A stretch of 64,000 bases of DNA from Streptomyces sp. NBC_00690 (GTDB taxonomy: Bacteria > Actinomycetota > Actinomycetes > Streptomycetales > Streptomycetaceae), in the NCBI RefSeq assembly GCF_036226685.1, contig NZ_CP109009.1, positions 2,294,001 through 2,358,000 on the forward strand. Direction: 5' to 3'. Of this stretch, positions 1 through 64,000 are shown piece after piece. Made by a program: the position numbers and the translations under genes. Below the pieces are notes generated by a model that saw only the letters and a list, made by a program, of their open reading frames with translations, was not told the DNA's origin and searched no databases. Within the stretch, counting starts at the first letter, position 1. Every line of letters starts with the position of its first letter.

Positions 1-880
1 CGTCCTGCGGCGACGGTCGACCCACCGTCCGGAGCCCGGTATCGCGCCAGGCGTCGGGCGCCTGTCCGAACAGGGACGGGTTCACGCGCCCCACGGAGTC
101 GTCGGAGCGCCCTTGCCCGCTACCGCCGAGCCGATTCCGGTCGGGCTCCCCCATCACCAACTGGGGGTCGAACATCACGACCACTCCGGCCAGCAGGAGG
201 AAGACGAGCGGGCCGAGGAGCATGGGAGCGAGGATGCTGGCCGGAGAGTCACCGGTCCCGGCGCTGCCCACCGTCCCGTGCAGATGGACGCTGACCGATG
301 CCATTCCGGTGTAGTGCATCCCGGTGACGGCGACGCCCATCACAAGACTGGCGCCGAGGCTCGCCATGAAGCCGTGGACGGAGACCGCGGCCCACAGTGC
401 GGCTGTCGCCGCCACGACCGCGATCACCACGGAGAGAATGACGATGGGCGTGCTGTACGCGATCGTGCCCTCCATCCGCATGCCAGCCATGCCGAGGTAG
501 TGCATCGAGGCCACCCCGAGACCGGTGATGGTGCCTCCCGTGAGGAGCGCCATCACGGTCGCTCCCCGGTAGCCCACGATGAAGATGCCGATGCCGACCA
601 TCACGATCGCGACGACGAGACTCGCGAAGGTGATGGACCGGTTGTAACTGATCGGGGCCTCGGCGACGGAGAACCCCATCATGGCGATGAAGTGCATCGT
701 CCAGATGCCGGAGCCTATGGAGGTTGCGCCGAGGGCCAGCCATCCTGGCTTGTACGAGCCGGTGCCATGCACCGACCGCGTGGTGCAGCGCAGCCCGAGT
801 GCCGAGCCGAGGCAGGCCATGATGAATGCCACCACGGGCGTGACCAGCCCGTAGCTGAAGCCGTCCAATGTTCCCTGCAT
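1..880 (-). CDS. MHYT-domain integral membrane sensor protein (partial, 3' end outside window)
   Basis: The reading frame is open from an ATG at 880 to the left edge (293 codons visible). It encodes a multi-span membrane protein with three copies of the MHYT signature: WTMHFIAMMGF near residue 60, ASMHYLGMAGM near 125 and TGMHYTGMASV near 190. Each copy sits at the end of a hydrophobic segment. In the MHYT family these His/Met residues are proposed to bind copper or another metal and to sense oxygen, CO or NO; that role is family knowledge, not shown here. After about residue 240 the chain leaves the membrane as a polar Gly/Ser/Arg-rich tail, so no GGDEF or EAL domain is seen within the visible part. 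This stand-alone form is common in actinomycetes. Only a weak purine-rich Shine-Dalgarno candidate precedes the ATG. Confidence 0.85.
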   Translation of the reverse strand, partial: MQGTLDGFSYGLVTPVVAFIMACLGSALGLRCTTRSVHGTGSYKPGWLALGATSIGSGIWTMHFIAMMGFSVAEAPISYNRSITFASLVVAIVMVGIGIFIVGYRGATVMALLTGGTITGLGVASMHYLGMAGMRMEGTIAYSTPIVILSVVIAVVAATAALWAAVSVHGFMASLGASLVMGVAVTGMHYTGMASVSVHLHGTVGSAGTGDSPASILAPMLLGPLVFLLLAGVVVMFDPQLVMGEPDRNRLGGSGQGRSDDSVGRVNPSLFGQAPDAWRDTGLRTVGRPSPQD

Positions 881-1166
881 GTCCTGCGTCCCTTGTTCCT
901 TGTGGTCTCGGCGAACTCCTGGCGGTGGCCCCTGACCGCTGGTGGAACGTCTCTTCAAGGGGCGACACTATGCCCAACACGCCGATGGACAAACATATGG
1001 GTACAAGATCGAAAGCTAGCAAGATGCCTGACTGGCAGCATCTGTACGTATTTGTTCATGTTTCAGTAGCGCACTGAGTGACGTGCGTTGGTCTGCCCTG
1101 GCCTGTATTGAGTCGATGAGGCGTTTGCACGCCTCCACGAACGACCGAGCATCGTCAGGAGTCAAG

Positions 1167-2066
1167 GTGTTTTCACGTCATGCCACAGCAACCACCCTCA
1201 CCCTGCTGGGAATCGGCGCTTCCTTCACCCTCGCCCCACTGGCGCAGGCCGATCAGGCGCCCTCCCGGACAGGAGCCGTCGCAGCATCGGGGAGTGGACC
1301 GTCGGTGATCGCACACCGGGGCGCCTCCGGATACGCCCCGGAGAACACCCTCGCGGCCGTCGACCTCGCCGACGACATGGGCTTCGACTGGGTGGAGAAC
1401 GACGTCCAACGCACCCGGGACGGCCAACTCGTCGTCGTCCACGACGACACCCTGGCGCGGACAACGGACGTCGAGCAGCGCTTCCCCGACCGCGCGCCCT
1501 GGCGGGTCCGCGACTTCACCGGCGCGGAGATCGCGACCCTCGACGCTGGCAGTTGGTTCGGCCAGAAGTGGACCCACGCCCGCGTGCCCACGCTGCGGCA
1601 GTACCTCGACCGCGTCGACCGCAACGGACAGAAGCTCCTGCTGGAGATCAAGCGCCCCGAGCTCTACCCGGGCATCGAGAAGGACACCCTGCGGGTGCTG
1701 CGCCAGGAGGGCTGGCTCGACCGCTCGCACATCCGCGGCAGGTTGGTGATGCAGAACTTCAGCGCGGACAGCGTGAAGACCGTCCACCGCCTACGACCCG
1801 ACGTCATCACCGGATTCCTCGGCACACCGCCCGTCGCCGACCTGCCGTCGTACGCCGCCTTCACCGACCAGATCAACCCCGCCGCCTCATCGGTGACTGC
1901 CGACTACGTCGCCTCCGTACAGCGACTCAAGGGCGCGCACGGTGCCCGACTGAAGGTGAACACCTGGACCGTCAACGACGCCGCAACGGCCGTCCGGATG
2001 AGCGAGTTCGGCGTGGACGGCATCATCACGGACCGGCCGGACGTCGTACGGGACGCCGTGGACTAA
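1167..2066 (+). CDS. Secreted glycerophosphodiester phosphodiesterase (GDPD family)
   Basis: This 299-aa protein hydrolyses glycerophosphodiesters to an alcohol and sn-glycerol 3-phosphate. I chose the GTG at 1167 because AGGAG at 1157-1161 lies 5 nt upstream and the product then begins with a clean Sec signal peptide (Arg/His n-region, hydrophobic Leu/Ala core, cleavage near LAQA-DQ). The GDPD hallmarks follow: VIAHRGASGYAPENT (HRGA box), VENDVQRTRDG and VVHDDTLARTT (metal and catalytic residues), LLLEIKRPE, and the C-terminal NTWTVND and GVDGIITDRPD blocks. The family usually has E-x-D in the second box, and END here fits. It probably acts outside the cell on lipid-derived or teichoic-acid-type phosphodiesters. 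It is monocistronic: the next gene starts 136 nt later, after a hairpin. Confidence 0.92.
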   Translation: MFSRHATATTLTLLGIGASFTLAPLAQADQAPSRTGAVAASGSGPSVIAHRGASGYAPENTLAAVDLADDMGFDWVENDVQRTRDGQLVVVHDDTLARTTDVEQRFPDRAPWRVRDFTGAEIATLDAGSWFGQKWTHARVPTLRQYLDRVDRNGQKLLLEIKRPELYPGIEKDTLRVLRQEGWLDRSHIRGRLVMQNFSADSVKTVHRLRPDVITGFLGTPPVADLPSYAAFTDQINPAASSVTADYVASVQRLKGAHGARLKVNTWTVNDAATAVRMSEFGVDGIITDRPDVVRDAVD

Positions 2067-2095
2067 CGAGCACTGCCGTGGACTAGCGAGCACTG
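2056..2095 (+). repeat. 20-bp tandem duplication across the stop codon
   Basis: Two adjacent 20-nt copies (2056-2075 and 2076-2095) differ at one base. The first holds the TAA stop of the phosphodiesterase gene. The second repeats the coding end with a TAG in the same relative position, so it looks like a recent slippage duplication just outside the gene. Confidence 0.85.
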
Positions 2096-2100
2096 ATGAC

Positions 2101-2134
2101 GGGCCCGGCGGACGGCACCCCGTACGCCGGGCCC
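2101..2134 (+). terminator. Intrinsic-type hairpin after the phosphodiesterase gene
   Basis: GGGCCCGGCG (2101-2110) pairs perfectly with CGCCGGGCCC (2125-2134) around a 14-nt loop. There is no U-tract, which is normal for Streptomyces terminators. Confidence 0.6.
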
Positions 2135-2202
2135 ACCAGGCGTACACCGGATCCGCAGCGCATCCGGGCAGCACTGTCAGGGCGCTGCCCTACCCTCCGG
2201 GC

Positions 2203-2709
2203 ATGAGCATGAACGGCGTGTACATACGCCTGACTCCTTCCGAACTCACCCGGGCACTGCACGACCCCGCTTGGGCCATGGAGTACGTGGATGGGTTGCT
2301 GGAGGCCGAGTCCGATCTCGAACAGCTGCCGTCGACCGCGCGCAGTCATCACACGTACGGGGCATGGCACGCCCTGCACTTCCTGCTGCGGCGTCGGGGC
2401 TTTCCCGTCGACATCGTCCACGGCGAGGAGGAGGTGCCCGGCATGCAGGACCGGGGAGGGCACGGCCCGCCGCGCTGTGTGGCTCCCGACCGGGTCCGCA
2501 TCGCCGCCGATGCCCTCTTGGCACTCACCCCAGCCGAACTGATCGATGGCGTCACCCCGGGGCAACTCGCCGACGCGGGCGTCTACCCGATCTCGCAATG
2601 GGCCGACGAGCATTCCCTGGGCCTGGTGACCGGCGTCTACCCATCCCTTGTCGCCTTCTTCAGGACCACGGCCCTGCGGGGTCATGCCCTTCTCGTCTGG
2701 GTCGACTGA
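2203..2709 (+). CDS. DUF1877 family protein
   Basis: This is a 168-aa soluble protein with no signal peptide or membrane segment. The N-terminus (MSMNGVYIRLTPSELTRAL) and the repeated use of aromatic and acidic residues match the DUF1877/YfbM family, small single-domain proteins of unknown biochemical role found widely in actinomycetes. Family members are about 150-180 aa, so this copy is full length. It stands alone between a terminator-like hairpin and the ogt gene, and neither neighbour suggests a function. Recognition comes from the N-terminal pattern and length and should be confirmed by a profile search. Confidence 0.75.
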   Translation: MSMNGVYIRLTPSELTRALHDPAWAMEYVDGLLEAESDLEQLPSTARSHHTYGAWHALHFLLRRRGFPVDIVHGEEEVPGMQDRGGHGPPRCVAPDRVRIAADALLALTPAELIDGVTPGQLADAGVYPISQWADEHSLGLVTGVYPSLVAFFRTTALRGHALLVWVD

Positions 2710-2825
2710 CGAGGGACCGGCTCCGAGCAAGGGGGAGGGATGCCCGGAGGGTGCCACTGCACGCTCTCCGAAGGGCGTCACCGTAGCGCCCGAGCCACTA
2801 CGGCCGGAAACTCGAGGCGACTGAG

Positions 2826-3386
2826 ATGTCAGTGGTGCGCCGTACCGTGGTTCACATGAAGACCTTCGAGTGGACCGTCCTCGACACGCGCGTTGGACCG
2901 CTGCTGTTGGCCGCCACCGAGGACGGCCTGGTCAGTGTCGTGTTCCATGCCGAGCGATCAGTGCAGGACAGGGCGCTGGGCGAGTTGTCCGAGAGATTGG
3001 GCGCCCAGGCCGTGGCGGAAGGGACGAAGCTGCTCGCCGAGCCCGTGCGGCAGTTGGACGCGTACTTCGCGGGGAAGCCGATCGACTTCGCCCTACCCCT
3101 CGACTGGTCGCTGTCCAGCGGGTTCAACCGCGAAGTGCTGCGTGAACTGGCGTCCACTGTCTCCTACGGCACGGTGGTGGGATACGGAGACCTCGCTTCC
3201 CGGGTCGGCCAGCCCGGCGCGGCACAGGCCGTGGGCGCGGCCATGGGGTCCAATCCCCTGCCGGTGGTGGTGCCCTGCCACCGGGTGGTGGAGTCCGGGG
3301 GGAAGCTGGGCGGATTCAGCGGTGGTCTGGAGACCAAGCGCCAGTTGCTGGCGCTGGAGGGCGTGCTCCCGGAGCCGCTGTTCTAG
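2826..3386 (+). CDS. ogt: Methylated-DNA--protein-cysteine S-methyltransferase
   Basis: This suicide DNA-repair protein transfers the alkyl group of O6-alkylguanine (and O4-alkylthymine) to its own cysteine. The active-site block is VVPCHRVV, with the invariant PCHRV, followed by GGKLGGFSGGLETKRQLLALE. The helix-turn-helix region lies just upstream (GTVVGYGDLASRVGQPGAAQAVGAAM). The N-terminal half is the ribonuclease-H-like domain of the family. From the ATG at 2826 the protein is 186 aa; GAGG at 2814-2817 supports that start. An internal ATG at 2856 (MKTFEWTV) gives a 176-aa product closer to many homologues, so the start is uncertain. No Ada-type DNA-binding domain is present, so this is a constitutive-type Ogt rather than an Ada regulator. 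Confidence 0.93.
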   Translation: MSVVRRTVVHMKTFEWTVLDTRVGPLLLAATEDGLVSVVFHAERSVQDRALGELSERLGAQAVAEGTKLLAEPVRQLDAYFAGKPIDFALPLDWSLSSGFNREVLRELASTVSYGTVVGYGDLASRVGQPGAAQAVGAAMGSNPLPVVVPCHRVVESGGKLGGFSGGLETKRQLLALEGVLPEPLF

Positions 3387-3577
3387 GACCGGTCCCGCCA
3401 CCCAGGACCGCTACCCCGACCGACCCTTGCGAAGGCAGGGCTCGACATCATGGGCACCGGTCCCCGGTCCCGTTCGCGTGCCCTGGCGGAGGACCGGGGG
3501 CGATGCCCTCCGCGGGACGGCTCTCAAGGTCGGACCGGAAGATATTCCTTTGTCATATCTCCTGGCAGACTGCGTGG

Positions 3578-4885
3578 GTGAGTACCAGTCCTGACCTACC
3601 CGGCATATCCGGCGCCTCCGAGCCACCCGCCTCGGCCCCCGGCATCGCGTCCACGCCCGAGCCGTCCGATCAAGCACTGATCGCGCTGCGACGCCGTACC
3701 ACCACCGTCCTGGTCATCAGCCAGATCCTCGGTGGGCTCGGCGTTGCCATCGGGGTCGCCCTGGCCGCGGTACTCGCCGAGCGACTGAGCGGTACGGAAG
3801 CACTCGCGGGACTGGCTCCCACCGCCACCGTCGCCGGCACCGCGGTGCTCTCCCTGCCGCTTGCCTCATTGATGGCGTCCCGCGGCAGACGCCCGGGCCT
3901 CGTGCTCGCCTATCTGATCGGAGCAGCGGGCGGCGGCGTGGTGGTGCTGGCCGCGGCGATCGACAACTTCCCCCTCCTGCTCCTCGGCATGGCCGCCTTC
4001 GGCGCCGGTTCTCTGGCCACCCTCCAGGCCCGTTTCGCCGCCGCCGACCTCGCCCTGCCCGAACGGCGGGGTCAGGCGATCTCCAATGTGGTCTGGGCCA
4101 CGACGGTCGGAGCGGTACTCGGGCCCAACATCGCTGCGCCCGCCGGTCGCAGCATCTCCGGTCTCGGCCTTCCCTCCGAAGCCGGACCGTTCGTCTGGGC
4201 CGCCGCGGTGTTCCTCCTGGCGGCGCTCTTCGTACATGTGCTGTTGCGCCCCGATCCACTGCTGACCGCCCGCGCGATGTCTCCCGGGGAATCCTCGTCG
4301 GCAGGACGCTCCCTACGGTCCGGGATCGAGGCGGTCCGGGAGTCCTCCATGGCCAAACTGGCGCTGGTGACCGTCACCGTGTCGCACACCGCCATGGTGG
4401 CGATCATGTCGATGACCCCGGTCGCGCTCAGCCACCACGGCGCGGACATCGAACTGATCGGACTGGTCATCAGCGGCCACATCGCGGGTATGTACGCCTT
4501 CTCGCCGGTGATGGGCTGGTTGGCCGACCGGTTCGGGAGGATCTCGGTGATCGGCCTCGCCGTCGGTCTGCTCTCGCTCGCGGCACTGTTCGCCGGTACG
4601 GCCGGGTCGAGCCATACCCGCATCGCCGTCGGTCTCTTCCTGCTGGGCCTCGGCTGGTCGGCCGGTGTGGTGTCCGGCTCGGCGTTGCTCACCGACTCGG
4701 TGTCACCCGCTTCCCGGGCCGCTGTGCAGGGGCTGTCCGACCTGGTGATGAGCGCTGCGGCCGGTATCGGTGGGATCTGCGCCGGGCTGATCGTCGCCCA
4801 GGCCGGATACGGCTGGTTGAACGCGGTCGGCGCCTGCCTCCTGCTCCCGATGGCCGCGTTGGCCATCCGGCGGGCGATGCGCTGA
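3578..4885 (+). CDS. MFS transporter
   Basis: This is a 435-aa polytopic membrane protein of the major facilitator superfamily, with about 12 hydrophobic segments in two halves separated by a polar loop near residues 225-250. The signature loop after TM2 reads LMASRGRRPG and its counterpart in the second half reads GWLADRFGRISV, both matching the MFS G-x-x-x-D/R-x-G-R-R/I pattern. A Pro/Ala/Ser-rich N-terminal cytoplasmic tail of about 45 residues precedes TM1. I placed the start at the GTG at 3578 (product begins MSTSPDLPG); an in-frame ATG at 3503 gives an unlikely 25-residue extension. The substrate cannot be inferred. Proton-driven drug or metabolite efflux is the usual role, and no linked regulator or biosynthetic gene narrows it. 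Confidence 0.85.
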   Translation: MSTSPDLPGISGASEPPASAPGIASTPEPSDQALIALRRRTTTVLVISQILGGLGVAIGVALAAVLAERLSGTEALAGLAPTATVAGTAVLSLPLASLMASRGRRPGLVLAYLIGAAGGGVVVLAAAIDNFPLLLLGMAAFGAGSLATLQARFAAADLALPERRGQAISNVVWATTVGAVLGPNIAAPAGRSISGLGLPSEAGPFVWAAAVFLLAALFVHVLLRPDPLLTARAMSPGESSSAGRSLRSGIEAVRESSMAKLALVTVTVSHTAMVAIMSMTPVALSHHGADIELIGLVISGHIAGMYAFSPVMGWLADRFGRISVIGLAVGLLSLAALFAGTAGSSHTRIAVGLFLLGLGWSAGVVSGSALLTDSVSPASRAAVQGLSDLVMSAAAGIGGICAGLIVAQAGYGWLNAVGACLLLPMAALAIRRAMR

Positions 4886-4986
4886 CTGAGCAGCAACGGC
4901 ACCGCTCCGACGGGCACCAAGCCAAGAGCCGACCGACCCATCGCCCCATCGTCCGGTGACGCCCAGCCCGACCCTCCGGGAACGGC

Positions 4987-5652
4987 TCACTCGGACTGGC
5001 GGAAGCCGCTCCAGGCGGGATGGCGCGGGTCGTCAGCGTGGACGACCGCGTCGGCCAGGTCCCCGGGGGCGACCTCCTCCTCGTACCGTTCGAATGCGGG
5101 CAGTGTCCAGCGTTCGGCCTCGTCCATACGCCGTCGCAGGGCTCCTGGTGAGAGCCGCAGATGCAGGGACACATCGAAGGGAAATCCCTGGCCGAGCAGC
5201 AGTGGACCGTCCAGGAGCAGCACTCCGCCCGCAGGCAGTTCTCCTCGCGCACTACGGGTCGCCCGGTCCGTGACGGGATCCCAGAGGTCGGGCAGTACGA
5301 GCCCGCTGCCTCCGCGCCCCAGCGGACCGAAGACCTCACGCCAGAGCGCCCCCGCATCGAACCAGTCGCTGTAGTACGCGTCAGGGTCGGTGCGTCCGTA
5401 CTCGTACCGAAGCGATGCGGGGCGCAGAAAGCCCGCTGTGCTCACCCCGAGGGTCGCTCGGCCACGCAACCGCAGTTCCCGTCCGATCTTCGCGCCCAAC
5501 TCCCCGCCCCCTGCGACAAAGGAACCGTCCAGTCCGATTCGGAGCCAGGGACTGCCGTCCGCAGATGAGATGCCCATGGTGTGGTCCGCCACGGCAGCGG
5601 CCAATCGCTCCCAGGTGATCGCTTTGAGTTGCACCGGCCCATCTTCGGCCAC
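4987..5652 (-). CDS. Uridine-kinase-like P-loop protein with a degenerate Walker A
   Basis: This 221-aa protein resembles the uridine/cytidine kinase-like family seen in Streptomyces. It has an N-terminal alpha-helix (ITWERLAAAVADH), a predicted beta-strand LRIGLDGSFVAGGGELGAKI at the nucleotide-binding position, a central RYEYGRTDPDAYYSDWFDAGAL region, LLLDGPLLLG, and an LRLSPGALRRRMDEAERW lid-like helix rich in Arg. The Walker A lysine-Ser/Thr is missing: the loop reads GSFVAGGGELGAKI, not G-x-x-x-x-G-K-S/T. Catalytic activity is therefore doubtful. The start is a GTG at 5652, 48 nt after the stop of the cupin gene on the same strand, so the two may be cotranscribed. Confidence 0.65.
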   Translation of the reverse strand: MAEDGPVQLKAITWERLAAAVADHTMGISSADGSPWLRIGLDGSFVAGGGELGAKIGRELRLRGRATLGVSTAGFLRPASLRYEYGRTDPDAYYSDWFDAGALWREVFGPLGRGGSGLVLPDLWDPVTDRATRSARGELPAGGVLLLDGPLLLGQGFPFDVSLHLRLSPGALRRRMDEAERWTLPAFERYEEEVAPGDLADAVVHADDPRHPAWSGFRQSE

Positions 5653-5700
5653 GGCACCGGGCCGGACCCAGTTGCCGTGGCGCGGGAGGAATGCGGGCGC

Positions 5701-6198
5701 CTACTCGTCGAACCAGGTCGGTGCCTCGGTGTTCACCGCGAGGGGGCTGCCGTGGGGCAGCAGATACGTCACGTACAACACCACCGGCACACTTCCCGTG
5801 TTCCGTCCGATGTGGCGGTGTTCGGGCCCCGACGGTTCTATGAACACCGAGCCTGCGGGGGTGACTTCGACCGACCGGTCCTGAAGCGTGCGGGTCAAGG
5901 TGCCCGAGGTGACGACGGTGAGGAGTTGGCCGTGATGGTAGTGCCATCCGGTGGAGCCGCCCGGGGCGATCGTGATCGTGCGCACGACCACATCGGTTCG
6001 CCCGGTGGCCCTGAGTTTCACGGTCCCCTGGGTGACTCCGTGTGCAAGGACCGTGCCCACGAGACCGCTACCGGACGAAGCACTCACCGCGGAGGGTGAT
6101 GCCGCGGCGATCGTCGTGTGTCGACTGCCACCCATCACCAGCGCGCCGCTCGTCCTTCCATGACGTCCAGCGCTCGCCAGCATGTCCTCGAACCCCAT
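5701..6198 (-). CDS. Cupin-domain protein
   Basis: This 165-aa protein has a single conserved cupin barrel. Motif 1 is visible as GGSTGWHYHHGQLLTVVTSG (Gly-x5-His-x-His, then Glu replaced by Gln) and motif 2 as VFIEPSGPEHRHIGRNTG. Such barrels bind a divalent metal through His residues and serve as enzymes, sugar-binding or ligand-sensing modules. The first 50 residues are Gly/Ser/Ala-rich and without structure I recognise. The ATG at 6198 follows GGAGG (6203-6207) by 4 nt, which fixes the start. It is the first gene of a probable two-gene unit with the uridine-kinase-like gene. No partner shows its ligand. Confidence 0.8.
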   Translation of the reverse strand: MGFEDMLASAGRHGRTSGALVMGGSRHTTIAAASPSAVSASSGSGLVGTVLAHGVTQGTVKLRATGRTDVVVRTITIAPGGSTGWHYHHGQLLTVVTSGTLTRTLQDRSVEVTPAGSVFIEPSGPEHRHIGRNTGSVPVVLYVTYLLPHGSPLAVNTEAPTWFDE

Positions 6199-6374
6199 GA
6201 AGCCTCCAACCTCTGCCCGGGAAGATGTGGCCGTGCGCACCCGTCCGCCCGGGTGTCTCGCCAAAACGACGTCGCGCTATTCGAGAAGGGACCGTCCGAA
6301 AGGGACGCGTGTCAGCAATGGGGGCACGGATAGGTCATCGGGCTCTGGCCAGCGCGAACAGCCGAAAAAGGAGC

Positions 6375-6405
6375 GGGTCCGAAGGCGTAGCCGGCCTTCG
6401 GACCC
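6375..6405 (-). terminator. Strong rho-independent terminator ending the 243-aa protein/tRNA-mimic RNA unit
   Basis: A perfect 12-bp stem (6375-6386 with 6394-6405), 7-nt loop, and a run of U residues on the minus-strand transcript (positions 6369-6365) make this one of the clearest terminators in the window. It lies 36 nt beyond the second structured RNA module, so the protein gene and both RNA modules can form one transcription unit. Confidence 0.9.
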
Positions 6406-6441
6406 TTGGTTTCCGCCCATCTTGCACGCCGGCGCATTGAA

Positions 6442-6549
6442 GAACCCGAGTCAGTCATTATGTCGTCGCGTCCTGCCTTTGGACCACCGCACATCGAGCT
6501 GTGCGGACCGGACTTGAACCGGTATTTCGACGTCCGAGGGCTCGGGCCC
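6442..6549 (-). ncRNA. tRNA-mimic RNA module 2: permuted cloverleaf, Y RNA-like
   Basis: Read on the minus strand, the order is as follows. Outer helix 5' strand 6549-6541; 8-nt internal-loop side; anticodon-stem 3' strand CGTCG (6532-6528); variable loop AAAT; T-arm ACCGG-TTCAAGT-CCGGT (6523-6507); acceptor 3' strand CCGCACA (6506-6500); 6-nt loop; acceptor 5' strand TGTGCGG (6493-6487); T8-G9; D-arm GTCC-AAAGGCA-GGAC (6484-6470); G26; anticodon-stem 5' strand CGACG (6468-6464); 13-nt internal-loop side; outer helix 3' strand CTCGGGTTC (6450-6442). Acceptor (7 bp), T (5 bp), D (4 bp) and anticodon (5 bp) stems are fully Watson-Crick; the outer helix is 9 bp with two G-U pairs. U8, A14, A15/U48, G18-G19, A21 and the T-loop bases match canonical tRNA. 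No encoded CCA and no U33. The topology matches YrlA-type Y RNAs or a permuted tRNA gene. Confidence 0.75.
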
Positions 6550-6595
6550 GGTCGATCCGACGATCGGCGGAGAATGCTGAACCTAGAGGAATAAT

Positions 6596-6709
6596 CTGAG
6601 TCTGACGGCGGCTGCCTCTACCGGACTTGGGCTACCGCGACCCGTACAACGAGTGCCGCGGGGAGGATTCGAACCTCCACTGGAACCGCACCATCACGAC
6701 AAGCCTCAG
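6596..6709 (-). ncRNA. tRNA-mimic RNA module 1: permuted cloverleaf, Y RNA-like
   Basis: The architecture is the same as module 2. Minus-strand order: outer helix CTGAG (6709-6705) with CTCAG (6600-6596); 15-nt internal-loop side; anticodon-stem 3' strand GCGGT (6689-6685); variable loop TCCAGT; T-arm GGAGG-TTCGAAT-CCTCC (6678-6662); acceptor 3' strand CCGCGGC (6661-6655); 13-nt loop; acceptor 5' strand GTCGCGG (6641-6635); U8-A9; D-arm GCC...GGC (6632-6614) whose loop holds CCGGTAGA; A26; anticodon-stem 5' strand GCCGC (6612-6608); 7-nt internal-loop side. The acceptor pairs over 7 bp with one G-U, the T-stem is perfect, and the anticodon stem has 5 bp with one terminal G-U. A conventional tRNA using the D-arm of this module and the T-arm of module 2 pairs poorly (4 of 7 acceptor pairs, no anticodon stem), which supports the permuted reading. 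Confidence 0.75.
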
Positions 6710-6732
6710 TTTCAGCTTGCGCTCCTCGCGCA

Positions 6733-6758
6733 CCCCGCCCGCTCAACGGCGGACGGGG
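6733..6758 (-). other. 10-bp hairpin just after the 243-aa gene
   Basis: Positions 6733-6742 pair perfectly with 6749-6758 (one G-U) around a 6-nt loop, 20 nt past the stop codon. It could be a processing signal, an mRNA 3'-end stabiliser or a partial terminator separating the mRNA from the RNA modules. Two small hairpins (GCGC-GAGGA-GCGC and a 5-bp stem from 6719) follow before module 1. Confidence 0.6.
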
Positions 6759-6777
6759 AGTCATCACGGCTATCCGT

Positions 6778-7509
6778 TCAACCGAACAGGTAGCCGAAAA
6801 CTGCGTCACCCACCCGCTGGTCGGTGACATCGGCGCCATTGGCCTCCTCGCGGGAGAACTTCACGGCCTGCTGCAACTTCTCCACCCGTTCCAGCAGTTC
6901 GTTCACCCGCCGCGCGGGCAGTGCGCCGGAGAACTTCACCGTGGTCCAGTAGCCGACCGGAATGTCCTCGTAGTACACCTCGACCTGCGCCGGGTGCTTC
7001 TCGGTCGCCTCCGCCTTCACATGGTTGCGCGGGACCTTCTTCGTACGCACCGTACGGACGACTTCCGTCTTCCAGGCGTCGGTCGAAGGGTCCTGCGTCC
7101 AGGACTCGGACGCGTCAAGCACGGGCAGCTTGCGCACGAAGGTGTTGACGTCCGTGAGCTGCTTCTCCAGGAAGAGCAGATAGGAGACGGGCACGTCACT
7201 CACGAGCACCCGCCCGTCCACGGAGACGTCCGCGCGGGCGGTGCAGTTGGCCCAGTCCTTGGTGGCGGTCACATCGAAGAGCCGGGACAGCGTCTTCGCC
7301 GTGTCGCGCAGTACATCCTCGGCCTTGACCTGCACCCTCGTCGACTCGGGCGGCAGCTGCTCGCCCTCCTCGTCCTTCGGCTGGTAGGTACGCGAGATAC
7401 CGGCGAGCAGCGCAGGTTTCTGAAGCCCGTGATGGGCGGCGGTCAGGTCCTGATGGGTCTTGGACTTGACGCCCTTCTCCACTGCGATGATCTGGTTTAG
7501 TTTCGCCAC
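6778..7509 (-). CDS. Conserved actinobacterial protein of unknown function beside tRNA-mimic RNAs
   Basis: This is a 243-aa soluble protein, likely starting at a GTG at 7509 (MAKLNQIIAVEKGVKSK...). A TTG at 7518 is an in-frame alternative; neither has a good Shine-Dalgarno sequence, so leaderless translation is possible. It is rich in charged residues and predicted helices at both ends. The middle holds an alternating hydrophobic region (VPVSYLLFLEKQLTDVNTFV) and a conserved-looking block VPRNHVKAEATEKHPAQ-VEVYYEDIPVGYWTTVKF. I recall this sequence type as an uncharacterised actinobacterial and actinophage family (possibly the one numbered DUF7873; unsure). I see no P-loop, nuclease, ligase KxDG or vWA/TROVE motif, so it is not Ro60/Rsr and not RtcB. 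Immediately downstream lie two tRNA-mimic modules and one strong terminator, suggesting that it binds, processes or is regulated by those RNAs (inference). Confidence 0.7.
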   Translation of the reverse strand: MAKLNQIIAVEKGVKSKTHQDLTAAHHGLQKPALLAGISRTYQPKDEEGEQLPPESTRVQVKAEDVLRDTAKTLSRLFDVTATKDWANCTARADVSVDGRVLVSDVPVSYLLFLEKQLTDVNTFVRKLPVLDASESWTQDPSTDAWKTEVVRTVRTKKVPRNHVKAEATEKHPAQVEVYYEDIPVGYWTTVKFSGALPARRVNELLERVEKLQQAVKFSREEANGADVTDQRVGDAVFGYLFG

Positions 7510-7654
7510 GTCGATCAAGCTATCAAGACCATCTTGTGGGCTCGACCGATTATCGCGATCCCTGTCGGATCGTCATCTTCCGATCGCTCTCCGGATCGTC
7601 GTCCCGGGGTTGCACGACCTCTCACCCTTCAACGTCCCTTGGGGAGCAAGCACC

Positions 7655-8113
7655 ATGGAGACAGCCGTCATCGCGGTCATCGGCACGCTGCTCGGCTCGG
7701 TGGTCACCCACTTCTTCCAGCGCCGGACGACAGAGCGCACGGCGGAACTGACCCGTGCCGAACAACTGCGCCAGGAGCGGATCTCCGCCTACAGCGCCTT
7801 CGCCGGGGCGTTGGTGGACTACCGGCGGGGACAGAACGACCGATGGCACCGCGCTCGGGAGACCCCGGGCAGTTCGGCGGCCGAAGAGGCACGGATCGAC
7901 TCGTACCGCTTGCGCTCCAGCGCGCATCAGGCATGGATCAGGGTGCAGTTGGTGTGTGACGACATCAAGGCACTAGAGCTGGCGGCGGCGGCCTTTGAAG
8001 TGACCAATTGCATGCATGAGGCACCTGATGAGGACGACCGCTCGCAGCGGTCGGAGCAGGCCCGCGAGACCCTGTCGGAGTTCATCGGGGCCGCCGCTCC
8101 GAGCGTTCGCTGA
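7655..8113 (+). CDS. Small single-span membrane-anchored protein, unknown function
   Basis: This 152-aa protein starts with one hydrophobic segment (METAVIAVIGTLLGSVVTHF) followed directly by positively charged residues, giving an N-out/C-in topology. The cytoplasmic part is a long charged helix (RRTTERTAELTRAEQLRQERISAYSAF) likely to form a coiled coil, then a helical domain ending near GAAAPSVR. I do not recognise a family. GGGGAG at 7640-7645 supports the ATG at 7655. The gene is divergent from the 243-aa protein gene, with 145 nt between the two starts, so both share a promoter region and could be co-regulated. Confidence 0.7.
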   Translation: METAVIAVIGTLLGSVVTHFFQRRTTERTAELTRAEQLRQERISAYSAFAGALVDYRRGQNDRWHRARETPGSSAAEEARIDSYRLRSSAHQAWIRVQLVCDDIKALELAAAAFEVTNCMHEAPDEDDRSQRSEQARETLSEFIGAAAPSVR

Positions 8114-8181
8114 ACACCCGGAACCGGGCCCCGCCTTCGGCCGCGTACCCAGGGCACTGTGGGCGTAGCCCCCTGCCACGC

Positions 8182-8216
8182 CCTCCCGATGGCCGGTCGT
8201 ACACCGCCATGGGAGG
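8182..8216. terminator. Bidirectional hairpin between convergent genes
   Basis: CCTCCC plus ATGGC (8182-8193, one bulged G) pairs with GCCAT plus GGGAGG (8206-8216). It sits between the small membrane protein gene and the chaplin gene, which converge. Confidence 0.55.
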
Positions 8217-8252
8217 AGCGCTGACGCTTCCCTACTGCGGTGGCAGGTCCTT

Positions 8253-8972
8253 TCAGGCCCCCGTGCGACGGGCCCGGTGGAAGAGCACGGCCCCACCGAG
8301 CATCAGGGCTGCTCCCACGGGCACCGCATATCCGATCCCGTCGGCACCGGTCTGGGCCAGGGCGTCGTCCGTCTCGGTGTCCACTGAGACCACGGGCTTG
8401 GTGGGCTTCTCGACGGCCCGGGTGACGGGCTTCTCCACCGGCTTGGTCGGCGGGACCACCGGCTTCTCCACCACGGGCGGAGGCTTGGGGCCCGTGGGCT
8501 CGGACGGCCCGTTGACCGAGGTGTTGCCGATCGCGGGGTTGCCGATGCCGACGACGTTCACGGAGTTGCCGCTGACGTTCACCGGGAGATCGATCGGCAG
8601 CTGAATGCCGTTGCCGGAGATCACACCGGGGGAACCCTGGGCGATACCGCTGGCGACGGCGCCTCCCGGAGCTTGGCCGTTGCTCGACGTCTGGCCGCCG
8701 GGAGCGGTGCTGCCGGTCTGAGTAGCACCGCCGGAGGTGTTCGCGCAGGTATTGCCCGCGGTCGGGTTGAGCAGTCCGACCACGTTGACCGTGTTCCCGC
8801 AGACGTTGAGGGGGACGTGGATCGGAAGCTGGATCGTGTTGCCCGCGATCACACCCGGCGAGCCGATCGCCGCCCCATTGGCGGTCGAGTCGGCGTGTGC
8901 GTGTCCCGCCAACGCCAGCGCGCCGCCCGTGAGCATCACGGTGGCGAGCCCCTTTCGATGAAGCTGCCTCAT
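8253..8972 (-). CDS. Long chaplin with two chaplin domains and a sortase signal
   Basis: This 239-aa secreted cell-surface protein belongs to the long-chaplin (ChpA/B/C-like) class, which coats aerial hyphae and spores with amphipathic fibrils. It has a signal peptide (residues 1-28, cleavage after HAHA). Chaplin domain 1 covers about residues 31-76 with paired cysteines in LNVCGNTVNVVG and NTCANT. Domain 2 covers about 108-155, with Ser at both cysteine positions (VNVSGNSVNVVG, NTSVN). A Pro/Lys/Val-rich spacer follows, then the sortase motif LAQTG, a hydrophobic span and an RARR tail. The sortase would anchor it covalently to peptidoglycan; no sortase gene is in the window. The ATG at 8972 follows a purine-rich AAGGCAGGA stretch. 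The loss of both cysteines in domain 2 is unusual. Confidence 0.92.
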   Translation of the reverse strand: MRQLHRKGLATVMLTGGALALAGHAHADSTANGAAIGSPGVIAGNTIQLPIHVPLNVCGNTVNVVGLLNPTAGNTCANTSGGATQTGSTAPGGQTSSNGQAPGGAVASGIAQGSPGVISGNGIQLPIDLPVNVSGNSVNVVGIGNPAIGNTSVNGPSEPTGPKPPPVVEKPVVPPTKPVEKPVTRAVEKPTKPVVSVDTETDDALAQTGADGIGYAVPVGAALMLGGAVLFHRARRTGA

Positions 8973-9155
8973 CGGATCCTGCCTTCAGGAGAACTTCTCG
9001 GGCACTCGCCCGCATCCCGGACAACGATGCTCAAAGGCCGTTTGGATCCGGATCTCTGCGCCTTTCACCCCATCGAGTGTGCGCCTGTTCGAACCGGTGG
9101 CCGGGCGCCCGGACCTTGGTCGTCGACCTTTCGTCGGCGTCCCCGAGGGTGGGAC

Positions 9156-10556
9156 TCAGCCGCCCAGCAGGGTGTTGAGCACCTCGACCGGGTCGGAGTT
9201 CGGTGTCCCGCGCGGCCACCAGTCGTCCCGGCCCGCATCGGACTCATATCCGTACCAGAGGCCGTCGCGACCGTATCTGAGCTGGAGCGTAGCGGTGGAC
9301 AGATGGTTGTCGCGGGGGCGGAAATCCGGGAACCCGGCAGCTACCAGGGCCGGTCGGGCCCGGTCGAACGGACCGGCAGGCGGATCCCAAGCGGACTCCA
9401 ACACGGTCAGCGCCGACGATCCGCCCTGCCGCCAGGCGGCCACCGCCCGGGCGATGGTCGTGGGAGTACGCCCTGTGGCCGCGGCCAACTCCCGGTACAG
9501 GGCGCGGGAGGAGGCGGTGAGCCCCGAGCCCGGATGGGCAGCTGCCAGCCGGACCGCGTCCTGCCATGCGGTCAAGGGCGCGATCGGATCGACGCCCGTG
9601 GTGAGCAAAGCATGAGCCCGCGCGGTGGCCTCCGTGGCGAGGAGGTCCAACGCCAGCGGATCGGGGGCGTCGGGCGCCTGAGGGTATGCGGGTGGCCGCC
9701 CGGGGGCTGCCGGGAGCGGGAAGGGCGGCGGGAGCATGGGGAGCGGACCTCGGGCGAGCACCTCGCGGATGTCGACCGTGGGGAACGTGCCGGCGTCGGA
9801 TGCGCGCTGCGCGGCTGATCGGGTGACGTTGCGCTGGGAGATGGCTGCGAGGAGTTCGCGCTCCCCCATGCCCCGCATCAGGAACAGCACCAGTGGGTCT
9901 TGGTCGAGCAGTCGCCCGGTTTGGTAGCAGAGCGCGGCAGCGTGCTTGCAGGGGAAGCCATCGTCAGGGCAAGAGCAATCGGGAATCAGATCACCTGCGG
10001 CGGGGAGGAGGTCCGCAACGGATGCGAGTACGTGCGGGACGTCCTTGTCGAGAAGGGCAGCGATGTGTTCGGGGCGGGCCGCCACTGCGGCCAGGAGGTC
10101 GGCCCATTCATCGTCCCCGAGGGTGCGCAGACGGATCTCCGTCCGGTAGGGGCGGGGGCGACTGCCATGGACATAGGCGGTGACCCGCCCGGGGGTGATC
10201 GTGATCGAGTCGACGAGACCGCGACCTGCGTACGCCCGGCCGCGGGTGAGTCTGGCCTGGTCGAGCGCGGTGTCCTCCAGGGCTTCGACCCAGGCGTGCC
10301 CCCACCAGCTGGACGCGGGTTGTGTGCCGGTCAGTGGTTCCGGAGCGGGAAAGGTGCGACGCCGGTCGTCGTGCCGGGCGGCCGCCGGTGCGGTGCGCCG
10401 TCCTCGCGTGCCTCGGGGGTCCCGCCCGGGCAGTGGTTGCCCTCGGTGCTCGTCCCCTTGGCGCTCTTGCTGTTCCTGGTGGCCCTGCTGTTCCTGGTGC
10501 TCTGGTCGCTGCTGTTGTCCGGAGCCGGCTCGGGGGCGGCCGTACGGGCGGTTCAC
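9156..10556 (-). CDS. SWIM zinc-finger protein, coupled to an SNF2 helicase
   Basis: This 466-aa protein has the SWIM zinc-binding motif CSCPDDGFPCKHAAAL (C-x-C-x(n)-C-x-H) near residues 195-210, preceded by a conserved SWWGHAWVEALE region near residue 85. In bacteria SWIM proteins of this kind are almost always encoded next to an SNF2-type helicase and are thought to help it bind nucleic acid. Here the GTG start at 10556 overlaps the helicase TGA stop by 4 nt (GTGA), indicating translational coupling. The N-terminal 70 residues are low-complexity Gln/Arg/Glu repeats, probably disordered. The C-terminal half is helical with WGYESDAGRDDWW near the end and no recognised domain. It likely acts on DNA with its partner; the cellular process is unknown. 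Confidence 0.88.
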   Translation of the reverse strand: MNRPYGRPRAGSGQQQRPEHQEQQGHQEQQERQGDEHRGQPLPGRDPRGTRGRRTAPAAARHDDRRRTFPAPEPLTGTQPASSWWGHAWVEALEDTALDQARLTRGRAYAGRGLVDSITITPGRVTAYVHGSRPRPYRTEIRLRTLGDDEWADLLAAVAARPEHIAALLDKDVPHVLASVADLLPAAGDLIPDCSCPDDGFPCKHAAALCYQTGRLLDQDPLVLFLMRGMGERELLAAISQRNVTRSAAQRASDAGTFPTVDIREVLARGPLPMLPPPFPLPAAPGRPPAYPQAPDAPDPLALDLLATEATARAHALLTTGVDPIAPLTAWQDAVRLAAAHPGSGLTASSRALYRELAAATGRTPTTIARAVAAWRQGGSSALTVLESAWDPPAGPFDRARPALVAAGFPDFRPRDNHLSTATLQLRYGRDGLWYGYESDAGRDDWWPRGTPNSDPVEVLNTLLGG

Positions 10557-13500
10557 GCGGGCCTCCGCAGGGAGACAAGATCGGCCAACTCACGGTCGGA
10601 CAGCTCGGTGAGCGCGGCTTCTCCGGACCCGAGAACCGCGTCCGCAAGGGCCCTCTTGTCGGCGAGCATGGCCGCGATGCGGTCCTCGACCGTGCCCTCG
10701 GCGATCAGCCGATGGACCTGTACGGGCTGTGTCTGACCGATGCGGTAGGCACGATCGGTTGCTTGTTCCTCGACGGCGGGATTCCACCAGCGGTCGAAGT
10801 GGATGACGTGTGCCGCACGGGTGAGGTTGAGGCCGGTGCCCGCGGCCTTGAGGGAGAGGAGGAACACCGGAACGTCACCGGACTGGAAGCGGTCCACCAT
10901 GCGCTCTCGCTCCGCTACGGGTGTTCCCCCGTGGAGGAGTTGGGTCGAGATGCCGCGGGAGGCCAGATGCCGGTCGATCAGCCTGGCCATCGTGACGTAC
11001 TGGGTGAACACCAGCACCGAATCGCCCTCGGCCAGAATCACTTCGAGCAGTTCGTCGAGAAGGGCGAGCTTCCCGGAACGCCCCGCGAGTCGGATCGCCC
11101 TTCCCTGACGGTCAGTTCCCGCGCTGGTGGAACCGTGGCCCGACCCGTCTGCTCTTTCGCGCCCATGGCGTACCCCATGGGGCGTGCCGGGGCGAGTTCC
11201 TGGAGCGTCGACACCCGTAGCGCTGTCGTCGGCAAACTCTCCACGTCCGACTTGCTTCGCGACGGAGCGCAGGGCTCGGCGCCGTACCGGGTCCATGGGC
11301 GGCTCCGACGGAACGATGTCATCCCCTGGGGAATGGACCGGATCCGAAGGACTGCCGGGCGCCCGAGGAGCGGGGGCCACGGGTGACGGGCTCTCGACGG
11401 CCGCTGCTCCCGGATCCACTTCCGCCACCGTCTCCGGCACACCGACCGATAGCGGTGGAACAGGAAGGACGGCATCCGATGCGGCGAGCAGCGCCCCTGT
11501 GATGTCTACGGTTCCTCCCGCAAGCGGCGCCCGCCCACCCGCCGACGGAAGTGCGCCCCTCCCCTTCAACCCGTCGTACTCCTTCAGGAACTGAGCGGGG
11601 TGATTGCAGATCTGTTTGAGATCGGTCAGCAGTTTCATCACCAATCCACGGCGCGCGATCCCCTCTGCGCCGCCGATCGTGGCCATCGCCTCGCGCACCA
11701 CCGCCTCGTAGAGCGATGCCTGTTCCCGGGTGAGGGCCACGGGGTGGTCCGACTCGGTCTTGGGGGGAAGCTCGGGAACGATGCCCGGGTCGGACTTCTT
11801 CCGGCGCAGGAGGAAAGGCCGAACCAGGCGGGCCAGCCGCTCGGCCGCCTCGTGGTCCTCGCCGAGCTCCACCAATCTGGCGTGGCGGGAGCGGAACGCC
11901 TTGAGCGGTCCGAGGAGCCCCGGGGTGGTCCAGTCCAGCAACGCCCAGAGCTCGGAGAGGTTGTTCTCCACCGGAGTGCCGGTGAGCGCGACTCGGGCGG
12001 GAGCGGGAATGGTGCGCAGCGCCTTGGCCGTCGCTGAGAAGGGGTTCTTGACGTGCTGCGCCTCGTCGGCGACCACCATCGACCAGGCATGCGAGGCGAG
12101 TTGTTCGGCACTGGAGCGCATCGTGCCGTAGGTGGTCAGGACGAATCCGCCTGCCGCGTCGTCCAGCGTACGGCTGGCGCCGTGGAAGCGTCGGACGGGG
12201 ACACCGGGGGCGAAGCGGGTGATCTCTCGCTGCCAGTTGCCGAGGAGCGAGGCCGGGCAGACGACCAGCGTCGGCTCGGGACGGTCGCGGTGGAGGTGGA
12301 GCGCGATCAGCGTCACGGTCTTGCCGAGGCCCATGTCGTCGGCGAGGCAGCCGCCGAGCCCGAGGGATGTCATCAGGTCCAACCAGGCCAGTCCGCGTTG
12401 CTGGTAGTCCCGCAGGGTCGCTGCGAGCCCTGCGGGAGGCGGCACCGGGGCGGGGCCGGTGCCGAGCCGGTCGCGCAGCACGGCCAGGGCCCCGGTGGGT
12501 ACGGCCGGCACGGACTCGCCATCGACCTCGGCGGTCCCGGTCAGCGCCACCGCCAGCGCGTCGATCGGTTCGAGCAGGCCCAGCTCGCGTTTGCGGGCCT
12601 TCCTCACCAGGTCGGGATCGACCACCACCCACTGGTCCCGCAGCCGCACCATCGGGCGGTGCGACTCGGCAAGGAGGTCCATCTCGTGATCGGTGAGCGG
12701 ATCGCCGTCCAGGGCGAGTTGCCAGTTGAACGCGAGGAGCTGGGCGCTGTCGAAGAAGGGGGTGCCGTCGGTCGCTGACCCCGGAGCCGACCGCACGACG
12801 GCACTGGCCGACAGCGAGCGCACCAGTTCACGGGGCCAATGCACGCTCACCCCGGCAGCGGCGAGCTTCTGAGCCCCGGGACCGAGCAGCTCGTAGAGCT
12901 CGTCCTCCTCCAGGGTCAGCACATCGGGCACATCGCGCTCCAGGAGACGGGCGAGGGGTGGCCAGACCCTCGCCGCACGGCGCACGGCGAGAACGGCGTC
13001 GATCTCTGCTCTCGGCCCGAACTGCTGGGATCCGCCACCTGCCCAGAGCCGCTCGGCGTCGATGACGAGGGTGGGATCGGCCAGGCTGTGCACCTGGACG
13101 ACGGCCGCAGCGGCACCCTTCCTCGGCTCCTCCCCTTCGCCCGGTGTGTCGAACAGCTCGAAGGCCGAGAGGTCGAGCCGCAGCGACACCCGTACGCCCG
13201 CGTCCATCCCTGCGACGGCTTCCGCCGCCCAGGTACGGGTGTGGGGCAACCACTGCGGCGCTTGGGCCGCGAAAGGGGCGCCTGCGGCCCAGGCTGCTGC
13301 GGGAGTCCTTGGCAAGCTGTCGGCGACCGCGTCGAAGAAGGCTCTGACCAGCGCCTCGGGCTCGGGCAGTGCGATGCCATCGCGGGCGGACGACGACGGT
13401 GTCGCATGCGCCTCGGGGGGCATGGCGGCTGCGATCGCTCTCAGCTGGGCGATGTCATGGGCATCCAGTGGCCCCGCTCGCCACGCATCGTGATCGGCCG

Positions 13501-13888
13501 AGGTCAGGCCGGGGAGGAGCTTTCCCCCGGCAACGAGATGCAGCGCGTGCAGGGCTGCCGCTCCCCAGCAGGCGGCGGCCGGGTGCGCGGACGGGTGCGA
13601 ACGGGCGCGCACCAGCATGGGAAGGGCCTCGACCACCGAAAGGACCACGGCAGGGACGACCTGAACGGAGAACCGGTCATCGGCGTTCTGTTCGCCGACG
13701 TCAACGGTGGATTGCGGCAGCACGACGGTGATCTCGCCGGGCTCCCCCCTCAATGGGTTCCCCTCGGGGGACCAGAAGGCGACCTTGCCCTCGCGCGGGA
13801 GCGCCGCGGGAAGGAAGATTGCCGCGCAGGAGGCGGCAAGGTCCTGGGCGTCGGACGGATAGACGAGTTCTGTCATCAGACCCTTCAT
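10553..13888 (-). CDS. SNF2/RapA-family DEAD-box-like ATPase (DNA translocase)
   Basis: This 1111-aa SNF2-superfamily ATPase has motif I DDMGLGKTVTLIAL (around residue 517), motif II DEAQHVKN, motif III LTGTPVENNLSELW, motif IV QYVTMARLIDRH, and the C-terminal AAGTGLNLTRAAHVIHFDRWWNP plus DRAYRIGQT blocks. The first about 470 residues form the family-specific N-terminal domain without a catalytic motif. A Pro/Ser/Gly-rich insertion of roughly 130 residues (about 775-905) separates the two RecA lobes; it is longer than typical and probably disordered. The start at 13888 follows GGAGGTGA by a few nt. The downstream SWIM gene is translationally coupled. Family members remodel protein-DNA complexes; the target here is unknown. 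Confidence 0.93.
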   Translation of the reverse strand: MKGLMTELVYPSDAQDLAASCAAIFLPAALPREGKVAFWSPEGNPLRGEPGEITVVLPQSTVDVGEQNADDRFSVQVVPAVVLSVVEALPMLVRARSHPSAHPAAACWGAAALHALHLVAGGKLLPGLTSADHDAWRAGPLDAHDIAQLRAIAAAMPPEAHATPSSSARDGIALPEPEALVRAFFDAVADSLPRTPAAAWAAGAPFAAQAPQWLPHTRTWAAEAVAGMDAGVRVSLRLDLSAFELFDTPGEGEEPRKGAAAAVVQVHSLADPTLVIDAERLWAGGGSQQFGPRAEIDAVLAVRRAARVWPPLARLLERDVPDVLTLEEDELYELLGPGAQKLAAAGVSVHWPRELVRSLSASAVVRSAPGSATDGTPFFDSAQLLAFNWQLALDGDPLTDHEMDLLAESHRPMVRLRDQWVVVDPDLVRKARKRELGLLEPIDALAVALTGTAEVDGESVPAVPTGALAVLRDRLGTGPAPVPPPAGLAATLRDYQQRGLAWLDLMTSLGLGGCLADDMGLGKTVTLIALHLHRDRPEPTLVVCPASLLGNWQREITRFAPGVPVRRFHGASRTLDDAAGGFVLTTYGTMRSSAEQLASHAWSMVVADEAQHVKNPFSATAKALRTIPAPARVALTGTPVENNLSELWALLDWTTPGLLGPLKAFRSRHARLVELGEDHEAAERLARLVRPFLLRRKKSDPGIVPELPPKTESDHPVALTREQASLYEAVVREAMATIGGAEGIARRGLVMKLLTDLKQICNHPAQFLKEYDGLKGRGALPSAGGRAPLAGGTVDITGALLAASDAVLPVPPLSVGVPETVAEVDPGAAAVESPSPVAPAPRAPGSPSDPVHSPGDDIVPSEPPMDPVRRRALRSVAKQVGRGEFADDSATGVDAPGTRPGTPHGVRHGRERADGSGHGSTSAGTDRQGRAIRLAGRSGKLALLDELLEVILAEGDSVLVFTQYVTMARLIDRHLASRGISTQLLHGGTPVAERERMVDRFQSGDVPVFLLSLKAAGTGLNLTRAAHVIHFDRWWNPAVEEQATDRAYRIGQTQPVQVHRLIAEGTVEDRIAAMLADKRALADAVLGSGEAALTELSDRELADLVSLRRPA

Positions 13889-14221
13889 GGGTCACCTCCC
13901 CTCACCGGGATTGAGTGCCTTGGCACGGCTCCCTCACTGATGACGACCATACGGGTGGGGTCTGACATCGCCTCGGTCCCACGGCATAGCAGCAGGTCGG
14001 AACGGCTGGCTGGCACGGCCCGGAGTGTTGCGTGGAGGTCGCTGGTGAACCTCGGTGGGCCCTCGTACGCGCTACTTCCGGGCCTGCACCGTCTACCGTC
14101 TCTGCACCGCCGAATGCGACGGCGCTGGGCACGCGACCGGCCCGTAGCCTGGTCTCGGGGTCGTTCGGCGCCATGGGCCAGGCCAGGGCAAGCCACAGAC
14201 CAGTGGGCACAGTGGGAGCTA
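13889..14221. other. Intergenic stretch upstream of the helicase operon
   Basis: This 333-nt gap separates the end of the slipin gene from the SNF2 helicase start. I see no convincing gene: reading frames here have no ribosome-binding site and no recognisable sequence. It presumably holds the helicase promoter. Confidence 0.5.
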
Positions 14222-15220
14222 TCAGGCAGCAGGCGGTAGGTTCCCCCTGCGCGAAGCCGTCGATGCCATCGGATGCGCCACCGAGTCCTTACGGGTCGGC
14301 GGAGTCCCGCGCGTACCGACGGGGCTCGTCGTCTGAGGGCTCGCGGCTGCGTGCGGCTGGCCCTCCGGGGAGTCATCCTCACGATCAGCGACGGATGCGG
14401 ACGGATCCGTCCGCTCCCCGCTGCCTGCCGAAAGCTGCTGCGCCGACTGAGCCTGCTGCGGTTGCTGGGCCCGCTCCAGGAAGCGGAGCAGTTCCACCGG
14501 GAAGGGAAGCACCAGGGTGGAGTTCTTCTCCGCGGCCACGGCGACCACCGTCTGAAGCAGCCGCAACTGGAGGGCCGCCGGTTCCTGGGACATCACTCCC
14601 GCCGCCGCTGCCAGCTTCTTCGACGCCTGGAGCTCTGCGTCCGCGTTGATCACCCGGGCGCGGCGCTCACGGTCGGCCTCGGCCTGCCGCGCCATGGACC
14701 GCTTCATGGCCTCGGGCAGTGACACGTCCTTGATCTCGACCCGGTCGATCTGCACGCCCCAACCCATCGCAGGGCTGTCGATCATGAGTTCAAGCCCCTG
14801 GTTGAGCTTCTCCCGGTTGGACAGGAGATCATCCAGATCGCTCTTGCCGATGATCGAACGCAGTGAGGTCTGGGCCATCTGAGAGACCGCGAACCGATAG
14901 TCCTCGACCTCGACGATGGCGTTGGCCGGATCGACCACTCGAAAGTAGACGACGGCGTCAACACGAACCGTGACGTTGTCGCGGGTAATGCCCTCCTGTG
15001 CCGGCACCGGCATGGTCACCACCTGCATGTTGACCTTCCGCAGGCGGTCCAAAGCCGGGACGATCATGGTGAATCCGGGTCCTTTGATCCCGCCGCGCAG
15101 CCGCCCCAGCCGGAACACCACACCCCGCTCGTACTGCTTGACCACACGGGCTGCCGCCATCGCGTAGAGCACAAGACCGGATGCGACGGCCACCGCGGCT
15201 ATCACCAGTGCCTCGATCAT
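14222..15220 (-). CDS. Slipin / SPFH (band 7) membrane protein
   Basis: This 332-aa prohibitin/stomatin-family protein has an N-terminal membrane segment (IEALVIAAVAVASGLVLYAM), then the SPFH domain (about residues 30-200) with the family blocks VVKQYERGVVFRLGR, GPGFTMIVP, VTVRVDAVVYFRV and AQTSLRSIIGKSDLDDLLS. A coiled-coil region rich in Ala/Glu/Arg (RQAEADRERRARVINADAE) follows, then a disordered Gln/Ser/Pro tail. Such proteins oligomerise on the inner face of the membrane and organise microdomains or chaperone membrane proteases. I chose the ATG at 15220, with AAGGGGG 7 nt upstream. No NfeD or protease partner gene lies next to it, which is the usual context for many slipins. Confidence 0.9.
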   Translation of the reverse strand: MIEALVIAAVAVASGLVLYAMAAARVVKQYERGVVFRLGRLRGGIKGPGFTMIVPALDRLRKVNMQVVTMPVPAQEGITRDNVTVRVDAVVYFRVVDPANAIVEVEDYRFAVSQMAQTSLRSIIGKSDLDDLLSNREKLNQGLELMIDSPAMGWGVQIDRVEIKDVSLPEAMKRSMARQAEADRERRARVINADAELQASKKLAAAAGVMSQEPAALQLRLLQTVVAVAAEKNSTLVLPFPVELLRFLERAQQPQQAQSAQQLSAGSGERTDPSASVADREDDSPEGQPHAAASPQTTSPVGTRGTPPTRKDSVAHPMASTASRRGNLPPAA

Positions 15221-15392
15221 CAGGGCACCCCCTTCTGTCCGAGCTACGCCCAACACCGCGATATGCCCGATATGCCACATAAATCCAGGAATCTTCGCAT
15301 GCTCCGAACAGCCGTGACCAGCCGGCCCCACAGGTGCAGCGAGCCCGCGGCGGTGCCAGACAAGCCAGCCATGGCCCAACCAAACCGGCCCG

Positions 15393-16082
15393 TCAGGAGA
15401 CCGGTCGCGCCCGCACCCAGGTGTCATCGGCGGTCAGGTAGGACTCAACGGCGAGGCCCGCCTCGGCCAAGCACTCCGCGAACTCCTGCTTGGCCAACGG
15501 ACGGCTCCGAAACGTCTGCGTCCAGGTCACATCCGGGAACACGTACTCCGCACGTGCGCGGTACACACCGCCTCCCACCGGTTCGGACACGATCCGCATG
15601 GTGTAGCCGGACGGATCCACCCGCTCTCGCGGAACCTGCGTGTGCCAGTCCGCGCCCTCCCGTTGGATCAACACACAGCCGTCGTCGGTCACATGATCAC
15701 GACAGGTCCGCAGCATGCGCCGGCGCGCTGCCGGCTCGCTGGTGTTTATCAGGAAGGAGGCGAGGAGAACCACGTCGAACCGCTCGCCGAGTTGCAACAC
15801 CTCAATGGAGCTACACAGGGTGCGGGCACCCCGGACCCTCTCCAGCATCTCGGGTGACTCATCGACGGCGGTGACCGTGAACCCGCGCTCGATGAGGGGA
15901 TGGGTCAGCCGTCCGACCCCGCTACCGAGTTCAAGAATGCTCGACCGCTCGGGAACGGCGGCCTGGATGATGTCCGGCTCGTCCTGCGGACCCAGTCGGG
16001 CGTAGAGCTCGACCGAGCAGCCGTCGGGGGTGATCGCGCCCGGTCCGGTCCCCTGGTGTCCTGCGTGCCTCCTTGTGGTCAT
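15393..16082 (-). CDS. Class I SAM-dependent methyltransferase
   Basis: This 229-aa protein has a Rossmann-type methyltransferase fold. Motif I is ILELGSGVGRLTHPLIERG, the acidic residue after strand 2 is in TAVDESPEM, and motif IV is RFDVVLLASFLIN. The C-terminal part after residue 160 carries a beta-rich substrate region ending TADDTWVRARP. I chose the ATG at 16082 (MTTRRHAGHQ); an in-frame ATG at 16121 would add 13 residues. The substrate is not predictable: no neighbouring gene defines a pathway. It is divergently oriented to the small DUF6343-type gene, with 83 nt between starts. Confidence 0.8.
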   Translation of the reverse strand: MTTRRHAGHQGTGPGAITPDGCSVELYARLGPQDEPDIIQAAVPERSSILELGSGVGRLTHPLIERGFTVTAVDESPEMLERVRGARTLCSSIEVLQLGERFDVVLLASFLINTSEPAARRRMLRTCRDHVTDDGCVLIQREGADWHTQVPRERVDPSGYTMRIVSEPVGGGVYRARAEYVFPDVTWTQTFRSRPLAKQEFAECLAEAGLAVESYLTADDTWVRARPVS

Positions 16083-16165
16083 GTACCACCAACGCACGGT
16101 CCGGCCCTTGCGGTTCCCCATCCCGTCGTCGGTGGGTGCATCCTGGAGGAGGAGATGTAAAGGCC

Positions 16166-16468
16166 ATGCGCACAGGTAGTGAACCCGTCACCGCACGCAG
16201 TGCTCTGCGACTGCGGTTCTGGCTGAGCGTGTGGGGATTCGTCTGGTCCGCCGCGGGCACGGCCGTATTCAGCCTCACGGGACACCCCGGCTGGGCAGCG
16301 GCCTTCGGAGCGCTCCTGGTGATCGTGACCATCGATCTGAGCATGATCGTCCACCATATTCACCAGGGATCGCACTACCAGCCGGGCCGGGATGTACCCC
16401 CGTACGAACCCGTGCACGGACAGAACCGCCCGAGGCCACGACCACCGGCGGGACCGCACCGCGCCTAG
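16166..16468 (+). CDS. Small two-span membrane protein, DUF6343-like
   Basis: This 100-aa protein has two hydrophobic segments (LSVWGFVWSAAGTAVFSL and AAFGALLVIVTIDLSMIV) and a polar His/Pro/Arg tail with the conserved-looking block HYQPGRDVPPYEP. It resembles a small family I recall as DUF6343, restricted to Streptomyces and relatives; no function is known. The ATG at 16166 has AAAGG only 2 nt upstream, but GGAGGAGG lies at 16145-16152, so initiation is probably at this ATG with a long spacer. It converges on the TPR gene, with 12 nt between the stops. Confidence 0.7.
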   Translation: MRTGSEPVTARSALRLRFWLSVWGFVWSAAGTAVFSLTGHPGWAAAFGALLVIVTIDLSMIVHHIHQGSHYQPGRDVPPYEPVHGQNRPRPRPPAGPHRA

Positions 16469-16480
16469 AGCGATCGAAGA

Positions 16481-16849
16481 TCAGCTCGGTGCATCAAAGC
16501 GCGCGGCCTTTAGATACTCCGGTTTGGGATCGAGGGCCGCAGCCAGCCGGAAATGGCGTCTGGCCTGCTCAGGACGGCCCGAGCGCTCGAATGTACGCGC
16601 CAGGGCGAAGTGGGCGAAGGCATTGTCGGGCTCGCGTTCCAGCACCAACTCGAATTCGAGCTCAGCAGCCCGCAGTTGGGCCGCGGCGAAGAAGGCGCGA
16701 GCGCGGAGCAGCCGAGCGGCGGTGTTCTCGGGATGGGCGCCGATGACCGAGTCCAGGAGCTTCACGGCGCCACGCGGATCCCTCGCCGCGAGCAGCTGCT
16801 CGGCTGCGCGGAAGTCGATGACGTGCGTATCCGGGTTGCTATTGGGCAC
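16481..16849 (-). CDS. Tetratricopeptide repeat protein
   Basis: This small 122-aa protein is composed mainly of about three TPR-like helical hairpins: AAEQLLAARDPRGAVKLLDSV, RARAFFAAAQLRAAELEFELV and LARTFERSGRPEQARRHFRLAAALDP. The last shows the classic A-x3-L/F-x2-A-x2-DP pattern. It begins at a GTG at 16849, with AAGGA about 7 nt upstream. TPR arrays are protein-protein interaction scaffolds, and no enzymatic domain is attached. The binding partner is unknown. A similar small TPR protein is common as a single gene in streptomycetes. Confidence 0.75.
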   Translation of the reverse strand: MPNSNPDTHVIDFRAAEQLLAARDPRGAVKLLDSVIGAHPENTAARLLRARAFFAAAQLRAAELEFELVLEREPDNAFAHFALARTFERSGRPEQARRHFRLAAALDPKPEYLKAARFDAPS

Positions 16850-17008
16850 GGCAACATCCTTCCCATGACTGACTGGTTCCAACACCGCGGCCGTTGGCGG
16901 TATTCCGATGATCGGCAATAGGTGCGGGGCGCCCGCTCCAGGGAAAGGCGCCCTGCCCGGCGCCACCTCCGACAGCCCAGAGCGCACCGATGCGTCGATG
17001 GGCCCTGG

Positions 17009-17398
17009 TCAGCCGGCCATGGCAGCGATCAGGACGGCAGTGGCAAGCCCCAGACCGAGCGCCAGCAGCCCGACCCCCGCGACGATGAGTGCTCGGTCCA
17101 CTGCTGTGCGCTGGTGCCCGTCGATGACGACGTCATACGGATCGGCCGGGTCGTACCAGAGCCTGACGCTGCCGCTGGTCGGGTCGAGCGCCACCGGGGA
17201 GACGGTCTCCACCACCCTGCCGTCCAAGGTCTCGTACGTCAGCAAAGGGCGTAGGGCACCCGGCGGCGGTGGCTTGACCAGCGCGAGGGCGAAGTGACAC
17301 GAGCCGGTGATGCGGCGGGTGTGGCGCAGACCGTACGCCCCGGCGAGCATCGCTACGAGTCCTGCCATGGCCGTGAAGACGGCAAAGATGGGCTCCAC
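17009..17398 (-). CDS. DUF3592-type membrane protein
   Basis: This 129-aa protein has an N-terminal membrane segment (IFAVFTAMAGLVAMLAGAYG) and a C-terminal one (DRALIVAGVGLLALGLGLATAVLIAAM). They flank a compact beta-rich domain with the pattern YETLDGRVVET and SVRLWYDPADPYDVVI, which fits the DUF3592 family of extracytoplasmic beta-domain membrane proteins of unknown function. The start codon is a GTG at 17398 with no clear Shine-Dalgarno sequence. It lies upstream of the TPR gene on the same strand with a 159-nt gap, so an operon is possible but not shown. Confidence 0.7.
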   Translation of the reverse strand: MEPIFAVFTAMAGLVAMLAGAYGLRHTRRITGSCHFALALVKPPPPGALRPLLTYETLDGRVVETVSPVALDPTSGSVRLWYDPADPYDVVIDGHQRTAVDRALIVAGVGLLALGLGLATAVLIAAMAG

Positions 17399-17493
17399 CC
17401 CGCCGAGGCTAGGCAGTAGGGAGTCGACCGCGAAGGAGCGTTGACGCGGACCTGATGCAGAGCGCCAGAAAACTCACACCGGCCTGACGCGGC

Positions 17494-18096
17494 TCAGCGT
17501 CCTGCCGCTCGCTTTTTCAGCTCGGCCCACACCGTGCGCACCTGGGGCTCCAGGGCCTCCAAGGGCCCGTCGTTGTCGATCACGAGATCGGCGATGGCAC
17601 GCCTCTCCTCACGGGTGGCCTGCGCAGCCATGCGCGCCCGCGCCTCGGAGTCAGCCATTCCACGTACGCGGACCAACCGCTCCAACTGGGTCTTCGTCGA
17701 CGCGTCCACAACGATGACCAGGTCGTACAGCCGAGCCAGTTCGTTCTCAGTGAGGAGGGGAACGTCATGGACCACCACCGCATCGGGAGCTGCGGCCTCC
17801 TCCAATGCCTGTGAGCGCGCCCTCACCAGTGGATGCACGATCGCGTTGAGGGCGGCGAGCCGCTCGGGATCGGCGAAGACGATCGATCCGAGCTTCGGTC
17901 GGTCCAGTGAGCCATCGGCACCGAGCACGCCCGGGCCGAAGGTCTCCACAATGGCCGCGAGGCCGGGGGTGCCGGGCTCGACCACTTCACGAGCGATGCG
18001 ATCGGCGTCGATCAACACCGCCCCGTAGGAGGCCAGCAGTCGGGAGACTTCACTCTTGCCGGCGCCGATTCCACCGGTCAGGCCCACGGACAGCAT
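17494..18096 (-). CDS. coaE: Dephospho-CoA kinase
   Basis: This enzyme phosphorylates the 3'-hydroxyl of dephospho-CoA, the last step of coenzyme A synthesis, in the cytoplasm. It is 200 aa, normal for the family. The N-terminus carries the P-loop [18 protein letters not shown]. The [17 protein letters not shown] block binds the substrate, and [19 protein letters not shown] is the conserved central motif, followed by the [10 protein letters not shown] and [13 protein letters not shown] lid region. It lies downstream of the PAC2 gene and rpsA on the same strand; this order is typical of streptomycetes. Confidence 0.97.
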
Positions 18097-18194
18097 GATC
18101 CGCAGCCTAGCTCTTTGAGCACCGGAGCGGTACGACGGCCCGGGCTCTGCCCGCTGGGCCCCGGGAGCCGGAGCCCCGGGGCTGTCACGTGGGG

Positions 18195-19133
18195 CTAGCC
18201 GTCGCCTTCGCGCTCCGCGAGGAAGCGCTCGAACTCCCGCCCGATCTCGTCCGCGGACGGTAGATCAACAGGCTCAGCGACGAGGTTGCCCCGGGTCTCC
18301 GCGCCCGCCATGGCGTCGTACTGGTGCTCAAGGCCCTGCACCAGCCCGACGAGTTCCTCGTCGCCCTCACCGATCTGGCGCTCGATCTCGTTCTGGGTGC
18401 GATGGGCTTCGGTGCGCAGGGTGTGGGCGACGCCCGGCAGTACGAGCCCGGTGGCGGCGGTGATCGCTTCGAGTGCGGTCAACGCTGCATCGGGGTAGGA
18501 CGAACGAGCCACGTAGTGCGGCACGTGGGCGGCAACGCCCAGCACGTCCTGGCCGGCCTCCATCAACCGGAACTCGATGAGGGACTCCGCGCTGCCCGGA
18601 ACCTGCGCCTCGTCGAAGGGACTGCGGTGGCCGGGCATGAGATCCGTGCGGTTGCCGTGAGGTGTGAGACCGACCGGACGAGTGTGCGGCACGCCCATGG
18701 GGATGCCGTGGAAGTTGACCGACAGACGCACCCCGAGGCGTTCGACGATCTGCGCCACGGCGGCGGCGAACCGCTCCCACTCCACATCGGGCTCGGGCCC
18801 GGAGAGCAGAAGGAAGGGCGCGCCCGTGGCGTCCTGGACGAGGCTCACCTCGATGGTCGGAGTCTCGTACGCGGTCCACCGGTCACGCCGGAAGGTCAGC
18901 AGCGGGCGCCGGGCCCGGTAGTCCACCAGCTTGTCGTGATCGAAACGAGCCACGACCTGGTGCGGCAGTGAGTCGAGGATGTTGCCGACGATCTGGTCGC
19001 CGGTCTCCCCCGCGTCGATGTATCCGTCGAAGTGGTACAGCATGACCAGGCCCGCTGACTCCTGCGCGAGCGCCATATCGACGACCGCGAGGCCCTTGGG
19101 CTCCCATTCGTACAATCCCTGGGGATCAAGCAC
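18195..19133 (-). CDS. PAC2 family (proteasome assembly chaperone-like) protein
   Basis: This 312-aa cytoplasmic protein belongs to the PAC2 superfamily, related to eukaryotic proteasome assembly chaperones. Actinobacteria have a 20S proteasome, and PAC2 proteins are suspected, though not proven here, to be involved in its biology. Characteristic blocks are [21 protein letters not shown] near the N-terminus, [32 protein letters not shown] and [19 protein letters not shown]. The C-terminal 70 residues form a charged helical segment with a poly-acidic end. I used the GTG at 19133 (product [12 protein letters not shown]) because GAGGAGG lies 9-10 nt upstream. It is separated from rpsA by a strong terminator. 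Confidence 0.9.
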
Positions 19134-19270
19134 GATTACCGCTCCTCCTCGTCTCCATGGACAAGAACACACGGCCCGGCACGGACATTCCCCGCCACGG
19201 GCGCGAACACGCCATCGCAGGAGCGGAATTCAAGGAGGATTCGGGGCAACGCACTCGGAGCCGACATACG

Positions 19271-19302
19271 GCGAGGCCCGCTCCCGAAGGAGCGGGCCTC
19301 GC
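19271..19302 (-). terminator. rpsA terminator with a UUCG tetraloop
   Basis: A perfect 14-bp stem (19271-19284 with 19289-19302) is closed on the minus strand by the extra-stable C-UUCG-G tetraloop, 31 nt after the rpsA stop codon. Confidence 0.88.
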
Positions 19303-19333
19303 TGTTCAGCTATCCCTCAGCAGGTGCCGAGCG

Positions 19334-20824
19334 TCAGCTCTGGCCTCCGGCCAGCTTCTCACGCAGGGCTGCGAGCGCCTCGTCCGACGCCAGGGCGCCG
19401 GAGTTGTCGTCCGACTCCGAGGAGTAGGAACCGCTGGCGGGCGCGGCGGCCGGAGCGGCGGTGCCACCCTCGGCAGCAGCGGCCTCGTCGGCCTCGCGGG
19501 ACTTGATGACCTGGGCCTGGTGCTGCTCGAAGCGCTGCTGCGCCTCGGCGTACTGGGTCTCCCACGCCTCGCGCTGGGTGTCGAACTCCGGCAGCCAGTC
19601 GTTGGTCTCCGGGTCGAAGCCCTCGGGGTAGATGTAGTTCCCCTGGTCGTCGTACGACGCGGCCATGCCGTACAGCGTCGGGTCGAACTCGACCGAAGCC
19701 GGGTCAGCACCGAAGGACTCGTTGGCCTGCTTCAGCGAGAGGCTGATCCGACGACGCTCAAGGTCGATGTCGATGACCTTGACGAAGATCTCGTCGTTGA
19801 CCTGAACGACCTGCTCCGGGATCTCCACGTGGCGCTCGGCCAGCTCGGAGATGTGGACCAGGCCCTCGATGCCCTCGTCGACGCGCACGAACGCACCGAA
19901 CGGAACCAGCTTGGTGACCTTGCCGGGAACGACCTGGCCGATCTGGTGCGTACGGGCGAACTGCTGCCACGGGTCTTCCTGCGTCGCCTTGAGCGACAGG
20001 GAGACACGCTCGCGGTCCATGTCGACGTCGAGAACCTCGACGGTGACTTCCTGGCCGACCTCGACAACCTCGGAGGGGTGGTCGATGTGCTTCCAGGAGA
20101 GCTCGGAGACGTGAACCAGACCATCGACGCCACCCAGGTCCACGAAGGCACCGAAGTTGACGATCGAGGACACGACGCCGGAGCGGACCTGCCCCTTCTG
20201 GAGGGTGGTGAGGAACGTCTGGCGAACCTCGGACTGGGTCTGCTCCAGCCAGGCACGGCGGGACAGGACCACGTTGTTGCGGTTCTTGTCCAGCTCGATG
20301 ATCTTGGCCTCAAGCTCCTTGCCAACGTACGGCTGGAGGTCGCGAACACGGCGCATCTCGACCAAGGAGGCCGGGAGGAAGCCGCGGAGGCCGATGTCGA
20401 GGATGAGACCACCCTTGACGACCTCGATGACGGTACCGGTGACGATCCCGTCTTCTTCCTTGATCTTCTCGATGGTGCCCCAGGCACGCTCGTACTGGGC
20501 GCGCTTCTTCGAGAGGATCAGGCGGCCTTCCTTGTCCTCCTTCTGGAGAACAAGGGCCTCGATCTCGTCGCCGACCTTGACAACCTCATTGGGGTCAACA
20601 TCGTGCTTGATCGAGAGCTCGCGGCTCGGGATCACACCTTCGGTCTTATAACCGATGTCGAGCAGGACCTCGTCCCGGTCGACCTTCACGATGACGCCGT
20701 CGACGATGTCGCCGTCGTTGAAGTACTTGATCGTCTCGTCGATCGCGGCGAGGAAGGCTTCCTCGTTACCGATGTCGTTGACCGCTACCTGCGGAGTGGC
20801 GGTGGTCTCGGTGCTGCTCGTCAT
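19334..20824 (-). CDS. rpsA: 30S ribosomal protein S1
   Basis: This 496-aa protein is the translation-initiation factor-like ribosomal protein S1, which helps load mRNA onto the 30S subunit. Four S1/OB repeats are visible at about residues 35-105, 120-185, 205-275 and 290-360; each contains the G-x-V-x(n)-G-x-F/G-hydrophobic pattern, for example IVNFGAFVDLGGVDGLVHVSELSW and LVPFGAFVRVDEGIEGLVHISEL. Actinobacterial S1 has four such repeats rather than the six of E. coli, and the acidic Ala/Ser/Glu-rich tail of about 130 residues replaces the last two. The start at 20824 gives MTSSTETTATP; no strong Shine-Dalgarno sequence is visible. A 375-nt untranslated region precedes the gene. Confidence 0.97.
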   Translation of the reverse strand: MTSSTETTATPQVAVNDIGNEEAFLAAIDETIKYFNDGDIVDGVIVKVDRDEVLLDIGYKTEGVIPSRELSIKHDVDPNEVVKVGDEIEALVLQKEDKEGRLILSKKRAQYERAWGTIEKIKEEDGIVTGTVIEVVKGGLILDIGLRGFLPASLVEMRRVRDLQPYVGKELEAKIIELDKNRNNVVLSRRAWLEQTQSEVRQTFLTTLQKGQVRSGVVSSIVNFGAFVDLGGVDGLVHVSELSWKHIDHPSEVVEVGQEVTVEVLDVDMDRERVSLSLKATQEDPWQQFARTHQIGQVVPGKVTKLVPFGAFVRVDEGIEGLVHISELAERHVEIPEQVVQVNDEIFVKVIDIDLERRRISLSLKQANESFGADPASVEFDPTLYGMAASYDDQGNYIYPEGFDPETNDWLPEFDTQREAWETQYAEAQQRFEQHQAQVIKSREADEAAAAEGGTAAPAAAPASGSYSSESDDNSGALASDEALAALREKLAGGQS

Positions 20825-21199
20825 GTGGGAAAGGGCTCCGGTGCGGACATTGAAGTCGTAGGTACTGCTACGCCGGAGCCCGTATCGCAGCTGCAAGAAG
20901 CCGGACAGCTTAGGAAGCACCTGCCCAGTGGGTGATCAGCGAAGTCTGGAAGACTTCGACGACTACCCGCATGGAGGCGCCTCGTGAACCGAGGGGACAT
21001 ACATACAGATGCGAGCGCGGCCTACTCTGTCTGAGGCACGCAGGCCCGCAGCGCAACTTGTAGCATACGGGGGCAGCCGGAGCCGGTCAATGCGCGAAGG
21101 CGCACACCCGGGGCGGATCACCGCATACCCGGCACAACTAATGTTTGCAGAGGCCACGATGGCCGTCATCAGTCGCGCTGAACGCAAACCACAACGACG
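20825..21199. other. Divergent promoter region between rpsA and a methyltransferase gene
   Basis: This 375-nt gap should contain the rpsA leader and the promoters of both genes. A tight hairpin occurs at 20941-20957 (GAAGTCT-GGA-AGACTTC, extended by one flanking C-G pair). Its role is unknown, but it could be an rpsA leader element. I see no small gene. Confidence 0.5.
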
Positions 21200-22090
21200 G
21201 TGAAGATGATCCAGCATCCTCAAGATCCTACGGATTCCGCACGCCCCGCGGCTCTCCGTGAACCCCTACCCGCCGATGAGCTCGAACCCGAGGCGACCAG
21301 GCGTGTCGCGGATGCCACGGAGAGCAGCCGGGCCAGTCGGAGCTGGTGGGACCGGAACGCCGACGAGTACCAGAGCGAGCACGGTTCCTTCCTTGGGGAC
21401 GACCGCTTCGTCTGGGGTCCGGAAGGACTCGACGAGGCCGAGGCAGGGCTGCTCGGTCCCGCAGAGGAGCTGAAGGGCCTCGACGTGCTGGAGATCGGGG
21501 CCGGCGCGGCGCAGTGCTCGCGCTGGCTGGCCGCGCGTGGAGCGCGCCCGGTGGCTCTGGACCTCTCCCACCGACAGCTCCAGCACGCGCTGCGCATCGA
21601 GGCGGAGACTGCGGCGGGCGGCGCCCCCGCGCTGGTCCAGGCGGATGCGGGTGCGCTGCCGTTCCATGACGGCTCGTTCGATCTGGCGTGTTCCGCATAC
21701 GGAGCGGTGCCCTTCGTCTCCGACCCGGTGAGGGTCTTCTCGGAGGTGCGTAGGGTCCTGCGGCCGGGCGGTCGCTGGGTCTTCTCCGTGACCCATCCGA
21801 TCCGCTGGGCGTTCCCGGACGAGCCGGGGCCCGAGGGGCTCAGCATCAGCGCCTCCTACTTCGACCGCACTCCCTATGTGGAGCAGGACGAGCAGGGGCG
21901 TGCGGTGTATGTGGAGCACCACCGGACCATCGGTGACCGGGTACGGGACGTGGTGGCGAGCGGCTTTCGGCTGGTGGATCTGGTGGAGCCGGAGTGGCCC
22001 GCGTGGAACGCCCAGGAGTGGGGAGGCTGGTCGCCGCTGCGGGGGAGTTTGATACCGGGGACAGCGATCTTCGTCTGCGAGAGGGACTGA
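21200..22090 (+). CDS. Class I SAM-dependent methyltransferase
   Basis: This 296-aa protein has a methyltransferase domain in the centre. Motif I is LDVLEIGAGAAQCSRWLA (about residues 95-112), the post-strand-2 acidic residue is in ARPVALDLSHRQL, motif II/III is ALVQADAGALPFHDGSFDLA, and motif V is VRRVLRPGGRWVFSVTHPIRW. The C-terminal region has aromatic blocks (SASYFDRTPYVEQDE, EPEWPAWNAQEWGGW), typical of the family found as a single gene in streptomycetes next to rpsA. The start may be the GTG at 21200 or the ATG at 21206. It is divergent from rpsA. The substrate is unknown. Confidence 0.85.
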   Translation: MKMIQHPQDPTDSARPAALREPLPADELEPEATRRVADATESSRASRSWWDRNADEYQSEHGSFLGDDRFVWGPEGLDEAEAGLLGPAEELKGLDVLEIGAGAAQCSRWLAARGARPVALDLSHRQLQHALRIEAETAAGGAPALVQADAGALPFHDGSFDLACSAYGAVPFVSDPVRVFSEVRRVLRPGGRWVFSVTHPIRWAFPDEPGPEGLSISASYFDRTPYVEQDEQGRAVYVEHHRTIGDRVRDVVASGFRLVDLVEPEWPAWNAQEWGGWSPLRGSLIPGTAIFVCERD

Positions 22091-22141
22091 GCGACGCGGG
22101 TCAGGACGGGGCGGCCTCGGGGCTCGCCCAGATCGTTCGGG

Positions 22142-22179
22142 CGGGCCGTGGCGACTCGACGTCGGGTCGCCACGGCCCG
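22142..22179 (+). terminator. Terminator after the methyltransferase gene
   Basis: A perfect 14-bp GC-rich stem (22142-22155 with 22166-22179) with a 10-nt loop, 51 nt after the stop codon. The rest of the gap to the next gene (22180-22541) shows no gene; it should hold the hrpB promoter. Confidence 0.75.
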
Positions 22180-22541
22180 TCGGTCGGATCACGGGAGGCG
22201 GATCTGATCAGGTGGGGGGGGCGGGCCGGCCCGGTTGGGTCGGGTGCCTCCTGCCCGGTTGGGTGTCTGCTGGCGGGTGGGGCGGTGGCGCCCGACGGCC
22301 TGTGGCAGACGGTTGACGGTTGACGGCACGGCCAGGTCTCCCTTGCTGCCCGGCCGACGGCCCGGAACGGCCGATTCCCAGACCGAGAGCACATGAGTGG
22401 GCACCTGTTGGCGCGCTGGAGGGATCCGCTCCGGGCAACCGTGCGCACACCAGGCGAGGCATTGGTCATATCAACGGACTAGATGTTCGATCCTGTGGAT
22501 GGGGCACGGCGGAGCCCGATCCGAAGTACGAGACTGGGCGC

Positions 22542-25106
22542 ATGATCCGAACCGACGCACTCGACCGGCTGCCGGTCCGCGAGGCCGTCCCCGCACTGCT
22601 GGCAGCTCTCGACGAGCGCGGCACCGCGGTTCTGCACTCACCACCCGGCACGGGCAAGACCACCTTGGTGCCCTTGGTCCTCGCCGGTCTGGTCGGGGCT
22701 GGACCGGGCAGGCGCGTCCTGGTCGCCGAACCCCGGCGGATGGCGGTGCGAGCGGCAGCCCAGCGGATGGCCTGGCTCCTGGGGCAGGAGCCCGGGCAGT
22801 CGGTCGGCTTCACCGTGCGCGGCCAGCGCAGCGTCGGCCCCTCGACCAGGGTCGAGGTCGTCACCACCGGTGTCCTGCTCCAGCGCCTCCAGCGGGATCC
22901 CGAACTCGCGGGTGTGGATGTCGTGCTCATCGACGAGTGCCATGAACGTCATCTCGACGCCGACACCGCACTCGCCTTCCTGGCGGATGTACGAGCGACG
23001 CTGCGGCCGGAGCTCAAGCTCATCGCGGCCTCCGCCACCGGAGACTCTCCGGCCTGGGCCGATCTGCTCGGCACTCTGGATGCATCGGGGCCTGCTCCGG
23101 TCGTGTCGAGCTCGGGTACGGGATTCGAGGTCGCCGTCCACTTTGCCCCGCCGCCCGCGGGCATCCGTCCGGCGCACGGGACCTGGGTGGACGCCGGCCT
23201 CCTCCGCCATGTCGCGGGCACCGTCCGTCTGGCGCTCGATCGCCACCCGGGAGACGTCCTGTGCTTTCTACCAGGGACCGGTGAGATCGCCCGGACCGCC
23301 GGAATGTTGGACGGGGTGGAAGCGGAAGTCCTTCAGCTGCACGGGCGCGCACCCGCGGCGGTGCAGGACGCGGTGCTGAGCGGCAGCAAGGGCCGTCGGC
23401 GCGTGGTGCTCGCCACCTCGGTCGCGGAGTCGAGCCTGACCGTGCCCGGTGTGCGCGTGGTCGTCGACTCCGGGCTCGCCCGCGAGCCGCGCACTGACCA
23501 TGCACGTGGTCTCGGTTCCCTGGCGACGGTCCCCGTCTCGATCGCGGCGGCGACACAGCGGCGGGGGCGAGCAGGGCGCGAAGCGGCCGGCGCCGTCTAT
23601 CGCTGCTGGGCGGAGGCCGACGATCTACGGCGCCCCCGGTTTCCCTCACCCGAGATCAGGACGGCGGACCTGGCGTCCTTCGCTCTCCGTGTCTCCTGTT
23701 GGGGAGACCCTTCGGCGGCCGGTCTTGCGCTGCTCGACGCCCCTCCGGCAGGGGCCATGGCGGCGGCCCGGGAGGTGCTTGCGGCGGTGGGGGCGGTGGA
23801 CACCTCCGGTCGGGCCACCGAGCGAGGCATACAGATGTCCCGCATCGGACTGCATCCGCGGCTGGCCCGAGCACTGCTGGACGGCGCCCCCGCCGTGGGC
23901 GAACGGCGGGCGGCCGAGATCGTCGCGCTCCTCAGCGAAGAGCCACCGCGTGAGTACGGTGACGATCTCGCGGCGGCGTGGCGTGCGGCCCGTCACGGCA
24001 GGGACGGCTACACCGCACGGTGGCGCGCCGAGACCAGACGGCTGGCATCGGCTCTGCCCGAGGCAACGGGTCGGGGCGAGGACTCATCCAGCCGGGGAGA
24101 TCGCTCCGGTATCGGCGACGACACTGCGGCGGGGCTGGTCACGGCACTCGCGTTCCCCGAGAGAGTGGCGAGGACACGCGGAGCAGGAGCCTTCCTCATG
24201 GCCTCGGGTACGGCTGCCGAGGTTCGGGGAGGTTCCGGGCTGGGCGGTGTGTCCTGGCTGGCGGTGGCCGTGGCGGATCGGCCCATGACCGCGGCAGCAG
24301 CCCGGGTCCGACTTGCCGCCGTGGTGGAAGAGGACATCGCCCTGTCGGCCGCCGGGCATCTGTTGAGCGCCGGCGAGGAAGTCCGATGGCACGACGGTGA
24401 TGTGGTGGCCAGGAGCGTGAGGCGACTGGGCGCCATCGAGTTGTCCGCGCAACCTCTGCGCAACCCTCCTGCTGATCTGGTCCGTGAAGCGCTCCTCGAC
24501 GGTCTGCGGCGAGAGGGGTGGGGGCTGCTGCGCTGGACACGGGAGGCCCACGACCTGCGCCATCGGCTCGGCTTTCTGCACCGGGAGTTGGGCAGCCCCT
24601 GGGCTGATGTGTCGGATGAGGCGCTGTTGGCCCGGAGCGATGAGTGGCTGGAGCCGGAGTTGTCCCGCGCCAAACGACGGTCGGACCTGGGTCGCATCCC
24701 CGCACGGGAGGCATTGCAGCGGTTGATGCCATGGGCAAGCGGCCAAGCGGCCAGATTGGAGGAGCTCGCACCCGAACGGATCGAGGTGCCGAGCGGCTCC
24801 CGGATACGGGTGGACTACAGCGGCGCCCAACCGGTGTTGGCGGTCAAGCTCCAGGAGTTGTTCGGGTTGGGGCAGACCCCCTCGGTCGCGGGAGTACCCG
24901 TGCTGTTGCACCTTCTCTCCCCCGCGGGCAGACCAGCCGCCGTCACTGCTGATCTGGCCTCCTTCTGGAAGGAGGGATATCGATCGGTTCGGGCGGAGTT
25001 GCGTGGCCGGTATCCCAAGCACCCTTGGCCACTGGACCCATCGACCGCAGAACCGACCCGGCACACCAAGGCCCGTATGGCCAAGGGAGGATCACGAGAA
25101 CCGTAG
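22542..25106 (+). CDS. hrpB: ATP-dependent DEAH-box helicase HrpB
   Basis: This 854-aa DEAH-box helicase of the HrpA/HrpB branch has motif I SPPGTGKTTLVPLVL, motif Ia AEPRRMAVRAAAQRMA, motif II IDECHERHLD, motif III AASATG, motif IV CFLPGTGEIARTAG, and motif VI ATQRRGRAGREAAGA. The C-terminal half holds the HA2-like and the HrpB-specific domains (for example VDYSGAQPVLAVKLQELFGLGQTP and LRGRYPKHPWPLDP). Length and motif order fit HrpB rather than HrpA (about 1300 aa). The cellular RNA substrate of HrpB is not established. The chosen ATG (MIRTDALDRL) immediately precedes the conserved N-terminus; longer in-frame starts exist upstream but add unrelated residues. It converges on the transglycosylase gene. 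Confidence 0.93.
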   Translation: MIRTDALDRLPVREAVPALLAALDERGTAVLHSPPGTGKTTLVPLVLAGLVGAGPGRRVLVAEPRRMAVRAAAQRMAWLLGQEPGQSVGFTVRGQRSVGPSTRVEVVTTGVLLQRLQRDPELAGVDVVLIDECHERHLDADTALAFLADVRATLRPELKLIAASATGDSPAWADLLGTLDASGPAPVVSSSGTGFEVAVHFAPPPAGIRPAHGTWVDAGLLRHVAGTVRLALDRHPGDVLCFLPGTGEIARTAGMLDGVEAEVLQLHGRAPAAVQDAVLSGSKGRRRVVLATSVAESSLTVPGVRVVVDSGLAREPRTDHARGLGSLATVPVSIAAATQRRGRAGREAAGAVYRCWAEADDLRRPRFPSPEIRTADLASFALRVSCWGDPSAAGLALLDAPPAGAMAAAREVLAAVGAVDTSGRATERGIQMSRIGLHPRLARALLDGAPAVGERRAAEIVALLSEEPPREYGDDLAAAWRAARHGRDGYTARWRAETRRLASALPEATGRGEDSSSRGDRSGIGDDTAAGLVTALAFPERVARTRGAGAFLMASGTAAEVRGGSGLGGVSWLAVAVADRPMTAAAARVRLAAVVEEDIALSAAGHLLSAGEEVRWHDGDVVARSVRRLGAIELSAQPLRNPPADLVREALLDGLRREGWGLLRWTREAHDLRHRLGFLHRELGSPWADVSDEALLARSDEWLEPELSRAKRRSDLGRIPAREALQRLMPWASGQAARLEELAPERIEVPSGSRIRVDYSGAQPVLAVKLQELFGLGQTPSVAGVPVLLHLLSPAGRPAAVTADLASFWKEGYRSVRAELRGRYPKHPWPLDPSTAEPTRHTKARMAKGGSREP

Positions 25107-25130
25107 GGCGCCGAACGTAAGCGCAAGGCG

Positions 25131-25171
25131 TCCGCTGCCCCTCCACCACTGGAGGGCGGAGGGGCAGCGGA
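25131..25171. terminator. Bidirectional terminator between hrpB and the transglycosylase gene
   Basis: TCCGCTGCCCCTCC (25131-25144) pairs perfectly with its complement at 25158-25171 (14 bp, 13-nt loop), between two convergent genes. Confidence 0.85.
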
Positions 25172-25188
25172 TCGTTGGGGTGCGCCAG

Positions 25189-27036
25189 TCAGCCCGCGGA
25201 TGCCCTGGTCGAGGGGGACGAGGACGGGGACGAAGATGCGGGCGACGACGGGGATGGGGAAGGGGCCGACTGGGTCGGAGACGGCGAGGGTGCTGGGGCC
25301 ACCTCAAGCTCGATGGTGATGCTCACTCCGCCCGCCGCGGTCAGCCGCAGCAGGAAGGTACCCGCCGACTCGTCCGCGAAGACCTTGGGAAGCGTCAGCC
25401 TTCCCTCCGCGTCGGTGGTGAGGTCGGAGAGCGTACGGAGGGGCTTGCCGTCGGCGTCCTTGAAGTAGGGGCCCTTGTCGTTCTCGACGGCTGCAGCGCC
25501 GTCTACAGACTTGATCATCGTGGCGGTGATCGCCACTCCAGCGGCGTCCGCTCCCTGGTGGGCAGCCTTGACGGTGATCAGCTCGGCAAACTCCGAACCG
25601 ACGGCCGTTGTCAGGGGCTTGTCGCCGACCCTGGAGAGCTTGTCGGCCACGGGTGCCGTGACCACGGCGGAGAAGGCTATCGGCTTCAGTTCCCGCCCCA
25701 CGACACTGGCCCAGACGGTGAACCGTCCCGCCTTCGCTCCGGCCTTCAGCGTGGGCGCGGTGACCGTGCCATCGGCACCCGTAGCACGGACGACACTGGT
25801 CCTGCCGCCGCTGAAGCGGGCATCCGTGTTCCCGACGATCTCAAAGCGCACATCCTTCTCAGCCGCGCCACGGCCGGCTGCATCGCGCACTCGGGCAGTG
25901 ATCTTCTCGGCGAAGTCGCGCCCGGCAACGGCGGTCAAGGTACCGGTACCGGCATCCTCGATCTTGGTGACCGGTGACACCGCGGGAGGTGTCGGCGGCT
26001 TCGGATTGGGCTTCGCCGGCGGGTTGGGGAGCTGAGGCGGCTTGCTGGTGGGTGGTGTCGATGGCCCCTCCTCCCCGGTGCCCGGCCCCTTGGGTGGCTT
26101 GGGCGCGGGCTTCTCGGAGCCGGGCGGTGTGAGGGGATCCGTGCCACCGAGTGAATCTCCACCGGGTAGGGAACCCTCATCGGTTTCCGGGCTGTCAGGG
26201 GTGGTGGACCCGGGCAGCACACCTTCGCCGTCGGGGACCTCGTGCGTACCGTTCTTGTAGTACTCGAACCAGGAGAGGACCGTACGGAGGTACTCCCGGG
26301 AGTGGTTGTAGCCGAGGATGGCCTGGTCGAGGTCCTGCTTGACCGTCAGGTCCCTGTTGCCCGCGCAGAGGTAGCGACCGGCGGCCAGGGCCGCGTCGTA
26401 GATGTTGTTGGGGTCTTTGAGCCCGTCGCTGTTGGCGTCCTGTCCCCAGGTCGCCCAGGTCGTGGGAATGAACTGCATGGGGCCGACGGCGCGGTCGTAG
26501 ACCGTGTCACCGTCGTGTGCGCCGTTGTCCGAGTCGGGGATGTTGGCGAAGCCGACACCGTTGAGGACCGGGCCTCGGATCGGAGCGAGCGTGGTGCCTT
26601 GGGCGTCCACCCGGCCGCCCCTGGCCTGGCCGGATTCCACCTTCCCGATGGCGGCGAGGAGTTGCCAGGGCACCTTGCAGCCCGGATCCGAGCCGGCGAT
26701 GGTCTGCTCAGCCTGCTTGTAGGCCGCGAGAACCGTGGCCGGGATGCCCGCTTCGGCAGGGCCGGTGGTGACAGGAAGGTCCGCGGACGTGCCAGGCTTC
26801 CCCGGAGTCGTCAGCGGTGGCAAGTCCGTGTGGTAGGGCGAGTTGCCTGTGACGGGCGTGCCGGGTGGTGGCGTTGCGTCGGACGCACTCTGGCCACTGC
26901 CGCGGGCCGAGCCGTCACCCGTCCCTGAGGGGGTGACTCCCGGCGCCTGCGAAGCGGAGAGTGCCGCGACGGCCGCGGCGGCGACTGCGGTGCTCGTCGC
27001 CCCTCTGCGCAGCCGTCGGCCGATGTGCGCTGCCAT
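25189..27036 (-). CDS. Secreted lytic transglycosylase with C-terminal Ig-like domains
   Basis: This 615-aa secreted protein probably cleaves the glycan strands of peptidoglycan. Layout: a signal peptide (Arg-rich n-region, Ala-rich core, residues 1-35), a Pro/Thr-rich linker, and an SLT/lysozyme-like domain (about residues 95-250). That domain has VPWQLLAAIGKVESGQARGG carrying the presumed catalytic Glu, AVGPMQFIPTTWATWGQD, NNIYDAALAAGRYLC and ILGYNHSREYLRTV. A long Pro/Lys/Gly linker (about 260-350) follows, then two or more beta-sandwich Ig-like repeats (about 360-580) and a Ser/Pro-rich tail. The repeats look like Big-domain modules and may bind the cell wall. The ATG at 27036 follows GGGAGG by about 11 nt. 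The catalytic module matches the actinobacterial MltB-like family. Confidence 0.88.
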   Translation of the reverse strand: MAAHIGRRLRRGATSTAVAAAAVAALSASQAPGVTPSGTGDGSARGSGQSASDATPPPGTPVTGNSPYHTDLPPLTTPGKPGTSADLPVTTGPAEAGIPATVLAAYKQAEQTIAGSDPGCKVPWQLLAAIGKVESGQARGGRVDAQGTTLAPIRGPVLNGVGFANIPDSDNGAHDGDTVYDRAVGPMQFIPTTWATWGQDANSDGLKDPNNIYDAALAAGRYLCAGNRDLTVKQDLDQAILGYNHSREYLRTVLSWFEYYKNGTHEVPDGEGVLPGSTTPDSPETDEGSLPGGDSLGGTDPLTPPGSEKPAPKPPKGPGTGEEGPSTPPTSKPPQLPNPPAKPNPKPPTPPAVSPVTKIEDAGTGTLTAVAGRDFAEKITARVRDAAGRGAAEKDVRFEIVGNTDARFSGGRTSVVRATGADGTVTAPTLKAGAKAGRFTVWASVVGRELKPIAFSAVVTAPVADKLSRVGDKPLTTAVGSEFAELITVKAAHQGADAAGVAITATMIKSVDGAAAVENDKGPYFKDADGKPLRTLSDLTTDAEGRLTLPKVFADESAGTFLLRLTAAGGVSITIELEVAPAPSPSPTQSAPSPSPSSPASSSPSSSPSTRASAG

Positions 27037-27258
27037 ACGTCTGTTCCCTCCCGAAAGCGACGCCCCCGCGCTCCCCAATACGATTAAATGCAATACTCAC
27101 GCGACCCTACGGCAACTAAAGGCTCCACAACACCGGGCCTTGACCTGCATTCACCAGTTCGCCACCTCCGCATCGCCAGGTGTCCAAACTCGGCACCTCG
27201 CACGGACCGAACGGCGTTGGTCGGGGGTTCGCCCCTCGGCGATCACCGAGGACCTCTC

Positions 27259-28143
27259 ATGCCCTTCACGCTCAGCCATGCCGCCGCGGTTCTCCCAGGA
27301 CTCAGACGGGACGGCACAGCGCGCGGACCGCTGGTCGCCTCAGCATTGGTGATGGGCTCCTTTTCGCCAGACATCACCTATTTCGCGGCCTCTGTGGTGC
27401 CGGAGGCCATGGCCTGGGGCGACTTCACCCATGGCCTCACCGGGCTGTTGACCGCCGATGTGCTGGTGACCGCTCTTTTGGTGGGCCTCTGGTGGGTGGT
27501 GCGCGATCCCCTGCTCGCTCTGCTGTCCCCTCCGTTGCATCTTCGGGTCCGTGCATGGCTCACCGGCCCGGCGATCCGCTGGGGACCCTCGTATCTGGTG
27601 AGGTTCTTCGTGTCGGCGGTCATCGGCGCCGCCACGCACATCTTCTGGGACTCCTTCACACATGACGGCCGCTGGGGCACGAGGGTGGTGCCGGTGCTGG
27701 CTGAAACAGTGGGCGGCTTCGGAGTCCATAAGTTCGCGCAGTACGGCTCGTCGGCGATCGCTCTGCTGGTGATCGGGGCGTTCGTCGTGTCCGCGCTGAG
27801 CCAACAGCCCGCATCGCCCCCGAACTCGCGCCCGCCGCACACGGCGCCGCGCTGGCGGCCCATGGATCGCCGCACTCGTCGCACTGTCTGTCTGGCGCTG
27901 TTGGCGTTCGCGCTGTGCGGCGCGCTCCACCGGTGCATCGTGCTGTATCGGAGCTGGGACGGGGACCTCTCCCCCATCGATCTGATCCCGACGGCCTGCT
28001 TCGGGGCGGGGACCGGGTGGGCCTTCGGCGTACTGCTGTACGCGATGGTGGCCCGGCTCGCTTCGACTTCGCACACCGCCATGGACCCGGCCCACGCGGA
28101 ACCGGATGAATCAGAGCCATCCCCTCGTGGTGGACGGCTCTGA
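27259..28143 (+). CDS. DUF4184 family membrane protein
   Basis: This 294-aa membrane protein begins with MPFTLSHAAAVLPGLR, the conserved N-terminus of the DUF4184 family (TLSHAAAVLP), followed by GSFSPDITYF and about six hydrophobic spans. The DITYF, GDFTHGLTG and HIFWDSFTHDGR blocks place conserved His and Asp residues at membrane faces; this metal-binding-like arrangement recalls membrane-bound metal-dependent hydrolases of the YdjM type (inference). No experimental function is known to me. GAGG 8 nt upstream supports the ATG at 27259. It is divergent from the transglycosylase gene and convergent with polA. Confidence 0.8.
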   Translation: MPFTLSHAAAVLPGLRRDGTARGPLVASALVMGSFSPDITYFAASVVPEAMAWGDFTHGLTGLLTADVLVTALLVGLWWVVRDPLLALLSPPLHLRVRAWLTGPAIRWGPSYLVRFFVSAVIGAATHIFWDSFTHDGRWGTRVVPVLAETVGGFGVHKFAQYGSSAIALLVIGAFVVSALSQQPASPPNSRPPHTAPRWRPMDRRTRRTVCLALLAFALCGALHRCIVLYRSWDGDLSPIDLIPTACFGAGTGWAFGVLLYAMVARLASTSHTAMDPAHAEPDESEPSPRGGRL

Positions 28144-28176
28144 TCAGTCTTCTCTGGGAGGCGCCCCGCCCTCGAT

Positions 28177-28212
28177 GGATGTGCCTGCGGGTCGCAGCCC
28201 TTGGGCACATCC
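28177..28212. terminator. Hairpin between convergent DUF4184 and polA genes
   Basis: GGATGTGCC (28177-28185) pairs perfectly with GGCACATCC (28204-28212), and extra pairing flanks it. It probably serves both convergent genes. Confidence 0.65.
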
Positions 28213-28283
28213 ACATCCATCGGAGGCGAGTTCGGCGCGCGGCCCGAAAGGGGTCGCTGCCCGCGCCGACCTACTGCCTTGGC

Positions 28284-30998
28284 TCAGTGGGCGGCGGACT
28301 CCCAGTCCGTTCCCACACCCACCGACACATCCAACGGAGCGCTCAGCGAGGCGGCGGAGGACATTTCGCGGCGCACGATCGCCTCGACCTCCGCCCGCTC
28401 GCCGGGCGAGATCTCCAGCACGATTTCATCGTGGACCTGGAGCAACAGTCGTGAGGACAGCTCTGCTTCGCGCAGCGCCCCGTCCACCTTGAGCATGGCG
28501 ATCTTGACGATATCGGCGGCGGTGCCCTGGATCGGTGCGTTCAGCGCCATGCGCTCGGCCGCCTCACGGCGCTGGCGGTTGTCGCTGTTGAGATCGGGCA
28601 GATAGCGGCGCCGGCCGAGCATGGTGGCGGTGTATCCCGTCGCCCGGGCCTCGTCCACAGCGTGGTGGAGGTAGTCACGGACCCCGCCGAAGCGCTCGAA
28701 GTAGGTGTCCATCAGCGCACGGGCCTCGCCGGCTTCGATGTTGAGCTGCTGGGAGAGGCCGAACGCCGACAGCCCGTAGGCGAGCCCGTACGACATGGCC
28801 TTGATCTTGCGGCGCATCTCCGCGTCGACCTCGGAGGTCTTCACGTTGAACACCTGGGAGGCCACGGTGTTGTGGAGGTCCTCGCCCGAGGTGAACGCCT
28901 GGAGCAGACCCTCGTCCTGGGAGAGGTGGGCCATCACCCGCAGCTCGATCTGGCTGTAGTCGGCGGTCATCAGCGACTCGAAGCCCTCGCCGACGACGAA
29001 GCCGCGGCGGATGGCCCGGCCCTCGTCGGTACGGACCGGCACGTTCTGGAGGTTGGGGTCCGTGGAGGAGAGTCGACCGGTCGCGGCGACGGTCTGGCTG
29101 AAGGTCGTGTGAATCCGGCCGTCCGCTGCGACCGTCTTGATCAGGCCCTCGACGGTGGAACGCAGTCGGGCCTGCTCACGGTGGCGCAGCATGATGACGG
29201 GCAGGTCGTGCTCGGTCTGTGCTGCGAGCCAGGCCAGCGCGTCCGCGTCGGTGGTGTAGCCGGTCTTGGTCTTCTTGGTCTTGGGCAGGTTGAGCTCGCC
29301 GAAGAAGACTTCCTGGAGCTGCTTGGGCGAGCCGAGGTTGAACTCGTGGCCCACGGCGGCGTGGGCCTCCTTCACCGCCTGCTGGACCGCACCCGCGAAC
29401 AACTGCTCCATCGCCTCCAGATGGGACCGGTCGGCAGCGATGCCGTGCCGCTCCATGCGGGCGAGCAGGAGGGAGGTCGGGAGCTCCACATCGTGGAGCA
29501 GTTCGGTGGCGCCGACTTCGGACAGCTTCTCGCCGAAGGCGTCGCCCAGGTCGAGGATCGCCCGGGCCTGGGCCATGAGCGCATCGGCCTCGGCCTGCTC
29601 GTCGGTACCGAAGGCCAACTGCCCATCCGCGGCGGCGGCCGGTGCCAGCTCACGGTGGAGGTACTCGATGGACAGGGCGTCCAGGGCGAAGGAACGACGG
29701 CCCGGCTTCACCAGATAGGCCGCGAGGGCCGTGTCCATGGAGATACCGGCGAGCTGCCAGCCGTGCTCGGGGAAGACCCGCAGCACGTCCTTGGCGTTGT
29801 GCAGGACCTTCGGCCGGGAGGCGTCGGCGCTCCAGGCGGTGAACGCCTGCTCGTCGGACTCGTCGAGCCGGGTCGGGTCGAACCATCCGGCGTTTCCGTC
29901 GGCTGCGGCGAGGGCGATCTCGCTGACACTGCCGACGCCGAGGGCCCAGCTGGCGACCACGGCCATGCCCAGCGGTTGCGCGCCGTGCTGGTCGAGCCAG
30001 GGGCCGAGCTCACCGGTGGCGAGGACGGTGCCGTCGAGTTCCACACCGGCGGCGGGCGGAGCTGCTTCTTCCTCAGCGGAGCCCGGGTCGACCGCGAGGA
30101 GCCGCTCACGCAGGCTCGGGTTACGGATCTCCAGGACTTCGAGGAATCCCTTGAGCGCGTCCCTGTCATAGGGGGCACGCTCCAGTTCGGCGACGGGCCG
30201 GGACAACTCGACGTCACGGACCAGCTCGGTGAGGTGGCGGTTGAGTTTGACGGAGTCCAGATGGTCCCGCAGGGACTGTCCGACCTTGCCCTTCACCTCG
30301 TCCGCGCGCTCGATCAGCTCGGCGAAGGACCCGAACTGGTTGATCCACTTGGTGGCGGTCTTCTCGCCGACGCCAGGGATGCCCGGGAGGTTGTCGGACG
30401 GGTCGCCGCGCAGGGCGGCGAAGTCCGGGTACTGCGCGGGGGTCAGTCCGTACTTCTCCTCGACCTTGGCCGGGGTGAAGCGGGTCAACTCGGAGACGCC
30501 CTTGGTGGGGTAGAGCACGGTCGTGTGCTCGCTGACGAGCTGGAAGGAGTCCCGGTCGCCGGTGACGATCAGGACGTCGAAGCCAGCGGCCTCGGCCTCG
30601 GTGGCCAAGGTGGCGATGATGTCGTCGGCCTCGAAGCCCTCGACCGCGAACCGGACGGCGTTCATCGTGTCGAGGAGCTCGCCGATCAGCTCGACCTGCC
30701 CCTTGAATTCGTCCGGAGTGGCCGAGCGGTTCGCCTTGTACTCGGGGAAGTCCTGCGAACGCCAGGTCTTGCGCGACACATCGAAGGCCACGGCGAAGTG
30801 CGTGGGCGCCTCGTCACGCAGGGTGTTCGCCAGCATGGAGGCGAAGCCGTAGACGGCATTGGTCGTCTGACCGCTGGCGGTCGAGAAATTCTCCGCGGGG
30901 AGCGCGAAAAACGCCCGGTACGCCAGGGAGTGCCCGTCCATCAGGAGCAGGCGCGGACGGTTGTCGTCTGGGGTCTTCTTCGACGCTGTCTCAGCCAC
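28284..30998 (-). CDS. polA: DNA polymerase I
   Basis: This 904-aa enzyme fills gaps and removes RNA primers in replication and repair. Domains: a 5'-3' exonuclease (residues 1-300; LLLMDGHSLAYRAFFAL, GFEADDIIATLA, VTGDRDSFQLV, LRGDPSDNLPGIPGVGEKTA), a degenerate 3'-5' exonuclease-like domain (about 310-500) and the family A polymerase. Polymerase motif A is MTADYSQIELRVMAHLSQD, motif B is RRKIKAMSYGLAYGLSAFG and motif C is LLLQVHDEIVLE. The proofreading D-x-E metal-binding residues are absent, as in other actinobacterial Pol I. Tyr occupies the O-helix position that is Phe762 in E. coli (MSYGLAYG). The GTG at 30998 follows AGGA by about 8 nt; in-frame upstream starts add unrelated residues. 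Confidence 0.97.
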   Translation of the reverse strand: MAETASKKTPDDNRPRLLLMDGHSLAYRAFFALPAENFSTASGQTTNAVYGFASMLANTLRDEAPTHFAVAFDVSRKTWRSQDFPEYKANRSATPDEFKGQVELIGELLDTMNAVRFAVEGFEADDIIATLATEAEAAGFDVLIVTGDRDSFQLVSEHTTVLYPTKGVSELTRFTPAKVEEKYGLTPAQYPDFAALRGDPSDNLPGIPGVGEKTATKWINQFGSFAELIERADEVKGKVGQSLRDHLDSVKLNRHLTELVRDVELSRPVAELERAPYDRDALKGFLEVLEIRNPSLRERLLAVDPGSAEEEAAPPAAGVELDGTVLATGELGPWLDQHGAQPLGMAVVASWALGVGSVSEIALAAADGNAGWFDPTRLDESDEQAFTAWSADASRPKVLHNAKDVLRVFPEHGWQLAGISMDTALAAYLVKPGRRSFALDALSIEYLHRELAPAAAADGQLAFGTDEQAEADALMAQARAILDLGDAFGEKLSEVGATELLHDVELPTSLLLARMERHGIAADRSHLEAMEQLFAGAVQQAVKEAHAAVGHEFNLGSPKQLQEVFFGELNLPKTKKTKTGYTTDADALAWLAAQTEHDLPVIMLRHREQARLRSTVEGLIKTVAADGRIHTTFSQTVAATGRLSSTDPNLQNVPVRTDEGRAIRRGFVVGEGFESLMTADYSQIELRVMAHLSQDEGLLQAFTSGEDLHNTVASQVFNVKTSEVDAEMRRKIKAMSYGLAYGLSAFGLSQQLNIEAGEARALMDTYFERFGGVRDYLHHAVDEARATGYTATMLGRRRYLPDLNSDNRQRREAAERMALNAPIQGTAADIVKIAMLKVDGALREAELSSRLLLQVHDEIVLEISPGERAEVEAIVRREMSSAASLSAPLDVSVGVGTDWESAAH

Positions 30999-31272
30999 GG
31001 ACACGATCCTGCCATGTGCCACTGACATCGCCCGCCATGCGAGGGTCCGGTACCCCTCGGGCTGGGTCGCTGCGGGCAGGCCGTCCCCTTGTTGGCCAGG
31101 TTGTCGGTGGGGTTTGTCAGCGGGGCGTGGCAGGATCGAAGGTGGACGACTTTCCCGTACAAATGTACGTTCGCCATCTCTGCCGGCCGTTTCCCGATGG
31201 TCGCGTCCGGCAGGGCGCCAACCAAATCGATGGGTACGACACGCACAGAGCACGCGCTCACAGAGGAGCACG

Positions 31273-33546
31273 ATGGCCGGCAAGCCTCCCGCAGGTGATC
31301 CGATTCAGGACGCGCCGCAGGTCGACGCTCCGCTGCACGCCGCGGCGGGTCTCTCCGCCATCGGGCACACGCTCAAGATCGCCCAACAACAGATGGGCGT
31401 ACGGCGTACGGCGCAGACACTGCTCAAGGTCAATCAGAAGGACGGCTTCGACTGTCCGGGGTGTGCCTGGCCCGAGGGCGAGAAACGCCATGCGGCCGAG
31501 TTCTGCGAGAACGGGGCGAAGGCGGTCGCCGAGGAGGCCACGCTTCGCCGGGTGACCCCGGCCTTCTTCGCCGAGCATCCCGTGGCGGACCTCGCGACGC
31601 GCAGCGGTTACTGGCTGGGGCAGCAGGGCCGGATCACCGAGCCCGTCTATCTGCCCGAGGGCGGCGATCGCTACGAGGCGGTGAGTTGGGAGCGGGCGTT
31701 CTCGATCATCGCCGAGGAGTTGACGGCCCTGTCATCTCCCGATGAGGCGTTGTTCTACACCTCGGGGCGCACGAGCAACGAGGCAGCGTTCCTGTTCCAA
31801 CTGTTCGCTCGCGAATTCGGCACGAACAACCTCCCCGACTGTTCGAACATGTGCCACGAGTCCTCCGGCTCTGCGCTCACCGAAACGATCGGGGTCGGCA
31901 AGGGCAGTGTGTCCCTGGAGGACATCCACCAGGCCGATCTGATCATCGTCGCCGGCCAGAACCCCGGGACGAACCACCCCCGGATGCTGTCCGCCCTGGA
32001 GCGGGCCAAGCGGGCCGGCGCGCGCATCATCTCGGTGAACCCCCTTCCCGAAGCCGGGATGGAGCGGTTCAAGAACCCGCAGACACCGCGTGGCCTGGTC
32101 CAGGGGGTCGCACTGAACGACCTGTTCCTCCAGATTCGCATCGGCGGCGACCAGGCCCTGTTCCGGTTGTTGAACAGGCTCATTCTGGAGGCGGGCGCCG
32201 ATGCGGTCGATCAGCCGTTCATCGACGAGCACACCCATGGGTACGAGGAGTTCCGGGCCGCGGCGCTGGCCGCCGACTGGGACGAGACGCTCGCCGCGAC
32301 GGGGCTGGAGCGCACCGAGATCGAGCGGGCCCTGGCCATGGTGCTGGCGTCTGAGCGGACCATCGTCTGTTGGGCCATGGGGCTCACCCAGCACAAGCAC
32401 TCGGTGGCGACCATCCGCGAGGTGGTCAACTTTCTGTTGTTGCGCGGCAGCATAGGGAGACCCGGGGCGGGCGTGTGTCCCGTTCGCGGTCATTCCAATG
32501 TGCAGGGCGACCGGACCATGGGGATTTTCGAGCGTCCCGCGTCGGCCTTCCTCGACGCGCTGGAGAGGGAGTTCGGCTTCGCGCCGCCCCGCCATCACGG
32601 TTTCGATGTCGTCCGATCCATCGAGGCCCTGCGGGATGGTCGGGCGAAAGTGTTCTTCGCCATGGGTGGCAACTTCGTGGCCGCGACACCGGACACGGAT
32701 GTCACGGAGGCGGCCATTCGCAAGGCCCGGTTGACGGTGCACGTATCGACCAAGCTCAACCGCTCCCACGCGGTGACGGGTCGGCGAGCGCTCATTCTGC
32801 CCACCCTGGGGCGTACCGACAAGGACGTGCAGGCGGGCGGTAGGCAGGTGGTGACCGTCGAGGACTCGATGGGCATGGTGCACGCCTCGCGGGGCAACCT
32901 CCCGCCTGCGAGCCCCCAACTGCTCTCCGAACCGGCGATCGTGGCCCGGCTGGCACGTGCGGTCCTCGGGTCGGCTTCGGCGACGCCCTGGGAGGACTTC
33001 GAGCGTGACTACGGCACGATCCGGGACCGGATCGCCCGCGTGGTGCCGGGCTTCGAGGACTTCAACACCAAGATCGCGCGGCCTGGAGGCTTCACCCTGC
33101 CGCACGCACCGCGGGACGAGCGCCGTTTCCCGACCGCCACGGGGAAGGCGAACTTCACAGCGGCGCCGGTGGAGTTCCCCGAGGTGCCCGAGGGACGGCT
33201 GTTGCTCCAGACCTTGCGTTCGCACGACCAGTACAACACCACGATCTACGGGCTGGATGACCGCTACCGCGGCATCAAGGGCGGCCGTCGGGTCGTCCTG
33301 GTGAACCCGGAGGACGCAGCGGCGCTGGGCTTGGCGGACGGCGCGTACACGGACCTCGTCAGTGAGTGGCGGGACGGGGTGGAGCGTCGGGCGCCGGGGT
33401 TTCGGGTGGTGCACTATCCGACGGCGCGAGGCTGTGCCGCCGCGTACTACCCGGAGACCAATGTCCTGGTGCCGCTGGATTCCACCGCGGACACGAGCAA
33501 TACACCGGCGAGCAAGTCCGTGGTGGTGCGCTTCGAGCCCGTCTGA
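31273..33546 (+). CDS. FdhF/YdeP family molybdopterin oxidoreductase
   Basis: This 757-aa cytoplasmic protein of the DMSO-reductase superfamily is formate-dehydrogenase-like in sequence but belongs to the YdeP branch, whose substrate is unknown. Conserved blocks: FDCPGCAWPE near residue 60, YTSGRTSNEAAFLFQLFAREFG, SNMCHESSGSALTETIGVGKG, AGQNPGTNHPRMLSALE, GLTQHKHSVATIREVVNFLLL, CPVRGHSNVQGDRTMG (molybdopterin binding) and VHVSTKLNRSHAVTGRRALILPTLGRTD. The usual N-terminal 4Fe-4S cysteine pattern is reduced to a C-x-x-C pair. AGAGGAG 6 nt upstream supports the ATG. It is divergent from polA. In E. coli, YdeP is tied to acid resistance; that link cannot be transferred here. Confidence 0.92.
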   Translation: MAGKPPAGDPIQDAPQVDAPLHAAAGLSAIGHTLKIAQQQMGVRRTAQTLLKVNQKDGFDCPGCAWPEGEKRHAAEFCENGAKAVAEEATLRRVTPAFFAEHPVADLATRSGYWLGQQGRITEPVYLPEGGDRYEAVSWERAFSIIAEELTALSSPDEALFYTSGRTSNEAAFLFQLFAREFGTNNLPDCSNMCHESSGSALTETIGVGKGSVSLEDIHQADLIIVAGQNPGTNHPRMLSALERAKRAGARIISVNPLPEAGMERFKNPQTPRGLVQGVALNDLFLQIRIGGDQALFRLLNRLILEAGADAVDQPFIDEHTHGYEEFRAAALAADWDETLAATGLERTEIERALAMVLASERTIVCWAMGLTQHKHSVATIREVVNFLLLRGSIGRPGAGVCPVRGHSNVQGDRTMGIFERPASAFLDALEREFGFAPPRHHGFDVVRSIEALRDGRAKVFFAMGGNFVAATPDTDVTEAAIRKARLTVHVSTKLNRSHAVTGRRALILPTLGRTDKDVQAGGRQVVTVEDSMGMVHASRGNLPPASPQLLSEPAIVARLARAVLGSASATPWEDFERDYGTIRDRIARVVPGFEDFNTKIARPGGFTLPHAPRDERRFPTATGKANFTAAPVEFPEVPEGRLLLQTLRSHDQYNTTIYGLDDRYRGIKGGRRVVLVNPEDAAALGLADGAYTDLVSEWRDGVERRAPGFRVVHYPTARGCAAAYYPETNVLVPLDSTADTSNTPASKSVVVRFEPV

Positions 33547-33835
33547 GCGACCCGTCCGACCGAAGGGATGGGCACCCGCGCAGGCCCGCCGCCGCCCTGG
33601 GGCGGTGCGCTTCGGTGGAGAGTTCCGGAGGGATGGTTCCGGCCGCCTCGGTGGCATCCGAGCCGAGTGACCTCCGGCGCCCGCGGTCACACCGGAAGCG
33701 CCAGGAGCATGAGGAGCTTCGGGGCAGACCAGGGTGTGCGGCACAGGGGGGCGACGCAACGCACAGCGAGCGTCGCTCAACCAACTGATATGACGTTGTA
33801 CGCACCACGTACCCATAGCGATCGGAGTCGGACCC

Positions 33836-34321
33836 ATGGGCGAGCCCTCAACCGCGAAGTTTCCGCAAGAGGTCATCGACGAGTACGCCGCTCTCGGCGT
33901 GGATCTGCCGGCCCTCTTCTCCGCGGGCAATCTGGGCAGCCGGATGGGGATCCAGATCATCGAGGCATCGCCCGAGCGGGTCGTCGCCACCATGCCGGTC
34001 GAAGGGAACACACAGCCCTACGGGTTGCTGCACGGTGGCGCGTCGGCCGTCCTGGCGGAGACGATCGGTTCGATCGGTGCCATGCTGCACGGGGGCAGCA
34101 GCAAGATCGCGGTCGGGGTGGACCTCAACTGCACCCACCACCGGGGCGTCCGATCCGGCCTGGTCACCGGCGTGGCCACACCACTGCACCGCGGCCGGTC
34201 GACGGCCACGTACGACATCGTGATCACCGATGAGCAGGACCGGCGGGTCTGCTCGGCACGGCTGACGTGCATGGTGCGCGATATGCGGCCCGGCGACGCC
34301 GACGGCGTGCGCACCAGCTAG
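33836..34321 (+). CDS. Hotdog-fold thioesterase (PaaI/YdiI type)
   Basis: This 161-aa protein has a single hotdog domain. The catalytic region NTQPYGLLHGGASAVLAETIGSIGAM contains the conserved H-G-G that positions the acyl-CoA thioester, and GVDLNCTHHRGVRSGLVTGVATPLHRGRSTATYDI is the second family block. Enzymes of this group hydrolyse acyl-CoA thioesters, often aromatic ones or menaquinone-pathway DHNA-CoA; which substrate applies is unknown. GGAG about 8 nt upstream supports the ATG at 33836. It lies 289 nt after the YdeP-type gene on the same strand, probably as a separate transcript. Confidence 0.92.
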   Translation: MGEPSTAKFPQEVIDEYAALGVDLPALFSAGNLGSRMGIQIIEASPERVVATMPVEGNTQPYGLLHGGASAVLAETIGSIGAMLHGGSSKIAVGVDLNCTHHRGVRSGLVTGVATPLHRGRSTATYDIVITDEQDRRVCSARLTCMVRDMRPGDADGVRTS

Positions 34322-34400
34322 ACCAACCAATCGGCCGACCAACCGGCCGACCAACCGACCAGGCAGGCAGGCCCACCACCCAGACCGACCAGACGGACGG
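34322..34400. repeat. Imperfect GACCAACC-type short repeats
   Basis: Starting right after the thioesterase stop codon, GACCAACC occurs three times, spaced by CGGC-type spacers, then GACCAGGCAGGCAGG and further GACCAGAC units. It looks like slippage-prone simple sequence with no coding signal. Confidence 0.6.
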
Positions 34401-34405
34401 GCATA

Positions 34406-34450
34406 CGGCTCGGCTCGGCTCGGCTCGGCTCGGCTCGGCTCGGCTCGGCT
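34406..34450. repeat. Pentanucleotide microsatellite (CGGCT)9
   Basis: Nine perfect tandem copies of CGGCT. Because 5 is not a multiple of 3, a frame across it would be read in all three phases; no supported gene spans it. The remaining 34451-34894 shows no gene. A further short duplication (GGACGGCTCA twice) lies at about 34683-34707. Confidence 0.9.
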
Positions 34451-34894
34451 CCTGGATGGTGTGGGCGGACGACGGGGTATGCGCCGCTTTGATCTGCGGC
34501 GCACGTCGACCGACGGGGTACGTCCGAGCGGCTTCACCCCGCACACTGCCCCGCCGGCCAGCCCTTCCGCCCCAACTGCGTAGAGAAAGGCACTGAACCC
34601 AAGAATTCGGCAGGCTCAGCCGATATCCACCCTCACGAGGCTTCCACTGCCCGAAGGCGCCCTCCGACGGTCGCCCCATCACCACCCGGGACGGCTCAGG
34701 ACGGCTCAGGTTCGCCCTGGCCCCCCGCAAGGTCGGGCATCAGCCCTTGCTCGACGACCGATCGCGATGCAGTCCGCCCCATGAATCATGACCACCACAT
34801 GGCCGGCTCGACACCCGGGAACGAACGGCGAACCTCGTTCGTCCCTCCACCAGAGCCCGGAACTTCGCCATCACCGAGTTACCGAACGTGACGA

Positions 34895-35320
34895 ATGGGC
34901 GTGGTCAGCATGGGGATCCCTCGGCGCACTTCGGCCGGATTCGCCCTGACCCTCACCCTCCTCATCGTCCTCGCGAGCGGTTGCACATCGCCGCTGCGAA
35001 CCAACGGCGGCACGACCGCAACTCCCACACCGCGAAACTCCTCAGCTGTCGCCATATGCACAACTCTCATCTCCTACTGGGCCAAAGAGTCGCTCAAGGG
35101 CAGCAAATGGGCGGGGCTCGACTGGGAGCAGAAGGGCCTGTCCAACGAGCAGTTCGAAATCCACGAGGAACTCCTGTCGGCTGCGCGAACCGAGGAAAGA
35201 CATCAAGGTCGCGAAGCAGCCTTAGAGTTGATCGATGTACGGGCCAGCCAGGAGTGCTCGGCGCGACATGGAGCCACCGGCAATTCGGAGAACTGGCGAC
35301 CGCCGATACCGCAGGGCTGA
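34895..35320 (+). CDS. Small putative lipoprotein, unknown function
   Basis: This 141-aa protein has a lipoprotein signal peptide: Arg-Arg n-region, hydrophobic FALTLTLLIVL core and lipobox L-A-S-G-C, so Cys30 would be lipidated. The mature part starts with a Thr/Pro-rich linker followed by about 95 polar residues with no recognised domain (ICTTLISYWAKESLKGSKWAG is the most conserved-looking stretch). It contains one more pair of cysteines. A second ATG at 34910 would give a shorter n-region; neither start has a good Shine-Dalgarno sequence. It sits alone in a gene-poor, repeat-bearing stretch. Confidence 0.6.
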   Translation: MGVVSMGIPRRTSAGFALTLTLLIVLASGCTSPLRTNGGTTATPTPRNSSAVAICTTLISYWAKESLKGSKWAGLDWEQKGLSNEQFEIHEELLSAARTEERHQGREAALELIDVRASQECSARHGATGNSENWRPPIPQG

Positions 35321-35856
35321 CGGACCCGCCCCATGGATGCGTTCGACGGCGCTGCCGCAGCATCCACCCCCGCCGCACCCGCCCCTCCCACCCCCGGGAA
35401 GCCGAAGGCGGAAGTCGGAACCAAGCCGGATATGACGGATAGCCACCCCGCGTTGACTGTGACAATCAGTAGTCAATCTCGTGGCGGAATTGAGGGCTCC
35501 ACTCGCCGGGGCGCCAACCTCCACAGAGCCGTCCACACCCCTGGCCGCAGATGTGTGCAGTCAGCACCAATATCGCCTCAAGCCCCTTAGTGGAACTGGG
35601 CGTTCTCAGCATGTGGCTGAGGTTTGGCCGAGTGAATGACCGATCTACGACCCTCCGACTCACCGATATTTGACCTCGGCATAACAAGAGAGTCACATCC
35701 TGACTTGGCTACTGACCCACCCATCCGGCTGCGCTTAGAGTCACGGCCAGTCACCGCGCCGCCGGGCTCAATGACAGCGTGACACGTGTACGCCCGTTCG
35801 GCTCGGCGACGCATCGGCCCTTCAGGGGAGGGGCCGCGCCAGGGAAAGGACTTATC
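35321..35856. other. Gene-poor region upstream of the branched-chain amino-acid operon
   Basis: This 536-nt stretch is less GC-rich than its surroundings, especially 35580-35740. An ATG-led frame at 35333-35590 has no Shine-Dalgarno sequence and loses codon bias halfway, so I do not call it a gene. The promoter of the downstream transporter operon should lie here. Confidence 0.45.
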
Positions 35857-37089
35857 GTGCGAAACCGTTCCTTGCTCATACTCACCGCCGTGGTCACCAC
35901 GGGAGCGCTCACCCTCACCGCATGCGGATCGCGCGACGATGACAACAAGAAGTCCGACAGTGGCAAAAAAACCACTGTGATCATCGGTGTCGATGCCCCG
36001 CTGACAGGTTCACTGTCCGCGCTCGGTCAGGGAATCAAGAACTCGGTGGACCTCGCGGCCAAGACCGCGAACAAGAACAACGAGGTCCCGGGTGTTGAAT
36101 TCAAGATCGAAGCACTCGATGACCAGGCCATTCCCGCATCCGGGCAGGCCAACGCCACCAAGCTCGTGGGCATGAAGGACGTCCTCGGCGTCGTCGGCCC
36201 GCTGAACTCCGGCGTCGCCCAGTCCATGCAGGGCGAGTTCGACAAGGCCAATCTGACCCAGGTGTCCCCGGCCAACACCAACCCGTCGCTGTCCCAGGGC
36301 GACAACTGGGGCAAGGGTGAGAAGAAGCGCCCCTTCAAGACGTACTTCCGTACCTCCACCACGGACGTCATCCAGGGCAAGTTCGCCGCCCAGTACCTCT
36401 TCAACGACGCCAAGAAGAAGAAGGTCTACGTCGTCGACGACAAGCAGACCTACGGCGCCGGCCTGGCGGCGATCTTCGCCGAGGAGTTCAAGCGCCTCGG
36501 CGGTGCGGTCGCGGGTACGGACCACGTCACGGTGAAGGAGACCGACTTCTCCAGCACCGCCGACAAGGTCAAGTCGTCCGGCGCGGACTCGGTCTACTTC
36601 GGTGGCCAGTACCCCGAGGCGGGACTGCTCGCGGACCAGATCAAGAAGACCGGCGCGAAGATCCCCACGATGGGTGGCGACGGCATCTACGACCCCGCGT
36701 TCATCAGCGCGTCGGGCGAGTCGAACGACGGTGACTTCGCGACCTCGGTCGGCTACCCGGTCGAGAAGCTCGAAACCGCGAAGAAGTTCATCACGGACTA
36801 CGCGGCCGGCGGCTACGGCGACCCGTACGCGGCGTACGGCGGCTACTCCTACGACGCCGGCTGGGCCATCGTCCAGGCCGTGAAGGCGGTCGTCGCGGAC
36901 AACGACGGCAAGCTGCCCGAGGACGCCCGCGCGAAGGTGACCGAGGCCATGTCGAAGGTGTCCTTCGACGGAGTCACCGGCAAGGTCTCCTTCGACGAGT
37001 TCGGCGACACCACGAACAAGCAGCTCACCGTCTACTCCGTCAAGGGCGGCAAGTGGACGGACGTCAAGAGCGAAACGTTCAAGGACTGA
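35857..37089 (+). CDS. Branched-chain amino-acid ABC transporter, substrate-binding lipoprotein
   Basis: This 410-aa extracytoplasmic binding protein captures Leu/Ile/Val-type amino acids for the membrane transporter encoded next. The GTG at 35857 is supported by AAAGGA 6 nt upstream. The lipoprotein signal (VRNRSLLILTAVVTTGALTLTAC) ends with lipobox LTAC, so the protein is anchored by a lipidated cysteine. It then follows the periplasmic-binding type I fold: GVDAPLTGSLSALGQG, VVGPLNSGVAQSM, YFRTSTTDVIQGKFAAQYL, VDDKQTYGAGLAAIFAEEF and GGDGIYDPAFI are family blocks. It is the first gene of the five-gene operon. A hairpin after it probably tunes expression of the distal genes. Confidence 0.94.
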   Translation: MRNRSLLILTAVVTTGALTLTACGSRDDDNKKSDSGKKTTVIIGVDAPLTGSLSALGQGIKNSVDLAAKTANKNNEVPGVEFKIEALDDQAIPASGQANATKLVGMKDVLGVVGPLNSGVAQSMQGEFDKANLTQVSPANTNPSLSQGDNWGKGEKKRPFKTYFRTSTTDVIQGKFAAQYLFNDAKKKKVYVVDDKQTYGAGLAAIFAEEFKRLGGAVAGTDHVTVKETDFSSTADKVKSSGADSVYFGGQYPEAGLLADQIKKTGAKIPTMGGDGIYDPAFISASGESNDGDFATSVGYPVEKLETAKKFITDYAAGGYGDPYAAYGGYSYDAGWAIVQAVKAVVADNDGKLPEDARAKVTEAMSKVSFDGVTGKVSFDEFGDTTNKQLTVYSVKGGKWTDVKSETFKD

Positions 37090-37120
37090 TCCCCAGCACT
37101 GCCCCGCAGCACTGAACCAC

Positions 37121-37153
37121 CCGCGCGAGGGCGCAAACAGCGCCCTCGCGCGG
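37121..37153 (+). terminator. Intercistronic hairpin between binding protein and permease genes
   Basis: A perfect 13-bp stem (37121-37133 with 37141-37153) with a 7-nt loop in the 105-nt gap. In such operons it typically acts as a partial terminator or an mRNA stabiliser, allowing the binding protein to be made in excess. Confidence 0.7.
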
Positions 37154-37194
37154 AGTCATATCCGACACGCTCATCGGACATCGGAGGCTCTGCG

Positions 37195-38127
37195 GTGAAC
37201 GAACTGCCGCAACAGCTGGCCAACGGTCTAGCCCTGGGTGCCCTATACGGTCTCATCGCCATCGGGTACACCATGGTCTACGGCATCGTCCAGCTCATTA
37301 ACTTCGCCCATGGCGAGATCTTTATGATCGGGGGGTTTGGCGCCCTCACCACCTATATATGGCTCCCCAGTGGAATCGGTCTTTTCGTCTCGATTCCTCT
37401 CATGATCATAGGTGGCGCGATAGCCTCCGTCGGCGTCGCCGTACTAGCCGAACGATTCGCGTATCGGCCCTTGCGTGGCGCGCCCCGGCTCGCCCCACTG
37501 ATCACCGCGATCGGACTGTCGATCGTGCTCCAGCAGGCCGTCTGGAGCTGGTACCCGGACGCGAAGAAGGCTCGTAGCTTCCCGGAGTTCACCGGAGAGT
37601 CCTTCAAGGTCCTGGACAATCTGACGATCCAGCGCGCCGATGCGTTCGTGCTGGTCCTCGCCCCGCTCTGCATGCTCGCGCTGGGACTCTTCGTCTCCAA
37701 GAGCCGCAACGGACGGGCCATGCAGGCCACCGCGCAGGACCCGGACACCGCCAAGCTCATGGGCATCAACACCGACCGGATCATCGTGTTGGCGTTCGCC
37801 ATCGGTGCCGCCTTCGCCGCGGTCGCAGCCGTGGTCTACGGCCTGGACAAGGGCCAGATCAACTTTGAGATGGGCTTCATCCTCGGGCTGAAGGCGTTCA
37901 CGGCGGCGGTCCTCGGCGGTATCGGCAACATCTACGGTGCGATGGTCGGCGGCGTCGTCCTCGGTCTCGCCGAGGCCCTGTCGATCGCCTACATCGAAGA
38001 GATCCCCGGTATGCAGCAGCTGGGCGGCGGCGCCTGGGCCAACGTCTGGGCGTTTGTACTCCTCATCGTCGTGCTCCTGGTCAGGCCGCAAGGTCTGCTC
38101 GGTGAGCGCGTCGCGGATCGGGCGTGA
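37195..38127 (+). CDS. livH: Branched-chain amino-acid ABC transporter permease (LivH)
   Basis: This 310-aa inner-membrane permease has about eight spans. The N-terminal block ANGLALGALYGLIAIGYTMVYGI and the following LINFAHGEIFMIGGFGAL are the LivH signature. The later GINTDRIIVLAFAIGAAFAAVAAV and FTAAVLGGIGNIYGAMVGGVVLG stretches form the ATPase-contact loops. It pairs with LivM to form the translocation channel. The GTG at 37195 is the only sensible start. The next gene overlaps or abuts it: the TGA stop at 38125-38127 shares bases with a GTG at 38124. Confidence 0.94.
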   Translation: MNELPQQLANGLALGALYGLIAIGYTMVYGIVQLINFAHGEIFMIGGFGALTTYIWLPSGIGLFVSIPLMIIGGAIASVGVAVLAERFAYRPLRGAPRLAPLITAIGLSIVLQQAVWSWYPDAKKARSFPEFTGESFKVLDNLTIQRADAFVLVLAPLCMLALGLFVSKSRNGRAMQATAQDPDTAKLMGINTDRIIVLAFAIGAAFAAVAAVVYGLDKGQINFEMGFILGLKAFTAAVLGGIGNIYGAMVGGVVLGLAEALSIAYIEEIPGMQQLGGGAWANVWAFVLLIVVLLVRPQGLLGERVADRA

Positions 38128-38132
38128 GAGCG

Positions 38133-39863
38133 ATGACCACGGACACCATCACCCAAGCCAAGCCGGCGCCCGATGACGCCTCCCGTGCCGGGCTGATCCG
38201 TTGGATCGTGACGGCCGGCGGCCTCGCCACCATCGCCAGCACCTTCACGGCCTGGACGTACACGGACGCCTTCCCGGGCGATCTGACCGTCTACGGCTAC
38301 CCCGGTGGACTCCAGGTCCTGACCCTGGTTGCCGGCGCACTCGTCGTCCTCTACGGCCTGGCCTCGCTCGGCGTCAAGGGCCTCGGCTGGCTGGCGCCCG
38401 CGGGCACCACGAAGGCGCTGCGCTTCCTCGCCCTCGGCGCGTTCGCCACCACCTGGTTCACGACGATCGCCATCGCCTGGCAGCTCGAAGGGCTGGTCAA
38501 TCTCGAACCGGGTGCCTTCGTCGCCTCCGTGGCATCGGCGGTACCGCTGGCCGCGTTCGCCCTGGCGGACGACACCCGCAAGGCGGCCCGCCCCAAGGAG
38601 CTGCCGTCCTGGGCCGAGATCCTGTTGATCGTCGCGGCGTTCGCGGTGGGCATGTACGTCGTGACGTACGGCATCGACACCGAGTACGCCGAGTTGTTCA
38701 CGGGCTACCTCATCACCGTCGGGTTCGCGGTGGGCGGTCTGATCAAGTCCGGTCTGACCGCGCGTCTTTCCGGGCTCACCACCAAGTACCGCCAGGTCAC
38801 CGTGATCGCGGCGTTCGCCGCCGCCATCGCCTTCCCGTTCACCCAGAACACCGACACGTACACGCTGATCGCGGTCAACATCCTGATCTTCGCGACGGTC
38901 GCCCTGGGTCTGAACATCGTCGTCGGCCTGGCCGGTCTGCTGGACCTCGGGTACGTCGCCTTCCTGGGAGTCGGTGCCTACACGGCCGCCCTGGTGTCGG
39001 GTTCGACCGCGTCGGCCTTCGACGTGCACTTCCCGTTCTGGGCCGCTGTCCTCACCGGTGCGGTCGTGTCGCTCATCTTCGGTGTGGTCATCGGCGCACC
39101 GACGCTCCGGCTGCGCGGCGACTACCTCGCCATCGTGACCCTGGGCTTCGGCGAGATCTTCCGCATCGCCATGGGCAACCTCGACGGCGTGTCGGGTCCG
39201 CAGATCACCAACGGTCCCAACGGTGTTCCCAACATCCCGGACCTGGAGTTCTTCGGGTACGACTTCGGTGAATCCCACACCGTGTTCGGGATCGAACTGG
39301 GCAGCTACGCCAACTACTACCTGCTGATGCTGCTCGCGATGGCGCTCGTCATCGTCGTGTTCAGCCGTGCGGGCAGCTCCCGCATCGGTCGGGCCTGGGT
39401 CGCCATCCGGGAGGACGAGACCGCGGCCACGGCGATGGGCATCAACGGCTTCCGGGTCAAGCTGATCGCCTTCGCACTCGGTGCCACGCTGGCCGGTCTC
39501 GCCGGTACCGTGCAGGCACACGTGCAACACACCGTGGTTCCGGAGATGTACCAGTTCGCCGGTCCCGTACCGCCCAACTCGGCCTTCCTGCTGGCGGCTG
39601 TGATCCTCGGCGGCATGGGCACGGTCACCGGACCGCTGCTCGGTGCCACGCTGCTGTACATGATCCCGGCCAAGCTCCAGTTCCTCCAGGATTACCAGCT
39701 CCTCGGCTTCGGTCTCGCACTGATCCTGCTGATGCGGTTCCGTCCCGAGGGGCTGATCGCCAACCGTCGGGCGCAGTTGGAGTACCACGAGACCGACCAG
39801 CTCGACGTGCCGGACAAGGGCCTGACCGGCCCCGGCGTCGGCATCACCAAGGCGGGGGCGTGA
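38133..39863 (+). CDS. livM: Branched-chain amino-acid ABC transporter permease (LivM) with a long N-terminal extension
   Basis: This permease is 576 aa, clearly longer than E. coli LivM (about 425). Residues 1-210 form an extra membrane module with about five spans and no family signature. The core LivM part follows: IAVNILIFATVALGLNIVVGLAGLLDLGYVAFLGVGAYTAAL, then APTLRLRGDYLAIVTLGFGEIFRI and GTVQAHVQHTVVPEMYQF. The conserved EAA-like loop is VRAWVAIREDETAATAMGINGFRVKLIAFALGA. The N-terminal module is common in streptomycete LivM proteins. I used the ATG at 38133; a GTG at 38124 overlaps the livH stop and is also possible. The C-terminus overlaps the next gene by 4 nt if that gene starts at its GTG. 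Confidence 0.92.
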   Translation: MTTDTITQAKPAPDDASRAGLIRWIVTAGGLATIASTFTAWTYTDAFPGDLTVYGYPGGLQVLTLVAGALVVLYGLASLGVKGLGWLAPAGTTKALRFLALGAFATTWFTTIAIAWQLEGLVNLEPGAFVASVASAVPLAAFALADDTRKAARPKELPSWAEILLIVAAFAVGMYVVTYGIDTEYAELFTGYLITVGFAVGGLIKSGLTARLSGLTTKYRQVTVIAAFAAAIAFPFTQNTDTYTLIAVNILIFATVALGLNIVVGLAGLLDLGYVAFLGVGAYTAALVSGSTASAFDVHFPFWAAVLTGAVVSLIFGVVIGAPTLRLRGDYLAIVTLGFGEIFRIAMGNLDGVSGPQITNGPNGVPNIPDLEFFGYDFGESHTVFGIELGSYANYYLLMLLAMALVIVVFSRAGSSRIGRAWVAIREDETAATAMGINGFRVKLIAFALGATLAGLAGTVQAHVQHTVVPEMYQFAGPVPPNSAFLLAAVILGGMGTVTGPLLGATLLYMIPAKLQFLQDYQLLGFGLALILLMRFRPEGLIANRRAQLEYHETDQLDVPDKGLTGPGVGITKAGA

Positions 39864-39868
39864 CGACC

Positions 39869-40804
39869 ATGACGACCACCACCATCGGCATCGCCACCTC
39901 TCCCGTCCTGGAGGCGAGCGGTGTCACCATGAGGTTCGGCGGGCTCACCGCCGTCCGTTCGGTGGACCTCACCGTCAACGCGGGCGAGATCGTCGGCCTG
40001 ATCGGCCCCAACGGCGCCGGCAAGACCACCTTCTTCAACTGCCTGACAGGGCTGTACGTGCCCACGGAGGGCAAGGTCCGCTACAAGGGCACCGTGCTCC
40101 CGCCGAAGCCCCATCTGGTCACCAAGGCGGGCGTCGCCAGGACCTTCCAGAACATCAGGCTCTTCGCCAACATGACCGTGCTGGAGAACGTCCTGGTCGG
40201 ACGGCATACCCGTACGAAGGAGGGGCTGTGGTCCGCGCTGGTGCGCGGGCCGGGCTTCAAACGGGCCGAGGCGGCGTCGCACGAGCGTGCCATGGAGCTG
40301 TTGGCCTTCATCGGCCTGGAGCACAAGGCCGATCATCTGGCGCGCAACCTCCCCTACGGCGAGCAGCGCAAGTTGGAGATCGCCAGGGCCATGGCCAGCG
40401 ATCCCGGCCTGCTGCTGCTGGACGAGCCGACGGCCGGCATGAACCCGCAGGAGACCCGGGCGGCCGAGGAACTGATCTTCGCCATCCGGGACCAGGGGAT
40501 CGCGGTCCTCGTCATCGAGCACGACATGCGGTTCATCTTCAACCTCTGTGACCGGGTGGCCTGTCTGGTGCAGGGCGAGAAGCTCGTCGAAGGCACCGCG
40601 GAGGTCGTCCAGGGCGATGAGCGGGTGGTCGCCGCCTACCTCGGGACGCCCTTCGAGGGAGCTCCGGGTGCGGAGGAGGTCGCCGAAGTCGAGGCCGCGG
40701 AGGCGCACAACGCCGCTGCTTCCGGTGCCGAAGGCACTGCGGAGGGCGGCTCCGTCGCGCCGGGCAGTACCGGCACCACCAGCCCGGAAGGGGAGACCCA
40801 GTGA
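39869..40804 (+). CDS. livG: Branched-chain amino-acid ABC transporter ATPase (LivG)
   Basis: This 311-aa ABC ATPase has Walker A GPNGAGKTTFFNCLTG, Q-loop VARTFQNIRLF, the ABC signature as NLPYGEQRKLEIARAMA (LivG variant of LSGGQ), Walker B LLLLDEPTAGMNPQET and switch His VIEHDMRFIFNLC. The C-terminal 55 residues are an Ala/Glu/Gly-rich extension with no counterpart in E. coli LivG (255 aa). The start is taken at the ATG at 39869; GTG at 39860 would overlap livM. It energises transport together with LivF, whose gene overlaps this one by 4 nt. Confidence 0.94.
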   Translation: MTTTTIGIATSPVLEASGVTMRFGGLTAVRSVDLTVNAGEIVGLIGPNGAGKTTFFNCLTGLYVPTEGKVRYKGTVLPPKPHLVTKAGVARTFQNIRLFANMTVLENVLVGRHTRTKEGLWSALVRGPGFKRAEAASHERAMELLAFIGLEHKADHLARNLPYGEQRKLEIARAMASDPGLLLLDEPTAGMNPQETRAAEELIFAIRDQGIAVLVIEHDMRFIFNLCDRVACLVQGEKLVEGTAEVVQGDERVVAAYLGTPFEGAPGAEEVAEVEAAEAHNAAASGAEGTAEGGSVAPGSTGTTSPEGETQ

Positions 40805-41517
40805 GTACTTTGCTGGAGGTCGAGGACCTCAGGGTCGCCTACGGCAAGATCGAGGCCGTGAAGGGCATCTCCTTCAGCGTCGAGGCCGGCCAGGTGGTGA
40901 CCCTCATCGGCACCAACGGCGCGGGCAAGACGACGACCCTGCGGACGCTGTCCGGGCTGTTGAAGCCCTCCGGTGGGCGGATCGTCTTCGACGGCAAGCC
41001 GCTCAGCGGCTATCCCGCGCACAAGATCGTGGCGATGGGCCTCGCCCACTCCCCCGAGGGCCGGCACATCTTCCCGCGGCTGTCGATCGAGGAGAACCTG
41101 CGGCTCGGTGCGTTCCTGCGGAGCGACAAGGCCGGCATCGAGCGGGACATCAAGCGCGCCTATGAGCTCTTCCCGATTCTGGGCGAGCGCAGCAAGCAGG
41201 CCGCAGGCACGCTTTCCGGCGGTGAGCAGCAGATGTTGGCGATGGGGCGGGCGCTGATGTGCCAGCCGAAGCTGTTGATGCTCGACGAGCCGTCGATGGG
41301 GCTCTCACCGATCATGATGCAGAAGATCATGGCCACGATCACCGAGTTGAAGGCGCAGGGCACGACCATCCTGCTGGTCGAGCAGAACGCCCAGGCGGCG
41401 CTCTCGCTCGCCGATCACGGGCATGTGATGGAGGTCGGGAAGATCGTGCTGTCCGGTACGGGAGAGCACCTGCTGCACGACGAGTCGGTGCGCAAGGCGT
41501 ACCTGGGCGAGGACTGA
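40801..41517 (+). CDS. livF: Branched-chain amino-acid ABC transporter ATPase (LivF)
   Basis: This 238-aa second ATPase subunit has Walker A GTNGAGKTTTLRTLSG, the motif MGLAHSPEGRHIFPRLSIEENL, signature LSGGEQQMLAMGRALM, Walker B LLMLDEPSMGLSP and switch His replaced by VEQNAQAALSLADHGHVM, all typical of LivF. The GTG at 40801 overlaps the livG TGA stop by 4 nt (GTGA). It is the last gene of the operon; a strong bidirectional terminator follows. Confidence 0.95.
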   Translation: MSTLLEVEDLRVAYGKIEAVKGISFSVEAGQVVTLIGTNGAGKTTTLRTLSGLLKPSGGRIVFDGKPLSGYPAHKIVAMGLAHSPEGRHIFPRLSIEENLRLGAFLRSDKAGIERDIKRAYELFPILGERSKQAAGTLSGGEQQMLAMGRALMCQPKLLMLDEPSMGLSPIMMQKIMATITELKAQGTTILLVEQNAQAALSLADHGHVMEVGKIVLSGTGEHLLHDESVRKAYLGED

Positions 41518-41543
41518 GCCCTTCGGGGCTGTTGAAGGCCCCG

Positions 41544-41606
41544 CACGACGACAGGGTCCGCGCCCCCGCCGAGGAATCGGTGGGGACCGCGGGCCCTGTC
41601 GTCGTG
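41544..41606. terminator. Bidirectional terminator between livF and the ANTAR regulator gene
   Basis: CACGACGACAGGG (41544-41556) pairs perfectly with its complement at 41594-41606 (13 bp), between convergent genes. The 37-nt interior can form additional pairs. Confidence 0.8.
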
Positions 41607-41618
41607 TGAGGAGGGCCG

Positions 41619-42272
41619 CTACTGGCCCTTCGCCGCCTTCTTCTCCTCGGCGTCCTCGATGACCGCCTCGGCGACCTGCTGCATGGACATGCGGCGGTCC
41701 ATGGAGGTCTTCTGGATCCACCGGAAGGCGGCGGGCTCGCTCAGCCCGTACTCGGTCTGGAGGATGCTCTTGGCACGGTCGACGAGCTTGCGGGTCTCCA
41801 GCCGCTGGGAGAGGTCGGCGACCTCCTGCTCCAGCGCCTTGAGCTCGGTGAAGCGGGAGACGGCCATCTCGATGGCGGGGACCACGTCGCTCTTGCTGAA
41901 GGGCTTGACCAGATAGGCCATCGCGCCGGCGTCCCTGGCTCGTTCGACCAGGTCCCGCTGGGAGAAGGCGGTGAGCATCAGCACCGGGGCGATGGATTCC
42001 TCGGCGATCTTCTCGGCTGCGGAGATGCCGTCGAGAATGGGCATCTTCACATCGAGGATGACGAGGTCCGGCCGGTGTTCCCGGGCGAGCTCGACGGCGC
42101 GCTGTCCGTCTCCGGCCTCACCGACGACCGCGTATCCCTCTTCTTCCAGCATCTCTTTGAGGTCGAGCCGGATGAGGGCCTCGTCCTCGGCGATGACCAC
42201 GCGGGTGGTGAGCGGGGGGACGTGCGACTTGTCGTCGTCGGCGACGGGCTGGGGCGAGTCGGGGGCGGTCAC
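41619..42272 (-). CDS. ANTAR-domain response regulator (PdtaR-like)
   Basis: This 217-aa two-component regulator has a receiver domain (about residues 20-135) with the acidic pocket VVIAEDEALIRLDLKEML, phospho-acceptor DLVILDVKMPILDGI, switch residue LMLTAFSQ and Lys in YLVKPFSKSD. A coiled-coil linker leads to the ANTAR RNA-binding domain (about residues 150-205; VDRAKSILQTEYGLSEPAAFRWIQKTSMDRRMSMQQVAEAVI). Phosphorylated ANTAR regulators bind twin-hexaloop hairpins in mRNA and promote antitermination. Related proteins in actinobacteria pair with a PdtaS-type kinase encoded elsewhere. The GTG at 42272 follows GAGGAG by about 6 nt. It is transcribed toward the Liv operon; no twin-hexaloop motif was recognised here. 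Confidence 0.95.
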   Translation of the reverse strand: MTAPDSPQPVADDDKSHVPPLTTRVVIAEDEALIRLDLKEMLEEEGYAVVGEAGDGQRAVELAREHRPDLVILDVKMPILDGISAAEKIAEESIAPVLMLTAFSQRDLVERARDAGAMAYLVKPFSKSDVVPAIEMAVSRFTELKALEQEVADLSQRLETRKLVDRAKSILQTEYGLSEPAAFRWIQKTSMDRRMSMQQVAEAVIEDAEEKKAAKGQ

Positions 42273-42391
42273 GGGACTCCTCATTCCAAGGCATTTCCAA
42301 GGCGTTCCAATGCAGGGTGCTGCCCATGAGCCTACCGAGCTCCTGTATGGTGGGGGCACGAAGGGTGCCCGCCACCCTACGTTTCCAAGGC

Positions 42392-42464
42392 GCCCCGGTA
42401 GCCCAGCGGTAGAGGCAATGGTCTCAAACACCATCCAGCGTGGGTTCGAATCCCACCCGGGGTA
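42392..42464 (+). tRNA. tRNA-Leu-like with CAA anticodon but a short variable loop
   Basis: This 73-nt cloverleaf has acceptor GCCCCGG/CCGGGGT (one terminal G-U), U8-A9, D-arm GCCC-AGCGGTAGA-GGC, anticodon stem ATGGT/ACCAT with loop CTCAAAC (anticodon CAA at 42425-42427, reads UUG), variable loop CCAGC, T-arm GTGGG-TTCGAAT-CCCAC and discriminator A73. No CCA is encoded. By anticodon it is tRNA-Leu(CAA), but it lacks the long variable arm of bacterial Leu tRNAs, so it is class I. Its D-arm (U-A-G-C-C-C-A ... GGTAGAGGCA) closely resembles that of tRNA-mimic module 1 at 6.6 kb. Charging identity is therefore uncertain. Confidence 0.9.
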
Positions 42465-42479
42465 CTTTCCCTGCAATTC

Positions 42480-42509
42480 CATGGTCGCGATTTCGCAATC
42501 GCGACCATG
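42480..42509 (+). terminator. Terminator after the tRNA
   Basis: CATGGTCGCGAT (42480-42491) pairs perfectly with ATCGCGACCATG (42498-42509) around a 6-nt loop and is followed by ATTGTTTT, a classic rho-independent form 15 nt after the tRNA. Confidence 0.9.
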
Positions 42510-42523
42510 ATTGTTTTCCGCCT

Positions 42524-42555
42524 CCGCCGAGGCCCCGGGTGAGGGGCCCCGGCGG
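42524..42555 (-). terminator. pyk terminator
   Basis: CCGCCG plus GGCCCC (42524-42536) pair with GGGGCC plus CGGCGG (42543-42555), with one mismatch and a 6-nt loop, 11 nt past the pyk stop. Confidence 0.65.
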
Positions 42556-42566
42556 TCCTGCGTCCC

Positions 42567-44000
42567 TCAGCTGGTGGTGTCGTCCACACCGATGTGGTGC
42601 ACCCGCACCAGGTTCGTGGAGCCGGGCATTCCGGGAGGCGATCCCGCGGTGATCACCACGATGTCACCCCGCTCGCACCGGCCGATCTTCAGCAGTTCCT
42701 CGTCGACCTGCGCCACCATGGCGTCCGTGGACTCCACATGGGGGCCGAGGAAGGTCTCCACACCCCAGGTCAGATTGAGCTGGGAACGGGTCCCCTGGTC
42801 GGGCGTGAACGCCAGCAGGGGAATCGGCGAGCGATAGCGCGAGAGTCTGCGCACGGTGTCGCCGGACTGCGTGAAGGCGACCAGGAACTTGGCTCCGAGG
42901 AAGTCACCCATCTCGGCGGCGGCACGGGCGACCGCACCGGCCTGGGTGCGCGGCTTGCTGCGCTCGGTCAGCGGCGGCAGACCCTTGCCGAGCACGTCCT
43001 CCTCGGCCGCCTCGACGATCCTGCCCATGGTGCGCACGGTCTCGATGGGGTACTTGCCCACGCTCGTCTCGCCCGAGAGCATCACGGCGTCGGTGCCGTC
43101 GATGACGGCATTGGCCACGTCGGAGGCTTCGGCGCGGGTGGGGCGGGAGTTCTCGATCATCGAGTCCAGCATCTGCGTGGCGACGATGACGGGCTTGGCG
43201 TTGCGCCGGGCCAGCTTGATCGCCCGCTTCTGGACGATGGGCACCAGCTCCAGCGGCATTTCGACGCCGAGGTCGCCGCGGGCGACCATGATGCCGTCGA
43301 AGGCGGCCACGATGTCTTCGATGTTGTCGACGGCCTGGGGCTTTTCGACCTTGGCGATGACGGGCAGCCTGCGCCCCTCCTCGTCCATGATCCGGTGCAC
43401 GTCCTCGATGTCCCGACCGCTACGGACGAAGGACAGGGCGATGACGTCGACACCGGTGCGCAGCGCCCAGCGGAGGTCTTCGATGTCCTTCTCGGAGAGG
43501 GCGGGGACGGAGACGGCGACACCGGGGAGGTTGAGGCCCTTGTTGTCGGAGACCATGCCCCCTTCGATGACCGTGGTGTGCACCCGCGGCCCGTCGACGG
43601 CGGTCACTTCGAGGGTGACCTTTCCGTCGTCCACGAGGATGCGCTCACCGGCAGCGACATCGCCGGCCAGCCCCTGATAGGTCGTTCCGCAGATATTGCG
43701 GTCGCCTTCCATCGGCTCGACGGTGATCGTGAATTCATCACCGCGCTCCAACAGGACCGGACCCTCACGAAAGCGCCCAAGTCGGATCTTCGGGCCCTGG
43801 AGATCAGCCAGTACACCGACGCTGCGACCCGTCTCGTCGGACGCTTTGCGTACGCGCTGATAGCGCTCGTCATGTTCGGTGTAACTACCGTGGCTGAGAT
43901 TGAGTCGGGCCACGTCCATTCCGGCTTCGACCAGGGCTTTGATCTGGTCGTACGAGTCGGTGGCTGGGCCCAAAGTACAGACGATTTTCGCTCGGCGCAT
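42567..44000 (-). CDS. pyk: Pyruvate kinase
   Basis: This 477-aa glycolytic enzyme makes pyruvate and ATP from phosphoenolpyruvate and ADP. Signature blocks: RRAKIVCTLGPATDSYDQIKALVEAGMDVARLNLSHG at the N-terminus, VLADLQGPKIRLGRF, LRTGVDVIALSFVRSG, VIAKVEKPQAVDNIEDIVAAFDGIMVARGDLGVEMPLE (active site), KRAIKLARRNAKPVIVATQMLDSMIENSRPTRAEASDVANAVIDGTDAVMLSGETSVGKYP, and the C-terminal allosteric domain. Length and motif spacing are normal. It is transcribed alone, away from the SIMPL gene. Confidence 0.97.
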   Translation of the reverse strand: MRRAKIVCTLGPATDSYDQIKALVEAGMDVARLNLSHGSYTEHDERYQRVRKASDETGRSVGVLADLQGPKIRLGRFREGPVLLERGDEFTITVEPMEGDRNICGTTYQGLAGDVAAGERILVDDGKVTLEVTAVDGPRVHTTVIEGGMVSDNKGLNLPGVAVSVPALSEKDIEDLRWALRTGVDVIALSFVRSGRDIEDVHRIMDEEGRRLPVIAKVEKPQAVDNIEDIVAAFDGIMVARGDLGVEMPLELVPIVQKRAIKLARRNAKPVIVATQMLDSMIENSRPTRAEASDVANAVIDGTDAVMLSGETSVGKYPIETVRTMGRIVEAAEEDVLGKGLPPLTERSKPRTQAGAVARAAAEMGDFLGAKFLVAFTQSGDTVRRLSRYRSPIPLLAFTPDQGTRSQLNLTWGVETFLGPHVESTDAMVAQVDEELLKIGRCERGDIVVITAGSPPGMPGSTNLVRVHHIGVDDTTS

Positions 44001-44101
44001 AGAACGACCCTAGGGCATACCCCATCCGTAGGGATTTGATTCCAGGTTTCTTCCCAACAACCTTTGCGTGAAAGGTCATTGACAACTGTCGAAATGTGCG
44101 C

Positions 44102-44143
44102 AAGGGCGCTCCGATGAGCAATTCCGCTGCCCGGAGCGCCCTT
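44102..44143. terminator. Hairpin between the SIMPL gene and pyk
   Basis: A 12-bp perfect stem (44102-44113 with 44132-44143) with an 18-nt loop. It lies 28 nt past the stop of the SIMPL gene on the minus strand and upstream of pyk. Confidence 0.75.
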
Positions 44144-44171
44144 TCTGCGATGGTCCGCTAGGAGAAATCCC

Positions 44172-44885
44172 CTAAAGCACCGGTGGGGTCATCGTGAAGC
44201 GGGCGTTCACCTGTGCGTAGACCGTCTGACGCTGGGGTTCGAGATCGAGCGCCGGTGCTCCTTTGGCCAGTTCGGCGGAGCCGGCGAAGGCCATGGGAGC
44301 CGCCCGGGCCATGCTGTAGCCGCCGCCGTCCTCCGCGCCCAGATCGGCGAGCTCCACCAGTGCCGAGAGTTGGGCTCCGAGCGCCCCCGCGTACTCACGG
44401 GCCCGCTGGACGGCTTCGAGCACGGCCTGCCGACGGGCCTCGCCATGGGCGGGCGACTGGGGCCGCAGCTTCCACCACGGCCCGTCGACCCGGGTCATCT
44501 CCAGATCCCCGACCCGGGTCGTCAGCTCGCCGAGAGCGGTGAAGTCGGCCAGCTCTGCGATGAGGTAGACCTTCCCGTGGTACGTACGGACGTGTTCCCC
44601 CTTGCCGCGCTTGGCGAGCTCCGGGGTGATCGAGAAGGCGCCGGTCTCCAGCTTCTCCACGGCCTCGCCGTAGGACCTGACGAGGTCCAGGACGGCTGTG
44701 TTGCGCCGGGTGAGGTCCGCGAGTGCGGCCCGGCGGTCGGAGCCGCGGGCGACGACGGTGATCCCGATCCGGGCGATCTCCGGATCGACCTCCAGCCGGG
44801 CCTCGCCGCGGACGGCGACGCGCGGAGTCTCGGGAGTGCCGTACGGGGCGGCGGGTGCGGGTGCGTCGGTGCTGGATGCGTCCAT
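44172..44885 (-). CDS. SIMPL (DUF541) domain protein
   Basis: This 237-aa protein starts with a Pro/Ala-rich 20-residue stretch and then the SIMPL/DUF541 domain: VAVRGEARLEVDPEIARIGITVVARG is the family N-terminal block, followed by LVRSYGEAVEKLETGAFSITPEL, YHGKVYLIAELADFTALGEL and ARREAVLEAVQRAREYAGALGA-type segments, ending QRQTVYAQVNARFTM. No signal peptide is visible, unlike some family members. SIMPL proteins form oligomeric assemblies of unclear function. It is separated from the downstream pyk by a terminator and from the upstream siderophore-like gene pair by 199 nt. Confidence 0.85.
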   Translation of the reverse strand: MDASSTDAPAPAAPYGTPETPRVAVRGEARLEVDPEIARIGITVVARGSDRRAALADLTRRNTAVLDLVRSYGEAVEKLETGAFSITPELAKRGKGEHVRTYHGKVYLIAELADFTALGELTTRVGDLEMTRVDGPWWKLRPQSPAHGEARRQAVLEAVQRAREYAGALGAQLSALVELADLGAEDGGGYSMARAAPMAFAGSAELAKGAPALDLEPQRQTVYAQVNARFTMTPPVL

Positions 44886-45084
44886 GGTCTCGGCGAGGCT
44901 CCCTCGTTCGTCCGTGCCTGCCGCACGGATCGCGTGGCAGGCGCGGACATGCTGACGGCTGGTGTCAGAAACACTGTCGCATCCGGCTCGGACATCCAGG
45001 AGCTCATCGGCGGGCCGGTGCGAGCGAGCACGCCCCGTCGCCCACGACTGCTTACCCGACGTGGACCCGACCGACTCCCGCGGC

Positions 45085-46497
45085 TCAGAAGCTCGGTGCG
45101 AGCGGGGTGAAGTGCATGCCCTGGGCGGGTACGCGGGGCGGAGCAGGCCGCTCCAGTCCGAAGCTGGTGAAGGCGGTGCGCCTGGGCAGCGGATAGGGCT
45201 CCTGGCCGGTCAGCGAGTTAAGGATGCTGGCACTGCGCCAGGCGGCGAGTCCCAGGTCGGGCGCGCCGACGCCGTGGGTGTGCGTCTCGGCGTTCTGTAC
45301 GTAGACGGAGCCGGTCATGGTCTTGTCGGTGACCATCCGGTAGTCGGTGTCGATATGGGGACGCCCGGCGGCGTCCCGACGCAAGTAGGGGTCGATCCCG
45401 GCGAGGAGGAGGTCCACCGGGCGCTGGCGGTAGCCGGTGGCGAGGACGACCGCATCGGTCATCAGCCGTGATCGCGCGGCTTGTTGAAGGTGTTCCAGAT
45501 GTAGTTCGATCTTGGTGGTGGCGACCCGGCCCGCCGTTCGGACGCGCACCCCCGGGGTGAGTACGGCGTCCGGCCAGCCGCCGTGCAGGGTGCGCCGGTA
45601 GAGCTCCTCGTGGATGTCGGCGATGGTCCCCGCGTCGATGCCCTTGTGGAGGTGCCACTGACCGAAGGCGACCTGGTCCCGGGTCTGTTCGGGGAGCGAG
45701 TGGAAGTAGCGGCTGTAGTCGGGGGTGAAGTGTTCGAGGCCGAGCTTGGAGTACTCCATCGGTGTGAACGCCTCGGTACGGGTCAGCCAGTGCACCCCCT
45801 CGCGCCCCACGGGCCGCTGGCGCAGTAGATCGAGGAAGATCTCCGCCCCCGACTGTCCGGAGCCGATCACCGTGATGTGTTCGGCGGCCAGCAGTCGATC
45901 GCGGTGGTCGAGGTAGTCGGCCGAGTGGATCACCGGTGCGGCCGGTGCGTCGACCAGGGGTCTCAGCGGTTCGGGTACATAGGGTTCGGTGCCGACCCCG
46001 AGGGCGATGTTCCGGGCGTAGGTGCGGCCCAGTGCCTCGGCCTCGCCGTCGGCGTCGAGTTGGGTGAAGTCGACTTCGAACAGTTGGCGGTCGGGATTCC
46101 AGCGCACGGCGTCGATCTGGTGGCCGAAGTGGAGCCCGGGCAGGCTGTGGCTCACCCAGCGGCAGTACGCCTCGTACTCGGCGCGGTGGATGTGGAACCG
46201 CTCGGCGAAGTAGAAGGGGAACAGCCGCTCACGGGAGCGGAGGTAGTTCAGGAAGCTCCAGGGGCTGGCGGGGTCGATGAGGCTCACCAGATCGGCGAGG
46301 AACGGGACCTGGACGCGGGCGCCTTCGATCAGCAGGCCCGGGTGCCAGCTGAAGTGGTGGCCCTGCTCGTAGAAGGCGGTGTGCAGGGGCTTGCGCAGGC
46401 CGTGGGCCAGTGCGGCGAGCGAGAGGTTGAACGGTCCGATGCCAATGCCCACGAGGTCGTGGGGCTGCTCGGCTTCGGCGGGGGGCATTGCGCTCAT
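45085..46497 (-). CDS. L-lysine/L-ornithine N-hydroxylase-type flavoprotein (IucD/SidA/PvdA family)
   Basis: This 470-aa FAD- and NADPH-dependent monooxygenase hydroxylates the side-chain amine of lysine, ornithine or a diamine. FAD site: DLVGIGIGPFNLSLAALA (G-x-G-x-x-P variant typical of this family). NADPH site: HITVIGSGQSGAEIFLDLL. The ATGYRQRPVD block near residue 385 is the family C-terminal signature. Other conserved pieces are FYEQGHHFSWHPGLLIEGARVQVPFLADLVS and NYLRSRERLFPFYFAERF. In hydroxamate siderophore pathways it acts with a decarboxylase and an acyltransferase. Here it is coupled only to a PLP decarboxylase: the ATG at 46497 overlaps the decarboxylase stop by 4 nt. Confidence 0.93.
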   Translation of the reverse strand: MSAMPPAEAEQPHDLVGIGIGPFNLSLAALAHGLRKPLHTAFYEQGHHFSWHPGLLIEGARVQVPFLADLVSLIDPASPWSFLNYLRSRERLFPFYFAERFHIHRAEYEAYCRWVSHSLPGLHFGHQIDAVRWNPDRQLFEVDFTQLDADGEAEALGRTYARNIALGVGTEPYVPEPLRPLVDAPAAPVIHSADYLDHRDRLLAAEHITVIGSGQSGAEIFLDLLRQRPVGREGVHWLTRTEAFTPMEYSKLGLEHFTPDYSRYFHSLPEQTRDQVAFGQWHLHKGIDAGTIADIHEELYRRTLHGGWPDAVLTPGVRVRTAGRVATTKIELHLEHLQQAARSRLMTDAVVLATGYRQRPVDLLLAGIDPYLRRDAAGRPHIDTDYRMVTDKTMTGSVYVQNAETHTHGVGAPDLGLAAWRSASILNSLTGQEPYPLPRRTAFTSFGLERPAPPRVPAQGMHFTPLAPSF

Positions 46498-47981
46498 CGA
46501 TGGGTGCCTTCCACGAGTTCGATCACGAGGTGGACCAGTCGGTGCAGGTCGTCCGCGGTGGTGTACGGGTTCAGGAGCGTCACTTTGAGCCAGAGGCGGC
46601 CGTCGATGCGGGCGCGGCCCAGAACGGCCCTGCCGCTGGTGAGGAGGGTGCGGCGAATGTCCGCGGTCTGTTCGTCCGTCGCACCGCGCGGCCGGAACAG
46701 TACGGTGCTGAGCGTGGGGCGGTCCCATAGTTCGAACCGGGTGTCCGCCGCGACCAGGGCGGCGAAGTCGCCGGCGCGCGCCACGGTGGCGTCCACCAAC
46801 TCGGCGAGCCCGCTGCGGCCGAGGGCACGGAAGGTGACGGCGACCTTGAGCACGTCGGGGCGGCGCGTGGTCCGCAGGGACCGACCCAGGAGGTCGGGGA
46901 GGCCGGCTTCGGTGTCGTCGTCGGGATTGAGGTAGTCGGCGGTGATCGCGAGCGGGCCGAGCCGGGACCGGTCGCGCACCGCGAACAGTCCGGCCGCCAC
47001 GGGCTGCCAGCCGAGTTTGTGCAGATCGAGGGTGACGGAGTCGGCGCGTTCCAGACCCGCGAGCGCAGGGCGGTGGCGCTCGCTGAACAGGAGCGGTCCG
47101 CCGTAGGCGGCGTCGACGTGGAGTTCGACGCCGTGCCGCTCGCACAGTGCGGCGACCTCGGGAAGGGGGTCGATGCGTCCGGTGTCGGTCGCCCCCGCCG
47201 TGGCCACCACCAGCCGGGGTCCGTGCAGTTCGGTCAGGGCCTCGTCGAGCGCGACCGGGTCGAGGGTGCCGCCACCCGCCGACACGACCACCGGCGCGGG
47301 CAGGCCCAGCAGCCAGGCGGCACGCTGTACGGAGTGGTGGGAGCCCGCACCGCAGATCACCTGGATCGCACCGTGGCGTTCACGGGCCAGCAGCAGGGCG
47401 AGTTGGTTGGACTCGGTGCCTCCGGTGGTGACGAGGGCGTCCGGATCGGGCGCATCGGGATAGACCTCGGCGGCAACCGCCTCGGTCACCACGCGCTCCA
47501 ACTCGGAGGCCGTCGGAGCCTGGTCCCACGAGTCCAGGGACTGGTTGAGTGCGGACGCCGCAAGATCGGCGGCGACGGCGAGGGCGAGCGGTGGGGTGTG
47601 CAGATGTGCGGCGCACAGCGGGTCCGCGGGATCCGCGGCGCCGTACGCCATGGTCCGTACGAGCCGGTGCAGGGCGTCGCCCGCGCCGATGCCGTGGTCG
47701 GGCAGGACCGGTTCGGCGATCTGCTGGACCAGGGCTGCGACGCTCAGGGGGCCGCCCGGTGGGAGGGGGCCGCCGCGGTCGGCGGTGCCTTCCCTGAGGG
47801 CTTCGAGCACCAGACCGATGAGGGGACGGAGTGCGTCGGGGCCATGGGCCCCACCGGCGAGAGGAGCGGGCCAGGTGCTGAAGGCCCCCGGTTCCCCGGC
47901 GGCCGTACCGGTCTCGGGTGCCGTGCCGGGTGCGGCCGGTGCCGGTGACGAACTCGGGTCGGGTGCGCTCGACGTGCTCAT
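46494..47981 (-). CDS. PLP-dependent group II decarboxylase (lysine/diaminobutyrate-type)
   Basis: This 495-aa enzyme of the aromatic/diamino-acid decarboxylase superfamily carries PLP-binding motifs: GGTESNQLALLLARERHG, VICGAGSHHSVQRAAWLLGLP, VVATAGATDTGRIDPLPEV, VDAAYGGPLL (Asp contacting PLP) and DSVTLDLHKLGWQPVAAGLFA (the Schiff-base Lys in HKLGW). The first 50 residues are Pro/Ala/Ser-rich and disordered. With the downstream N-hydroxylase it could convert lysine to cadaverine or act on the hydroxylated product. DesA-type enzymes from desferrioxamine clusters differ at the N-terminus. The ATG at 47981 has no iron-box-like palindrome upstream. Confidence 0.9.
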   Translation of the reverse strand: MSTSSAPDPSSSPAPAAPGTAPETGTAAGEPGAFSTWPAPLAGGAHGPDALRPLIGLVLEALREGTADRGGPLPPGGPLSVAALVQQIAEPVLPDHGIGAGDALHRLVRTMAYGAADPADPLCAAHLHTPPLALAVAADLAASALNQSLDSWDQAPTASELERVVTEAVAAEVYPDAPDPDALVTTGGTESNQLALLLARERHGAIQVICGAGSHHSVQRAAWLLGLPAPVVVSAGGGTLDPVALDEALTELHGPRLVVATAGATDTGRIDPLPEVAALCERHGVELHVDAAYGGPLLFSERHRPALAGLERADSVTLDLHKLGWQPVAAGLFAVRDRSRLGPLAITADYLNPDDDTEAGLPDLLGRSLRTTRRPDVLKVAVTFRALGRSGLAELVDATVARAGDFAALVAADTRFELWDRPTLSTVLFRPRGATDEQTADIRRTLLTSGRAVLGRARIDGRLWLKVTLLNPYTTADDLHRLVHLVIELVEGTHR

Positions 47982-48254
47982 GGGCGTCCTCCGCGGGCTG
48001 CGTGGGCGGGGCGACCCCGGTCAAAGGGGTGCGCGCCGTGCTCAACGAGTCCGGCATGGAGGAGGTTCGGCCCCCCGCGGGGAGCCTGGTCACACGGGCG
48101 CGTCGGAGCACTCGGCGCGGAGGGTGGCCACCCGGCGCACTTCCGGGCGCGGTCTGCTGTCGACGACAGCGGTCCGCCGCGGCGGGCAACGCGCTCGGAA
48201 CGCACCCTGTGCGAAACGCAGACGAGCGGGCTGGACGAGCAAGACCGAAGTCCT

Positions 48255-48283
48255 GGGGGCTGACCGACAGCCGGTCAGCCCCC
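48255..48283 (-). terminator. pepN terminator
   Basis: GGGGGCTGACC (48255-48265) pairs perfectly with GGTCAGCCCCC (48273-48283), 11 bp with a 7-nt loop, 9 nt past the pepN stop. The rest of 47982-48254 shows no gene. Confidence 0.8.
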
Positions 48284-48291
48284 GGAGCCGA

Positions 48292-50823
48292 TCACGTGGT
48301 GGGGTCGACCCCCCGTACCGCCAGTGCTCGGCGCAGGTCGTCCAGTTGGTCGGAGAGGCTACGGCGCAGGGCGGGGATCATCTGGGCGTCCCGCAGACAT
48401 GTCTCGCCCAGCTCCCGGGCCTCGTCGTCCACCGCGTGCAGCGGGAAGGCGTACCGGCCGGCGGCCTCCGCTATCGCCGGACCCCTGCGGTCCGCCAGGG
48501 CGACCGTGTCGGGGTAGTAGCGCACGAGGTACGGGGCGACCAGTTCGGCCTGTTCGGGTTGCCAGAAGCCCTGGGCCGTCGCACGGAACAGGTAGTTCGA
48601 GAGGTCGTCGGAGGCGAAAAGCCGCTCCCAGGCGATTTCCTTCGCTTCCGGTGTCGGCAGGGCGGAGCGACATCGAGCCGCGCCCTGCTGGCCGGTGGCG
48701 CTCGGGTCGGTTTCGAGTTCGGCGGCGATCGCGGCCTCGTCCGTCTCACCGAGGACGGCGAGCCGGTACAGGATGCGCCAACGCAGCTCGGGATCGAGTT
48801 CCGGTCCGCCGATCACGCTGCCTTCGGCGAGCCATTCCTGGATCGCCTCCGGCTGGGCCGCCGCGTCGATGAAGTGACGTACGGCGATCAGTCGCAGCCC
48901 CGGGTCGCTGCCGTCCTCGGTGCGCCGCATCAGTCCGCGGCAGATGTCCCGGATCGCACCGAGTGCGGCGGACCGTTCAGCGGCCGGTACATAGCGGTCC
49001 GCGACCTGACCGGCGGCGAAGGCGAGGACGCCTTGGGCGATCGCCAGGTCCGTTTCCCGGGGCAACTGCGTCCGGGCAGCCTCCAGATAGGCCCTGGGGG
49101 CGAGTTCTCCGTCGCGGACCATGTCACGGGCCGCGTTCCAGATGACGGCGCGGGTCAGGGCGTCCGGGACGTACGACAGGATGCGTACCGCGGTCTCCCA
49201 GGAGCCGGGGTCGAGTCGGATCTTCGTGTAGGTGGTGTCGTTGTCGTTGAGGACGACGAGCGCGGGGCGTCGGCCGGGGTGCTGCTCGGCGGCGCCGTCC
49301 CTCTGCGGGATGTCCAGTTCGTAGCGATTACGCAGGACGACTCGGGTCGGGTCGACAGGGTCGATGTCGTACGCGCCGACGGCGATGCGGTGCGGGCGGC
49401 TGCCCTGGTGGTCGACGGCGAGCGACCAGGTGCCGGGGGCTTCGGTGACGGTGGGCGTGAGGGTGTCGACGCCGGTGGTGCGCAGCCAGGACTCGGCCCA
49501 GGCGGGTAGGTCGCGGTCGGTGGCCTGCGACAGGGAGTCGATGAAGTCGGCGAGGGTCGCATTGCCGAACTTGTGGCGCGCGAAGTGGATGTTGATGCCG
49601 GCGAGGAAGTCCTTCTCCCCCATCCAGGTCACCAGCTGCCGCAGTGCGGAAGCTCCCTTGGCGTAGGAGATGCCGTCGAAGTTGAGGAGGGCGGCGGCGG
49701 TGTCCGGGACGGCGTCCGGGTCCGGGGAGACGGGATGGGTGGAGGGCCGCTGGTCGGCGTCGTACCCCCAGCCCTTGCGGGCGACGGCGAAGTCGACCCA
49801 GGTGTCGGTGAAGCGGGTGGCTTCGGTGAGGATCTGGAAGCCCATGTACTCGGCGAAGGACTCGTTCAGCCAGAGGTCGTCCCACCAGACCATGGTGACC
49901 AGGTCGCCGAACCACATATGGGCCATCTCATGGGCGATGACCATCGCCCGCGTCTGACGCTCGGTGTCGGTGACGGCCGAGCGGAAGACCAGTTCCTCGC
50001 GGAAGGTGACCAGCCCGGGGTTCTCCATCGCGCCCGCGTTGAACTCGGGGACGAACGCCTGGTCGTACGAGTCGAAGGGGTAGGGCTCCTCGAACTTCTC
50101 GTGGTACCGGTCGTAGCACTGCCGGGTGATCTCGAAGAGTTCGTCCGTGTCCGCGTCGAGGTAGGGCGCGAGCGAGCGGCGACAGTGGAGACCGAAGGGC
50201 AGCCCGGCGTGTTCGGTGCGTACGGAGTGCCAGGGTCCGGCGGCGATCGCGATGAGATAGGTGGAGAGCAGGGTGGTGGTGGCGCAGCTCCACTTGCCGT
50301 CGCCGTGGTGGGTCGCGACACCGTTGCCGAGGACGCTCCAGCCGTCGGGGGCGGTCACCGACACGTCGAAGACGGCCTTGAGGTCCGGCTGGTCGAAGGC
50401 GGAGAAGACGCGCTGGACGTCGTCCAGGAAAAGTGTGGTGTAGACGTAGGTCTCGCCGTCGGCGGGGTCGGTGAAGTGGTGCATTCCCTCGCCGGTGCGC
50501 GAGTAGTGCATGTCCGCCTCGACGCGCAGTTCGTGCTCCCCCTGGGTGAGCCCGGGCAGCGGGAAGCGGTTGCCGTCGAGCGCGGCGGGGTCGAGCGGAT
50601 GTCCGTCCAGCGTTACGGAGTGCAGTGCGGCCGGCTTGACCTCGACGAAGGTGTCCCCGTCCGCGCGGGCGGTGAAGTGTATGACGGTGGTGGAGCCGAA
50701 GGTCTCTGTCTCTTTCCCGGGAGGGACCCCCGCCCCGGCGGTGAGGTCGAGATCCACGGTGTAGCGGTGGACGTCGAGAAGCTGTGCACGAGTCTGCGCT
50801 TCGTCGCGCGTGAGTACGGACAT
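48292..50823 (-). CDS. pepN: Aminopeptidase N (M1 family)
   Basis: This 843-aa zinc aminopeptidase removes N-terminal residues from peptides in the cytoplasm. The exopeptidase motif is GAMENPGL and the zinc site is VIAHEMAHMWFGDLV with the third ligand Glu in WLNESFAEYMG. The N-terminal beta domain opens with MSVLTRDEAQTRAQLLDVHRYTVDLDL, typical of actinomycete PepN. The C-terminal ERAP1-like domain spans about residues 500-840. The start at 50823 matches this; an ATG at 50832 adds three residues. Transcription appears monocistronic, ending at a clear hairpin. Confidence 0.95.
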   Translation of the reverse strand: MSVLTRDEAQTRAQLLDVHRYTVDLDLTAGAGVPPGKETETFGSTTVIHFTARADGDTFVEVKPAALHSVTLDGHPLDPAALDGNRFPLPGLTQGEHELRVEADMHYSRTGEGMHHFTDPADGETYVYTTLFLDDVQRVFSAFDQPDLKAVFDVSVTAPDGWSVLGNGVATHHGDGKWSCATTTLLSTYLIAIAAGPWHSVRTEHAGLPFGLHCRRSLAPYLDADTDELFEITRQCYDRYHEKFEEPYPFDSYDQAFVPEFNAGAMENPGLVTFREELVFRSAVTDTERQTRAMVIAHEMAHMWFGDLVTMVWWDDLWLNESFAEYMGFQILTEATRFTDTWVDFAVARKGWGYDADQRPSTHPVSPDPDAVPDTAAALLNFDGISYAKGASALRQLVTWMGEKDFLAGINIHFARHKFGNATLADFIDSLSQATDRDLPAWAESWLRTTGVDTLTPTVTEAPGTWSLAVDHQGSRPHRIAVGAYDIDPVDPTRVVLRNRYELDIPQRDGAAEQHPGRRPALVVLNDNDTTYTKIRLDPGSWETAVRILSYVPDALTRAVIWNAARDMVRDGELAPRAYLEAARTQLPRETDLAIAQGVLAFAAGQVADRYVPAAERSAALGAIRDICRGLMRRTEDGSDPGLRLIAVRHFIDAAAQPEAIQEWLAEGSVIGGPELDPELRWRILYRLAVLGETDEAAIAAELETDPSATGQQGAARCRSALPTPEAKEIAWERLFASDDLSNYLFRATAQGFWQPEQAELVAPYLVRYYPDTVALADRRGPAIAEAAGRYAFPLHAVDDEARELGETCLRDAQMIPALRRSLSDQLDDLRRALAVRGVDPTT

Positions 50824-51224
50824 GGGTGCCATGCTGCCTGATCCACGGGGCCGAGCACATGGGGTATCGGTTGCGCTTTGAGCGCACGTCGGCGTCGCAT
50901 AAAGGGCTGGCACGCCTCATTTCGATTGTGTGGTGTCCCGCGTGTCCCGGGAGCAACTGGTGGGAGTCGCAGACGCCCGCTCATCCCTCTCGTGCGACGG
51001 CGCCCGCGTGCACCCTCGCGGGCCGTGATGGAGCCGGGTGCCGGTCGGCCCTCCCGTGTCTGGGGAGGGAAGCCGACCGGCCGTCCCCGCACCCCGGCTC
51101 GGACGGGGGCGGAACGGATCACGGCACGGGAAGGCATTGCCCTTCGGCGGGCCGCGCCTTTTCAGGCCGGGGAGGCGGTGGCACGGACACCCGAAACGTG
51201 ATGTGCACGTTCGTGCGGCGGCGG
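50824..51224. other. Intergenic region with one large hairpin
   Basis: About 400 nt without a gene. GCCGGTCGGC (51040-51049) pairs with GCCGACCGGC (51072-51081) with an inner CCTCCC/GGAGGG stem, a candidate terminator for the downstream-strand secreted-protein gene at 51225. The stretch also holds the pepN promoter. Confidence 0.5.
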
Positions 51225-51629
51225 TCAGCCCCAGTCAACACAGGAGTTCAGATAGGTGTCGCCCTCGAACCGGGCGATCTCCACACCGACCTTGAAGATC
51301 CCGTTGGGGTGCGAGGCGCTCGTCTCACGCACGAACGTGCGTCCGGCGCCGCTGGTGTTCTTGTGCCAACCCCATTTGACCGTGGTGCCGCTGACCGTCT
51401 TCGACAGGAAGCGAACCCTCGCGTGGTGGCCGTCGGCCCGCGAGTCCGTCACGCTCAAGGTGAGGTCGACCCTGTCGGGGCCGTGCCAGTTCATGACACG
51501 GGCGCCGCCGTCGGCACCGGTGGTGAAGCAGTGCCTGTACGCGGTGATCGCGGCGGCTGGGCTTGCCATCGCCGCGGTCAGAGCCAGCGACGCCACTACG
51601 GTTCCGGCAGCGGCCAGTTTCCTCTTCAT
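51225..51629 (-). CDS. Small secreted protein, unknown function
   Basis: This 134-aa protein has a Sec signal peptide (MKRKLAAAGTVVASLALTAAMASPAAA, cleavage before ITAY). The mature 107 residues contain two cysteines (AYRHCFTTGADGG near the start and YLNSCVDWG at the very C-terminus), which could form one disulfide linking the ends. The fold reads as beta-rich with conserved-looking GGARVMNWHGPDRVDLTLSV and TVKWGWHKNTSGAGRTFVRET segments. I recognise no enzymatic motif; a secreted inhibitor-like or structural role is only a guess. GGAAGAG precedes the ATG at 51629. It is monocistronic. Confidence 0.75.
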   Translation of the reverse strand: MKRKLAAAGTVVASLALTAAMASPAAAITAYRHCFTTGADGGARVMNWHGPDRVDLTLSVTDSRADGHHARVRFLSKTVSGTTVKWGWHKNTSGAGRTFVRETSASHPNGIFKVGVEIARFEGDTYLNSCVDWG

Positions 51630-51861
51630 CTCTTCCCACCTTCTTCGTCGTGGGCGCCAGTCTTTCCTCCTGTGAGCCGGGCGTTCCATGCCAATGCGTG
51701 CCGAAGACTTGTGGCTGAGTGACCTGCGTTCCGGACCGCGCGGGCAGATGCGGCGCACGAGCCGGAGGGTTTGCGCCGTAGCAGAAGGCGACTCCGAAAA
51801 CCGCCTGTGGAGCGGTCGGCGTCCTGCCCCGGGCAGGACGCCGACCTCGGATCAGGTCAGG

Positions 51862-52683
51862 TCAGCGACGCCCGCGCTGGCGCGGTGACCCCGCTCGCCG
51901 TGCCCCCCGGTGATCGCTGTGGAGCCGGAACAGATCCGCCCACTGCTCCGCGTCGAGGTCCTTGGGCAGTTGTCGGGGGCGGATGCCGTGCCGTTGCACC
52001 CACTGCCCGATGTGATGGCCGGGCAGGCCCGGCGCCGCGCCGGCGATGATCTCGGGCAGGGTGCGCCCCCGGCCGGTGAACACGCGGTGGGCGAGATCCT
52101 GGTACTCACGGCGAGCCGGGTGCGGCAGAAGCGGGCGGTCACGGCGGGTGATGGTCATCAGCCCGCCGTCGACGGTGGGCCGTGGGCGAAACGCCGTCGA
52201 CGGCACTCGGGCGACCAGTCCGAAGCGGTACCACGGCCACCACTGGGCCGTCATCAACGTCGCCCCGCCCACCGCGGCCCGCCGCCGGGCCACCTCCCAC
52301 TGCACCAGCAGCACCGCATCGGTCCAGTCGGGCGAGGTGAGGATGTGGCGGAGCATCGGGGTCGTCTCATGGAAGGGAAGGTTCCCAACGAGGACGTGCG
52401 GGCTGGTCGGGGCCTGGTAGCGGAGGAAGTCACCGGGGACGACGGTGGTGCGCCCCCGGGTGCGCCGCGCAAGCCGGGCGGCATGCCTGGGGTCGATCTC
52501 GATACCGGTGAGGGGACGTCCCAGGGTCTCCAGCGGCAGCGTCAGTGCGCCGTCGCCGCTGCCGATCTCGATGATCGGTCCTTCGGTACGGGCGACGAGG
52601 TCAATGACGGTGGTGATGGTGGTGCGGTCGGTGAGGAAATTCTGACCGAGTTCATGACGGCCAGAACGGTGGTGCGTGGGCAC
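51862..52683 (-). CDS. erm: 23S rRNA (adenine-N6)-methyltransferase, Erm family
   Basis: This 273-aa enzyme methylates A2058 (E. coli numbering) of 23S rRNA, conferring macrolide-lincosamide-streptogramin B resistance. Erm signatures: HELGQNFLTD at the N-terminus, IIEIGSGDGALTLPLETLGRPLTGIEIDPRHA (SAM binding), VVPGDFLRYQAP and NLPFHETTPMLRHIL (catalytic N-L-P-F). The C-terminal domain is short, as in monomethylating Lrm/ErmO-type enzymes of streptomycetes. The GTG at 52683 follows GGAG by about 5 nt. That site is paired in a leader attenuator. Its promoter carries a WhiB7-type box, so inducible expression is likely. Confidence 0.92.
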   Translation of the reverse strand: MPTHHRSGRHELGQNFLTDRTTITTVIDLVARTEGPIIEIGSGDGALTLPLETLGRPLTGIEIDPRHAARLARRTRGRTTVVPGDFLRYQAPTSPHVLVGNLPFHETTPMLRHILTSPDWTDAVLLVQWEVARRRAAVGGATLMTAQWWPWYRFGLVARVPSTAFRPRPTVDGGLMTITRRDRPLLPHPARREYQDLAHRVFTGRGRTLPEIIAGAAPGLPGHHIGQWVQRHGIRPRQLPKDLDAEQWADLFRLHSDHRGARRAGSPRQRGRR

Positions 52684-52686
52684 AGG

Positions 52687-52737
52687 ATCTCCGCGACTTC
52701 GAGGTGATCCGGGCAGCACGGGATGCCGCTCGGAGAT
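52687..52737 (-). promoter_or_regulatory. Hairpin sequestering the erm ribosome-binding site
   Basis: On the transcript ATCTCCG (52737-52731) pairs with CGGAGAT (52693-52687), which contains the erm Shine-Dalgarno sequence, across a 37-nt loop. In the uninduced state erm translation would be blocked. Confidence 0.55.
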
Positions 52738-52747
52738 GACTCACGGA

Positions 52748-52787
52748 AGCGGCGGAGCGATTCGGGAGGTGAGGACGATCCGCCGCT
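52748..52787 (-). promoter_or_regulatory. Leader-overlapping hairpin of the erm attenuator
   Basis: AGCGGCGGA (52787-52779) pairs perfectly with TCCGCCGCT (52756-52748). The 5' arm overlaps the leader-peptide stop codon, so a ribosome stalled on the leader would melt or displace it. Confidence 0.6.
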
Positions 52788-52836
52788 AGGCGCGGCGCAG
52801 CCTCATCACTGCGATCCCACAGGAGATTCCACACAT
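52786..52836 (-). CDS. erm leader peptide with an MRLR arrest motif
   Basis: A 16-residue ORF, MCGISCGIAVMRLRRA, begins at the ATG at 52836 and ends in TAG. It carries MRLR near its end, the same Arg-x-Arg type macrolide-dependent arrest motif known from the ErmD leader. The predicted transcription start coincides with its ATG, so it is probably leaderless. Downstream hairpins fit translational attenuation of erm. Confidence 0.75.
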   Translation of the reverse strand: MCGISCGIAVMRLRRA

Positions 52837-52843
52837 GGGGGCG

Positions 52844-52882
52844 AGCCTAGGCGGGCGGTGGTGGGGGCTCGCAACTCATTTT
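52844..52882 (-). promoter_or_regulatory. WhiB7-type promoter for the erm leader
   Basis: On the minus strand AAAAT (52882-52878) is followed after 3 nt by a -35-like TTGCGA (52874-52869), a 19-nt spacer and -10 TAGGCT (52849-52844). An AT-rich box directly upstream of the -35 is the hallmark of WhiB7-activated promoters. Confidence 0.65.
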
Positions 52883-52925
52883 CGGCGCCCGAGAGGCGGC
52901 GGGCGCCGGTGCACTAGCCGGGGCG

Positions 52926-53252
52926 CTAGGGCTGGTGCGCGCCGCCCGGGTTGGCCGCGATCGTCTCATGGTGACGGATCACCTCGGCGATGATGAAGTT
53001 GAGCAACTTCTCCGCGAACGCCGGGTCGAGCCGGGCATCCTCCGAGAGGCTGCGCAGCCGCTCGATCTGGCGGGACTCGCGCGCCGGGTCAGCGGCCGGG
53101 AGTTGGTGGTGCGCCTTGAGATGACCGACCTGCTGGGTGCACTTGAAGCGCTCGGCGAGCATATAGACGAGGGCGGCGTCGATGTTGTCGATGCTTCCGC
53201 GCAGCCGATCCAGCTCGGCCCGTACGTTCTCGTCGATGTCCCTGGTCGTCAT
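52926..53252 (-). CDS. Chorismate mutase (AroQ-type)
   Basis: This 108-aa all-helical enzyme converts chorismate to prephenate, the branch point to Phe and Tyr. The sequence follows the AroQ pattern: ELDRLRGSIDNIDAALVYMLAERFKCTQQVGHLK (catalytic Arg and Lys), LPAADPARESRQIERLR and FAEKLLNFIIAEVIRHHE. It is a monofunctional single-domain form. Adjacent genes (erm and an AraC regulator) do not suggest a dedicated pathway. It starts 11 nt upstream-strand of the AraC gene end, so cotranscription with that regulator gene (which ends at 53264) is not implied: both are on the minus strand and the AraC gene would be the upstream member. Confidence 0.88.
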   Translation of the reverse strand: MTTRDIDENVRAELDRLRGSIDNIDAALVYMLAERFKCTQQVGHLKAHHQLPAADPARESRQIERLRSLSEDARLDPAFAEKLLNFIIAEVIRHHETIAANPGGAHQP

Positions 53253-53263
53253 GGTTGGTGAGC

Positions 53264-54148
53264 TTACGTGGACCGGGTGCTGATGGTGGGCGGGTGTTCA
53301 GGGTCTGGGATGCGGTCGCTCCAGCCCCCCGGTACGGAACGTCCCTGCTGCTCACGGAAGCGGACGGGCGCGGTGCCCACACGCCGGGTGAACAGCCGGG
53401 AGAAGTACGCGGGGTCCTCGTAGCCGACGCGGCGGGCGATGGATGCGACGGAGAGTTCGGTGGCGGCGAGGAGCTCTCGGGCCCGTCTCAGTCGGATGGA
53501 GAGCAGATAGTCCTTGGGGCTGCATCCCGCGCCCCGGCGCACGGCGGTGCGCAGTTCGGCCGGGGTCATCCCGTGCCGGGCGGCGTGCTCGGCGACGGAC
53601 AGGGGTTGGAAGGCGTCCCGGGCCAGCGCGGTGAGCACGGGGTCGCCTGCGGGGCTGGTGTCGGCGCGGGCGCGGCGCAGGGCGACGAGGAGTTCATGGA
53701 CGGCAGCCGCGGTTTCGACCTCCAGGAGGGGGTTTCCCCGGCGGGCGGCCCGGGCGATCCGGCCGATCGCGGCGCGTGGTCCCGCCGCGTCCGAGAGCGG
53801 GACCACGGGCAGGTCAGGGTCGATGTAGCCGAGTTCGGTGTACGTGTCGGTCGCGGGGCCGTCGAAGTCGACGAAGCTCTCGTCCCAGCCGCCGGGGTCG
53901 GGTCCGTAGTGGTGGGGGACGCCGGGGGTGATCCAGATCAGGGCGGGTGCGGTGACGGCGAGGCGCTGCCCGTCGGGCGCGCGGAACCAGCCGCTCCCCG
54001 AGCTGATCACCACGGCCACATGGTGGTCCAGCGTGCGCGGCCCCACGGTCGGAAGGCTGCCGTGTTGTAGACCGACACCGAGGCAGACCAGACCGAGCCG
54101 ACGATGGACCGCACCTGGGGTGAAGTAACGCATCCAGGTGTGATACAT
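53264..54148 (-). CDS. AraC-family transcriptional regulator
   Basis: This 294-aa regulator has an N-terminal cupin-like sugar-sensing domain (about residues 15-150, with DHHVAVVISSGSGWFRAPDGQ and ITPGVPHHYGPDPGGWDESFVDFDG) and a C-terminal double helix-turn-helix (about residues 190-285, with PLSVAEHAARHGMTPAELRTAVRRGAGCSPKDYLLSIRLRRARELLA and SVASIARRVGYEDPAYFSRLFTRRVG). The GTG/ATG choice: ATG at 54148 gives MYHTWMRYFTPG. It is divergent from the GH35 gene with 114 nt between starts, and repeated TGTCCA-type boxes there are candidate operators. Control of that glycosidase is likely. Confidence 0.92.
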   Translation of the reverse strand: MYHTWMRYFTPGAVHRRLGLVCLGVGLQHGSLPTVGPRTLDHHVAVVISSGSGWFRAPDGQRLAVTAPALIWITPGVPHHYGPDPGGWDESFVDFDGPATDTYTELGYIDPDLPVVPLSDAAGPRAAIGRIARAARRGNPLLEVETAAAVHELLVALRRARADTSPAGDPVLTALARDAFQPLSVAEHAARHGMTPAELRTAVRRGAGCSPKDYLLSIRLRRARELLAATELSVASIARRVGYEDPAYFSRLFTRRVGTAPVRFREQQGRSVPGGWSDRIPDPEHPPTISTRST

Positions 54149-54262
54149 CCGCCTTTGCCCCTTCTTGGCTGATCGTCTGCGCTTCTCCGCGCTCGCTTGT
54201 GTCCAAACAGTGCCGATCTTTGTCCATGGACCGGTCGGCCGCCAGGGGTCAAAGGTGGGCAG
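54149..54262. promoter_or_regulatory. Divergent promoter region with repeated TGTCCA boxes
   Basis: GTGTCCAAA (about 54210) and TTGTCCATG (about 54221-54229) form a direct repeat, spaced about two helical turns, between the AraC gene and the glycosidase gene. AraC proteins usually bind such directly repeated sites. Confidence 0.35.
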
Positions 54263-56002
54263 GTGGCTGAATTCGGCGTGGGTGAGACGGACTTTCTGCT
54301 CGATGGACGGCCGGTGCGGCTGCTCTCGGGCGCGCTGCACTACTTCCGAGTACACGAGGGGCAGTGGGACCACCGGTTGGCGATGCTCCGCGCGATGGGC
54401 CTGAACTGCGTGGAGACGTACGTTCCGTGGAATCTCCACGAGCCCGCCCGCGGCGAGTACACGGATGTGGAGGCGCTGGGCCGGTTCCTCGATGCCGCAC
54501 AGAAGGCGGGTCTGTGGGCGATCGTGCGCCCGGGGCCGTACATCTGCGCCGAGTGGGAGAACGGCGGATTGCCGATGTGGCTGACCGGACTGGTCGGCCG
54601 ACGGGTGCGCACCGACGACGCCGAATACCTGGCGGCCGTGGACGGTTGGTTCACCACACTCCTCCCCCAGGTCGTGGAGCGCCAGATCGACCGCGGCGGC
54701 CCGGTGATCATGGTCCAGGCGGAGAACGAGTACGGGAGCTACGGCAGCGACCACGGCTATCTGCGGCACGTGGCGGACGTCCTGCGCGACTGCGGGGTGA
54801 GCGTCCCGCTGTTCACGTCGGACGGGCCCGAGGACCACATGCTCACCGGCGGTTCGCTGCCGGACGTGCTCGCCACCGTCAACTTCGGGTCGGGCGCCAT
54901 GGACGCCTTCGCCGCCCTGCGCCGCCACCGGCCGACGGGACCGCTGATGTGCATGGAGTTCTGGTGCGGCTGGTTCGCCCACTGGGGCGACGAGTGCGTG
55001 ACCCGGGACGCGGCGCAGGCAGCGAAGGAACTCCGCGAGATCCTGGAGCTGGGCGGCTCGGTCAACCTCTACATGGCGCACGGCGGTACCAACTTCGCCG
55101 GCTGGGCGGGCGCCAACCGGGCCGGCACCCTGCACGACGGACTGTTGGAACCGACGGTGACGTCCTACGACTACGACGCACCGATCGACGAGTCGGGACG
55201 TCCGACGGCGAAGTTCTGGGCCTTCCGGGAGGTCTTCGCCGAATACGCCGAGGAGCCGCTACCCGAGGTCCCGCCCGCTCCCCCGCTCCTGGGCACGGGT
55301 CTCGATGTGCGTCCGGCCGACTGGTCACCGCTCGATGCCGTCCTGGACGCGGTCGGCGACCCGGAGACGATGACCCCGACCCCGCCGACGTTCGAGGAGT
55401 TGGGCGTGGACCGCGGCCTGGTCCGCTACCGGGTCCGGGTACCTGGTCCGCGCCGACCGTATCCGCTGCGCGCCTCCGGGCTGCGCGACCGGGCGGTGGT
55501 GTACGTGGACGGCGTACGGACCGGGGTCCTCAGCGAGGACCACGAAACCCTCCCCGACCTGGTCCCGGGCCCTGCCGAGGTGGACTTCTGGGTGGAGTCG
55601 CAGGGCCGGGTCAACTACGGTCCGCGCCTGGGCGAACCGAAGGGCATCACGGGTGGCGTGCTGCACGAGCGCCAGTATCTGCACGGTGTACGGGCACGGG
55701 GTCTACGGCTGGCTTCGTTCACCCCGGAAGCGGTTGAGAGTGTGTCGTTCCTGCCCGCGGAATCGGGCGGGCCGGGCCTGTACCGCGCCTCGGTGGAGAT
55801 CGAGGCGCCCGGGGACGCCCGGGTCGAACTGCCCGGGTGGACCCGGGGCTTCCTCTGGGTAAACGGCTTCTGCCTGGGCCGGTACTGGTGGGTCGGCCCC
55901 CAACAGGGCCTGTTCCTGCCGGGGTCGGTGCTCAGACAGGGCACGAACGACATCTGGGTCCTGGAGCTGGAGGAGGCGGGGGCAGGAATCACCCTGCGCT
56001 GA
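54263..56002 (+). CDS. Beta-galactosidase, glycoside hydrolase family 35
   Basis: This 579-aa hydrolase has the GH35 TIM barrel with LLSGALHYFRVHEGQWDHRLAMLRAMGLNCVETYVPWNLHEP near the N-terminus, RPGPYICAEWENGGLPMWL, VQAENEYGSYGSDHGYL (acid/base Glu in AENEYG) and CMEFWCGWFAHWG (nucleophile Glu in MEFW). The C-terminal 200 residues are beta-sandwich domains ending in FLWVNGFCLGRYWWVGPQ. No signal peptide is visible, so it should act inside the cell on imported beta-galactosides. The GTG at 54263 is chosen over an upstream start that adds unrelated residues; AAAGG lies upstream. Confidence 0.93.
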   Translation: MAEFGVGETDFLLDGRPVRLLSGALHYFRVHEGQWDHRLAMLRAMGLNCVETYVPWNLHEPARGEYTDVEALGRFLDAAQKAGLWAIVRPGPYICAEWENGGLPMWLTGLVGRRVRTDDAEYLAAVDGWFTTLLPQVVERQIDRGGPVIMVQAENEYGSYGSDHGYLRHVADVLRDCGVSVPLFTSDGPEDHMLTGGSLPDVLATVNFGSGAMDAFAALRRHRPTGPLMCMEFWCGWFAHWGDECVTRDAAQAAKELREILELGGSVNLYMAHGGTNFAGWAGANRAGTLHDGLLEPTVTSYDYDAPIDESGRPTAKFWAFREVFAEYAEEPLPEVPPAPPLLGTGLDVRPADWSPLDAVLDAVGDPETMTPTPPTFEELGVDRGLVRYRVRVPGPRRPYPLRASGLRDRAVVYVDGVRTGVLSEDHETLPDLVPGPAEVDFWVESQGRVNYGPRLGEPKGITGGVLHERQYLHGVRARGLRLASFTPEAVESVSFLPAESGGPGLYRASVEIEAPGDARVELPGWTRGFLWVNGFCLGRYWWVGPQQGLFLPGSVLRQGTNDIWVLELEEAGAGITLR

Positions 56003-56074
56003 CCGGCCTCACCCGGATATTTGCTGCTGCTGAATGAAGGTCTCTCTCATCACATGACAATCCACCCATAATCG

Positions 56075-56104
56075 TTGACCGCGACGGAGACTGCTTCCTA
56101 CGCT
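56075..56104 (+). promoter_or_regulatory. Candidate sigma-70-type promoter
   Basis: TTGACC (56075-56080) and TACGCT (56099-56104) are spaced by 18 nt, 74 nt upstream of the small secreted-protein GTG at 56178. It fits the housekeeping consensus well for Streptomyces. Confidence 0.5.
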
Positions 56105-56177
56105 CAAGTCAACGCGGTGCGGCGCACGGTTTTTGATCTCCCCGTCCGGGACTCCCGGACCGTCCGGAGGAGTGTCC

Positions 56178-56432
56178 GTGAGAACTGGCACCAAGCTCCC
56201 ATCCAAGAAGCGTGCGCTCAGCATCCTGGTGACGGTGCTCCCGCTGGTGATGCTGGCGGGAACGACCACGTCCGCGCGGGGCTCACCACTGCGGGCACTC
56301 CGTGAACGACCGAACCCAAGCCCGGAGCCGAGATGTACGGCCGCCGTGACGGGGCGCGTCGACTCCGCGTACCGCCAGTGCGGAGTCAGCGGCGGACATT
56401 GGGTCCGCCCACCCCGCCCACGAGAACGCTGA
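56178..56432 (+). CDS. Small putative secreted protein, unknown function
   Basis: This 84-aa product has a strong Shine-Dalgarno site (GGAGGAG 5 nt upstream of the GTG at 56178) and a hydrophobic segment (RALSILVTVLPLVMLAGTTTSA) after a Lys/Arg-rich start, a plausible signal peptide. The rest is Arg/Pro-rich, with two cysteines (PRCTAAV and YRQCGVS) that could form a disulfide. I know no homologue. Being very short, it may also be a peptide of regulatory or toxin type (speculative). Confidence 0.5.
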   Translation: MRTGTKLPSKKRALSILVTVLPLVMLAGTTTSARGSPLRALRERPNPSPEPRCTAAVTGRVDSAYRQCGVSGGHWVRPPRPRER

Positions 56433-56541
56433 TCCCCACCCGTTCACACCGACCGCGCCCCTCCCTCACGCAGGGACACCCCCGTCCCCCCACACGCCTC
56501 GCCCCCGATGCCTGGTGCTCCGCATCGGGGGCGAGGTCCGT

Positions 56542-56760
56542 TCACAGGCCCGGGCGGGCCTTGATCTCGTCTATGAAGTCGGCCCACGCGTGAGCGGGAA
56601 TGAGGAGAGCAGGGCCATGGGGGTTCTTGCTGTCCCTCACCGGCAACAGGCCGACGTGGAGATGTGCCACCTCGACGCAGGCAGCGCCGTCCCCATTGCT
56701 ATAGCTGGACTTGCGCCAGCCGGTGAGCACTGAGGACTCAGGAACGGTCGTCATCTTCAT
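56542..56760 (-). CDS. DUF397 family protein
   Basis: This 72-aa protein has the DUF397 pattern: GWRKSSYSNGDGAACVEVAHL, VPVRDSKNPHGPALLI-type block, then AWADFIDEI. DUF397 proteins occur almost only in actinobacteria, next to an XRE-family regulator, where they are thought to work as small partners of that regulator in development or antibiotic control (BldB-like connections). The start overlaps the end of the upstream regulator gene (stop at 56738), consistent with translational coupling. Confidence 0.9.
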   Translation of the reverse strand: MKMTTVPESSVLTGWRKSSYSNGDGAACVEVAHLHVGLLPVRDSKNPHGPALLIPAHAWADFIDEIKARPGL

Positions 56761-57601
56761 ATCCTTCTTCGTACCCCTTCAGGTAACTGCGGAGGAGGTC
56801 GAGCGACTCCCTCTCCGGCAGAGCCATGGAGCGAGCCACGTCGAAGCGCTGGGTCAGACCGAGAACGCCTTTTGGCGACTCGACCAGTTCGCCGGAAATA
56901 AAGCTCTCTGCGTACCCGAGCGTAGCGCCGCTTGCCAGGGTCAGGAGGCTCAGACTCCCACCCAGCAGGGGGTGCTGGCCACGGGCAAAGGGCAAGATCT
57001 GAACCGAGATGTTCCAACTCTGAGCAGCCGTGAGAAGGTGAGCGATTTGGCCAGCCATGCAGCTCATTCGACCCATGGGGCGCTTAACGGCCGCCTCATC
57101 CATGATGGCCCAGTAGAGCAGCGGTTCTTCACGCTCAAAGATCTGCTTGCGCCGCATCCGCGTGCCAACCCGGCTTTCAACGTCATCCCCCGCAAATCCG
57201 GGAAGCGACGCTTAGAACAGGGCACGAGCGTAACCCTCGGTTTGAAGTAGACCTGGCACCAGGCTGCACTCAAAAACCTGAATTCGGGCGGCGCTCTTTT
57301 CGCTTTCCACGATCGTTCGCCCATAGTCAGGAATCGTCGAGTCCTGAGCCATGTCCAGGAGTTCGACGAACAATCCGTGGGTGCGGAAATGGGCATCCAA
57401 CGCCTGAGCCAGTGCCTCCGACGGTAACTGCTCCCCGCGCTCCACCCGGCTGAGATATGTGTGCGGATACGTCACCCGCTCCGCGAGCGCGCGCTGTGAC
57501 AGGCCCTCTTCCATCCGCAGGCGCTGCAAGCGACGCCCCAGCACCGTGCGCGGAGTGGGTTTCCCGCCGTCCTCGTTGTTTAGCTCCACGATCGAACTCA
57601 C
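56738..57601 (-). pseudogene. XRE/Scr1-type regulator interrupted by an in-frame TAA
   Basis: The frame encodes an N-terminal Cro/C1 helix-turn-helix (LGRRLQRLRMEEGLSQRALAERVTYPHTYLSRVERGEQLP) followed by the DUF5753/Scr1-type domain (FVELLDMAQDST through YARALF, then ASLPGFAGDDVESRVGTRMRRKQI and on to LLRSYLKGYEEGYEDD). A TAA stop at 57214-57212 sits exactly in frame between EGYARALF and ASLPGFAGDD; the frame on either side is continuous and highly conserved in type. So this is a single nonsense change, not a frameshift. A GTG at 57601 (AGGGAA upstream) or 57619 starts it. Partner DUF397 gene follows. Unless suppressed, the regulator is truncated after about 130 residues. Confidence 0.8.
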
Positions 57602-57797
57602 CTTCAATTCCCTGTCCACAGAGACCCTTTGGTGACAGGCAGAACAGGTACCTGACGTGCCCTTTCATCGATGGTAGTAGCGACGCCTCGGCAGCCGGGG
57701 CGGAATCTCTCGCTCGATATATCTGGCCACAACGAGAACCCCCGCAACCGGTTGAGCGGCGCGGGGGTATTGGCCAACGCTTGAAAGGAGCGTCGGC

Positions 57798-57914
57798 ATG
57801 ACCAACGCTATCGACCACTTCCCCGCTCTACGCCTTTCCGCCTCCCCAACGTCCGAAGACCGGTCTCCGATGACGCAAAAGTCCGCCCCCGGGACTGCCG
57901 GGGCCGTTCGATGA
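57798..57914 (+). CDS. 38-aa upstream ORF coupled to an ATP-binding protein
   Basis: The ATG at 57798 follows AAAGGAG by 7 nt and opens MTNAIDHFPALRLSASPTSEDRSPMTQKSAPGTAGAVR, ending in TGA at 57912-57914. That stop overlaps the ATG of the next gene by 4 nt (ATGA). Strong ribosome-binding site and exact coupling support translation. No known family is recognised. Confidence 0.6.
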   Translation: MTNAIDHFPALRLSASPTSEDRSPMTQKSAPGTAGAVR

Positions 57915-58327
57915 GCGAGACCTGTGGCAGCGCCTTCACCTTGTCCCGATGGCGGCCGACTCCCCGTAGCGTCGGGCAGGCCAGGACCGAATTCCGGGAA
58001 GTCCTCAACGGCTGGGGACTCGCCCCCATCGAACAGGCCGCGCTGATCGTGCTCTCGGAGTTGCTGACCAATGCCGTGCGGCACGCACGCGTACCCGGGC
58101 GGGACATCGAGACCCGCTATCTGCCGCTCTGGCGCGGGGTGCGGATCGAAGTGCATGACGCTTCCGAGGTACGGCCGCGGCTGACCGTACCCGCGGTGGA
58201 TGCGACAGGAGGCAGGGGGCTTCCGCTGGTGGCGGCTCTCTCCGATGCCTGGGGCGTCGCCTCGCGCACTGGCCCCGGGAAGATCGTCTGGGCCGAGCTG
58301 ACCCTCCCGGAGCTGTCCAGCGGATGA
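57911..58327 (+). CDS. ATP-binding protein (anti-sigma-factor-like HATPase)
   Basis: This 138-aa protein has a GHKL/HATPase_c fold like SpoIIAB/RsbW-type anti-sigma kinases. The N box is LSELLTNAVRHARVPG and the G1-type region is VPAVDATGGRGLPLVAALSDAWGV. Such stand-alone domains in streptomycetes inhibit sigma factors or phosphorylate anti-anti-sigma partners. It is divergent from the XRE/DUF397 pair and preceded by the coupled 38-aa ORF. No sigma or anti-anti-sigma gene lies next to it. Confidence 0.88.
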   Translation: MSETCGSAFTLSRWRPTPRSVGQARTEFREVLNGWGLAPIEQAALIVLSELLTNAVRHARVPGRDIETRYLPLWRGVRIEVHDASEVRPRLTVPAVDATGGRGLPLVAALSDAWGVASRTGPGKIVWAELTLPELSSG

Positions 58328-58415
58328 GGTACGCACCCCTGGCCGTGGTCATGATCCGACGTACGGCCAGGGGCGCAGGCGTGTGTCCGAGGTGTGTACG
58401 GACCGGGCCCGCACC

Positions 58416-59042
58416 CTACGAGGTGAAAGCCCCCACCGGCAGGCCGAGTTCGCGTTCCGCGACGATGAAGACGAGTTCTTCGACCGTGCCGTAGTTGACG
58501 GCCTTGCGCATGGCGGCCTGGACGCTGAGCCCGTCGAGTACGGCGAGGATGCGCGAGGCGCTGACCCGGGGGTCGGCCGAGGTGAAGTCGCCGGATTCGA
58601 TGCCCTCGTCGATCAGGCCGGCCAGTTGCTCGACGTCCGCACCCATCCGGGCGGCGACCGCGCTGTGCAGTGCGGGCCGTTTGCGGCCCAGCCTCCAGGC
58701 ATCCAGCCAGAGCAGGTTCATCCGGTCGCGATCTCCGGCGGTGTGGAACCGCAGCAGGGCGAGCAGCCGGTCGACCGGTAGCTCCGCCGTCTCGACGACG
58801 GCGTCGATCTCGCGGCTCTCCGCCACGGCGGCTGCCGTGAACGCTTCGGCGAGCAGGCTGTCAACCGAGGGGAAGTAGTGGCTGACCAGGCTGCCTGCCA
58901 CCCCCAGCCGGTCGGCGACGCTCCGGAGCGTGATGTGTTCCAGCCCCTCGCTCAGGGCCAGGGCCGAGGCTGCGGCCACGATCTCCGCGCGCCGGTCTTC
59001 GGCGGACTTCCGACGGACTTTGGCTCTAGGGGTTGACGTCAC
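58416..59042 (-). CDS. TetR-family transcriptional repressor
   Basis: This 208-aa regulator has an N-terminal helix-turn-helix (RRAEIVAAASALALSEGLEHITLRSVADRLGVAGSLVSHYFPS, about residues 15-57) and a C-terminal ligand domain (LLALLRFHTAGDRDRMNLLWLDAWRLGRKRPAL and ASRILAVLDGLSVQAAMRKA). The chosen GTG at 59042 gives MTSTPRAKVRRKS; a TTG at 59078 would overlap the operator. It is divergent from the NCS1 permease gene, and an 18-bp palindrome lies between them. It probably represses the permease/hydrolase pair and perhaps itself. Confidence 0.92.
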   Translation of the reverse strand: MTSTPRAKVRRKSAEDRRAEIVAAASALALSEGLEHITLRSVADRLGVAGSLVSHYFPSVDSLLAEAFTAAAVAESREIDAVVETAELPVDRLLALLRFHTAGDRDRMNLLWLDAWRLGRKRPALHSAVAARMGADVEQLAGLIDEGIESGDFTSADPRVSASRILAVLDGLSVQAAMRKAVNYGTVEELVFIVAERELGLPVGAFTS

Positions 59043-59054
59043 GGGGAGGACTCT

Positions 59055-59095
59055 ATTGACTGCTCGCTCAACAGGCAATTGAGCACATGCTCAAT
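59055..59095. promoter_or_regulatory. Candidate TetR operators in the divergent promoter
   Basis: ATTGAGCA-CA-TGCTCAAT (59078-59095) is a perfect 8-2-8 palindrome. A related, less perfect element ATTGACTGCTCGCTCAAC lies at 59055-59072. Both lie between the TetR start and the permease start at 59125. Confidence 0.75.
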
Positions 59096-59124
59096 AAGGC
59101 TCTGCACCAGTTCAGGAGCGTCCC

Positions 59125-60618
59125 ATGTCCATAGCCGAGCAGACCGACCCGGAGAGAACGAGCGCCAGCGCGTTCGGAAGGATCGAAAGCCGCGGCATCG
59201 ACCGCATCCCCGACGACGAACGCCACGGCCACCCCCGCGAGTTGATCCGCATCTGGGCCTTCGCCAGCGTCAACTACCTGTACATCATCCTCGGCGGCCT
59301 GCTGATCGTCTTCGGACTGACCGTGTGGCAGGGCCTCGCCGTGGTCGTCGTGGGCAATCTGTTCTGGGCGGCCATCGGCCTGCTCGCGACCAGCGGCCCG
59401 GTGTCCGGGACGCCCAGCGGGGTCATCACCCGAGCCATGTTCGGGACCCTGGGCAACCGCGTCATCGTCGGGCTGTTCAGCTGGCCCAGCTTCATCGCGT
59501 ACGGCGCCATCAACCTCTCGGTCGGAGGGCTCGCCGCCTTCGCCTTCACCGAGCAGGTGGGCATGGCCGCCCAGCGGCCCGTACAGATCGTGATCGTGCT
59601 GCTGATCGCCGCCCTCACCCTGACGATCAGCGTCTACGGGTACGGCACCATCCTCAAGGTGAGCGGCGCGATCACCACCGCACTCGCGCTGTGCATGGCG
59701 GTCCTCGCGGGCTATGTCCTCACCGAAGCCGACTGGAACTACGCCCCCGATCCGGAGTCCGCGCTGTCCGGCGGTGCACTCTGGGCCGTGATCACCGCCG
59801 GCATCGCGCTCACCGCCTCCTCGCCCCTGTCATGGGCCATCAGCCCCGACTACGCCCGCTATCTGCCCGCGGACACCTCCCGCAAGGCCGTCGCCACCTG
59901 GACCGCGCTCGGCGGATTCATCCCGGCCGTCCTGCTCGGGTCGGTGGGCGTGCTGGCCGGCAGCGTCGTCGACATGGCCGACGCCCAGAAGTCGCTGGCC
60001 ACGATCCTGCCGGGCTGGTTCTATCCGGTCTTCCTGCTGGTGATCGTCATCGGCTCGATCACCAACAACGTGATCACTCTCTACAGTTCGGGTCTCTGTC
60101 TCCAGTCGGTCGGGCTGCGGCTGCCCCGCATGGCCACCGTCCTGCTGTGCGGTCTGCTCGGTACCGCGATCGCCTGCTACGCGCTGTTCATCTCCGACTT
60201 CACCGACGCCCTGAGCAACATCCTCGAACTGTCCGTCGCCTTCGCCGGTCCATGGATCGCGATCATCGCCTCCGACCTGCTGATGCGGCACAACCGCTAT
60301 GACGGTGTGGAGTTGCACGACGAGTCCCCACAAGGGCCGTACTGGTTCTCCGGCGGTACCAACTGGGCGGGCTGTACGGCGCTGGTGGCCGGCACCACCG
60401 TCGGGGCCCTGTGCATGAACACCACGCTGTTCACCGGGCCCATCGCCTCGGCCCTCGGTGGCGCCGACCTCACCTTCGTCTTCGGGCCGATCGTCGCCGC
60501 CTCCCTCTACCTCGTACTGGTCAAGACCCTCTACCCCGCGCAGTACGCCGTCGCCCGCAACCGGACCGTCCCCCTGGACCGCGCGGTCACGACAAGCACC
60601 ACCGGCAAGGAGAACTGA
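59125..60618 (+). CDS. NCS1-family nucleobase permease (cytosine/purine type)
   Basis: This 497-aa membrane protein of the nucleobase:cation symporter-1 family has about 12 spans. Conserved pieces: ELIRIWAFASVNYLYIILGGLL in TM1, GTPSGVITRAMFGTLGN, VGLFSWPSFIAYGAINLSVGGLA, SPLSWAISPDYARYLP and VVGSITNNVITLYSSGLCLQSVG. These fit cytosine permease CodB and related transporters for purines, hydantoins or similar rings. The substrate is not fixed by sequence. It follows the TetR operators and is coupled to the downstream MBL hydrolase gene (start 5 nt after the stop), suggesting that uptake and hydrolysis are linked. Confidence 0.9.
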   Translation: MSIAEQTDPERTSASAFGRIESRGIDRIPDDERHGHPRELIRIWAFASVNYLYIILGGLLIVFGLTVWQGLAVVVVGNLFWAAIGLLATSGPVSGTPSGVITRAMFGTLGNRVIVGLFSWPSFIAYGAINLSVGGLAAFAFTEQVGMAAQRPVQIVIVLLIAALTLTISVYGYGTILKVSGAITTALALCMAVLAGYVLTEADWNYAPDPESALSGGALWAVITAGIALTASSPLSWAISPDYARYLPADTSRKAVATWTALGGFIPAVLLGSVGVLAGSVVDMADAQKSLATILPGWFYPVFLLVIVIGSITNNVITLYSSGLCLQSVGLRLPRMATVLLCGLLGTAIACYALFISDFTDALSNILELSVAFAGPWIAIIASDLLMRHNRYDGVELHDESPQGPYWFSGGTNWAGCTALVAGTTVGALCMNTTLFTGPIASALGGADLTFVFGPIVAASLYLVLVKTLYPAQYAVARNRTVPLDRAVTTSTTGKEN

Positions 60619-60623
60619 CCCGT

Positions 60624-61421
60624 ATGTCCGCCCCCACCGCGCTGCCTGTCGCCGACCGCTGGTACACCGTCACCCCTGTCGACGAGTCGCTGACACTGAT
60701 CCAAGAGCCCCATGTGGACCCGCTGCTCAGCGCCAACACCTGGCATCTGCGCGGCACCCGCCACGATCTGCTCATCGACGCCGGACTCGGGGTCGCCTCC
60801 CTGCGGGACGCACTGCCGGACCTCTTCGGCGAGCGCGAGCCGGTCGTCGTCCTCACCCACGCCCATCTCGACCACATGGGCTCGGCCCATGAGTTCGCCG
60901 AGTGCTGGGCCCACCCGGCCGAGCCGGTCGACACACCCGGCCGCGGCTCCCTCCTCGCCCGCGTACTGAACGACACCCTCGGCGGCGATCCCGACGCAGC
61001 CGCGAAACTCCCTCCGGTGCTGATCAACGCCCTGCCCACCGCGGACTACGACCCACTCGCCTATCGACTGCGTCCGGTCTCGATCACCCGGCAGTTGGAG
61101 GAGGGCGACACCATCGATCTGGGCGACCGACAGTTGCGCGTACTCCATCTGCCCGGTCACACACCCGGAAGCATCGGTCTGTACGACGAGGGCCGGCGCA
61201 TCCTCTTCTCCGGCGACGTCCTCTACGACGACGAACTCCTCGACACGCTGGAGGGCTCCGACATCGGCCAGTACATCGCGACCATGAGGAGACTGCGCCG
61301 GCTCGACGTCGACCTTGTCCACGCCGGTCACGGGGCGAGCTTCGGGGCCGAGCGGATGCGCGAGATCATCGACGCGTATCTGCTGTTCCGCGGTGGACAG
61401 GCGCCCCCGGAGGCGCAGTGA
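60624..61421 (+). CDS. MBL-fold metallo-hydrolase
   Basis: This 265-aa enzyme of the metallo-beta-lactamase fold has metal motif HAHLDHMGSAHEF (H-x-H-x-D-H), LLHLPGHTPGSIGLY-type second site, FSGDVLYDDELL and the final His in VHAGHGASF. The short preceding Asp motif LLIDAGLGV is typical. Family members hydrolyse lactones, thioesters, amides or nucleic acids; no signature picks one. AAGGAG of the upstream gene end serves as its ribosome-binding site. Coupled to the NCS1 permease it could open a heterocycle imported by the transporter (inference). Confidence 0.88.
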   Translation: MSAPTALPVADRWYTVTPVDESLTLIQEPHVDPLLSANTWHLRGTRHDLLIDAGLGVASLRDALPDLFGEREPVVVLTHAHLDHMGSAHEFAECWAHPAEPVDTPGRGSLLARVLNDTLGGDPDAAAKLPPVLINALPTADYDPLAYRLRPVSITRQLEEGDTIDLGDRQLRVLHLPGHTPGSIGLYDEGRRILFSGDVLYDDELLDTLEGSDIGQYIATMRRLRRLDVDLVHAGHGASFGAERMREIIDAYLLFRGGQAPPEAQ

Positions 61422-61428
61422 GCGCCGT

Positions 61429-64000
61429 CTAGACCTCCCGTACCTCGAAGGCGTCCAGGACGAACTCCGATCCCCAGGCGCCTCCGATCTTCCGCAGCCC
61501 CACCCATGCCTCGCCCTCGTCGGGTGCGGTGAACTCATGGCTCCACAGGGTGGGTTCGGTGGCCACCGGGAGCGGGGCGCGGTCGAGTTCGCGGGTGTCG
61601 ACGCCGGTGATCCAGGCGTACTCCCCCGCCTTCTCGTTCTCGTACCGGAACTCCACCCGGTAGTGCTTGCCCGGCTCGAAGCGCACCAGGTGCTGGACCG
61701 TGCGGTAGACCAGGCCCTCGTTCTCCCCGCGGGACTTCAGGGACTCGGTGCCGTCGATGACGTCGTCGATCGCCTTGCCGTTCCAGCCCCGCTGGGTGAA
61801 GGGGGCGTGGCGTTGGGCGATGTGGGTGCGTGGGTCGGTGGCGCCGCCCGCGTCGCCCTTGACGAAGACGCCCCAGCCCTGGGGCACATTCTCGAAGTCC
61901 TCGTACGCCACCGTGCCCGGTTTGCGGGTGGGGCGGGCGGCGACGATGCGGACGTTGTCGAAGCGGACGCGGGCGGCACCGGCAGCAGCGCGCAGGGTGA
62001 GGGTGATGGGGCCGCCGCCCTCGGGGACCGTGAAGTGGGTGAACATCCGCTGGAACCGCGTGCCGTGCTTGCGGTCCGCCGCCACGTAGTTGACGGCCGT
62101 GGAAATGTCGGTCCAGTTCTCGGCCCGCACCCCGTCGGACGTACGCACCTCCAGGCTGGCGCGGCGACGGTCGCCGGCGGTCGCACCGATCTCGACCTGC
62201 ACCGAGGCCGCGTAGCTGCCGGGCTTCAGCCGGGTCAGACGCTGGCTGACGGTCGCTGCTGCACCGGCCGCGATCACCAGTTCGTAGTCCCCGATCGCGC
62301 TCAGGGCGACCGAAGCAGGGCCGGTGGTCCGCCAACCGTCGAGGGTCCCCGAGGTGAACCCGGGGTCGTGGAGGGGGGTCGCCTGGCCCCAGTCGGGATC
62401 GGGCTGCGCGGGCAGTCGGGTGCGGTGGACGACGTACGGCTGTCCCGGCTCGGCGTCGATGGTGATCCGGCCGCCACTGCGCACGCGTAGGTCCTCGATG
62501 TGCTCGCGGCCCTGGTCGGTGAGGCGGTAGAGCGCCACGCGGGAGCGGCGCTGCCAGCCGCGGGGTAGACGCCATTCGCTGGTGCCGCCCGCGGGGTTGT
62601 AGTGGTAGAGCTTGGTGGGGTCGGTGGCCCGGCGCGGCTCCCAGGGGAGAAGATACGTTCCGCCGCTGTAGACCAGACGGCCGTCCGTGGTGATCTTGCG
62701 CATGCCGTCAGCGTCGGAGACCGAGGTGGGGCCGAAGAAGGTGATCTCGTGGTCGTCCCACCGCTTGATGGGGTGCGCCTGGAGGTACTTCGCGGGCAGG
62801 GAGTGGGTCCAGATCAGCTCGTAGAAGGCGGGCCAGTCGATCTTGCCGACCCAGCCTTCGAAGTTGCTGGTGCGGGGAATGCCCAGCAGGGTGGGCCACT
62901 TGTCGGCGAAGACATCCTTCTGGTGGTTGCGGATGAAGCGGATCAGTCGAGAGTTGATGCCGCGGGAGGTGTCGGGGCCGTAGTCGATCTCGGTCGCCCA
63001 GTGCGCCCACAGCGCCGAGCGTTCCAGGCCGTGGCCCCACTCGGTGGTGATCTGCCAACCCTGGTCGCGCAGGGCGCGCTGGAGTCGGTCGGAGGTCCAG
63101 CCGGATTCGCGGAAGACATCGATGTACAGCATGTTCAACGCGGGGTGGGTTTCGGCGCGCAGGGCGGCGAAGCGCCGGACGATGTCACCGCTGACCAGGT
63201 CGCGCCGCTGGTCGATGCGGTACGACTGGTCCAGCCAGTCCCACTGTTCGTCGGTCTTGTCGACGAGCGTCTCGGAGAAGGCGTTGGCGACCGGATAGGA
63301 CTCGGTGGCGTTCACGTGCACACCGAAGTCGCTGTTCCACTTCTGCCCCTCGCGCAGCAGGGTGTTGAGGTCGGTGAGTCCACCCGCGCGCTGGTTGTGG
63401 TTGCCGGCGTAGTCGGGGTGGGCGGAGTCGTGGCCCTCCGACTGGTAGCCCTTGAGGAGGGTGTACTGCCGCAGCCCGTCCGTCGCCAGGGAGATGCGTT
63501 TCACCTGGTCGAGGGTGGCGAGGAAGGGGTTGGTCGCCTGGGAGGCGAAGTTGAAGGGGATGTGGGGCACCACGCGCAGATGCTGTTCGTCGGCACCGAG
63601 CGGGGTGACCATGATGTCCCGGAAGGCGATCGCGGCGTCCTGCCAGTCGACGATGCCGTCGCCGCCGCGGTCACGGGTGATGACGACGGTGGCGTACGGA
63701 AGGGGTTCGGTGGCGTCGGCGGGTGCGGTGGCCGCGCGATGGGTCCACTGGCCGGGGACGAGTTGGGCTTTCACATAGCCGTCGCGGACCAGTGTCTGGC
63801 GCCAGAGCCGGCCGTTCTCCCAGGTGGTGCCGGCCGCGCTGGTGGGCTTGTCCCAGACGGTGTTGGTCTCGATGGCACCGCCGAGCCGGTCATGGGCGAC
63901 GACGGCGTACGCGCAGCCGGTGGCCCGGCTCTCCGCGGGGGTCTGGGGTGTGAGCCGGACGAGGGTGTCTGCGCTGGCGGCCTTGTCGAGGTGGATGCGG
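61429..64000 (-). CDS. Endo-alpha-N-acetylgalactosaminidase, GH101 (partial, N-terminus outside window)
   Basis: The frame is open to the right edge (about 857 codons). It encodes the C-terminal two thirds of a GH101 enzyme, which releases the T-antigen disaccharide from mucin-type O-glycans. The catalytic barrel contains GYQSEGHDSAHPDYAGN, NMLYIDVFRESGW (nucleophile Asp in YIDVF) and WQITTEWGHGLE (Glu acid/base in TEWG). After it come carbohydrate-binding-like beta domains (GFTSGTLDGWRTTGPASVALS and YEDFENVPQGWGVFVKG blocks). Ends SEFVLDAFEVREV. A signal peptide is expected upstream, outside the window. Only 7 nt separate it from the convergent MBL gene end. Confidence 0.92.
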   Translation of the reverse strand, partial: RIHLDKAASADTLVRLTPQTPAESRATGCAYAVVAHDRLGGAIETNTVWDKPTSAAGTTWENGRLWRQTLVRDGYVKAQLVPGQWTHRAATAPADATEPLPYATVVITRDRGGDGIVDWQDAAIAFRDIMVTPLGADEQHLRVVPHIPFNFASQATNPFLATLDQVKRISLATDGLRQYTLLKGYQSEGHDSAHPDYAGNHNQRAGGLTDLNTLLREGQKWNSDFGVHVNATESYPVANAFSETLVDKTDEQWDWLDQSYRIDQRRDLVSGDIVRRFAALRAETHPALNMLYIDVFRESGWTSDRLQRALRDQGWQITTEWGHGLERSALWAHWATEIDYGPDTSRGINSRLIRFIRNHQKDVFADKWPTLLGIPRTSNFEGWVGKIDWPAFYELIWTHSLPAKYLQAHPIKRWDDHEITFFGPTSVSDADGMRKITTDGRLVYSGGTYLLPWEPRRATDPTKLYHYNPAGGTSEWRLPRGWQRRSRVALYRLTDQGREHIEDLRVRSGGRITIDAEPGQPYVVHRTRLPAQPDPDWGQATPLHDPGFTSGTLDGWRTTGPASVALSAIGDYELVIAAGAAATVSQRLTRLKPGSYAASVQVEIGATAGDRRRASLEVRTSDGVRAENWTDISTAVNYVAADRKHGTRFQRMFTHFTVPEGGGPITLTLRAAAGAARVRFDNVRIVAARPTRKPGTVAYEDFENVPQGWGVFVKGDAGGATDPRTHIAQRHAPFTQRGWNGKAIDDVIDGTESLKSRGENEGLVYRTVQHLVRFEPGKHYRVEFRYENEKAGEYAWITGVDTRELDRAPLPVATEPTLWSHEFTAPDEGEAWVGLRKIGGAWGSEFVLDAFEVREV

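Follow-up and report, generated by a model that had tools for sequence, protein, structure and literature searches.

Directly downstream of a gene for a DUF7873 protein in Streptomyces sp. NBC_00690, and on the same strand, lie two circularly permuted tRNA-like modules set within a longer conserved element that is predicted to be a structured RNA of ~390 nt. The evidence is computational and comprises the structure itself, covariation, a tRNA-type tertiary pair, linkage to DUF7873 genes in Streptomyces and in phages, and a distribution independent of Ro60. As far as sequence can tell, the most economical reading is that of a new RNA family with DUF7873 as its partner and tRNA-mimic arms as its docking sites; more specifically, I consider it fairly probable that this RNA would act as a Y-RNA-like scaffold that does without Ro60. 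The DNA studied, called the window throughout, is a 64-kb stretch of this genome (NZ_CP109009.1 2,294,001-2,358,000; assembly GCF_036226685.1), and all positions follow its own numbering. A preliminary description had placed two tandem tRNA mimics at 6442..6709; both modules do lie inside that interval, but the element is larger, with conserved sequence spanning from ~6758 to a terminator-like hairpin at 6375-6405. Neither the DUF7873 gene nor the conserved RNA surrounding the modules figured in that description. The features of the element are the following.

6778..7518, minus strand: DUF7873 protein gene (246 aa from a TTG start), candidate partner; Pfam PF25283, E 1.4e-119
6733..6758, minus strand: inverted repeat CCCC...GGGG just past the DUF7873 stop, probable 5' hairpin; sequence
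6719..6731, minus strand: hairpin GCGC-GAGGA-GCGC; four pairs unchanged in 33/33 aligned Streptomyces
6694..6716, minus strand: 5' strand of a long helix with module 1 at its tip; RNAalifold columns 171-193
6608..6689, minus strand: module 1 (M1), permuted tRNA-like domain; sequence, structural scan, covariation; covariance models R2 74.2 bits (in training) and R1 33.4 bits (not in training)
6576..6599, minus strand: 3' strand of the M1-carrying helix, with conserved motif GAUUAUUCCUCUAG; alignment, RNAalifold
6541..6549, minus strand: 5' arm of the outer helix of module 2; alignment A6 columns 371-379, compensatory changes
6464..6532, minus strand: module 2 (M2), permuted tRNA-like domain; sequence, structural scan, covariation; R1 70.9 bits (in training) and R2 44.4 bits (not in training)
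6442..6450, minus strand: 3' arm of the outer helix of M2; A6 columns 515-523
6425..6441, minus strand: conserved 3' segment UUCAAUGCGCCGGCGUG; Streptomyces alignment
6375..6405, minus strand: hairpin resembling an intrinsic terminator, with a T run behind it, likely 3' end; terminator scan

Two permuted tRNA-like modules

Read directly from the minus strand, M1 (6689-6608) and M2 (6532-6464) share one arm order, namely the 3' strand of the anticodon stem (AC3'), variable region, T-arm, acceptor 3' strand, loop, acceptor 5' strand, U8, D-arm and the 5' strand of the anticodon stem (AC5'). The first part of M1 consists of AC3' GCGGU, variable region UCCAGU, T-arm GGAGG-UUCGAAU-CCUCC, acceptor 3' strand CCGCGGC and a 13-nt loop, and the second of acceptor 5' strand GUCGCGG, U8, D-arm GCCC..AGGC (three pairs) and AC5' GCCGC; M2 reads, in the same order, CGUCG AAAU ACCGG-UUCAAGU-CCGGU CCGCACA GCUCGA UGUGCGG U G GUCC AAAGGCA GGAC G CGACG. 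All the helices described earlier are present, with two G-U pairs in M1 (U2-G71 and G27-U43) and Watson-Crick pairing throughout, without G-U, in M2, and the tRNA signature bases U8, A14, A15-U48, G18G19 and UUCRA are found in both modules, as had been claimed. Each module therefore has the permuted arm order and the tRNA tertiary signature bases by which a YrlA-type domain is recognised.

A structural scanner that requires a UUCRA T-arm, an acceptor formed across a 3-40-nt loop, U8, a D-arm with A14 and GG, and an anticodon stem recovers exactly M1 and M2 from the 64-kb window and nothing else, and 60 dinucleotide shuffles (7.68 Mb, both strands counted) yield no module at the strictness of M1 and M2 and one at a loose setting, which bears out the claim of two tandem permuted mimics. 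The two modules are also recognised by each other's covariance model (33.4 and 44.4 bits, against 24.1 bits for the window's real tRNA region), and since it is R2 that gives 24.1 bits on this region, at 42430, the cross-matches are in part a matter of general tRNA likeness. At curated thresholds the sole Rfam match in the window is a tRNA at 42392. On M1 the Rfam YrlA model reaches 19.5 bits (E 0.18; cut-off 69 bits) and the Rfam tRNA model E 1.7, so that the covariance score, a check put forward in the preliminary description, stays near background with existing models; the folding energy of 6430-6740 is likewise ordinary (z -0.34). ARAGORN calls a tRNA-Leu(gag) at 6653-6739 on the minus strand, a candidate that was rejected, as it contains only the T-arm and acceptor 3' strand of M1 together with upstream sequence, and this false call may enter genome annotations.

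Covariation and the tRNA fold

M2 is present in all 110 Streptomyces loci scanned. When modules are aligned by sequence (alignments A4 and A5, restricted to modules whose loop does not exceed 12 nt, whose AC strands pair fully and whose similarity is <86%, with those of the window added), 20/21 pairs of M2 and 19/20 pairs of M1 change on both sides, and 92.5% and 93.4% of cells, respectively, are paired, versus 39-51% with the partners slid; in the anticodon stems the paired share on these alignments is no more than 67.6% and 75.4%, partly owing to misalignment. Compensatory changes in homologues, the other check that had been proposed, are in other words abundant. Because the aligned modules had been chosen by a scanner that itself requires pairing, two less biased tests were added.

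Alignment A6 holds 33 of the 110 Streptomyces loci, chosen for diversity and aligned by sequence alone, and from it RNAalifold, given no structure, returns the T-arm, acceptor, D-arm and anticodon stem of M2 as well as its outer helix (371-379/515-523), and 29 of the 79 consensus pairs have one or more rows in which both partners differ; the outer helix of M2 that had been proposed is thus present, at 6549-6541/6450-6442, with compensatory changes. The long helix carrying M1 is also predicted, and the arms of M1 itself fall outside the consensus because 15 A6 rows have no M1. The second test used the tertiary pair 15-48, of which the scanner takes no account: it is A-U in 97, G-C in 54 and something else in 2 of 153 distinct viral modules, with neither A-C nor G-U among them; the association (Fisher p 2.6e-42; control pairs 16-48 and 15-47, p 1) is inflated by relatedness, the viral acceptors being diverse nonetheless (106 distinct 3' strands). 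In Streptomyces the same pair is almost fixed (n=133: 127 A-U, 1 G-C, 3 A-C, 2 other).

The larger predicted RNA

Around the modules, conservation and covariation do not always coincide. Of the inverted repeat behind the DUF7873 stop codon, the inner three pairs alone enter the RNAalifold consensus (columns 127-129/145-147), with changes on both sides; the hairpin at 6719..6731, its four pairs being unchanged in every aligned row, is conserved without covarying; and the M1-bearing helix is nearly invariant and so has no covariation support. The motif GAUUAUUCCUCUAG on its 3' strand reads YGCUCYA in most relatives, and a 'midA' form is found in 109/110 Streptomyces regions, and the UUCAAUGCGCCGGCGUG segment looks, by eye, like the counterpart of viral CUUAAACGCCG..GGCGUG. 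The distance between M1 and M2 is 71-76 nt in 74/74 Streptomyces and 68-87 nt in 38/41 viral two-module loci, and the latter also share GCUCYA between the modules (25/41; shuffle mean 1.5), UUAAACG after M2 (22/41; shuffle mean 0.2) and CUSARRCU before M1 (20/41; shuffle mean 0.2), motifs that were picked by eye after reading the sequences and compared with shuffles preserving base composition only.

M1 is absent from 15 of the 33 aligned Streptomyces (A6 rows L022-L029, L034, L049, L084, L093, L098, L106 and L109), where the helix is closed by a short loop, and M2 is found in 33/33. Two modules are therefore not essential, and since M1 is dispensable, its helix then short-looped and M2 constant, the tRNA-like domain behaves as a plug-in at the tip of a helix. 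A scan restricted to sigma-70-type promoters finds one promoter-like site on the minus strand, at 7576-7549 upstream of DUF7873, and none between the gene and the modules, so co-transcription of the RNA with DUF7873 is likely.

Linkage to DUF7873 in Streptomyces and in phages

BLAST of the DNA gives matches in 67 of 150 same-genus genomes, two of them weak and without DUF7873, and the protein itself is found in 69 of the 150. Of the 110 Streptomyces loci, 30 were picked up through their similarity to the RNA and are therefore set aside when linkage is judged; the remaining 80 were chosen by protein, being the best 80 of at least 535 DUF7873 matches (protein identity 89-95%), and every one of them is followed on the same strand by a module no more than 900 nt away. 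The covariance model R1, built from 33 M2 modules, gives 85 matches of at least 58.8 bits over the 150 genomes, and every one of them lies within 1.7 kb of DUF7873 (68) or of TROVE (17; 18 TROVE places were used in this proximity test); the 69th DUF7873 genome has a linked match at 58.0 bits, and one match of 58.5 bits (G090) was left out of the count. Many genomes also give matches of 55.8-58.4 bits; five of these were inspected and proved to be tandem tRNA-Asn genes (L303-L306, L308), the remainder being assumed to be the same, so that score alone is no proof of kinship, and tandem tRNA-Asn genes that imitate permuted tRNA in covariance searches are an artefact to guard against. One might suppose, given that such pairs fool the model, that the modules of the window are themselves a chance similarity or the debris of tandem tRNA genes; however, the tRNA-Leu(gag) call covers only part of M1, the shuffle control is zero, and conservation and covariation are strong, by which this reading is refuted and its probability reduced to almost nothing.

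In a phylum sample of 296 genomes DUF7873 occurs in this genus only (6 genomes), and it was also matched in one control genome, Deinobacterium chartae, and in 4 of 72,556 plasmid records. It is found as well in 73 of 50,697 phage records, with hosts among Vibrio, Gordonia, Rhizobium, Klebsiella, Serratia, Arthrobacter, Pseudanabaena, Rhodococcus and Microcoleus, and in the 60 rows listed the product is labelled 'hypothetical protein' or the record is unannotated. One or two modules follow the gene in 9 of 11 named phage loci, phage PA-SR01 has a weaker candidate, and Microcoleus phage My-WqHQDG (L116) has a DUF7873 gene without a recognised adjacent module; covariance-model matches ~1.8 to 2.1 kb downstream of the latter gene may be tRNA-related. 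In IMG/VR, 68 of the best 80 of 291 contigs carry a module at most 900 nt downstream on the same strand, the density being 98 matches per 69.8 kb there and 4 per 950 kb in the rest of these contigs, and 53 of 64 further, more distant contigs do so too (60 per 56.7 kb, against 3 per 763 kb in the rest). The range scanned past the gene was 0 to 900 nt for the first set and -50 to 900 nt for the second; 14 re-listed contigs were dropped before the second count, as was L126, a duplicate of L001, and near-identical viral contigs were kept unmerged (142 distinct module strings in IMG/VR). In total the scanner finds a module in 121/144 contigs, and with covariance models added the count is 139/144, though the 18 rescued among the 23 that the scanner missed may include tandem-tRNA artefacts; 5/144 contigs have no strong adjacent module by either method.

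This phage distribution invites the thought that the element is a decoy by which phages counter host defence: lacking an anticodon loop but mimicking tRNA, it would titrate host enzymes targeting tRNA, and Streptomyces would later have kept it. Phages of proteobacterial, actinobacterial and cyanobacterial hosts carry it, tRNA genes are also listed in 7/11 of the phage stretches, and CCA is encoded in many viral modules (see below). Against this stand its occurrence in 69/150 same-genus genomes and the 89-95% protein identity across the best 80 named loci, which suggest a role of its own in Streptomyces, and DUF7873 has no PADLOC match, although PADLOC would not list anti-defence factors; I regard the decoy as an unlikely primary explanation.

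The DUF7873 protein

The true start of the gene may fall slightly inside the listed TTG. DUF7873 is a sizeable family (7114 members in one search), yet little can be attached to it: five of its proteins gave no match in PHROGs, PADLOC or NCBIfam, no other Pfam family was convincing across 89 members, and no relative among solved structures (PDB) was found by sequence. Five residues are invariant in 89 sequences (T172, H175, A177, A226 and N227). Synteny gave no function for DUF7873, since each of its six neighbours recurs within 4 kb in just 2 to 23 of 80 loci; one gene upstream of it, for a chaplin-domain (ChpA-C) protein (8253-8972, minus strand), has a homolog in 6/80 other loci. No paper on DUF7873 or describing its RNA was found in the literature searched, most subscription journals lying outside it. 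Any proposal that DUF7873 and the RNA form a ribonucleoprotein has to contend with a protein of near-neutral charge (34 K+R, 36 D+E) in which no RNA-binding domain is recognised and for which sequence reveals no structural relative, and with the fact that the linkage could also mean a cis-acting 3' UTR.

Relation to Ro60 Y RNAs

One account describes tRNA-mimic bacterial Y RNAs as Ro60 partners and states that the basal stem of YrlA binds Rsr, its tRNA-like domain binding PNPase and serving as a substrate for DusA and TruB (PMC8394870), and according to another the structure 6CU1 of YrlA can be superposed on tRNA once a circular permutation is allowed for (PMC11472068). The DUF7873-linked RNA is like YrlA (Rfam RF02553) with Ro60/Rsr in its permuted tRNA-like domain and in being an RNA gene near a protein gene, and unlike it in its different adjacent protein, lack of the Y-stem motifs of Ro60-linked loci, larger conserved core and, in many viral copies, encoded CCA. 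The likeness of the modules can be seen from R1, which was trained on DUF7873-linked modules only and matches Ro60-linked ones with a best score per locus of 57.1-67.5 bits at 12 loci (L291-L302, chosen because R1 matched there), two modules being R1-positive in 11 of them and one in L299. The Rfam YrlA model matches all 12 (E 1e-9 to 3e-3) and 6 of 8 viral relatives (E 1e-4 to 3e-3), in every case below its 69-bit cut-off, and together with the R1 matches this agrees with the earlier proposal of tRNA mimicry in the YrlA permuted order. Y RNAs are probably under-annotated in Streptomyces, with tandem YrlA-type modules below the Rfam cut-off in 11 of the 12 Ro60 loci.

Are these, then, simply the Y RNAs of Ro60? 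Their module type and topology equal those of the Ro60-linked RNAs of the genus. However, there is no TROVE/Ro60 match in the source genome, and 28 of the 69 DUF7873 genomes have no TROVE match: TROVE is found in 80/150 same-genus genomes, 41 having both, 28 DUF7873 only, 39 TROVE only and 42 neither (Fisher p 0.19), so the two are independently distributed over the 150 genomes. Furthermore, two Y-stem motifs, GGYGCG..GGC..UACUU and GAUCUNNGG, read from the same 12 Ro60-linked loci, were sought around the modules in stretches of equal length. The first is present in 11 of those loci and the second in all 12; the counts are 0 and 3 for 121 IMG/VR loci and 0 and 0 for the 110 Streptomyces regions linked to DUF7873, and a DUF7873-RNA motif conversely occurs in 109/110 of the latter and in 0/12 Ro60-linked loci. 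For this genome the suggestion of a true Ro60-binding Y RNA is largely refuted, and I consider it very improbable.

Encoded ends

The preliminary description had seen no encoded CCA, which is true of the window modules, but N-CCA directly follows the acceptor 3' strand in 86/153 of their viral relatives (versus 36/1815 for CCA at other loop offsets), and U stands at -1, before acceptor position 1, in 104/153. The viral CCA and U-1 look like retained tRNA-end signals; in Streptomyces modules CCA is found in 14/130. U33, by the numbering used here, is present in 1/130 Streptomyces and 53/153 viral modules and absent from both window modules, no conserved anticodon was seen in the modules, and the alanine identity pair G3-U70 occurs in 1/130 and 2/153, respectively. 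With neither U33 nor G3-U70 kept, neither a decoding tRNA nor a tmRNA fits, and the earlier judgement that a decoding tRNA was the less likely option holds up.

Under the decoding option the modules would be genuine permuted tRNA genes, whose transcripts would have their ends joined in the anticodon loop, perhaps by RtcB, and the acceptor loop excised. The gene order matches, the viral CCA and U-1 would suit such maturation, and the source genome (9.17 Mb in two contigs) encodes RtcB elsewhere. Set against this are the counts for U33 and the missing conserved anticodon just given, the anticodon stem of M2, which runs on into a conserved outer helix, and the short hairpin that replaces M1 in 15/33 Streptomyces, all of which leave permuted tRNA genes highly unlikely.

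The same ends can be accommodated by a cis-acting element, in which the modules would sit in the 3' UTR of the DUF7873 mRNA and serve there as tRNA-like signals, either for processing, as targets of RNase P and 3' processing enzymes, or for autoregulation, as sites through which DUF7873, by binding, would regulate its own production, with no ribonucleoprotein acting in trans. The modules do lie past the stop codon on the same strand, with the only promoter-like site upstream of the gene, and in viruses N-CCA and U-1 are kept despite the 106 distinct acceptor 3' strands. However, conservation extends beyond the modules, with core helices and internal and 3' motifs recurring from phages to Streptomyces, and CCA is mostly absent from the Streptomyces modules. 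I find such a role doubtful as the whole explanation; it and the phage decoy are mutually compatible.

A proposed particle without Ro60

Returning to the scaffold reading, I infer both ends of the RNA, its co-transcription, its binding by DUF7873 and the recruitment of a tRNA-handling factor, which would fit together as follows. A structured noncoding RNA of ~390 nt would be made as part of the DUF7873 transcript and ended at the hairpin at 6375-6405, its core helices carrying one or two tRNA-mimic domains of the YrlA kind. DUF7873 would be a dedicated partner, probably binding the conserved non-tRNA core, and the tRNA-like arms would recruit a cellular tRNA-handling factor, much as the YrlA domain does PNPase in Ro60 particles, so that the DUF7873-RNA particle would work like a Ro60-Y RNA particle without Ro60. 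A broader version, which I hold more tentatively and put slightly below even, is that DUF7873 and its RNA constitute a new class of ribonucleoprotein that was spread by phages and settled in Streptomyces, its mimics with processable CCA ends engaging the tRNA or ribosome machinery independently of Ro60.

If true, a general permuted-tRNA docking domain would serve unrelated proteins, and YrlA would be just one case of it. Finding the same permuted tRNA fold beside a different protein uncouples the mimic from Ro60 and raises the question of what the mimic binds by itself; it also suggests a role for DUF7873, whose thousands of members have no known function, and for gaps in phage genomes that carry no annotation. 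With M1 naturally absent in some species, the modules arranged in tandem and CCA ends encoded, the system lends itself to direct tests by genetics and biochemistry.

Comparison with other tRNA-like RNAs

In the permuted tRNA genes of algae and archaea the 3' half precedes the 5' half and the two are joined at the acceptor end. The DUF7873-linked modules share this order of halves and differ in having no conserved anticodon loop or U33, in sitting inside outer helices and in the optional nature of M1. mascRNA and menRNA are not permuted, which distinguishes the DUF7873-linked modules from these human RNAs, whose Rfam match in the window is at background (E 0.59). GOLLD is larger than the ~390-nt DUF7873-linked RNA, and the latter, unlike GOLLD, is tied to a protein gene; neither the window nor eight viral loci gave a GOLLD match. 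A tmRNA has a tRNA-like domain of acceptor and T-arm, the acceptor piece being placed first in two-piece permuted forms, and the DUF7873-linked modules have a tRNA-like acceptor and T-arm too, and in addition, unlike tmRNA, a D-stem. A permuted tmRNA was rejected as a candidate, with G3-U70 nearly absent and a separate tmRNA in the genome.

For the two RNAs compared here from published accounts, PMC11693755 presents mascRNA and menRNA as tRNA-like elements inside a longer RNA and matured by RNase P, and a title cited in PMC9569102 reports GOLLD as a large structured RNA in Mycobacterium tRNA arrays. Gordonia phage Phendrix (MN096369.1), one of the phages with DUF7873, has a tmRNA match of 89 bits (L112:2063-2591) that lies above the Rfam cut-off and is absent from the feature table.
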